From Ignavibacteria bacterium (lineage in GTDB: Bacteria; Bacteroidota; Ignavibacteria; Kapaibacteriales; UBA961), in the NCBI GenBank assembly GCA_016873735.1, contig VGWD01000025.1, positions 1 through 32,764 on the forward strand: DNA of 32,764 nucleotides. The letters run 5' to 3'. The notes below the pieces were generated by a model, which saw only the letters and a program-made list of their open reading frames with translations, searched no databases and had not been told where the DNA came from. How positions within the stretch are numbered: the stretch's first letter is position 1; the number at the start of each line of letters is the position of its first letter. The translations under genes were made by a program, and so were the position numbers. Of this stretch, positions 1-32,764 are shown one piece after another.

Positions 1-78
1 CGAACAGAGAAGTTAAGCCCTGTTGAGCTGATGGTACTGCATGCGTAGGTGTGTGGGAGAGTAGGTAGTTGCCGGGTC
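1..78 (+). rRNA. rrf: 5S ribosomal RNA, 3' part (5' end outside window)
   Basis: The window opens inside a 5S rRNA. The conserved loop-B/C text CGAACAGAGAAGTTAAGCCC is at the first bases, and the typical closing GTGGGAGAGTAGGTAGTTGC follows at 53-72 with GCCGGG at 71-76. About 78 of the usual 110-120 nt are present, so the start lies left of the window. An intrinsic terminator follows within about 10 nt, so this is the last gene of an rRNA operon. Confidence 0.95.
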
Positions 79-88
79 ATCTTCTTCT

Positions 89-121
89 AAAAAGCCTCAA
101 TCTATGCGATTGGGGCTTTTT
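89..121 (+). terminator. Intrinsic terminator after 5S rRNA
   Basis: A 14-bp stem (89-102 with 108-121) has one G-U wobble and a 5-nt loop TATGC. It runs from an A-tract into a T-tract, as expected for a Rho-independent terminator that ends the rRNA operon. Its A-rich left arm could also let it work weakly in the other direction. Confidence 0.9.
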
Positions 122-262
122 GCGTTTGGGGTTAGAATAAGTTTTTTTTAAAATCCCAATCATTCTTTCTATTTTGCATGCAATCATCGGTCATGCTCAC
201 CACATGATTCCCAAACACGGGCTCATACAGACCTTTCCACGACTTTTTGTCTATGGTGAGTT

Positions 263-961
263 ATGGCTTCTTCGAAAAATCTGCAACCCTTTTACAAGAA
301 TTGGTTCTTCTGGGTAATGGTTGCCGTTGCAGTTGCTTATTTTTCAACAAGAAATTCAAATAAGCCCACCCCCACTGTCGATTATATGACAGCCCTCAAA
401 GAAAAAGCATATGCAAAACTCGATAGCGGAATCGTGAGCGATAAATTGTTGAATGCAGAAACCTCCGATGATGATAAAGAAGAATTGTTCGTTCGTATTC
501 CGCTCGATAAATTAAAACCAGGTACTATTCTCGATTTTGGAAGTAAAGATGATACGAATCATCGCATAACTGTTACTCTCCTTTCTGAGAAATCTGCTGA
601 AGTCACCATACATGATGCAGTTGCATTAAAAGGTGATTCAACAAATATTCAATCAAAAATCGAAACAGGTACCTATGCAATATCGGTTTTTGAAGGTTCA
701 CAAGTCCTTACTGATAATAGCGATAATCCATTGATGCAAAAAGCTGCCCTTATTCTGGAAAATCTCTCTTATGGCGCAGACAAAGGACATCCTCTGTTAA
801 GTAAAAAATACTGCATCGGAAAATCAAAAAATGTAAGTGGATTGGAATCTCCCGTTTTGCGCATTTATCCATGGTTGGATCCTATCAACTTCCCCAAAAG
901 CGGACAAGAATTTTCTTTTGATAAACATCAGGTATTATTCGGCTTAAGTATGAAGAGATAA
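263..961 (+). CDS. Hypothetical membrane-anchored protein, 232 aa
   Basis: I do not recognise a family. The N-terminus has a short charged stretch and one hydrophobic segment at about residues 14-27, with no clear signal-peptidase site. It is therefore probably a single-pass protein with the remaining ~200 residues outside the cytoplasm (inference). The body is a mix of predicted strands and polar turns, with one Cys and no visible catalytic motif. There is no good Shine-Dalgarno site before the ATG. It lies 142 bp after the rRNA terminator and its stop is 8 bp from the convergent stop of the ABC permease gene. Nothing in the neighbourhood suggests a role. Confidence 0.7.
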   Translation: MASSKNLQPFYKNWFFWVMVAVAVAYFSTRNSNKPTPTVDYMTALKEKAYAKLDSGIVSDKLLNAETSDDDKEELFVRIPLDKLKPGTILDFGSKDDTNHRITVTLLSEKSAEVTIHDAVALKGDSTNIQSKIETGTYAISVFEGSQVLTDNSDNPLMQKAALILENLSYGADKGHPLLSKKYCIGKSKNVSGLESPVLRIYPWLDPINFPKSGQEFSFDKHQVLFGLSMKR

Positions 962-969
962 TCTAAAAT

Positions 970-2136
970 TCATCGCAAAGCGGATAAAATCTTCATTCTG
1001 GCAGCTTTCAATGCCGGTAGAAAACCTCCAATAAACCCCATCACCAAAGAAAAAATTAAGGCTCCGTATATCACGGAGCTCGTCATTGAAAAACTGAATG
1101 ATAATTCGGTGAAAGATCCGAAATTCAAAGTAGAGATCGAGAAAAATTGCAAAAGGGATGCAAGTCCAACTCCCATGATTCCACCCATTAATGATGTCAA
1201 TATTGATTCTGTCAAAAATGCAATCAATATTGATGTTCTGCCAAATCCTAATGCTCGAAGTGTTCCGATTTCAGTTGTACGATTCGCAACTGTAGCATAC
1301 ATCGTAATCATTGCACCTATCATAGCACCAACGCTAAAAATGATTGTTATGGTGATTCCCAAAATCTGAATGAACACTCGCATTGCTTCGGATTGTTTTT
1401 CAAAATATCTGCGCTCATTCTCTGGTTCATATTGATTCAATCTTTTGTCACTTGCAAACATCATCTTCATTGATTCTATACTTGCATCGGATGTTTTACG
1501 AAAAGTCAATGTTGAAAATGCATCACGATTGAATGCCTGTTGCAATTGACGCACATCACACCACAACTCAGATTCGAATCCTGATTTCTGGGCCTCCATC
1601 TCCCCAACAATAATCCATTCATCTCTACCGAATTTAATCTTGTCTCCAATATCAATGTTATCGAATGTTTTAATCAATGCAGTACCAACAACCAATTCTC
1701 TCGCACCGAATGTAAACATCCTACCTTTGATGATAGTGATTTTATTACGAATGTTCAAAGCTGTCTCCGAAACGCCACGAACAGCCAAATTACTTATGCC
1801 TCCGTCCTTCTTGGGTGCATTGATCACCGTTACACCATCAGATGTCATCAAGGCAATTCCCTTTTCATCTTTTTGCACGAATTGTAATGTTGAAATCAAA
1901 TCAGCCGTTTGCCTGTCAACAATGCTTGTGATCTCTCCGGATGAAGATTTGCGAACAATCACCACATTGTTCTCGGAACCTGTGGTAGCAAGTGTTTTGC
2001 GAATGCCATCGGCCATCATTAGTACAGCGGCAAAGACAAATACAACCAATGCAATCCCACCTATGGTTATCCCGGCAGTGAGTTTTCTGGCTACAAAATT
2101 CTTGATGATATAATAAAATGGAATATTCATGTTCAT
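970..2136 (-). CDS. ABC transporter permease, FtsX/MacB type (second of two)
   Basis: The 388-aa protein has the standard MacB/LolCE permease layout: one transmembrane helix at about residues 20-43, a large extracytoplasmic domain (about 45-230), then three C-terminal helices near 255-280, 305-330 and 355-378. The stretch RTTEIGTLRALGFGR after the second helix is the cytoplasmic coupling region typical of this family. It is the last gene of a four-gene export unit, and its ATG overlaps the stop of the upstream permease by 4 bp (ATGA). Such pairs form a heterodimeric membrane part with one ATPase. Substrate is not shown by sequence; lipoprotein, peptide or drug export are all possible. Confidence 0.93.
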   Translation of the reverse strand: MNMNIPFYYIIKNFVARKLTAGITIGGIALVVFVFAAVLMMADGIRKTLATTGSENNVVIVRKSSSGEITSIVDRQTADLISTLQFVQKDEKGIALMTSDGVTVINAPKKDGGISNLAVRGVSETALNIRNKITIIKGRMFTFGARELVVGTALIKTFDNIDIGDKIKFGRDEWIIVGEMEAQKSGFESELWCDVRQLQQAFNRDAFSTLTFRKTSDASIESMKMMFASDKRLNQYEPENERRYFEKQSEAMRVFIQILGITITIIFSVGAMIGAMITMYATVANRTTEIGTLRALGFGRTSILIAFLTESILTSLMGGIMGVGLASLLQFFSISTLNFGSFTELSFSFSMTSSVIYGALIFSLVMGFIGGFLPALKAARMKILSALR

Positions 2137-3293
2137 CCTGTAAAACGAAGTCCATCAACAATGCGCATGGTCAATGCACGGTATAGAGGAATGATTGCCG
2201 CAATGACTCCTACAATCAAAGCCGAAGACCCGGCCAATACATAGGTTGATGATGCAATGATGAATACCGGAAACCAACCTCTCGGAAGCAATGATTCAAA
2301 TCCTTGAACGATCGGTATCAACAATGCAATACCAATTCCTGCACCCAGCAATGAAATGGTCAATGCCTCTCCCGCGATGAATGCAAAGAGATGTCCGCCT
2401 GTGAAACCGAGTGATTTCAGAACAGCATATTCTCTTGTGCGCTCTCTGGATGTCATGATCATCGTATTGCACAAAACAAGCAGGATAATACCGATGATCA
2501 AATAGGACATGATATTTATGGCACCAATAATGGCACCTGATGAGGAAACAAAACCCTGCTGAAATTGACCTTCGGTTTCCGTCTTTGTTTCCGCAGGAGA
2601 ATTCTTGAATAATTCATCGATCTTCTGCGAAATCTCTGCCGACTTTGAAGCATCATTGATCTTTACCACATAATATCCAACTTGATCAGCACTTGAAGCA
2701 TCGTCCTGCTTCATCCGTTCATTCAGATATTCCCAATGAAAGAACATTTGCGTTGCATCATCGGTTTTTGAACGCGGCGTGTAAATCCCTCTGACAGTGA
2801 ATTGCCATGAGCCGGGATAGATGTCTCCCTCCATATTCATGATATCACCAACCTTGAGTCCATAACGTTTCGCTGTTTCAATTCCCACGATACATGCATT
2901 CCGTTCGGATCTAAAAGCCGATATCTCGGATGAGGTAAGTTTGAATTCAGGATAAAGCGTAAAAATGGTCTCCGGATCACAAGCCTGTCGAGCAAAAAAC
3001 TGATCCTTGTCGATATATGTTCCACCAAACCAATTCAACCATGACACTGTTGTCACACCGGGTATACCGGCAATTTTTTCCTTATATGCATAGGGCAATG
3101 GAAAAATGAATGATACGGCTTGCCTTACAACCAAGCGATTGGGAGATGATGCAGCCACTCCGGAATTCCAGGCAGTGACAACTGTTCTCAGCATTCCGAA
3201 TGCAATGACCGCAACGGATATTCCAACGATCGTCAACAATACGCGCAATGTATGACGGAATGAATTTTTTATGATGAGTTTGGTCATGCTCAT
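2133..3293 (-). CDS. ABC transporter permease, FtsX/MacB type (first of two)
   Basis: This 386-aa protein has the same architecture as its downstream partner: N-terminal helix near residues 16-38, a periplasmic domain to about 255, then three helices (about 258-282, 305-330, 345-372). The family coupling segment reads RTREYAVLKSLGF. The two permeases are clearly related in layout but differ strongly in sequence, so they are old paralogues forming a heterodimer rather than a recent duplication. The start overlaps the end of the ATPase gene by 4 bp, which implies translational coupling. A second in-frame Met at residue 3 is an equally possible start. Confidence 0.93.
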   Translation of the reverse strand: MSMTKLIIKNSFRHTLRVLLTIVGISVAVIAFGMLRTVVTAWNSGVAASSPNRLVVRQAVSFIFPLPYAYKEKIAGIPGVTTVSWLNWFGGTYIDKDQFFARQACDPETIFTLYPEFKLTSSEISAFRSERNACIVGIETAKRYGLKVGDIMNMEGDIYPGSWQFTVRGIYTPRSKTDDATQMFFHWEYLNERMKQDDASSADQVGYYVVKINDASKSAEISQKIDELFKNSPAETKTETEGQFQQGFVSSSGAIIGAINIMSYLIIGIILLVLCNTMIMTSRERTREYAVLKSLGFTGGHLFAFIAGEALTISLLGAGIGIALLIPIVQGFESLLPRGWFPVFIIASSTYVLAGSSALIVGVIAAIIPLYRALTMRIVDGLRFTG

Positions 3294-3976
3294 GACTGTA
3301 CCTGCGGAATAAGATCACCTTTTTCCAAATGATGAACGATATGAGCACGATTCGCTGCTTGAGGATCATGCGTCACCATCACGATGGTCTTGCCGAATTC
3401 TTTATTCAAACGCTCAAGCAATGTGAGAATTTCTTCAGCGGAAACTCTGTCGAGATCACCCGTAGGTTCATCGGCCACAAAGATGTCGGGATCTGAAGCA
3501 ATTGCACGCGCTATGGCAACTCTTTGCTCTTGTCCGCCGGACAATTGCTTGGGATAATGATCCATCCGATCTGCCAATCCCACAACACTCAATGCAAGTT
3601 CAACCTGACGTCTTCTTTCTGATTTTGAAAGTGGTGTAAGCATCAAAGGCAATTCCACATTTTCAAAAGCCGTGAGAACAGGTATAAGATTATAAAACTG
3701 AAAGATGAATCCGATATGGCGGGACCGCCATTTTGCAAGTTCTGTCTCGCTCAATGCACCGATGTCGGTTCCGGCAATCAGCACTTCACCATTGGTGGGA
3801 CGATCAATACCCGCAATGATATTCAATAATGTTGTTTTTCCCGAACCGGAAGGACCCATCAAGGCAACAAAATCACCTTGGACAATGTCCAAGGAAACAT
3901 CATTCAATACAGTGATTTCTTGCTTGTCACGCTTATATATTTTGGTGAGATGCGATATGGTTATGATTGCAGACAT
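3290..3976 (-). CDS. ABC transporter ATP-binding protein, MacB/LolD family
   Basis: A complete 228-aa nucleotide-binding subunit. Walker A is GPSGSGKTT at residues 41-49, the Q-loop Gln is residue 93, the signature LSGGQ is 145-149, Walker B ends in ADEPTGDLD with D169/E170, and the switch His is H203 in VTHD. The form of these motifs is that of the MacB/LolD/FtsE group, which powers mechanical export across the periplasm rather than substrate translocation through the inner membrane. It lies 2 bp after the adaptor gene and overlaps the first permease, so adaptor, ATPase and both permeases are one transcription unit. No TolC-like outer-membrane gene is present in the window. Confidence 0.96.
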   Translation of the reverse strand: MSAIITISHLTKIYKRDKQEITVLNDVSLDIVQGDFVALMGPSGSGKTTLLNIIAGIDRPTNGEVLIAGTDIGALSETELAKWRSRHIGFIFQFYNLIPVLTAFENVELPLMLTPLSKSERRRQVELALSVVGLADRMDHYPKQLSGGQEQRVAIARAIASDPDIFVADEPTGDLDRVSAEEILTLLERLNKEFGKTIVMVTHDPQAANRAHIVHHLEKGDLIPQVQS

Positions 3977-3978
3977 GA

Positions 3979-5196
3979 TTATTCCTTTTCAATCGCAATG
4001 GTTGTACCATTGGATAATTGCTCAATTCCGGTTGTTATCAATGATGCTCCCGGCGCCAATCCTGAAATCACTTCATAATAGTCACCAAATGTCTTGCCCG
4101 TTTTGATGCTGACTTCTTTTGCAGTTGATGCAGGGCCTACGATGAATGCAATCATTTTTCCATTGACATTCAATACTGCTGATTTTGGTATGAGTATTTT
4201 TGGTGCTTCTTTTGGTCCTTTCTCAGAATCCATCCTCAAGAAATTAACCTTTGCAGCCATCTCCGGTAATACACGTTCATCCAGATCCGAAAAACGAATC
4301 TTTACTTTCACTGTTCCTTTTCCTCGATCTGCTGTCGGAATGATCTTACTTACAATACCTGCATATTTTTTATCTGTAATGGCGCTCACAGAAATCTCTA
4401 CGGGTTGATCTTGCGAGATTTTGGACAGAGAAGATTCCGATACATCTGCCTCCACTTCCAGTGATGACATATCAGCGAGCGTGACGACAGCACCTCTGGA
4501 TCCGGCTGCTGCACCCAATGCCGTGATCACTTCACCAACATTTGCATTCTTGGTGAGAACAGTCCCATCAAATGGTGCGCGAATGATTGTGTTTTCCACT
4601 TGTACTTGTGCTGCTCTAATTGCAGATTCCTGCGCCTTCATTTGTGCTTGTGCGGATCGAATCTGAGCTTGTGCTCTTTGCCATCTGAATTGTGAAATTT
4701 CCAATTCCGCCTGCGTACCCGCTCCACCAGCAATCAATGCCTTTTGACGAATAAATGTAGCATTTGCATCATCGTATTCGGCTTGAGCATTTGCAAGTGA
4801 TGCTTTGATCACTTCCATTTGCGCTTTTTGTTGCGAAAGAAATGCCTGTACATCATTGCTTTCGATTTTACCAATCACATTTCCTGCTTGTACCTTATCG
4901 CCTTCGATCACATACAGCGCTTCCAATCTTCCCGTGGCTTTTGATGAGATTGCTGCTTTTACTTGTGCAACCACATAACCTTGACCGGTGAGAATTGCAT
5001 CCTGACCTGAAAGAGAAGATACTGTGATTGTTAATGTCTTGACTTTGACTGAAGAATCTGAAAACAAAACATATCCCACTATCGCAATAATCACGATTGC
5101 AATGATGAGATAAATTTTCCGTTTTGATGCGGGCTTTTTTTCATCACGATCAATCTTGAGTGAAGAGAGATCTGCCATTGAAGCTTTTTGATTCAT
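3979..5196 (-). CDS. Periplasmic adaptor subunit (HlyD/MacA family) of the export system
   Basis: This 405-aa membrane-fusion protein has one helix at about residues 27-46. After it come a lipoyl-like half (around residues 83-115, including ATGRLEALYVIEGDKVQAG), an alpha-helical hairpin (about 118-190, rich in Ala/Gln/Glu), the second lipoyl half (IIRAPFDGTV), and a beta-barrel and membrane-proximal domain. This is the order of MacA/AcrA-type adaptors. It is the first of four genes encoding a MacAB-like tripartite exporter. It begins 28 bp after mreD, close enough to be cotranscribed. No Shine-Dalgarno site is visible before its ATG. Confidence 0.93.
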   Translation of the reverse strand: MNQKASMADLSSLKIDRDEKKPASKRKIYLIIAIVIIAIVGYVLFSDSSVKVKTLTITVSSLSGQDAILTGQGYVVAQVKAAISSKATGRLEALYVIEGDKVQAGNVIGKIESNDVQAFLSQQKAQMEVIKASLANAQAEYDDANATFIRQKALIAGGAGTQAELEISQFRWQRAQAQIRSAQAQMKAQESAIRAAQVQVENTIIRAPFDGTVLTKNANVGEVITALGAAAGSRGAVVTLADMSSLEVEADVSESSLSKISQDQPVEISVSAITDKKYAGIVSKIIPTADRGKGTVKVKIRFSDLDERVLPEMAAKVNFLRMDSEKGPKEAPKILIPKSAVLNVNGKMIAFIVGPASTAKEVSIKTGKTFGDYYEVISGLAPGASLITTGIEQLSNGTTIAIEKE

Positions 5197-5224
5197 AATC
5201 TATGTAGAAAGTAGTGAATATGTT

Positions 5225-5752
5225 CTAATTCTGAACATTCCTTGATTTGACGAGCATAGGAAATAATGCCGCAACAGTTGTATAGAGGGTAGATGCAATG
5301 CCATAACGGAAGAAGAAATTCCAGAATGTCATTTCCGTGGGGCGTATGTAGAAAAAGAAGTAAATCAGATTATGCACAAATGACGAAGCCAGTATGGCAA
5401 GGATGAAATATAAACTGCCAAGCGTATATTCATTGTTTTTCTCTTTATAGAAAAACCCTGCGATGAAACCGGCAAATGTTTTTGCGAGTGCATTCGTTCC
5501 GATCACATCATATGAAACAAGATCAAAAAGCAATCCACATAAAAATCCGGCAATGATTCCCGTGAATTGTCCTTCACGCAATGCAATCCAAACCACAAGG
5601 ATTGTGAGAAGATCAGGCGTGATTCCGCTCACTGAAATCAAATTGAGCATGATCACATGTGCTAGTGCCAGCATCAATGCTGTGATGCCATAGATCACAT
5701 ATCGTAGATTATACCACGATTGAGCAAAGCTGCGTTCTTGAAATTCCGTCAT
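5225..5752 (-). CDS. mreD: Rod shape-determining protein MreD
   Basis: A 175-aa, very hydrophobic protein with about five transmembrane helices and the MreD pattern of a conserved polar turn in the middle (GLLFDLVSYDVIGTNALAKTF region, residues about 88-110). MreD is an integral inner-membrane part of the elongasome that works with MreC to control side-wall peptidoglycan synthesis. It follows mreC by a single base. Neither mreB nor the usual downstream mrdA/rodA genes are adjacent; instead an exonuclease fusion lies upstream and an exporter downstream. Confidence 0.9.
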   Translation of the reverse strand: MTEFQERSFAQSWYNLRYVIYGITALMLALAHVIMLNLISVSGITPDLLTILVVWIALREGQFTGIIAGFLCGLLFDLVSYDVIGTNALAKTFAGFIAGFFYKEKNNEYTLGSLYFILAILASSFVHNLIYFFFYIRPTEMTFWNFFFRYGIASTLYTTVAALFPMLVKSRNVQN

Positions 5753-5753
5753 T

Positions 5754-6617
5754 TCATCGAGCCTTTATTTGAGGAATCATGGGTTTGCCTACTTTATTAT
5801 TATCTCTTTCGAGCAATATTCGTTGCGGATTGGGTAAGAGTTTCATCACAAACACTTGTTCCAAAGTCAAAAAGTTCACCGATGGCTTCACAAGTATTTT
5901 TCTGAACAATGATGTACCATCATCTCTGGTTTCCATCACTGTTCCGATTTTGATATTTGGTGGATATCTGTTTGAATAGCTTGACGTGATCACTTCATCA
6001 CCAACTTGTACATCATATGATTTTGGGATATTCTTCATCGTCAATGCTTCCTCGCCATCCCATATGAGAATGCCGTCGATGCGCGATCTTTGGATTTTTC
6101 CGGCAATTCTACTTTCGCGATTGATGAGCAAACGTATGACGGAATACCCATCGCTTGTTCCAACCACGAGCCCAACCAATCCCGCATCGGTAACAACCGG
6201 CATTCCTACATCCACGCCATCATCTTCGCCACGATTGATAGTGGCATAATTTCTTGCTTCGGTTGTTGTTTTTCCGACGATATCGGCACTGATCAATGGT
6301 ATGCCTGATGACTTCTTGAATTCCAACAGCTTTCGAAGTTTTGCATTCTCTATGATTGATTGTCGAATCTTTGCGCGCTCATCGCTCAATTGTAAATTCA
6401 ATTCTCGCAAAGCTGCATTCTCATTTTTCAAAGCGATGGGATTGGGAATCCAAGAAAATGCACTTTGCATCCAACCAATTCCTCCAACCACAATAGACCT
6501 ATAACCACCCAAGTCGGTGGTATTGCCAAGGTTCATCATGATCAATGAAATGATGGTGAATGCGCTTAAAGCGGAATATTCTCTGAATCGAAAGATAAAT
6601 TCAAGCAGTCTTTGCAT
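5754..6617 (-). CDS. mreC: Rod shape-determining protein MreC
   Basis: A 287-aa bitopic protein with a short cytoplasmic N-terminus, one helix at about residues 16-33, a coiled coil at about 62-100 (ENAALRELNLQLSDERAKIR), and the paired beta-barrel domain of MreC from about 105 to 265, including typical GMPVVTDAGLVG and VGDEVITS text. MreC forms filaments in the periplasm and activates PBP2/RodA. Length is normal. The gene begins 11 bp after the fused nuclease gene and ends 1 bp before mreD. The start gives a short basic N-terminus directly before the membrane helix, which fits the family. Confidence 0.93.
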   Translation of the reverse strand: MQRLLEFIFRFREYSALSAFTIISLIMMNLGNTTDLGGYRSIVVGGIGWMQSAFSWIPNPIALKNENAALRELNLQLSDERAKIRQSIIENAKLRKLLEFKKSSGIPLISADIVGKTTTEARNYATINRGEDDGVDVGMPVVTDAGLVGLVVGTSDGYSVIRLLINRESRIAGKIQRSRIDGILIWDGEEALTMKNIPKSYDVQVGDEVITSSYSNRYPPNIKIGTVMETRDDGTSLFRKILVKPSVNFLTLEQVFVMKLLPNPQRILLERDNNKVGKPMIPQIKAR

Positions 6618-6628
6618 GGGTGCTCTTT

Positions 6629-8383
6629 TCAGACATCAATGGAACAAGACAATTGACTGTATTCATTCGGAACATCGACGATATTCGCATGTGTATTGCG
6701 AATGGTCATGGAGAATTCATCTTTCAATGTTTCCAGTGAACGATGCTCCACATATAAAATGATTGCATTCGAAGAATGCCTGTGAATCCACGAAGTGATG
6801 ATTTGTATTTCGTCAATCTCCAATGGATCCATTCGTTCTACTATATCATTGACGGGGCCGCTATCGGATGCATAATACAATTGTTCCATCATCACATGAA
6901 ATCTTGTGAGATCAGCTTTTCTTCCGATGATTTCTTGATGCGCCAATTTGCCGGATCGAATGAAAAACACTTCAACGGTTTTTTCACGCGAATTCGCATC
7001 CAAAATGATGATGGTATTATTATGAGTAACCGAGGTTGAAACTTCTGCTCTGCGATCGAATAATCTACGTAGCTCATGTAGACGATTTCTCAACATTGCG
7101 GCATTTTCAAATCGTAATGCCTCTGCCTCCAGTTGCATTTCTTCTTCCATGCGTTCGAGCAAACCTCCGCTTGAACCACTCAAAAAATGGCGGGCTCTTG
7201 CCACTTCCTGCAAATAATCATCCTGCGTCTGTATCATTGCGCAAGGTGCACCACAACGCCTTATTTGATGATAAAAGCAAGGTTGCTTTTCCGCTGACGG
7301 CTTGAGTGTCTCAGTGCATTGTCGCAATCCAAATGACTTATAGACCGTTTCCACAACTTCGCGAGCAAGCGTTCCGCTTCTGAATGGTCCGAAATACTCC
7401 GCGCCATCATTGATGATAGTGGAAGACCATTCCAAACGGGGAAATTCATCATTCACATTCAAACGTAAAAAAGGAAAACGCCGCATTTTTTTGCTCGCAG
7501 TGTTGAATTGCGGTTTGATGCGTTTGATCTCTTTAGATTCCATGAGCAATGCCGCAAGCTCAGTGCCGGTAACTTCATATTGAATTGCATGCACCTGCTT
7601 TACCATGCGTGCAATTTTCTGAGGATGCTGAGCTCCCGCCTGAAAATATGTACGAACGCGCTCTTTGAGATTTTTTGCCTTTCCTATATAGAGAATATTC
7701 TGGTCTTTGTCCAACATGCGATAAATGCCGGGTTCTTCGGGTAAATTGGACAAAGTAGTTTCGACTCTTTTGATTGCAGCAGGTGGGGTATGAAATTGTT
7801 CGATGCGTTTGTTTTGAAAGCGTAATAATTCATCGATGGTTTCAATGTCATATTCATTTTCGAGCATTTCCAGAAACTGCAGGAGAAACTGTGCAGTCGC
7901 TTTTGCATCTCCCAGCGCTCTGTGACGATCTTTGATATGTATGCCAAAATGCGATGCAACTGCACCGACATTCTTCTTGAGTGATTTGGGAAGAATTCTC
8001 CTTGCCAATTTGCAGGTACATAATTGTGGAATGATCGGAATGGAGAGATTCAATCTTCGCAGTGATCGCTGAATGAAATTCCAATCGAAGCTCACATTAT
8101 GTGCAGCAAAGATTGCATTCGGCATTGCTAAAATTTCAGAAATTGTCGGCATTACATCTTCAGCTTTGGCTCCATTTGCAGCCATTGCATTGCTGATGCC
8201 GGTCATTTGCTCGATGAATTGCGGAATGAATTGATGCGGATTTATCAGTTCAGAAAATTCTTTGACGATTTCTCCTCCTTGAATCACCACACATGCTATT
8301 TCCATGATGCGATGATCCTCGGCATCGTGACCTGTTGTTTCAACATCCACGACAATGATCGGCACTTCCCAAAATGATTTCAT
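6629..8383 (-). CDS. DEDDh exonuclease / GIY-YIG (UvrC-Cho-like) fusion nuclease with UVR motif
   Basis: This 584-aa protein has an N-terminal DnaQ-like exonuclease with D13/E15 (VVDVETTG), D100 (AHNVSFD), and H154 and D159 (HRALGDA), a complete DEDDh set. A GIY-YIG endonuclease follows (GIY at 219-221, YIG at 232-234, R242, E282). Next are four cysteines C356, C369, C377 and C381, matching the Fe-S cysteines of UvrC, and a UVR (UvrB-contact) motif at about 408-441. The C-terminal ~140 residues are a poorly conserved UvrC-like region; the UvrC HhH domain is absent. The same fusion occurs in actinobacteria (e.g. M. tuberculosis Rv2191). A role in damage incision and trimming is likely but unproven. 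It lies 44 bp after the propeller gene and 11 bp before mreC. Confidence 0.92.
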   Translation of the reverse strand: MKSFWEVPIIVVDVETTGHDAEDHRIMEIACVVIQGGEIVKEFSELINPHQFIPQFIEQMTGISNAMAANGAKAEDVMPTISEILAMPNAIFAAHNVSFDWNFIQRSLRRLNLSIPIIPQLCTCKLARRILPKSLKKNVGAVASHFGIHIKDRHRALGDAKATAQFLLQFLEMLENEYDIETIDELLRFQNKRIEQFHTPPAAIKRVETTLSNLPEEPGIYRMLDKDQNILYIGKAKNLKERVRTYFQAGAQHPQKIARMVKQVHAIQYEVTGTELAALLMESKEIKRIKPQFNTASKKMRRFPFLRLNVNDEFPRLEWSSTIINDGAEYFGPFRSGTLAREVVETVYKSFGLRQCTETLKPSAEKQPCFYHQIRRCGAPCAMIQTQDDYLQEVARARHFLSGSSGGLLERMEEEMQLEAEALRFENAAMLRNRLHELRRLFDRRAEVSTSVTHNNTIIILDANSREKTVEVFFIRSGKLAHQEIIGRKADLTRFHVMMEQLYYASDSGPVNDIVERMDPLEIDEIQIITSWIHRHSSNAIILYVEHRSLETLKDEFSMTIRNTHANIVDVPNEYSQLSCSIDV

Positions 8384-8398
8384 GCTGACTGTTCTTTC

Positions 8399-8412
8399 CG
8401 GGGAAATCCCCG
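8399..8412. repeat. Short perfect inverted repeat upstream of fusion nuclease gene
   Basis: CGGGGA-AA-TCCCCG is a perfect 6-bp inverted repeat with a 2-bp centre, 16 bp upstream of the nuclease start codon. It could be an operator or, in RNA, a small hairpin near the ribosome site. The same 11 bases CGGGGAAATCC recur upstream of nrdJ (28732-28742). Function is inference. Confidence 0.35.
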
Positions 8413-8427
8413 TAATTCATATCTTCA

Positions 8428-9966
8428 TCAATATATGACGATCGGATATGGTGTGATATTCCCTTTTGATTGTATGAAGATCACATACATTCCGGGAATG
8501 AGATTATTCCATTGATACATGGTTGTATCAATGCGCTGAGATTGTTGATCCAATGCTTCACCCAAGAGTGAATATCCACCGATGAGTGTTCCGTCTTGAA
8601 TATCTGCAATAATGCTTCTACCTTGAGCATAGACATTTGTTTTTATTTCATGATCATGCAGAGAACTGGTCGCGATACCCAATCCTTCAAGAATGATATG
8701 ATCTGAAGAAGAATAATTGTTTTCAAGAGAAAATTGCAAATCAGTTTGTCTTTTACCTGAACCCTTTGGTTCGAACATCACATGAAGAAGCATGGTGTCA
8801 TTTGGAAGAAGAGTCTTATTGTATATCGGAGTCGATACTTTGAATTCACTTGCCTCATAACCTGATGTGGCAATGCTCTTGATCATAAGCGGAGCATTCC
8901 CTGCATTTGAAACTATCACCGTTTCGGTTGCTCGCTCACCTTGATTGGTTTCGGAAAATTCAATCAGTGAAGTAGACAATGACAAAAGACCAAATTGATC
9001 GGGTACTTGCTTGAAAATCCCGGTATTTGTTGCTGTCAATACTTTTCCGGTGGAATCCAAAGCAAATGAATTCACAACCGTGCTTTTAAAACCGGTGAGT
9101 AATTGTGCCCAGGTTTTTCCATCATCATTGGAGACATATCCGGCAGATCCATTCAAGCCGACATAGAGTGAGTTGCCTGTTCCAAACACAGTTTGCATCG
9201 GCAATTGATCAGATCCATTTCCAAAATAGATTGACCACTCTTTCCCATCCTTTGATCGAAATGCTCCATATTGTGTGGCGCACGTAATTGAACCATCGGG
9301 TAAAATCGCAAGATCTCTCGTGAATTGCAGATATACACCGGCATCTGCATCTTTCCAATTGATGCCGCCATCATTTGAAATGAAAAGTCCTTCGCCTTCC
9401 ATGGCAGCATAAATGCCCGATGAATGTTCCGTGATGTCGTTGACAACAGTATTCGGTAGTCCATTGGATGTTTTCGTCCATGACATCCCATCATCTATGG
9501 AACGATAAATACCTTTATCAGTTGCGGCAAACAATCGACCCTCTTTTCCCGCATGCAATCGCACAATGCGAATATTTGGAAATACTCTCTTGGTGAAATT
9601 TGCTCCACCATTCGTGGATGCGAGAATCCAACTGGAATCTTTGGCATCAACCAATCGATTCATTGCAGCGAAGATTGTCCCCTGGTCGGAAATTGCATAG
9701 GACAAACAATGTGAATACCAAGAAGTACCGATGCTTTGAACCCAAGTCTGACCTTGATTGGTGGAACGATAAATTCCTGCTCCATCACCTGTTCCGGCCA
9801 AATAATACCCGGCTTTGGTTACCGTTATGATGAAAGAGGGAACAACCGCGCCCGCATCGAATGGATAAGATGCGGTTTGAGACCAAAAGTTTTGAGAAAA
9901 AGCCTGTTGCGGCAATACATGCACAAAACAAAGAATACTTAGGATGTGGAGGATGAATGTGTTCAT
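8428..9966 (-). CDS. Secreted BNR/YCF48-like beta-propeller protein with HYDIN-like domain and T9SS-like C-terminus
   Basis: The 512-aa protein starts with a signal peptide (hydrophobic to about residue 20, likely cut after AFS at 25). Seven or so sortilin/BNR-type repeats follow to about residue 330, each carrying the Asp-box form S.DGG.W (e.g. YRSIDDGMSW, FISNDGGINW, YVSNDDGKTW). Residues about 333-430 resemble the ASH/HYDIN immunoglobulin-like fold (SNAGNAPLMIKSI). The last ~75 residues (YSLLGE, LIPGMYVIFIQ) fit a type IX secretion type-A sorting domain, a feature of Bacteroidota and relatives. It is probably surface-attached or secreted. Ligand unknown. It may head the minus-strand operon that includes the nuclease and mreCD. 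Confidence 0.85.
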   Translation of the reverse strand: MNTFILHILSILCFVHVLPQQAFSQNFWSQTASYPFDAGAVVPSFIITVTKAGYYLAGTGDGAGIYRSTNQGQTWVQSIGTSWYSHCLSYAISDQGTIFAAMNRLVDAKDSSWILASTNGGANFTKRVFPNIRIVRLHAGKEGRLFAATDKGIYRSIDDGMSWTKTSNGLPNTVVNDITEHSSGIYAAMEGEGLFISNDGGINWKDADAGVYLQFTRDLAILPDGSITCATQYGAFRSKDGKEWSIYFGNGSDQLPMQTVFGTGNSLYVGLNGSAGYVSNDDGKTWAQLLTGFKSTVVNSFALDSTGKVLTATNTGIFKQVPDQFGLLSLSTSLIEFSETNQGERATETVIVSNAGNAPLMIKSIATSGYEASEFKVSTPIYNKTLLPNDTMLLHVMFEPKGSGKRQTDLQFSLENNYSSSDHIILEGLGIATSSLHDHEIKTNVYAQGRSIIADIQDGTLIGGYSLLGEALDQQSQRIDTTMYQWNNLIPGMYVIFIQSKGNITPYPIVIY

Positions 9967-9997
9967 GCACGTGCACTTAGAAATGGAGAGTAGAAAC

Positions 9998-10012
9998 TCG
10001 GCTGAAAGCCGA
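9998..10012 (-). other. Leader hairpin of the propeller gene
   Basis: TCGGCT and AGCCGA form a perfect 6-bp stem with a 3-nt loop in the gap between the minus-strand gene ending at 10111 and the propeller start at 9966. There is no T-tract on either side, so it is not a standard terminator. It may shape the 5' leader of the propeller mRNA. Confidence 0.3.
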
Positions 10013-10059
10013 TTATGTCATGCCTGATCTTTCTTGCTGCAAAACATCAAACATTCCCC

Positions 10060-10067
10060 CAAAGATA
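10060..10067 (-). promoter_or_regulatory. Possible -7 box (TATCTTTG) for the propeller gene
   Basis: Read on the minus strand the sequence is TATCTTTG, an exact match to the Bacteroidota -7 consensus TAnnTTTG, about 94 bp before the start codon. No TTTG/TTG lies 19-21 bp further upstream, so support is partial. Confidence 0.3.
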
Positions 10068-10110
10068 CGAAACTTTCCGCCTCCATTCCCCATGCTGAAA
10101 CGTGTTTGTA

Positions 10111-10776
10111 TTATTCTTCAACTTCGATTCCCACTCTTTTGTAAAAATCCAGATAGACAAGATTTTCATTGCTGTTTTTGGGTTCGAGTGCATTGATGAT
10201 TGTCAGTCTGCCCATCTCGCGATTTCGTATGTCGAGATATTCCACTGTCGATTGCATTCTCATACGCAATTCATTGGCCGGCATTGCCGGTGCGGAGCCA
10301 ATAACATAGAGTCTGGCGGGTAATGTGTCGGAGGTGATGATATCCACGATCTTGCTATGCAAGAGATTCTGAATTTCTATATCTGCAGCTCTGGCCCTCA
10401 CTGCGGCAGTATCAATCAATCGCCTGAATTCATCGGCTGAAGTGCAATGCTTATAGACAGCAGTGCCACCGACCACCATTTTCACGACGATTGAGTCTTT
10501 TCCAATATCCTGTTTGATAGCCCTTGATATGGAATCTGCCTTGGAAATGGAAATGGGAGACAAAATCAATGCATAGACGCTACGAATCTTCGGAATCCTT
10601 CTTTTTGCCAATACCTCGCTTTTCTTGGGCAACTGCCTGTAAACCAAGCCGATGACTCCACTGGATAGTCCTAAAATCAACAAAAACAGATAAATGGCCT
10701 TCCAAGCCCATTTAGGTTTTGGTATATGCTGTCCATGCTCTTTGGGTTCTTCTTTCGGGGTTAAATGCTCTTCCAT
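10111..10776 (-). CDS. Hypothetical membrane-anchored protein, 221 aa (possible degenerate vWA-like domain)
   Basis: I chose the ATG at 10776. The longer frame to 10866 would run across the divergent promoter region and add an unlikely N-terminus. The product has a ~25-residue charged tail, one hydrophobic helix (about residues 27-46), and an extracytoplasmic domain of ~170 residues. Alternating hydrophobic strands and helices (YALILSP, IVVKMVVGG, RLYVIGSAP) recall a Rossmann-like or von Willebrand A fold, but the DxSxS metal site is missing, so this is only a structural guess. It is transcribed away from the thioesterase cluster across a 111-bp region with inverted repeats. Function unknown. 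Confidence 0.7.
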   Translation of the reverse strand: MEEHLTPKEEPKEHGQHIPKPKWAWKAIYLFLLILGLSSGVIGLVYRQLPKKSEVLAKRRIPKIRSVYALILSPISISKADSISRAIKQDIGKDSIVVKMVVGGTAVYKHCTSADEFRRLIDTAAVRARAADIEIQNLLHSKIVDIITSDTLPARLYVIGSAPAMPANELRMRMQSTVEYLDIRNREMGRLTIINALEPKNSNENLVYLDFYKRVGIEVEE

Positions 10777-10812
10777 GGCTTCTGATATTCGGATTGATGA
10801 GAGACTGCAGTG

Positions 10813-10820
10813 CAAAACTA
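10813..10820 (-). promoter_or_regulatory. Possible -7 box (TAGTTTTG) for the 10111-10776 gene
   Basis: Minus-strand TAGTTTTG matches TAnnTTTG and lies 36 bp before the chosen start at 10776. A TTTG is present upstream but only 16 bp away, shorter than the usual 19-21. The position supports the downstream start codon. Confidence 0.35.
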
Positions 10821-10863
10821 TGCATTTGCCAATGCACAAAAGGCCGGAATTCCATAAATTCCG
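10821..10863. promoter_or_regulatory. Two perfect inverted repeats in a divergent promoter region
   Basis: TGCATT-TGCC-AATGCA (10821-10836) and CGGAATT-CCATA-AATTCCG (10845-10863) lie between the divergent starts at 10776 and 10888. The first sits directly upstream of the candidate minus-strand -7 box. Both have the size of dimeric regulator sites. They may serve one or both directions; no regulator gene is adjacent. Confidence 0.4.
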
Positions 10864-10887
10864 CATACTTCATTTAGGACTTCAAGC

Positions 10888-11340
10888 ATGAACAAGAAAG
10901 AAGCACCCCAAATTCCCAATTATGCGGTCAAGACCGAAGAGCGCATTCGCTGGAGTGATCTGGATGCAGCCGGAATCATGTATTTCGGACAATATGTACG
11001 ACTCTTTGAGATTGGCGAAACCGAATTATTTCGCCAAGTGGGATTCCCATACACGAATGCTCAATTTGATGAGCTCGGCGTTTGGATGCTCCGGGTAAAT
11101 TTCCATTGCGACTTCCATTCCCCGGCCCTCATCGATGATTTACTTAGGATTTCATGCTGGCCGGAAGCAATTGGTGGAGCTTCTCTTCGATTGCGATTTA
11201 CCGTTCAAAGGGACAAAGAACTATTGGGTGATGGCTCGTGTACAATCGTATCCGTTGATAAAAACAGTGGAAAGGCCGTCAAATTTCCCGAAGAGTTACG
11301 TCAAAAAATAGAATCCTTGATCATGGGGGAATATCAATGA
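10888..11340 (+). CDS. Acyl-CoA thioesterase, 4HBT/YbgC-like hotdog family
   Basis: A 150-aa single hotdog-fold thioesterase. The segment RIRWSDLDAAGIMYFGQYVRLFE (about residues 19-41) is the 4-hydroxybenzoyl-CoA thioesterase signature, with the catalytic-type Asp in SDLDAAG. The family hydrolyses small or medium acyl-CoA or acyl-ACP thioesters in the cytosol, and the natural substrate cannot be read from sequence. A weak ribosome site (AGGA, 8 nt before ATG) is present. It opens a plus-strand run: its stop overlaps the next gene's start (ATGA) and the following gene is only 1 bp further. Length is typical. Confidence 0.9.
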   Translation: MNKKEAPQIPNYAVKTEERIRWSDLDAAGIMYFGQYVRLFEIGETELFRQVGFPYTNAQFDELGVWMLRVNFHCDFHSPALIDDLLRISCWPEAIGGASLRLRFTVQRDKELLGDGSCTIVSVDKNSGKAVKFPEELRQKIESLIMGEYQ

Positions 11341-12014
11341 GAACCCAGATATTGACCGGTGCAACAGGTTTGGTCGGGGAGGAATTCATAAAGTTGTTTT
11401 CCATGCCCAGACATGCAAAACTCATTATCGTGGCTAGGAAACACCCGGATTTCAATATCCCCAAGGGAGTGGAAATACGACTTGTTTCTGATTTTTTCGA
11501 CCGCTCTCTTTTGCGTGCTGCATTACAAGAAGGCAATGAAATGATCTGCTGTATTGGAACCACCATAGCCAAAGCCGGAAGCAAGGAGTCATTTGAAAAA
11601 ACAGATGTTGGCATCATTCGGGAACTTGCTCATGTTTGTTCGGAATTGAATTATTACGGATTCCATTATGTAAGCTCGATCCAAGCTTCGATCGAGTCAT
11701 CAACCTTTTATCTTCAATGCAAAGGAAGAGCGGAAGCTGAAATACAATTTCATCCATTCAAACGCATCAGCATATTACGTCCTTCTCTATTGCTTGGAAA
11801 AAGAAGAGAATTTAGGTTTGGAGAAAAAATCGGCATGATGTTGACCAAGCTTTTTCCATTCTTTCTGATCGGACCATTTAAAGAAATGAGACCAATCAAA
11901 GCGGAAACCGTTGCCAAATGCTTATTGTATAGAGCTATGTCCGATAATGAAGACACATTGATTCTTGAATCGGAAGAGATAAAGTCATTCACCACATTAT
12001 CCATCAATTTTTGA
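11337..12014 (+). CDS. NAD(P)-binding atypical SDR protein (HTATIP2/YbjT-like)
   Basis: The 225-aa protein begins with a Rossmann nucleotide-binding strand and loop, TGATGLVG at residues 7-14. It has the family pattern YVSSIQASIESSTFYLQCKGRAEAEI around 113-140, where the usual Tyr...Lys pair is represented by Y and K in YLQCKGR, and SILRPSLLLGKRREFR after it. These features match the HTATIP2/atypical SDR group, which binds NADP(H) and whose substrates are mostly unknown. It is translationally coupled to the thioesterase gene (4-bp overlap) with a GGGGGA-like ribosome site, and ends 1 bp before the GroES-like gene. Confidence 0.82.
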   Translation: MRTQILTGATGLVGEEFIKLFSMPRHAKLIIVARKHPDFNIPKGVEIRLVSDFFDRSLLRAALQEGNEMICCIGTTIAKAGSKESFEKTDVGIIRELAHVCSELNYYGFHYVSSIQASIESSTFYLQCKGRAEAEIQFHPFKRISILRPSLLLGKRREFRFGEKIGMMLTKLFPFFLIGPFKEMRPIKAETVAKCLLYRAMSDNEDTLILESEEIKSFTTLSINF

Positions 12015-12015
12015 C

Positions 12016-12396
12016 ATGATACTGGATATTCATGAATTTGATCGCATCCGAATAGTTGGCGATCGCGTTTTGATAAGGCCTCGTCCGGAGGATGAACAAA
12101 CACGTTCAGGGTTGTTTTTGCCACCGGGCATTGAAGAACAAGAACCTGCCGCAAGCGGTTATGTACTCAAAGTCGGGCCGGGTTTTCCCATGCCATCTCA
12201 ATCCGATGATGAACCATGGAAAGCCCATGATCAAGATCATGTACGGTATATTCCCTTGCAAGCAAAAACAGGGGATTTGGCAGTATATTTACGAAAGCAG
12301 GCAATCACGATCAATTTCAATGATCAGAATTATGTGATTGTTCCACAGCATGCAATCCTCATGCTGTACAGAGATGATGGATTATTTGAAGAGTGA
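12016..12396 (+). CDS. GroES-like (Cpn10 family) protein, 126 aa
   Basis: The chain shows the Cpn10 beginning GDRVLIRPRPEDEQTRSGLFLPPG at residues about 15-38. Here SGLFLP takes the place of the mobile-loop GGIVL that contacts GroEL. The C-terminal half keeps the DLAVYLR...YVIVPQHAILM strand pattern. It is about 30 residues longer than GroES because of an acidic/aromatic insert at about 55-80. Proteins of this size annotated as GroES-family co-chaperones occur in the Bacteroidota as extra copies beside a true groES elsewhere. Whether it caps GroEL is not known. There is no groEL next to it; it is packed between the SDR and rel genes. Confidence 0.8.
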   Translation: MILDIHEFDRIRIVGDRVLIRPRPEDEQTRSGLFLPPGIEEQEPAASGYVLKVGPGFPMPSQSDDEPWKAHDQDHVRYIPLQAKTGDLAVYLRKQAITINFNDQNYVIVPQHAILMLYRDDGLFEE

Positions 12397-12431
12397 ACAT
12401 CAACTAAGATTACCACGTATTTGCTCAGTGC

Positions 12432-14678
12432 ATGAAAACACAAATAGACATACGAGAAAATGAATTAGGCAAGGATCCGGAAGCGGATCTGCAATTGCTA
12501 TTGTCTGAGTGTAATCGCATGCTCTCAAAGGTTGATGAACATTTGATTACCAAGGCCTTTCGATTTTGTGTTGAAATCCACAAGAATGACTCAAGAGCGG
12601 ATGGCAGACCGTATTATTCCCATCTCTTGGCAACAGCATTGATTGTTGTGAGGGAAATCACTTTGGATGATATCTCTGTTGCCGCCGCATTATTGCATGA
12701 TGTGGTGGAAGATCATGAGCCCCGCGTTTCACTTGCAGATATTCGAAAAGACTTTGGCGATACCATAGCAGAAATCGTGGACGGCGTCACAAAAATCCGT
12801 GATATTTCCAAAAGCAAAGAAATCACGAGAGCGGAAAGTTATCGCAAACTGCTATTGTCACTCGTCAATGATGTGCGAGTGATACTGATCAAATTCGCAG
12901 ATCGTTTGCACAATATGCGTACGCTTGATCATTTGTCTCCAGACAGTCAAAAGCGGATAGCAAGAGAAACAATGGAAATCTATACTCCCTTCGCGCATAG
13001 ATTTGGTCTGGGTTCCATCAAATGGGAGATGGAAGATCTTGCATTTAAGTTTCTTGATAGAGAACATTATGATGAAGTGAAATCCGGACTCAAAAGCACA
13101 AGAAAAGAAAGGGAAGATTTTATCAATGGCTTCATTTCGCCAATTCAAGAACGACTCATAGCAAATCACATCAAGTTTGAAATTTCCGGCAGACCAAAAC
13201 ATATTTATTCAATCTATAATAAGATGCGCATGCAAGAAAAGCGCATTGATGAATTGTATGATTTGTTTGCCATTAGAATCATCCTGGACACTGATGACAA
13301 AAATGAATGCTTCTTTGTGTATGGAATCGTCTCTGAAATTTACACGCCCGTACCCGAACGCTTCAAAGATTATATTTCTGTTCCCAAAAAGAATAATTAT
13401 CAATCATTGCATACAACAGTGATCAGCAATGACGGCAAGCGTGTGGAGGTGCAAATACGAACAAAGTCGATGCATGAAATCGCCGAAAAAGGGGTTGCAG
13501 CACATTTCAATTATAAAGCCGAATCACTTGGAAAGAAAATCACATTCGGCGGCAAAGACCTGGAAGAATGGGCCAATTGGATGCGTGATGTATTCGATAA
13601 TGCCGGTGGCGGCGATGAAGCGGTTCAGCAGTTGTTGGAGAGTTTCAGATTGAATCTGTATCAACAAGAGATTCAAGTGTTTACACCAAAAGGTGAATTG
13701 CGTGTGCTGCCCATGAATTCCACGCCGATTGATTTTGCTTTCGATATTCATTCTGCAATCGGATTGCATTGCATAGGCGCCAAGGTGAATGGTCGCATTG
13801 TCTCTCTCGATCATAAATTGCAAAATGGAGATCAGGTTGAGATCATCACGTCAAAAAATCAATCTCCGAATCGTGATTGGGAACGTTTCATCGTTACGCA
13901 TAAAGCAAAACAAGGCATCAAAAAATTTCTCAATGAAGAGAAGCGAAAGCTTACCGCTGAAGGGAAAGAATTGTGGGAGAAAAAATCAAAAAAAATGGGT
14001 TTTCACATTGAAGAAGATCAACTCGAGAAAATCATTCTTTCTCTACGCTTTGAACACAAAAGTGATTTTTATCACAAACTAGCTATAGGCGAGGCAAATC
14101 TTGATCTAACTCTTGCTCTCATCAAAGAAAAAGCAAAACCCGGCTCACGAGAACATGATCAACAGCAAACAGAATATTCTTCGGATGAGGTGTATAAAGC
14201 GGTACGTGGCGATTCAGGAAATGGCGTATTCATCATAGGTAGCCCGGAAACTTCGAAAGGCATTTTATATGATTATGCAAAATGCTGCAATCCTGTTCCC
14301 GGTGATCATATCATAGGACTTGTCTCAACAGGAACAGGCATACGCGTTCATCGAAAAACATGTAAGAATATCGCTGATCTCATAGAAAAAAGAGATGGAA
14401 GAATCATGTCATTGCAATGGGCTTCTGTTCAACAAGGAGAATATCTTGCTGCAATATCTTTGGAAGGCGAAGATCGACCCGGCTTGCTCAATGAAATCAC
14501 CAATGCAATTGTTGGGTATAACAATACGAATATCCGCAGTGTAAATATCAATGCTGCCGGAACACATTTTAAAGGATTGGTGACGGTTTTCGTTAAAAAC
14601 ACGGAGCATCTTCATCGCATTTTTGATAGATTCAGAAAAATCAAAGGTATTTCATCCATCGAACGATTTGAAGGTTGA
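12432..14678 (+). CDS. Bifunctional (p)ppGpp synthetase/hydrolase, Rel/SpoT
   Basis: A full-length 748-aa long-RSH protein. The hydrolase HD domain has H64 (YYSH), H89/D90 and E93/D94 (LLHDVVED) and D157/R158 (FADRLHNMRTL), so it looks active. The synthetase domain (about residues 255-370) contains RFKDYISVPK and NYQSLHTT; the basic RxKD motif is that of bifunctional Rel/SpoT rather than RelA. A TGS domain follows at about 415-478, a Cys-containing central region (CCNPVPGD), and an ACT domain over the last ~75 residues. It makes and degrades the alarmone that adjusts ribosome synthesis during starvation. It begins 35 bp after the GroES-like gene with no clear Shine-Dalgarno site. Confidence 0.96.
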   Translation: MKTQIDIRENELGKDPEADLQLLLSECNRMLSKVDEHLITKAFRFCVEIHKNDSRADGRPYYSHLLATALIVVREITLDDISVAAALLHDVVEDHEPRVSLADIRKDFGDTIAEIVDGVTKIRDISKSKEITRAESYRKLLLSLVNDVRVILIKFADRLHNMRTLDHLSPDSQKRIARETMEIYTPFAHRFGLGSIKWEMEDLAFKFLDREHYDEVKSGLKSTRKEREDFINGFISPIQERLIANHIKFEISGRPKHIYSIYNKMRMQEKRIDELYDLFAIRIILDTDDKNECFFVYGIVSEIYTPVPERFKDYISVPKKNNYQSLHTTVISNDGKRVEVQIRTKSMHEIAEKGVAAHFNYKAESLGKKITFGGKDLEEWANWMRDVFDNAGGGDEAVQQLLESFRLNLYQQEIQVFTPKGELRVLPMNSTPIDFAFDIHSAIGLHCIGAKVNGRIVSLDHKLQNGDQVEIITSKNQSPNRDWERFIVTHKAKQGIKKFLNEEKRKLTAEGKELWEKKSKKMGFHIEEDQLEKIILSLRFEHKSDFYHKLAIGEANLDLTLALIKEKAKPGSREHDQQQTEYSSDEVYKAVRGDSGNGVFIIGSPETSKGILYDYAKCCNPVPGDHIIGLVSTGTGIRVHRKTCKNIADLIEKRDGRIMSLQWASVQQGEYLAAISLEGEDRPGLLNEITNAIVGYNNTNIRSVNINAAGTHFKGLVTVFVKNTEHLHRIFDRFRKIKGISSIERFEG

Positions 14679-14746
14679 ACCCATTTCGATCAGAAGTTTT
14701 TTTGTAGTTTCGTCACATATTTCCCACTGAATTTTCAAGGTGTCTC

Positions 14747-15271
14747 ATGGCTATACAAGGCGCATTCAATTTCAAAACATGGATCGATGAACATCGGCAT
14801 TTACTCAAGCCACCGGTAGGAAATGCAACCGTATATCAAGACACCGAATTCATCGTGATGGTCGTGGGTGGACCAAATTCACGCAAGGATTTTCATTATA
14901 ATGAAGGTGAAGAATTCTTCTATCAATTGGAAGGAGACATCACCGTGAAAATCATCGATGATGGAAAACAAAGAGACATCCACATCAAAGAAGGGGATAT
15001 TTTTTTGCTGCCTCCACGAACACCACATTCACCGCAAAGGGGTCCGAATACAGTAGGTCTCGTGATGGAACGCAAAAGACTCGACAATGAACTCGACGGC
15101 TTTATGTGGTTTTGCGAATCATGTACATCAAAACTCTATGAAGAATATATTCCGGTCAATGACATCGTAAAACAATTGCCCCCAATTTTTGAACGATTCT
15201 ATGGCTCTATCGATCATCGCACATGCAAGCAATGCGGTTCGATGATGGAGCCACCTCCAAAATTGACATGA
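14747..15271 (+). CDS. 3-hydroxyanthranilate 3,4-dioxygenase
   Basis: The 174-aa cupin matches the bacterial HAAO family along its full length. Fe(II) ligands are H50, E56 and H94, and substrate-binding residues are R46, R98 and E109, the same set (offset by one) as in the characterised Cupriavidus enzyme. Two C-x2-C pairs (C123/C126 and C160/C163) form the second, rubredoxin-like iron site of bacterial HAAO. The reaction opens the ring of 3-hydroxyanthranilate to the precursor of quinolinate, in tryptophan-to-NAD synthesis. No other kynurenine-pathway gene is in the window. An AAGGTG ribosome site precedes the ATG, and its stop overlaps the coaX start. Confidence 0.96.
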   Translation: MAIQGAFNFKTWIDEHRHLLKPPVGNATVYQDTEFIVMVVGGPNSRKDFHYNEGEEFFYQLEGDITVKIIDDGKQRDIHIKEGDIFLLPPRTPHSPQRGPNTVGLVMERKRLDNELDGFMWFCESCTSKLYEEYIPVNDIVKQLPPIFERFYGSIDHRTCKQCGSMMEPPPKLT

Positions 15272-16002
15272 TACATTTCGCACTTGATTTCGGAAATTCG
15301 CGCGTCAAATGTTATGCGCAAGGCCCTCAGTTATTGGGGGCTTTTGCGTATTCAACCGATGACTGGGATGCAACACTGATTGCTATCATCGAAGAACATG
15401 CACAAGGCAAAGAATATATCATCGGAATCTCTTCCGTGAATCCCGGAATGGATCAACAATTCATCGGCGCACTCGAACATGAGGGATGCACAACCATTCG
15501 AACAAAAACACTCTTAGCTGAATCCGGCACAATTGACTTTTCGAATATTTCAGGCATGGGCGAAGACAGAATGCATGGTGTATTCGGCGCATTGCAAGTA
15601 ACACAATCACCACTCATCACCATCGACTGCGGCACAGCGATCACGTTCAATGTTGTGAATGAGCAGGGTATATGTTTGGGTGGTGCCATCATGCCCGGAT
15701 TCACCACAATGTACAGTACACTCAGCTCTCAAACCGCAGGTCTTCCACTTCTTGCACCACAACCTAAAAGCCACATAACCGGAATATCCACTCAGGATGC
15801 CATTCATGCCGGAATTTCCAACGCCATTTCCGGCGCAATATCCAATTACATGGACGCATTTCCTGATTATGAATTTCTTGTGCTTGGTGGTGATGCAGAG
15901 TCAATTATGGCTATTATGGCAGGTAAACCCCAAAATCAACTTCGATATGTACCTGATTGCATAGCCCGTGGCATCTTTGCCGCCCTTGCACTAAAACCAT
16001 AA
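15268..16002 (+). CDS. coaX: Type III pantothenate kinase CoaX
   Basis: A 244-aa ASKHA-fold kinase. DFGNSRVK at residues 7-14 is the phosphate-1 motif, GEDRMHGVFGAL is the family GxDR element, and DCGTAITF and GGAIMPG are the remaining nucleotide and pantothenate motifs. It phosphorylates pantothenate in the first step of coenzyme A synthesis, without feedback inhibition by CoA in known members. I prefer the ATG at 15268, which forms ATGA with the HAAO stop and gives the usual N-terminus, over an upstream ATG at 15223 that adds 15 residues inside the HAAO gene. Coupling of NAD and CoA cofactor genes is notable. Confidence 0.95.
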   Translation: MIHFALDFGNSRVKCYAQGPQLLGAFAYSTDDWDATLIAIIEEHAQGKEYIIGISSVNPGMDQQFIGALEHEGCTTIRTKTLLAESGTIDFSNISGMGEDRMHGVFGALQVTQSPLITIDCGTAITFNVVNEQGICLGGAIMPGFTTMYSTLSSQTAGLPLLAPQPKSHITGISTQDAIHAGISNAISGAISNYMDAFPDYEFLVLGGDAESIMAIMAGKPQNQLRYVPDCIARGIFAALALKP

Positions 16003-16024
16003 AAGCACCCTTCAAAACTTTTTC

Positions 16025-16055
16025 TTGTTGGGATACACAAAATCTCCTATTTTCG
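16025..16055 (+). promoter_or_regulatory. Candidate Bacteroidota-type promoter for rplU-rpmA
   Basis: CTTG (16024-16027) is followed after 20 bp by TATTTTCG (16048-16055), seven of eight positions of TAnnTTTG. This predicts a start near 16062 and a leader of about 43 nt before rplU. Confidence 0.5.
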
Positions 16056-16104
16056 TAGTTCTCGTCATGAAAGAACAGTTCATCAATTCATCAACTGTAC
16101 TAGT

Positions 16105-16416
16105 ATGTTTGCTGTAGTAGAAATATCCGCCCAACAATTCACCGTCAGACCAACTGACACGCTTACAGTTCCACTATTGGATGCTGAAGTTGGATCAAGC
16201 GTTGAATTCGGAAATATCCTTCTTGGTGGCGAAGAATCAAATGTATCGATCGGAAATCCCTATCTCAGTGGATCGGTCAAGGCAACCGTCATTGCGCATG
16301 GCAAAGGCGACAAAGTTCTTGTATTCAAGAAAAAGCGTCGTAAAGGTTATCGCAAGTTGAATGGTCATCGTCAGCAGTATACACAAATTCAAATCAACGA
16401 TATCAAGCTCGGATAA
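16105..16416 (+). CDS. rplU: 50S ribosomal protein L21 (bL21)
   Basis: A 103-aa protein with the usual L21 opening (FAVVEISAQQFTVRPTD), the GG-containing central strands and the basic C-terminal FKKKRRKGYRKLNGHRQQYTQI that binds 23S rRNA. The rplU-rpmA order is universal, and L27 follows by 12 bp. No Shine-Dalgarno site is visible before the ATG. The first residues differ from the commoner MYAVIKTGGKQY, with SAQ replacing TGGK, but the reading frame and length are normal. Confidence 0.96.
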   Translation: MFAVVEISAQQFTVRPTDTLTVPLLDAEVGSSVEFGNILLGGEESNVSIGNPYLSGSVKATVIAHGKGDKVLVFKKKRRKGYRKLNGHRQQYTQIQINDIKLG

Positions 16417-16428
16417 AGGAGTTAAAGA

Positions 16429-16686
16429 ATGGCACACAAAAAAGGGGCCGGATCTACCAAGAACGGCCGTGACTCAAATTCCAAACGACGTGGCGTGAAG
16501 CGCTTTGGAGGTCAAATCGTTTCAGCCGGAAATATTCTCGTGCGTCAATGTGGTACTCGTTTCCATCCGGGTAACAATGTAGGATTGGGCAAGGATTATA
16601 CATTGTTCTCGCTCGTTGACGGAGTGGTTAAGTTTGAGCGTAAAGATAAAACGCGACTCAAAGTTTCTGTTTATCCCACCGCCTGA
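16429..16686 (+). CDS. rpmA: 50S ribosomal protein L27 (bL27)
   Basis: An 85-aa L27 starting directly with [16 protein letters not shown], so the N-terminal arm that reaches the peptidyl-transferase centre needs no processing of the Firmicutes type. The conserved [20 protein letters not shown] and GKDYTLFS segments are present. A strong Shine-Dalgarno site (AAAGGAG) lies 8 nt before the ATG, in contrast to rplU. It is followed by an intrinsic terminator. Confidence 0.97.
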
Positions 16687-16705
16687 TTCACCCCAGAACA
16701 TACAG

Positions 16706-16742
16706 GCCCCAATGCACATCACTGCATCGGGGCTTTTTTTTA
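16706..16742 (+). terminator. Intrinsic terminator after rpmA
   Basis: An 11-bp stem (16706-16716 with 16723-16733, one mismatch) with a 6-nt loop is followed by a run of nine T. It separates the rplU-rpmA unit from dut, which starts 16 bp later. Confidence 0.9.
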
Positions 16743-16757
16743 TCGGAGAAGAATATC

Positions 16758-17201
16758 ATGCTGAAAGTTCAAATCATGCAATGCGGTGAGGTGCCCGGTT
16801 CATTGCCATTTTACGCAACAAAGGGTTCAGCAGGAATGGATATTACAGCTGCATTAACTGAACAATGGATCTTGGAACCAGGCGCAATTGCAATGATTCC
16901 AACCGGAATAGCAATTGCATTGCCTGAAGGATATGAGTGTCAGGTGCGCTCCAGAAGCGGCTTGGCGGCAAAGCACGGAATTTTTTCTTTGAATGCCCCG
17001 GGAACCATAGATTCCGATTTTCGAGGTGAAATAAAGGTGATTTTAGCCAATTCCGGCAAAGAATCATATGCCATTCAACCTGGTGAAAGAATAGCTCAAT
17101 TGGTGATTGCTAGATATGAAACGGTGTCATGGGAAGAAGTAAGCGAACTTTCCATAACAGAACGCGGTGCAGGTGGGTTCGGCAGCACGGGTACCTTGTA
17201 A
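16758..17201 (+). CDS. dut: dUTP diphosphatase (dUTPase)
   Basis: A 147-aa trimeric all-beta dUTPase with all five family motifs in order: AGMDI (about 25-29), RSRSGLA (64-70), the uracil-binding hairpin GTIDSDFRGE (about 82-91) with the catalytic Asp, GERIAQLVI (about 108-116), and the glycine-rich C-terminal arm RGAGGFGSTG that closes over the nucleotide. It converts dUTP to dUMP and pyrophosphate, keeping uracil out of DNA and feeding dTMP synthesis. A GGAG ribosome site precedes it. Its promoter must lie in or after the rpmA terminator, or it relies on read-through. Confidence 0.96.
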   Translation: MLKVQIMQCGEVPGSLPFYATKGSAGMDITAALTEQWILEPGAIAMIPTGIAIALPEGYECQVRSRSGLAAKHGIFSLNAPGTIDSDFRGEIKVILANSGKESYAIQPGERIAQLVIARYETVSWEEVSELSITERGAGGFGSTGTL

Positions 17202-17209
17202 TTTTTCTT

Positions 17210-17240
17210 TTTGCCAATTCAAGAAATACCCATAAATTTG
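17210..17240 (+). promoter_or_regulatory. Consensus Bacteroidota-type promoter for the bL31-bS18 operon
   Basis: TTTG (17210-17213), a 19-bp spacer, then TAAATTTG (17233-17240) is a perfect match to TTTG-N19-TAnnTTTG. It predicts transcription from about 17247, 31 nt before the first start codon. It is the best promoter match seen in the window. Confidence 0.65.
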
Positions 17241-17257
17241 TAATCCTGTTGTTTACA
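17239..17257. promoter_or_regulatory. Inverted repeat overlapping the promoter start region (possible operator)
   Basis: TGTAA-N9-TTACA, with partial extension by flanking A/T bases, covers the -7 box end and the predicted transcription start. This is where a repressor would block initiation. Given the zinc-ligand-free ribosomal proteins downstream, a Zur-type regulator is one possibility, but the repeat is short and A/T-rich. Confidence 0.3.
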
Positions 17258-17277
17258 TTTTTCTCTACAAAATACAC

Positions 17278-17451
17278 ATGGCAAAGAAGCAAACATTCGG
17301 CGATAAGATGAGTAAGAAGGTAGCTGCCTCCTTCATCAATGTTCGCGTAATCAAGCCTTATCACACAGTAAAAGGCAATATGAAATACCTCGAGCGTTTT
17401 GTGCGAATCGGGGACTTGTCAGAAGTCGATAAAATTGACATTAACAGATAA
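17278..17451 (+). CDS. Small basic protein, 57 aa (possible bL38/DUF4295-like ribosomal protein)
   Basis: ATG at 17278 opens a 57-codon frame ending in TAA at 17449-17451. The product starts MAKKQTFGDKMSKK and has a central pattern INVRVIK...KGNMKYLERFVRIGDL. It is rich in Lys/Arg and lacks Cys. The layout (basic MAKK start, VxVIK, KxGxYxFxExFV-like strand pair) recalls the short DUF4295 proteins of Bacteroidota, which I recall being described as ribosomal protein bL38 in Flavobacterium; this likeness is by eye only. It is first in a unit with bL31 and bS18 (4-bp gap to rpmE), directly behind a consensus promoter, which supports a ribosomal role. No Shine-Dalgarno site. Confidence 0.7.
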   Translation: MAKKQTFGDKMSKKVAASFINVRVIKPYHTVKGNMKYLERFVRIGDLSEVDKIDINR

Positions 17452-17455
17452 TCAC

Positions 17456-17695
17456 ATGAAAAAGAATCTTCATCCCTATTATCATCAGGTTGAAATTGTC
17501 ATGACAGACGGTACAGTCTATCATACTCGTTCCTGTTATAAAAGTGATCGCATGGTACTTGAAATTGATTCCAAGAGCCATCCGTTCTTTACAGGCAAGC
17601 AGATGCTTGTTGACACTGCGGGACGCGTAGAGCGTTTCAATAAGCGCTTTGAAAAAACAAAGGCAATGAAAACTCAACCAGATAAGGAAGGATAA
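17456..17695 (+). CDS. rpmE: 50S ribosomal protein L31 (bL31), zinc-ligand-free form
   Basis: A 79-aa bL31 recognised by [12 protein letters not shown] at the start and [24 protein letters not shown] towards the end. The ATG at 17456 gives the standard N-terminus; an earlier GTG at 17399 lies inside the preceding gene and is not credible. The four cysteines that bind zinc in type-A bL31 (usual positions about 16, 18, 37, 40) are replaced here (MTDG and DSKS), leaving only C27, which is not a ligand position. It should therefore fold without zinc. It lies between the 57-aa basic protein and bS18. Confidence 0.93.
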
Positions 17696-17697
17696 TC

Positions 17698-17976
17698 ATG
17701 AGACAACAACCATTGAATGCTGTTAATAATCCTTTTTTGGCCGGTAACCGCAATAAAAGAACGCCCGCCAAGAAGAAAGTCAATCCTATGGGACAGAGCC
17801 GTGTGATTGATTATCTTGAACCAAAGGCATTGCAACGTTTCATCAATGATCAAGGCAAGATTCTTCCTCGCCGCATCACCGGTGTGACAGCTACTCAACA
17901 GCGTCAGATTGCTCTTGCCATCAAATATGCTCGTCATTTGGCATTGATGCCATTTGTGAGCCAAGATGTTCGTTAA
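17698..17976 (+). CDS. rpsR: 30S ribosomal protein S18 (bS18)
   Basis: A 92-aa bS18 identified by [20 protein letters not shown] followed by ILPRRITGV and the basic helix [19 protein letters not shown]. The N-terminal extension is basic and the protein has no cysteine, so the CxxC zinc knuckle found in some bS18 is absent. An unusually strong ribosome site (AAGGAAGGA) precedes the start, 2 bp after rpmE. bS18 sits with bS6 and bS21 on the 30S platform near the anti-Shine-Dalgarno tail. In most bacteria rpsR is beside rpsF and rplI; here it is not, and neither gene is in the window. Confidence 0.95.
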
Positions 17977-17997
17977 AAGACAATGAAAATTTATTCG

Positions 17998-18027
17998 AAG
18001 GACATGATCATATCATGTCCTTTTTTT
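17998..18027 (+). terminator. Intrinsic terminator after rpsR
   Basis: A perfect 11-bp stem (17998-18008 with 18012-18022), 3-nt loop CAT, and a run of seven T closes the 57-aa/rpmE/rpsR unit. Confidence 0.93.
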
Positions 18028-18065
18028 ATTTTGACCTCCCATAACAAATGAAAACAAGCTAATCG

Positions 18066-19127
18066 ATGGCAGAACAGGATTTAGACATATCGACTGAATT
18101 AGAGGCATCCTCTCGAAAAGAATATTTCGAGTTAAGTAAGCATACCACTTTGCAGTACTTAATATATGCGGGGATGATTGTTTGCGTTGTTGCTTTTCTT
18201 CACATGGTTATTGCCATGCCATTGATGGATGTGTTTTTTACAAGTTTCATGCATGCCGATGTTGCCTCTGATGGAGAAGTACTCGAATATCGTATTTCAG
18301 AAGGTGCTCCCAAGGATGAAGTTGTTACGAATCTTTTCACGAATTGGGGAATTGTCGAGCGTATTGCAGGGATGGAGAATGAGCGTAATAAAATACGCGT
18401 TGCTCGATATCTATTCAATCCAACATTGGCGTTATTGCCATTGATCTTGTTCATCGGAGTTGCGATCAGCACATATATCGTTTCATTCTTACCAAAGAGC
18501 ATTGGATTATTGCGTCAGAAAATTCAACGTGAAATTATGAATATGTTGGACACCATTTCCATTTCATTATATGGTGAACATACAGATGCAGAAATCATGG
18601 AATTACGTAGAAGAGTTATAGATGCTGATATACGTGATTTGCATGATCTTGCGAAAGAATATAAAATCTCAGTTGATGAGATGAAAAATCTGCAAGGTGC
18701 ATTATTATGGCAAGAAGCGACGAGTCCATTTGAATCATTCATTCGAACACAAGTAGCGCTTCAATTTTATATGCGATCTTATTTTTCCATTCAATATGCA
18801 AATGCCATATTGGGTATGGTATATATGGGCGCAGCAGTGTTGATTATCATCATTGGTATTCGTGGATTGAAATTCATTCCATCAAGCGAGCCATCAATCA
18901 TTCTCTTTGCTTTAAGTCTGGAATTTATTCTATTGATCGTATATGCGATAATGCTGATTTTCTCCCCCAAAGAGGATGAACGAGAGCAAGTTGCAATGGC
19001 GGGTGAAAGCAGCGGATTATTTTCATTGTTTGGAGGTGGTTCGCAAGAATCACAAGCTCGTAATGCAGAAGTGGAGTCTCTACTCAAGATTTTCATGACG
19101 CAACCACCTGATACCAAGAAAAAGTAA
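18066..19127 (+). CDS. Hypothetical inner-membrane protein with four helices, 353 aa
   Basis: I do not recognise a family. Hydrophobic segments lie at about residues 28-52, 115-142, 246-270 and 279-300. Between helix 1 and 2 is a ~60-residue loop, and between 2 and 3 a ~100-residue charged segment with helical pattern (RRRVIDADIRDLHDLAKEYKISVDEMKNLQ). The C-terminus (about 305-353) is polar with a Gly/Ser-rich stretch and a final Lys run. The even number of helices and long soluble loops resemble a scaffold or sensor more than a transporter. It stands alone: a terminator is 38 bp upstream and the glutathione peroxidase starts 87 bp downstream. No Shine-Dalgarno site. Confidence 0.7.
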   Translation: MAEQDLDISTELEASSRKEYFELSKHTTLQYLIYAGMIVCVVAFLHMVIAMPLMDVFFTSFMHADVASDGEVLEYRISEGAPKDEVVTNLFTNWGIVERIAGMENERNKIRVARYLFNPTLALLPLILFIGVAISTYIVSFLPKSIGLLRQKIQREIMNMLDTISISLYGEHTDAEIMELRRRVIDADIRDLHDLAKEYKISVDEMKNLQGALLWQEATSPFESFIRTQVALQFYMRSYFSIQYANAILGMVYMGAAVLIIIIGIRGLKFIPSSEPSIILFALSLEFILLIVYAIMLIFSPKEDEREQVAMAGESSGLFSLFGGGSQESQARNAEVESLLKIFMTQPPDTKKK

Positions 19128-19214
19128 ACCCGTTATTCAATGAGCTTTTTTATTGGAACTGAGACTGTTCATGTTTCGTTATATCCATATCAATTATTCA
19201 TCAGAGAGTCAAAC

Positions 19215-19802
19215 ATGCAGAATGTTATCAAATTATCGATGCTGATTGCATCATTCGGAGTAATAATCATGTCAACAATCGGATGCGAAGCAGAAGAGCG
19301 AGCAATATCAGGTGGTTCCATTCATCAATTTACAATGAAGAACATTGATGGAGTTGAAACGCCACTTTCTAAATATCGTGGTCGCGTGATGCTTCTTGTG
19401 AATGTGGCTTCACAATGCGGATATACACGTCAATATGCAAATCTTGAAAAATTACATGATTCATTTGCGTCAAAAGGTTTGAGTATTCTTGGTTTTCCCG
19501 CAAACAATTTTGGGGGACAAGAACCGGGCACAGATCAAGAGATCAAAGAATTCTGTTCAACAAAGTTTAATGTCACTTTTGACATGTTCGCAAAAATCTC
19601 TGTAAAAGGATCCGATAAGCATCCACTATATCGTTTCCTTACCTCGGGTGGAGGCAATGGAGATTTATCTGGTGAAGTGGGTTGGAATTTTGAAAAGTTT
19701 CTTGTTGATAAAGAAGGGAAAATCGTAAAGCGATTCAAATCCGGTGTGGATCCTTTTTCCGATGAGCTGATCAAATCAATAGAGCAAGAGATAGCAAAAT
19801 AA
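19215..19802 (+). CDS. Glutathione peroxidase-family thiol peroxidase, probable lipoprotein
   Basis: From the ATG at 19215 the product is 196 aa. Its N-terminus is a membrane-targeting hydrophobic stretch ending in STIGC; C24 could be lipidated, although the lipobox is imperfect. An earlier ATG at 19140 would add 25 residues in front of this signal and is less likely. The peroxidase domain has catalytic C68 (NVASQCGYT; Cys, not selenocysteine), Q102 (FGGQEPG) and W157/N158 (GWNFEKF). Most bacterial members use thioredoxin rather than glutathione. It should reduce peroxides in the periplasm or at the envelope. An intrinsic terminator follows. Confidence 0.93.
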   Translation: MQNVIKLSMLIASFGVIIMSTIGCEAEERAISGGSIHQFTMKNIDGVETPLSKYRGRVMLLVNVASQCGYTRQYANLEKLHDSFASKGLSILGFPANNFGGQEPGTDQEIKEFCSTKFNVTFDMFAKISVKGSDKHPLYRFLTSGGGNGDLSGEVGWNFEKFLVDKEGKIVKRFKSGVDPFSDELIKSIEQEIAK

Positions 19803-19820
19803 CAAAGACCTTTCCAAAAC

Positions 19821-19849
19821 ATGCCTTGAAGATTCAAGGCATTTTTTTT
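19821..19849 (+). terminator. Intrinsic terminator after glutathione peroxidase
   Basis: A perfect 9-bp stem ATGCCTTGA/TCAAGGCAT (19821-19829 with 19834-19842) with a 4-nt loop is followed by eight T. Confidence 0.93.
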
Positions 19850-19873
19850 GCACCAACATTTCTTGACGGTCTG

Positions 19874-19881
19874 TATCTTTG
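19874..19881 (+). promoter_or_regulatory. Possible -7 box (TATCTTTG) for the TPR-cyclase gene
   Basis: An exact TAnnTTTG match lies 45 bp before the start codon at 19926. A TTTG is present upstream at 19847-19850 but with a 23-bp spacer, longer than the usual 19-21. Confidence 0.4.
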
Positions 19882-19925
19882 CATATGAATATTTACAGAT
19901 TTGCTCATTATCATAAGCCCATCTC

Positions 19926-21746
19926 ATGGTTGAATCAGAGATACAGGAAGAGCTTAAGCATTTGGAAGAGATGCTCGTCGATGGCACGAATATATCCTTC
20001 ATTCTCGAACAATCGAAATCTCTTCTATCTCATGTAGATGCTACTAAGCATTGGCAACTCCATGCATCCATCCTATTAATCCTTGGAAAAGCCCATTACT
20101 TTCTTGGTCAGATTGATGAAGCAAAAGAAATTTTTGAAAGGGTGCTTCAACATCATTCCCAGAAAGACAAAAGCATATATGCAAAAGCACTGATACATCT
20201 AGGAAATATTCATCAGCATACTTCTCAACTGGCTGAGTCCATAGTTTGTTTAAAAGAAGCTATTGACATCTTTGAGTCTGAACAGAATACCCTTGGGCTT
20301 GCACATGGATATACATATGCCGGGATATCATATCGCAAATTGGCTGAGTATTCAACATCACTGGAATTCATGGATAAAGGACGTCGCCTCTATGAAGAAT
20401 TGGGAGATGAAGCCGGAGTTGCTGCAAATACCGGAAATATTGGGAATGTGTATTTCGGAATGAATCAATATGCAAAAGCTCTTGAGTATCAATATCAAGC
20501 GCTGGCCATCAATGAGAAAGTGAACAATCTTCGAGGCATAGCCAATAATTGTCTTACAATTGGAGGAGTTCATTTATTGACTAATGAATACGATCTTGCT
20601 GATTCGTATTTTCAAAGAGCCTCGGAGCTATTTGCAATTCTTGATGACAAAACAGGTGTGATGCATGCACAAAGCAATATTGGCATTTTGTTGGATTTTC
20701 AAGAAAAGTTTGAAGAAGCACTTGCACTAGATGAAGAGGTCTTGAAACATGCAATTGAAATAGACGATGCATCGGGAATTGCAACGCAATTTGTCAATAT
20801 TGGAAATCTCTATGCAAATCCTGCGAATTCAAGATATGAGCCAATCAAAGCAGAAGAGTATTTTCTCAAAGCTATGGACATACACATTGAATTACAGCAA
20901 CAAGATGCCGTTTGTTCATTGCACAAACAAATGAGTGAACTTTATGAAAGAATGGAATTATGGCAGAAATCATTGTATCATTTGAAAGAGCATTTACAAC
21001 TGAATGATGTCGTGATTTCAGAAGAGGCAAAACACAAAGCTGATTTATTGGATCAAAGAAGAAAGCTTGATCAAATCGAAAGAGATAGACAATTACAAGT
21101 TGCCCGTTTTCAGGAGCAAGAAAAAATTCTTCATAATATACTTCCAAATACGATTGCGGAAAGAATGTTGAATGGAGAATCCAATATAGTTGATGTAGCA
21201 GAAGATGTCAGCATATTCTTTTCAGATATTGTAGATTTTACTGCATTGACTTCGGCCATGAATCCCGAATCTCTCATCATGGATTTGAATAAACTCTTTA
21301 CTGAATTCGATAGAATTGCAAAGAAACATAATGTTGAGAAAATCAAAACGATTGGCGATGCTTATATGGCAGTTTGCGGGGTTCCCAAGAAACAAGAAGA
21401 TCATGCATTGAGATTGGCGAATTTTGCATTCGATGTTATGTCTGCATCACAACAATTCATCATTGGTCACAGTAAAGTAGATTTACGAATCGGGATTCAT
21501 GCCGGTGAAGCAATTGCAGGTATCATCGGTGAAGATAAATACAGCTATGATTTATGGGGCGATGCTGTAAATATAGCAAGCAGAATGGAAAACACGGGAG
21601 AGAAAGGTCAAATTCAAGTGACCGAGTATTACAAACATTTGCTTGAAGGCCATACGGATATCACATTCACTTCGCGTGGTAAAATAGATATCAAGGGTAA
21701 AGGAAAGATGAAGACATATTTCATGCATCAATCGAATAATGCTTGA
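19926..21746 (+). CDS. Cytosolic class III adenylate cyclase with N-terminal TPR array
   Basis: The 606-aa protein has no signal or membrane helix. Residues about 45-360 are tandem TPR helices (e.g. [25 protein letters not shown] style repeats), followed by a coiled coil near 365-402 and a class III cyclase domain from about 405. Metal-binding D434 and D478, adenine-selecting K474 and D542, and transition-state N549 and R553 are all present, so it should make cAMP from ATP. The TPR part presumably senses a protein partner. The stop lies 19 bp inside the convergent ruvB gene. It is separated from the peroxidase by a terminator and is monocistronic. Similar TPR-cyclases are frequent in Bacteroidota and Leptospira. 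Confidence 0.93.
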
Positions 21747-22759
21747 TCATTCTTTTCCTCTTTTCCGAAATGACGATAGCATAATGCCGTGGCTTCACGA
21801 CCTCTTTGCGTTCTCTGCAAGAATCCTTGCTGAATCAGAAATGGTTCATATACCTCTTCCAATGTCCCTGCTTCTTCACCAACAGCAACGGCCAATGTGC
21901 CCAAACCAACAGGTCCTCCATTGAATTTATCGATGATTGTGAGAAGAATCCTTTTGTCCATTTCATCCAGACCATATTCATCAACTTCCAATGCAGCCAA
22001 GGCGATATGAGCTATTTCTTTGGTAATTGTCCCTTTACCTTTGATTTCCGCAAAGTCTCTTGTTCTTCTCAATAATCGATTCGCAATGCGCGGGGTACCT
22101 CTTGATCTTCGTGAAATTTCATGTGCACCATCTTCATCAATCGGAACATTCAAAATGCCGGCAGATCGAACAATCACATGATACAAATCTTGATGAGAAT
22201 AATAATCCAATCTACTCACTACTCCGAAGCGAGAACGTAAGGGAGCGGTGAGTGATCCTGCTCTTGTTGTTGCACCCACCAAAGTAAAACGTGGAATTGT
22301 GATTTGTACCGATCTTGCTGCCGGACCTGACTCAATCATGATGTCGAGTACATAATCTTCCATTGCGGAGTACAAGTACTCTTCAATCACGGGTGATAGT
22401 CTGTGAATCTCATCAATGAATAATATGTCGCCTTCTTTCAGATTTGTGAGAAGCCCAGCAAGATCGCCCGGCTTTTCAAGTACAGGACCCGATGTCGTTT
22501 TGATTTCTGCTCTCATCTCATGTGCAATGATATGACTTAGCGTGGTTTTTCCCAGACCCGGCGGGCCGGTTAACAATACATGATCCAATGCTTCTCCTCG
22601 ATTCCTTGCAGCGGCAATGAATACCTTGAGATTATCCACGATTTTAGCCTGTCCCGTGAAATCATCAAATGAGGAAGGGCGCAGGGTTATATCGCTTTCA
22701 TCTTCATGAATGCGTTGCGTGCTGACAATGTCGGATTGGCGTTCCATGTGTTTTGCCAT
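21728..22759 (-). CDS. ruvB: Holliday junction branch migration helicase RuvB
   Basis: A 343-aa AAA+ helicase with the RuvB-specific start ([12 protein letters not shown]), Walker [10 protein letters not shown], Walker [10 protein letters not shown], sensor text [19 protein letters not shown] and the C-terminal winged-helix ([15 protein letters not shown], then [16 protein letters not shown]). It forms hexameric rings that drive branch migration with RuvA during recombination repair. ruvA and ruvC are not in the window. Its end overlaps the cyclase gene by 19 bp in the convergent direction, with no terminator visible. The start region is divergent from fbp over 148 bp. No Shine-Dalgarno site; a second in-frame Met is at residue 4-5. 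Confidence 0.97.
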
Positions 22760-22798
22760 GAGAAGTTGATTAATAATTTGTCAGAATGATTCTTGTCC

Positions 22799-22829
22799 TT
22801 TGCAATAAAGCATCGGATTGGTAATTTTC
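22799..22829 (+). promoter_or_regulatory. Candidate Bacteroidota-type promoter for fbp
   Basis: TTTG (22799-22802), 19-bp spacer, TAATTTTC (22822-22829): seven of eight -7 positions with ideal spacing. It predicts a leader of about 72 nt before the ATG at 22908. Confidence 0.5.
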
Positions 22830-22907
22830 ATGACAATGTAAGCATTGAAAGTACAAAATAAAACTTCACGATGCCATACTAAAGACTTTTGTTTTGGTGT
22901 AAGTACA

Positions 22908-23927
22908 ATGTCATTTATTCGCGTGTCTCGGCTTGTCACGATTGAACGTCATATCGCCGAAGAACAACAGTATCATCCTTCAGCCACCGGGGAATATTCA
23001 CGTTTATTGAGGGATCTCACCCTTGCTTTGAGAATCATAGCCCGCGATGTGCGAAGAGCGGGTTTGAATGATATTCTGGGCATGACGGATTCCATGAACA
23101 TTCATGGGGAAACTGTAAAAAAGCTTGATGAATTCGCCAATGAAGTCATTTTTCGGGCTATGGATCATGGCGGACATCTCTGTGTGATGGCTTCAGAGGA
23201 ATCAGATGGCATCATCAATATTCCTGAAGAATATGCAAAAGGAAAATATGTTCTGCTATTCGATCCGCTTGATGGTTCTTCAAACATTGATGTGAATACC
23301 ACTATCGGGACTATCTTCTCAATCTATCGTCGATTGGATCCACAATCAATCACAGATGGTGATGAACGCGATGTTTTGCAACCGGGATATAAACAGGTTG
23401 CAGCAGGATATGCTTGTTATGGAAGCGCCACCACATTGGTCTATACTTCCGGTCATGGCGTTGATGTGTTTACGTATGATCAAACAATCGGTGACTTTCT
23501 TCTCACGCATGAAAAAGTGCGCATGCCGAAACAAGGGAAAATCTACAGCGTGAATGAAGGGAATTATTCTTTATGGTCTGATGGCATGAAACGCTATGTT
23601 GATCACTTGAAACAACCAATCTCCGGAAAACCCTATTCGCTTCGATATATCGGAACAGCAGTTGCCGACATACATCGTACTCTACACTATGGTGGAATCT
23701 TCATGTATCCGGCGGATACAAAACATCCCAATGGAAAGCTTCGTTTGCTCTATGAACTGAATCCTCTTGCAATGATCATCGAGCAAGCCGGTGGAAGAGC
23801 GAGTGATGGCATCAATAGAATTCTGGATATCATTCCCACGGTTATACATCAGCGTTCCCAGGCATTCATGGGTTCGGAGCAAGATGTGCTTGAAGCCGAA
23901 TTGTTTTTGAATGGTCGTGAACCGTGA
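22908..23927 (+). CDS. fbp: Class I fructose-1,6-bisphosphatase
   Basis: From the ATG at 22908 the product is 339 aa, the usual class I length. An upstream ATG at 22845 would add a Cys/His-containing extension not known in the family and lies in the predicted leader. Class I features are clear: TIERHIAEEQQYHPSATGEYS near the start, ASEESDG, and the metal-binding FDPLDGSSNIDVN block, then the GGIFMYPAD and LRLLYELNPLA segments of the sugar-phosphate site. It dephosphorylates fructose 1,6-bisphosphate in gluconeogenesis. The stop TGA abuts the queA stop in the palindrome TGATCA. Confidence 0.96.
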   Translation: MSFIRVSRLVTIERHIAEEQQYHPSATGEYSRLLRDLTLALRIIARDVRRAGLNDILGMTDSMNIHGETVKKLDEFANEVIFRAMDHGGHLCVMASEESDGIINIPEEYAKGKYVLLFDPLDGSSNIDVNTTIGTIFSIYRRLDPQSITDGDERDVLQPGYKQVAAGYACYGSATTLVYTSGHGVDVFTYDQTIGDFLLTHEKVRMPKQGKIYSVNEGNYSLWSDGMKRYVDHLKQPISGKPYSLRYIGTAVADIHRTLHYGGIFMYPADTKHPNGKLRLLYELNPLAMIIEQAGGRASDGINRILDIIPTVIHQRSQAFMGSEQDVLEAELFLNGREP

Positions 23928-25154
23928 TCAATGCCACAAGAGGGATGAATCACCATAACTGAGAAAGCGATAGTTATTCTCCAAAGCACTTCGATATGCT
24001 TCTTCCCATCGCTTAATGCCAAGAAATGATGACACTAAAAAAAGCAATGTGCTTTCAGGTTGATGAAAATTGGTGATGAAGCCTTCGATCATGCCCCATT
24101 GATAGCCGGGAACAATCATCAATTGCGTTTCTCCTTGAATTGCGTTCAGTCCATGATGATGCATCCATCGAAGAATCGCAGAACATGATTCCGCAGGTGA
24201 TACGGCTTGCTCAAACAACTCATATACATCCCATTGTCCGAGTTCGAATGTAGCGGTGTTCCAAGCGGGAAATTCTTGATTCATCAATCCCACTCCAAAC
24301 CAATACAATGATTCCATTGTTCTGCATGATGTTGTCCCTACCGCAATGCATGCACCTCTCTGTTCATTCAAAAAGAAATCTCTACAATGTTCGATGACTT
24401 CTTTTTGAACGAAGATTTTTTCGGAATGCATTGAAAAGTCTTCCACTGCATCTGCATCGAATGGCTTGAATGTTCCGAGTCCCACATGCAATGTTACCTC
24501 TTCTATTGCAATATGCTGTTGTTTCAATTTCTCGATGACAGATTCAGTAAAGTGTAATCCGGCTGTTGGTGCAGCAACGGAACCATCTTCTTTTGCATAG
24601 ACAGTTTGATATCGTTCTTCATCTGATTCCTCGGCATCTCTGTTGAGATAAGGAGGTAAAGGAATCTTGCCGATTTCTGTGAGTATGTATGCGAGATTCT
24701 CAGGAACCGACCATTGCAATTCAATGACTGCATCCATGCCTGATTTTTCCAGAACATGAATCGTTAAATGATGCTGTTCATCAATTGTTGATAGATTCAT
24801 TCCGGCTATGATTTTCTTTCCACCTATGATACATTTCCACTTGCTCTTTTCTGTATTCGACATTGCATCGGTGGCAGCACCACTTACCGGTTCTGTCAAA
24901 AGTACCTCTGCCATACCACCTGATTCTTTGATGCATGGAATCCGGGCATGAATCACTTTTGATACATTCACGAACATCAAAGAATTTGTTGGTATATGAT
25001 TGGGAAGATCATAAAAGTGTGAATGTATGAATTCTTGATTCTCCTTTGGCATTATCAATAGTTTGCTGTGATCGCGTTCTGCAAGTGGATAGAGCGCAAT
25101 CTTTTCTTCCGGGAGATGATACTTGACTGTAGTTGGATCAAATTGTGGTTTCAT
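23928..25154 (-). CDS. queA: S-adenosylmethionine:tRNA ribosyltransferase-isomerase QueA
   Basis: A 408-aa QueA, somewhat longer than the ~350-aa E. coli enzyme. Family blocks include the opening YHLPEEKIALYPLAERDHSKLL, IGKIPLPPYLNRDAEESDEERYQTVYA, the GSVAAPTAGLHFT block, VTLHVGLGTFKPF and the closing NFHQPESTLLFLVSSFLG. It transfers the ribosyl part of SAM to preQ1-modified tRNA in queuosine synthesis. The nrdJ terminator ends only about 9 bp before the start codon, so queA either has a promoter hidden in that terminator or nrdJ end, or is expressed by read-through. Confidence 0.96.
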   Translation of the reverse strand: MKPQFDPTTVKYHLPEEKIALYPLAERDHSKLLIMPKENQEFIHSHFYDLPNHIPTNSLMFVNVSKVIHARIPCIKESGGMAEVLLTEPVSGAATDAMSNTEKSKWKCIIGGKKIIAGMNLSTIDEQHHLTIHVLEKSGMDAVIELQWSVPENLAYILTEIGKIPLPPYLNRDAEESDEERYQTVYAKEDGSVAAPTAGLHFTESVIEKLKQQHIAIEEVTLHVGLGTFKPFDADAVEDFSMHSEKIFVQKEVIEHCRDFFLNEQRGACIAVGTTSCRTMESLYWFGVGLMNQEFPAWNTATFELGQWDVYELFEQAVSPAESCSAILRWMHHHGLNAIQGETQLMIVPGYQWGMIEGFITNFHQPESTLLFLVSSFLGIKRWEEAYRSALENNYRFLSYGDSSLLWH

Positions 25155-25162
25155 GGTCGGAG

Positions 25163-25191
25163 TAAAAAAAAGCCCCGATAAAATCAGGGCT
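25163..25191 (-). terminator. Intrinsic terminator after nrdJ, just before queA
   Basis: On the minus strand AGCCCTGAT/ATCGGGGCT pair in a 9-bp stem with one G-U wobble and a 3-nt loop, followed by eight T. It lies between the nrdJ stop (25217) and the queA start (25154). Confidence 0.88.
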
Positions 25192-25216
25192 CATATTCCA
25201 AAAATGATGTATCGTA

Positions 25217-28200
25217 TTATGAGCAACCGCTGGTTGTACCGCAGTCTTCGCAGACCGTGCAAGAACCATTTCTCTTCACGCGCATGGAGCTGCAAGTTGA
25301 GCATTGTTCACCGGTATAACCTTTTGCTTTTGCTTCAAAGATTTTTTGTGTTCCATTGCCTGCTGCAACCTTCACTTTTGCAACCGCACTTGCCAAAGCA
25401 GGCTCAGTGACTTCAATTACCTTCTTGCTTGTTTTGGTTGTGAGAACGGGATTTCCTGCAGGTGAAGTTGTTTTTCCATCTTCATCAACGGCTTGCACGT
25501 GAACGAAGTCTGTACGATTGAGATAATCATAACCGAGCGAACGGAAGATATAGTCAAGCACTGAAGTTGCATTTTTGATTGCATCATGACCTTGTACAGG
25601 GCCGGCAGGTTCAAAACGAGTGAATGTGAATGTATCAACCAATTCCTCCAGTGGAATGCCATATTGCAATGCTTTTGATGCCAATACTGCAAAGCAGTTC
25701 AATAGACCTTTGAAAGATGCACCTTCTTTGTACATGTCGATGAAGATTTCACCAAGTGTTCCATCTTCGAATTCACCGGTACGAAGGAAGACTTTGTGTC
25801 CGCCAACATTGCCTTCACGAACGAATCCACGACGTCTCTTTGGTAATCTTCTACGTTCGGCTCTGTGATAAACACGCTCTACTATGCGCTCTTGCACATC
25901 TTTTGGCCCGAGGGTTTCATCAAGTGTATGCTCATCACCCAATACGACGACTTCGTCGAGATCTTCATCATTGGATGCATTGAGAGGTTGTGACAATTTG
26001 GATCCATCACGATAGAGTGCAATTGCTTTCACGCCTGTTTTCCAAGCTTCATGATAGACTTCACCGATTTCATGCACTTTTGCTTCTGCGGGCATATTCA
26101 CTGTCTTTGAAATTGCACCGGAGATGAATGGTTGAGCCGCGGCCATCATGCGAACATGTGCCATGTGCTGGATATATCTTTTGCCTTTTTTGCCGCATTT
26201 GTTTGCGCAATCGAAGATGGCAAGATGTTCATCTTTCAAATGAGGTGCGCCTTCGATGGTCATCGTTCCGCAAATGAAATCATTTGCAAACTCTATTTCT
26301 TCTTTGCTGAAGCCCAATTCCTTGAGCATGTCAAAAGAATAATCATTGAGTTGTTCATCAGTAAAACCAAGTGACTTGCAAAACTCTTCGCCGAATGTCC
26401 ATTTATTGAATGCGAATTTTACATCGAACACATTATCCAATTGACTTTCCACTGCTTCGATTTTATCATCGGTGAAGCCTTTGTCTTTCAGACTTTGCTT
26501 ATTGATTCCCGGACATCCGATCAATGTGCCATGTCCTTTGCAATATTTTTCGATGTCTTCGATTTGTGCTTCGCTATAACCAAGATTAACCAATGCCTTG
26601 TGCACTGACTGATTCACGATCTTGAAATATCCGCCACCGGATAATTTCTTGAATTTCACAATTGCAAAATCAGGTTCGATACCGGTTGTGTCACAATCCA
26701 TGACAAGTCCGATTGTACCTGTTGGAGCAATCACGGAAACTTGAGCATTGCGATAACCGAATTCCTCGCCAAGTGCTAGTGCCTTATCCCAAGCTTGTTG
26801 AGCAGCTTTGATCAAATCTTCCGAAACGAATGTAGGATCTATGCCCATTGGGAAAATGGTAAGATCTTCATAGTCTGCATTCGGAGAATTATATGCCGCC
26901 AAACGATGATTGTGAATCACGCGAAGCATATTGTCTTTATTTGCTTCATAACGAGGGAAGGGCTTTACATCGCGCGCCATTTCAGCACTTGCTGCATAAG
27001 ATTCTCCTGTCATGATGGCGGTGATTGCACCACACATTGCCAATGCCTCGGGTGAGTCATAAGGAATGCCATTGATCATGAGGATTGTACCAAGATTGGC
27101 ATAACCCAAACCAAGTGTGCGGAAATCATAACTGCGTTGAGCAATATTTTTTGAAGGGAAATGCGCCATCAAGACAGAAATCTCGAGTACGATTGTCCAA
27201 AGTCTGGTTGCATGACGGAAATCATCAATGCGTAATGTGCCATCTTCATCGATGAATGTACCAATGTTCAAACTTGCAAGATTGCAAGCTGTATCATCAA
27301 GGAACATATACTCTGAACATGGATTCGATCCATTGATGCGGCCATCAACGGGGCAAGTATGCCATTCATTGATGGTTGTATCATATTGCAAACCAGGATC
27401 TGCTGATTTCCATGCACTGAGATTAATTTTGTTCCAAAGATCACGAGCCTTCACCGTGCGTGCAATGCCATTGCTTGTGCGCCAAGTGAGATTCCAATCT
27501 TCATCGTTTTCAACCGCATTCATGAATGCATTGGTGACACGAACCGAATTATTGGAGTTTTGACCACTTACTGTGATATAAGCTTCGGATTCATAATGCG
27601 TATCGAATATCTCGAAGTTTAGAGAGGTAAACCCTTGCTCAACAAGTGAAAGCACTCGATGGGTATAACTCATCGGAACACCGCGATGCAGTGCATTTTG
27701 AATGAGTATGTTCAAGCGATCATTGACTTTGCGATCGGCCCCATTGGCTACTGCTTCATCAACGATTGCTTTCAAAAATGTGGACGACACCTTGGAGCCA
27801 GCTACGAGGGATGCTACTTTGTCCTCTTCGCGAGCTTTCCATTCGATAAAATCCTCTATGTCCGGATGATCGATGTCCACGATTACCATTTTGGCTGCAC
27901 GCCTTGTGGTTCCCCCTGATTTGATTGCTCCGGCCGCCCTGTCGAAGATCTTGAGGAAACTCATGAGACCGGAAGAGTTGCCTCCTCCGGACAAATTCTC
28001 GCCCTTGCCACGTAGATTCGAAAAGTTCGAACCCGTACCTGAGCCATACTTGAAGATGCGTGCCTCGCGAGTCACCAAATCGAAAATGCCTCCTTCATTC
28101 ACCAAATCATCGGTGACTGATTGAATGAAGCAAGCATGTGCTTGTGCTCGTGAATATGCATCCTGCGAAAGTGTCAATTTGCCTGATTTGGGGTCAACAT

Positions 28201-28678
28201 AATGATGCCCCTGCGCGCTTCCTGTAATCCCATAGGCAAAATGCAAACCCGTATTGAACCATTGCGGTGAATTAGGTGCAGACATCTGCTTGAGGAGCAT
28301 GAACGATATCTCGTCATAAAATGCTTCAGCATCTTTCTTGGAATCGAAATATCCATGCTTCTCGCCCCAATGTCTCCAGCAACCGGCCAGACGGTGAACC
28401 ACCTGACGAATGGAAGTTTCAGATCCGGTGACCTGATTCCCATTTTCGTCCAATTGCGGTGAACCATCCGCATTGTACTGCGGAACGCCGGCTTTACGGA
28501 AATACTTCTGTGCAAGAATATCAGTGGCTACCTGTGACCACTGGGAAGGTACTTCAATATTGTCCATCTGAAATACAGTGGATCCATCAGTATTGCGCAA
28601 TACTGATGAACGCATTGTGTATTCACATTGATCAAATGGGCTCAATCCCGCTTGGGTAAAGCGTCGCACTATATTCAT
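25217..28678 (-). CDS. nrdJ: Adenosylcobalamin-dependent (class II) ribonucleotide reductase, NrdJ
   Basis: A single-chain 1153-aa reductase of the large NrdJ type. The N-terminal substrate-domain text (GSGTGSNFSNLRGKGENLSGGG) and the catalytic NPCSE at residues 452-456 are intact. The middle has the family insert (about 690-830), and the C-terminus ends in a cysteine-rich segment (CSTCSSMRVKR and CTVCEDCGTTSGC), which regenerates the active-site disulfide and may bind metal. No ATP-cone is visible at the N-terminus. It makes dNTP precursors with or without oxygen and needs vitamin B12. A GAAGAGG ribosome site precedes the ATG. I see no cobalamin riboswitch in the leader. It ends with an intrinsic terminator. 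Confidence 0.96.
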   Translation of the reverse strand: MNIVRRFTQAGLSPFDQCEYTMRSSVLRNTDGSTVFQMDNIEVPSQWSQVATDILAQKYFRKAGVPQYNADGSPQLDENGNQVTGSETSIRQVVHRLAGCWRHWGEKHGYFDSKKDAEAFYDEISFMLLKQMSAPNSPQWFNTGLHFAYGITGSAQGHHYVDPKSGKLTLSQDAYSRAQAHACFIQSVTDDLVNEGGIFDLVTREARIFKYGSGTGSNFSNLRGKGENLSGGGNSSGLMSFLKIFDRAAGAIKSGGTTRRAAKMVIVDIDHPDIEDFIEWKAREEDKVASLVAGSKVSSTFLKAIVDEAVANGADRKVNDRLNILIQNALHRGVPMSYTHRVLSLVEQGFTSLNFEIFDTHYESEAYITVSGQNSNNSVRVTNAFMNAVENDEDWNLTWRTSNGIARTVKARDLWNKINLSAWKSADPGLQYDTTINEWHTCPVDGRINGSNPCSEYMFLDDTACNLASLNIGTFIDEDGTLRIDDFRHATRLWTIVLEISVLMAHFPSKNIAQRSYDFRTLGLGYANLGTILMINGIPYDSPEALAMCGAITAIMTGESYAASAEMARDVKPFPRYEANKDNMLRVIHNHRLAAYNSPNADYEDLTIFPMGIDPTFVSEDLIKAAQQAWDKALALGEEFGYRNAQVSVIAPTGTIGLVMDCDTTGIEPDFAIVKFKKLSGGGYFKIVNQSVHKALVNLGYSEAQIEDIEKYCKGHGTLIGCPGINKQSLKDKGFTDDKIEAVESQLDNVFDVKFAFNKWTFGEEFCKSLGFTDEQLNDYSFDMLKELGFSKEEIEFANDFICGTMTIEGAPHLKDEHLAIFDCANKCGKKGKRYIQHMAHVRMMAAAQPFISGAISKTVNMPAEAKVHEIGEVYHEAWKTGVKAIALYRDGSKLSQPLNASNDEDLDEVVVLGDEHTLDETLGPKDVQERIVERVYHRAERRRLPKRRRGFVREGNVGGHKVFLRTGEFEDGTLGEIFIDMYKEGASFKGLLNCFAVLASKALQYGIPLEELVDTFTFTRFEPAGPVQGHDAIKNATSVLDYIFRSLGYDYLNRTDFVHVQAVDEDGKTTSPAGNPVLTTKTSKKVIEVTEPALASAVAKVKVAAGNGTQKIFEAKAKGYTGEQCSTCSSMRVKRNGSCTVCEDCGTTSGCS

Positions 28679-28724
28679 ACGAGTGCCTCTTCAGAATAGG
28701 GTGTTTTTTTGGTAATAATGCTGC

Positions 28725-28745
28725 TTCGGATCGGGGAAATCCGAA
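28725..28745 (-). other. Leader hairpin upstream of nrdJ
   Basis: TTCGGAT and ATCCGAA form a perfect 7-bp stem around CGGGGAA, about 47-67 bp before the nrdJ start. No T-tract follows on the minus strand. It contains the CGGGGAAATCC sequence shared with the fusion nuclease upstream region. Confidence 0.4.
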
Positions 28746-28764
28746 AGGCAAAATACATAAAAAA

Positions 28765-28785
28765 CGTGAATCACGTATATGATTC
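28765..28785. promoter_or_regulatory. Overlapping inverted repeats upstream of nrdJ (possible operator)
   Basis: CGTGA-A-TCACG (28765-28775) is a perfect palindrome. It overlaps GAATCA-CGTATA-TGATTC (28768-28785). Both have regulator-site size and lie about 90-105 bp before nrdJ. Neither matches the NrdR box as I know it. Confidence 0.35.
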
Positions 28786-28870
28786 TTTATGTTATCAAAT
28801 AGAAATTTCAAATACTTATAAGGGAATGGCGTATTCCCGCGATTTTCTTCGTCGGTGATCTGCTGTGGGG

Positions 28871-28983
28871 GGCAAAGACACCAAAACTTTCCTCCCCCGC
28901 TACCCTTTGAAGCGGAATGGCGATTGATTCCAACTTGGAATAATTGCTCGTCGGGAGGGGCAAATTCAATATGCTGCTTTGCC
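28871..28983 (+). ncRNA. Candidate structured RNA with rod-like, 6S-like fold
   Basis: GGCAAAG (28871-28877) pairs with CTTTGCC (28977-28983). After an open region of 13 and 16 nt, CCTCCCCCG (28891-28899) pairs with CGGGAGGGG (28952-28960; one U-G, one mismatch). Inside this, 28920-28947 forms an 11-bp hairpin with one bulge and a perfect ATTCCAA-C-TTGGAAT tip. An outer helix TCTGCTG (28859-28865) with CGGCAGA (29037-29043) is possible. Stem, large central bubble, stem is the plan of 6S RNA. The wobble pairs only work on the plus strand. No strong promoter or terminator is seen, so it may instead be a leader element or chance. Confidence 0.35.
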
Positions 28984-29274
28984 GTGGTTCAAAACTACAT
29001 GTTTCTCCTTCAAGAGCAATACTTGTGGAAAACTTTCGGCAGAAAAAAAGATCATACTTGACTTGCTTTGGATTATTGATTTCATCAGTGTTTCAGGGTA
29101 TTTTTTGTTCAACTGATGGCATGATTTCGTAATATGAATTTGTGTATTTTTTTTCTTGTTCTTGCAGCCGGAAATCTTCCTTGGCTTTGTTCGTCTTTGG
29201 GATGAGGTTTTTGTAGTTTGCCAATGTAAATCGTACAATCCAGCAATGGTTTTTTTAATGATTTCGCAGATATC

Positions 29275-32200
29275 GTGAATTATTCTCTTTTCAATAAGTT
29301 TTCTTGCTCTGTTGCTATGTTTCTTGCATCGATGATGTTGTTTTTTATGACGTTGCATGATGCTCATGGGTATGAATTCGGAAAAAACAAAGTGCAATAC
29401 CGAGATTTCTCATGGAAATTCATCAAGACCAAGCATTTTGATGTGTACTTTCATGAAGACGGAGAATATCTGGCACGCTATGCCGGAATACATGCTGAAC
29501 GTGCATTGAGTTCTGTTCAACAACAATTGAAATATTCCATTTCCAAAAGAATATCCCTCATCATTTATAATTCGCATAATGATTTTCAACAAACCAATGT
29601 TGTGTGGGATTTCATGCCGGAGGGTGTTGGTGGTGTCACTGAATTGTTCAAGAATCGCATCACTCTTCCATTTGAAGGTGGGTATGAGCAATTCAGACAT
29701 GTGATTCATCATGAATTGGTGCATGCAGTATTGAATGACATGTTCTATGGTGGTTCGGTGCAAAGCATGATATCAAATAATATTCGCATGGAATTACCTT
29801 TATGGATGAATGAGGGATTTGCTGAGTATGAGGGGAATGGGGGATATGATACAAAGACAGACATGTTCATGCGAGATATAGCATTGAGTGAATTCATCAA
29901 AGGTTTTGATAATCTCACCGGCTATTATGCTTATCGTGGAGGTCAAGCATTTTATTGGTATGTGTCGGAAAAATACGGTGAAAGAAAAATCGGTGAATTG
30001 CTGAATCGATTGCGTACTTCCGGTACATTGGATATTGCATTCAAAGGATCATTTGGAAAATCAGTTGAAGATTTTTCTGAAGAATGGGTAAGGGAAATGA
30101 AGAAAAAATATCTTCCTGATTTGGATCGCTTTGAAAGCTTGGAAGATATGGCCATTCGCATAACGAATCATAAAAAGGATCATAGTTTTTACAATTCTTC
30201 TCCGGCGCTTTCTCCATCCGGTGATACAATTGCATTCATTTCAAACAGGGATGGACAATTCGGCGTATTCTTACTGAGTTTGAGTAATCGAGAAGAAGAA
30301 CCCGAAGAGCTGATCAATAGCGGGCGCACAGTTGATTTTGAAGAATTGAATGTGCTCACTCCCGGTATTTCTTGGTCTCCCGATGGAAAAAAACTTGCGA
30401 TATCCGCAAAGTCCGGGGGCGAAGATGCATTGTATATAGTGGATGTGAAAAGTGGCGATTATGTGAAACATGAATTCAGCATCAAGACTTTGACCTCCGC
30501 GATTTGGTCTCCTGATGGTGCGACGATTGCATTCATTGGAACAGTGTCTGAACAAACGGATATCTGGCTTTTTGACGTAAAAACGGGAAGCATAATTCGT
30601 GCGACTGATGATGTGTTTTCGGATTCCCATCCTGTATGGTCTCCGGATTCGCGCATCATATATTTTGTGTCCGATCGTGAGGATTATGTGCAAGGACCAT
30701 ATAAGGCAGAAGACTTTGCGATGTGGAGACATGATCCAAGCATATCGGATATTTATCAGGTGGAATTGGAAACAGGATTGATGGGTCGATTGACATTTGA
30801 CCCATCCTCAAAAAAAACTTCTTTAGCCATTACGAACAATGGTGCTTCATTGGTATTTGTTTCCGACAATAATGGCATTGGAAATTTATATGAATTGCAA
30901 TTGGAAGCATCGAAGGTGATACCTCGCACTAATGCACTTAATGGCATCACACAATTATCCATGAGCATGGATGGATCAACATTGGTATTCACTTCTCAAA
31001 ACAATGGTGGATATGATATATTCCAAATGCGTTATCCTTTGGAACGTAGATCTTATGATTCTCTTCCACTCACAAAATTCATGATGTCCAAGAAGGAATC
31101 CGGAACATCGATTGCCGGAAACAAAGAATCAGTGCAATTTTCTCAACCACAAGAACTCGTGGGATATGGAGAGGGAATTGAAGTAGAGTTTTCCCGTCAA
31201 CAATTGATTCAACCTAATCAAGACATCGCGCGCTTTCCTCAACAGGAATCTTCTACTCCGATCACCAATATCATGCGTACTCAAATGGAACATGATATTG
31301 CGGATCCAATGAAAACACCGGCTCAGGAGTATAAAATCACATTTTCAAATGATGTGGTGCTTGCCAATGCGGGAGTAAACACGTTTTGGGGTTATCAAGG
31401 CGTTGCACAAATGCTGTTCAGCGATATGCTGGGGGATCATCAAATCTATCTACAAGCGAATTTGTTTTTTGATATTCGCAATAGCAATTTCTTCTTTTCA
31501 TATTCCTATTTACCTCATATCATTGATTGGCAAATCACTGCAAATCATAATGTTGGTTATGGTTTGGTGAAAAGTGACAATGCACCTTCGAGTTATTTTT
31601 ATCGCTTCAGAAATTATGGACTTGGTGGCATCGCATCATTGCCAACTTCACGTTTTCGTCGATTTGAACTCGGCTTGAATTATATGCATCTCAGTAAAGA
31701 GAACATGGAATTTCCGCAAGAGCCGGTCACTTCGCGCGACATGATTGTTTCTAAGACAAGAATGGTATATGATAATACGATGCCGGGCTGGTATGGGCCT
31801 TCTCAAGGAACGCGATATGCCATGTCTGTACAAGCAGCTCCAAGATTGTCACAGACAGGACTTGGCCTTGCAGTGATGGATCTTGATTTAAGACAATATC
31901 TCACACTCACAGAGAATTTCTTGTTCCTTGCTCTGCGCGGTGCAGGCGGAATGGGGATAAGCACGAATCCTGATCAGCAGTTTTTCTTTCTTGGTGGTAT
32001 AGACAATTGGATCAATCGTTCATTTGCCGGTGGAGCACTTCCCTTCAAAAGTCCGGAAGATTTTGCCTTTTTGAATTATGCTTTGCCACTTCGTGGTTGG
32101 GACGTAAATGAACGCTTCGGTACCAAATATGCAATGATGAATGCTGAATTACGATTCCCTTTGTTCACAGCCCTGCTTGCTGGTCCGGTACCCGTTGTGT

Positions 32201-32454
32201 TTCAGGCATTCCAAGCTGCATTCTTTATGGACATGGGAACTGCTTGGAATGATAAAGTTTCTTGGAATCTTGCTCAAAGCGGCGATTATGCTCATTTCAG
32301 ATATCCTAATTCCGGAGATTTGTTGATGAGTGCCGGTGTGGGAATTAGAACATTCTTATTTGGTTTACCTTTTAGAGTGGATGTAGCATGGAGAAATGAA
32401 CATCTTGGATGGTCCATGCCCCAATGGTTATTTTCACTTGGTGGGGATTTTTAA
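29275..32454 (+). CDS. Exported zinc-protease / TolB-like propeller / outer-membrane barrel protein, 1059 aa
   Basis: The start is GTG at 29275, giving a signal peptide (hydrophobic about residues 10-28, likely cut near AHG at 32); an ATG at codon 15 is an alternative. Residues about 40-280 form a gluzincin-like domain with HELVH at 146-150 and NEGFAEY at 179-185, where E180 is the likely third zinc ligand. PD40/TolB-type propeller repeats follow (about 300-600; SPALSPSGDTIAFISNRDG and similar). After a polar linker, from about 690 to the end there is a beta-barrel resembling the BamA/surface-antigen family, ending in Phe (SLGGDF), the outer-membrane insertion signal. Such proteins are known by domain in FCB bacteria but not in function. 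Confidence 0.88.
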   Translation: MNYSLFNKFSCSVAMFLASMMLFFMTLHDAHGYEFGKNKVQYRDFSWKFIKTKHFDVYFHEDGEYLARYAGIHAERALSSVQQQLKYSISKRISLIIYNSHNDFQQTNVVWDFMPEGVGGVTELFKNRITLPFEGGYEQFRHVIHHELVHAVLNDMFYGGSVQSMISNNIRMELPLWMNEGFAEYEGNGGYDTKTDMFMRDIALSEFIKGFDNLTGYYAYRGGQAFYWYVSEKYGERKIGELLNRLRTSGTLDIAFKGSFGKSVEDFSEEWVREMKKKYLPDLDRFESLEDMAIRITNHKKDHSFYNSSPALSPSGDTIAFISNRDGQFGVFLLSLSNREEEPEELINSGRTVDFEELNVLTPGISWSPDGKKLAISAKSGGEDALYIVDVKSGDYVKHEFSIKTLTSAIWSPDGATIAFIGTVSEQTDIWLFDVKTGSIIRATDDVFSDSHPVWSPDSRIIYFVSDREDYVQGPYKAEDFAMWRHDPSISDIYQVELETGLMGRLTFDPSSKKTSLAITNNGASLVFVSDNNGIGNLYELQLEASKVIPRTNALNGITQLSMSMDGSTLVFTSQNNGGYDIFQMRYPLERRSYDSLPLTKFMMSKKESGTSIAGNKESVQFSQPQELVGYGEGIEVEFSRQQLIQPNQDIARFPQQESSTPITNIMRTQMEHDIADPMKTPAQEYKITFSNDVVLANAGVNTFWGYQGVAQMLFSDMLGDHQIYLQANLFFDIRNSNFFFSYSYLPHIIDWQITANHNVGYGLVKSDNAPSSYFYRFRNYGLGGIASLPTSRFRRFELGLNYMHLSKENMEFPQEPVTSRDMIVSKTRMVYDNTMPGWYGPSQGTRYAMSVQAAPRLSQTGLGLAVMDLDLRQYLTLTENFLFLALRGAGGMGISTNPDQQFFFLGGIDNWINRSFAGGALPFKSPEDFAFLNYALPLRGWDVNERFGTKYAMMNAELRFPLFTALLAGPVPVVFQAFQAAFFMDMGTAWNDKVSWNLAQSGDYAHFRYPNSGDLLMSAGVGIRTFLFGLPFRVDVAWRNEHLGWSMPQWLFSLGGDF

Positions 32455-32764
32455 AAATTATCTTCTTTCAGAATTGCAGATCGAATCAACATGCGCTCTT
32501 GGGGAGATGCAATATCCGGTTCTTTACTCATACGCATGAATGTGTATATTGGTTTGGATTGAATCATGCGTCCTTTGTAAAAGACACATTGCAGAAAATA
32601 TGCTCTTCGCACTTCCTGTTTATATGTTTGATCAAATAAGAAATTCCCCGTTCCATAAAACAACATCTTTCCTTTATGCATGCCTATTTCTTGAACCACA
32701 TGCGCCTGCGACCCAATCAAGATATCCGCTCCAAATTCTATCAATCGTTTTGAGATATTTCTTT
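32451..32764 (-). CDS. CapA-family (poly-gamma-glutamate synthesis-type) protein, C-terminal part
   Basis: The frame is open to the right edge, so at least 103 C-terminal residues are visible and the start lies outside. GADILIGSQAHVVQEIGMHKGKMLFYGTGNFLFDQ is the conserved end of the CapA metallophosphoesterase-like domain: SQAHVVQ carries the conserved metal-site His and GTGNFLFD the closing turn. CapA-type proteins act in capsule polymer synthesis or related envelope chemistry, and many have unknown substrates. It is convergent with the protease-barrel gene, and the two stop codons overlap in TTAA at 32451-32454. Confidence 0.88.
   Translation of the reverse strand, partial: RNISKRLIEFGADILIGSQAHVVQEIGMHKGKMLFYGTGNFLFDQTYKQEVRRAYFLQCVFYKGRMIQSKPIYTFMRMSKEPDIASPQERMLIRSAILKEDNF

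Follow-up and report, generated by a model that had tools for sequence, protein, structure and literature searches.

We propose, with a probability of about three in four, that positions 28859-29043 of the 32,764-bp stretch of DNA analysed here (the window) belong to the regulatory region of nrdJ on the minus strand, in which a predicted promoter and a probable DnaA site precede the start of a structured mRNA leader. A conserved, structured, non-coding element is present in this interval; an earlier note made a real observation here and misread it as a possible 6S-like RNA of the plus strand. The intergenic region under study is flanked by nrdJ and by the barrel gene, its plus-strand downstream neighbour. 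The features to which we refer below are the following:

25217-28678, minus strand: nrdJ, coding for a class II (B12-dependent) ribonucleotide reductase (RNR) of 1153 aa (NCBIfam NF005736 and TIGR02504; Pfam PF08471 and PF02867).
28679-28985, minus strand: predicted nrdJ 5′ leader of 307 nt (alignment z of −4.41 on the minus and −5.06 on the plus strand, with none of 100 column shuffles reaching these values on either strand).
28703-28765, minus strand: start-proximal long hairpin a, with the invariant loop UUCCCC and an inner helix for which all seven genus genomes show 100% pairing.
28766-28787, minus strand: start-proximal hairpin b, with compensatory changes among the seven genus genomes (hand-aligned arms; MAFFT alignment).
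28848-28985, minus strand: the rod, a structured first part of the predicted leader (91.3% of cells paired over five genomes, four double-changed pairs).
28972-28977, minus strand: GCAGCA in the predicted initially transcribed stretch, where it follows the main promoter in ten of the 14 genomes, with a second copy at 28719-28724.
28985, minus strand: predicted nrdJ transcription start, base A, from the placement of TAnnTTTG at −12 to −5.
28990-28997, minus strand: predicted −7 element TAGTTTTG (TAnnTTTG), the Bacteroidota consensus in excerpts of PMC7366714 and PMC9723704.
29017-29019, minus strand: predicted −33 element TTG, found in 11 of 14 genomes as TTG-N19 (this genus) or TTG-N21 (other genera) before the −7 element.
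29024-29032, minus strand: the DnaA-box-like 9-mer TTTTCCACA, which nine of the 14 family genomes carry in nrdJ sense.

The lineage is known here from metagenome-assembled genomes, and our family sample comprised 14 genomes from four genera, seven of which (the window genome and G001 to G006) make up its own genus; near pairs among the 14 sequences are the window genome and G002, G007 and G010, and G001 and G005. With 261 bases of the region as query, five of 61 genomes gave a match, the genome of origin included (E ≤ 0.001). Against the 14 family genomes, a 611-base query recovered the locus over most of its length in five, its own included, at 72-100% identity, short pieces only in G001 and G005, and just pieces of 16-45 bases with E of 0.04 or more in the remaining seven. 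Identity between the window and G003 was 0.83-0.84 across 28680-28860, compared to 0.86 in the nrdJ coding sequence and 0.81 in the barrel gene, and only 0.46 across 28901-28952. Two properties ascribed to the interval by the earlier note held up. Its GC content is raised (0.51 in 28859-28985, compared to 0.42 in the window and to 0.37 and 0.34 in the remaining intergenic DNA), and no open reading frame is apparent, as the ungapped stretch 28938-29231 has no clear codon periodicity and carries stops in all six frames in each of five genomes; the alignment of 28859-28937 has a one-base gap. A small protein was rejected on the same evidence from 28938-29231.

Promoters recognized by sigma-A (sigma-ABfr) in Bacteroidota are described, in excerpts of PMC7366714 and PMC9723704, as carrying TTTG at about −33 and TAnnTTTG at −7, the latter being placed at −12 to −5 in excerpts of PMC9723704. 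The window contains TTG-N19-TAGTTTTG upstream of nrdJ with the correct spacing, and a −7 element that spans −12 to −5 predicts a start at A 28985 and thus a leader of 307 nt. The likeness to the Bacteroidota sigma-A promoter lies in TTG-N19/21-TAnnTTTG upstream of nrdJ, and the difference in a start that is predicted, in this lineage, by placement. For 12 of the 14 genomes a purine is predicted as the start base, and for G008 and G012 a T. In the direction of nrdJ, the conserved core consists of TTTTCC[AC]CA, then TTG-N19 or N21-TAnnTTTG, then GCAGCA, this last motif being present in ten genomes. Using patterns that were composed after viewing the alignment, and 14 sequences that are related, so that counts against shuffles overstate significance and expectations serve as a guide rather than as P values, we found the strict promoter pattern upstream of nrdJ in eight of the 14 genomes (against an expectation of 0.46 by dinucleotide shuffling), the DnaA-box-like 9-mer or its variant in 12 (0.31 expected) and both box and promoter in order in 10 (0.0 in dinucleotide shuffles). 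A looser promoter pattern matched at the corresponding place in 12 genomes. The strict pattern has a single minus-strand match in the window, which is the predicted nrdJ promoter; in the whole window it is not enriched (three matches on both strands, compared to a shuffled mean of 1.65 and a largest value of 7). Both the box and the −7 element are retained in G001 and G005, with TTG missing at the expected place, and three genomes of genus g2 carry TAnnTTGC, which resembles motif SM5 (TAnnTTGY) of Flavobacterium psychrophilum. As a separate observation, a possible second nrdJ promoter, TTG-N18/19-TAATTTG, appears in the DNA of G003, G004 and G006 that aligns with 28700-28790; it is also followed by GCAGCA, and its TTG is lost in the window.

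Besides TTTTCCACA, the variant TTTTCCCCA stands in nrdJ sense in three of the 14 family genomes. The distance from the box to the −7 element is 35 bp in all seven genus genomes and 46 bp in five of the seven others; every one of the 12 genomes with a sense box has one of these two spacings, which differ by 11 bp, roughly a single turn of the helix. A sense box is absent from two genomes, G008 having none and G012 three inverse copies only. In the latter (L091), the three inverse TTTTCCACA boxes lie within 129 bp of the −7 element, an arrangement more like that of a multi-box promoter. Elsewhere in the window genome, TTTTCCACA occurs once in 37,540 bp from twelve other loci and twice, in inverse orientation, upstream of a dnaA frame (L098:137 and L098:314). 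The two boxes upstream of dnaA are possibly part of an origin or of dnaA control, and the 3151-bp dnaA locus contains no further TTWTNCACA. A replication origin within the window was rejected, for the window has one TTTTCCACA and two TTWTNCACA, below the shuffled mean of 4.7, and dnaA is on another contig; a phage origin was likewise rejected, no phage record matching at E 1e-5. No match to the NrdR box consensus was found in the window, even with three mismatches allowed.

In E. coli, nrdAB codes for a class Ia RNR. Excerpts of PMC8203912 describe DnaA as binding the E. coli nrdAB promoter and activating or repressing it, and by analogy DnaA control of nrdJ is probable. The two systems share a DnaA-box-like site beside the promoter of an RNR gene. 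They differ in that nrdJ is of class II, has a single box in the majority of the 14 genomes, and combines a predicted site of DnaA binding with a Bacteroidota-type promoter and a long structured leader.

Comparison of the 14 genomes from four genera shows that the conserved core, as a predicted control element, belongs with nrdJ and not with the barrel gene, because the two genes lie on separate contigs elsewhere and the core stays upstream of nrdJ. Such separation was found in six genomes of other genera (G007 to G012), in which no frame upstream of the barrel gene resembles nrdJ and most of which have a promoter-like core upstream of nrdJ; the barrel gene was seen next to nrdJ only in the genus of the window genome. 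The earlier note had allowed for a leader of the downstream gene. It was right as to the kind of element and wrong as to the gene, the leader being most likely a minus-strand one that belongs to nrdJ. Another conserved block, 29171-29222, immediately precedes the barrel gene (0.80 of columns invariant in 29171-29210, five genomes), perhaps the promoter of the barrel gene.

The predicted leader carries a structural signal in two of its parts. Measured by column-shuffled RNAalifold over five genomes with 100 shuffles each, the alignment z was −3.70 on the plus and −4.81 on the minus strand for 28850-28970, and −5.81 and −4.67, respectively, for 28700-28800, where 0 of 100 shuffles were as good. 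For 28859-28990, it was −3.24 on the plus strand (0 of 100 as good) and −2.96 on the minus strand (2 of 100). The signal was weak or lacking in the central part of the leader, between 28740 and 28900 (plus and minus strand: −1.35 and −0.30 for 28740-28860; −0.04 and −1.02 for 28780-28900), across the promoter (−1.15 and −0.50 for 28900-29020; 0.08 and 0.11 for 28950-29070) and beyond it (+0.97 to −1.68, weak or none, in 29000-29240). Folded singly on the minus strand, the 14 predicted leaders gave z from −4.49 to +0.17, and default RNAalifold over all 622 columns returned an unfavourable covariation term of +6.08.

Hairpins a and b are kept in all seven genus genomes, and in the MAFFT alignment 92.5% of their cells pair and two pairs are double-changed. 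A G-C to A-U change occurs in hairpin a in G005, and the wobbles of this hairpin fit the minus strand. The hand-aligned arms of the start-proximal hairpins contain additional compensatory changes, and for these hairpins together we counted eight minus-only wobble cells and one plus-only, or 15 and one with the invariant U-G helix included, a count that leans to the minus strand since the arms were hand-aligned from minus-strand folds. The rod consists, on the minus strand, of the helices 28978-28983/28959-28964, 28951-28954/28930-28933, 28909-28917/28895-28903 and 28872-28884/28852-28863. Its 91.3% pairing refers to the minus-strand consensus over the first 143 nt, compared to 78.5% for the three inner helices of the earlier note on that strand. 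The rod model R3 had one match in each of five genus genomes, upstream of nrdJ. Over G001, G005 and the other genera it did not find the rod, save for two matches taken as chance, one in G024 (E 0.0011) inside a reading frame and one in G020 (E 0.0135), where no listed frame resembled nrdJ by eye; across the family, nrdJ can therefore do without the rod. Structured mRNA leaders and riboswitches precede RNR or B12 genes as a class. The nrdJ leader resembles this class in being long and structured and in preceding a B12-dependent gene, and differs from it in having no Rfam family match and a rod found only in one genus.

An alternative shares the promoter half of our explanation and denies just its RNA half, taking the conservation to be that of DNA alone, with promoters or operators of two divergent genes and helices that are incidental inverted repeats. 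We consider it unlikely, if still of some weight. In its favour, the well conserved stretches 28782-28851 (0.80-0.88 of columns invariant in five genomes of the genus) and 28986-29035 have little or no structure signal, and the second promoter-like TTG-N18/19-TAATTTG of G003, G004 and G006 lies over the start-proximal hairpins. However, parts of the leader reach an alignment z of −3 to −5, and this and the compensatory changes in hairpins a and b argue against it.

The strand of this RNA is the point at issue in a second alternative, by which the interval would code for an independent small RNA of the plus strand, other than 6S RNA, or for a plus-strand leader of the barrel gene. The fold is better than that of shuffled sequence, and it is stronger on the plus strand: 28859-29043 reached −59.7 kcal/mol, and dinucleotide shuffles −48.4 ± 4.2 (z −2.69, none of 200 as good), whereas the minus strand gave a z of −1.14 (25 of 200 as good). 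RNAalifold likewise counted 4 to 6 double-changed pairs in the rod on the plus strand and 0 to 1 on the minus strand, and the conserved block at 29171-29222 could be a promoter for the barrel gene. The assertion that wobble pairs fit the plus strand only did not survive the inclusion of relatives. Plus-only and minus-only cells are mixed, numbering 2 and 2 in the 28897-28915 helix, 3 and 1 in 28919-28924/28947-28952, and 0 and 1 in 28873-28878/28941-28946, which leaves a slight excess on the plus strand over the three helices (5 to 4) and does not decide the strand of the rod. Against a plus-strand RNA stand the association of the core with nrdJ and the confinement of the barrel-gene adjacency to this genus, the start-proximal hairpins, which favour a minus-strand RNA, and the position of the rod, which adjoins the minus-strand promoter. 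On balance, we regard this alternative as improbable and the nrdJ leader as the better account of the structure.

The helices from which a 6S RNA had been proposed are present in the sequence. GGCAAAG at 28871-28877 faces CTTTGCC at 28977-28983, CCTCCCCCG at 28891-28899 faces CGGGAGGGG at 28952-28960 with 8 of 9 positions paired and one C·A mismatch, and a hairpin spans 28920-28947. Over five genomes, these pair in 82.9%, 95.0% (5 of 8 pairs invariant) and 71.7% of cells, respectively. The hairpin has four double-changed pairs. The supposed outer helix is not kept (only 62.9% of cells paired over the five genomes, one of its seven pairs forming in just a single genome). The open bubble proved to be no stable feature, for a local GGCAAA/UUUGCC hairpin competes with it and the folds of relatives differ.

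The 6S RNA of this lineage lies elsewhere, and in the window genome it is on a different contig. Over 99 genomes, RF00013 gave matches below the cut-off in six (31.4-41.2 bits), all of them between zapA-like and rny-like frames, as judged by eye from the translations. A search with an rny query, which carries the RNase Y domain PF12072, had matches in 11 of the 14 family genomes, and with the rny loci of G012 and G013 left out (they begin at or near a contig end), the upstream DNA of nine loci, seven of them from the genus, showed zapA, then a 6S-like sequence, then rny in 9 of 9; the zapA of the window genome carries the ZapA domain PF05164. The 6S RNA found by this synteny was confirmed with R1, a covariance model built from seven 6S sequences (A7) outside the genus, which scored 97.7-103.8 bits at the zapA-rny loci of all seven genus genomes and, with filters off, at best 4.9 bits in 28650-29300 of the window. 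RF00013 itself matched nothing in the window genome, the zapA-rny 6S included, and the R1 result is thus the telling one. A lax Rfam scan of three of the seven genus zapA-rny loci returned nothing to E 1, so Rfam 15 misses the 6S RNA there. The divergent 6S RNA lies between zapA and rny at L066:1186-1347 (G000, contig C10) and likewise in L062, L063, L064, L065, L058 and L068.

A stand-alone 6S RNA or a second 6S paralogue on the plus strand is accordingly very improbable: its fold of about 185 nt is rod-like in the single sequence, as in 6S RNA, and some bacteria, such as the Bacillus cereus group (PMC7726162), have two 6S genes, yet the interval matches neither the clade-specific nor the Rfam 6S models (none at the gathering score in the window region, none to E 10 in 28650-29300), another locus of the genome supplies a 6S RNA, the closing helix is lost in relatives, and no strict promoter match lies nearby on the plus strand. 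The 6S identity of 28859-29043 was rejected on these grounds. Other structured RNAs fared no better. SRP RNA, tmRNA and RNase P RNA are each located elsewhere in the genome; the window contains no tRNA or tmRNA; and its only Rfam match at the gathering score is the 5S rRNA, whose gene, at 1-77, is cut by the window start. In 28650-29300, no riboswitch, cobalamin or other, was found to E 10, and the sole Rfam matches to that threshold, a plastid element (E 3.4) and a yeast snoRNA (E 6.4), were taken as chance.

By the explanation that we favour, RNA polymerase with the housekeeping sigma factor would recognize TTG-N19-TAGTTTTG (29019-28990) and start transcription of nrdJ near 28985. DnaA would probably bind TTTTCCACA (29032-29024) just upstream of this promoter and thereby link production of the nrdJ RNR to the state of replication initiation. 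The nrdJ mRNA would begin with a 307-nt leader, the rod coming first and two hairpins just before the start codon, and this leader most likely tunes translation of nrdJ or stability of its mRNA. A literature search on Kapabacteria and ribonucleotide reductase, too narrow to claim novelty, found no paper, and a similarly narrow one on a leader or 5′ UTR of class II ribonucleotide reductase found none among the matches listed.

These results remove a false 6S candidate and point to the location of the 6S RNA of the lineage, undetected by Rfam 15 at the three loci of the genus that were scanned. They also suggest that a DnaA site at the promoter of an RNR gene, known from E. coli nrdAB, may be a feature of class II nrdJ as well, and they mark the structured nrdJ leader as worth probing. 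A bolder reading, to which we give little credence, is that the leader represents a new class of cis-regulatory RNA of the genus, in which the rod and the two hairpins would form a switch that responds to a nucleotide, cobalamin or protein signal and controls nrdJ jointly with the DnaA site at the promoter. If that were true, the supply of dNTPs in this organism would be set by replication initiation and a leader sensor together.
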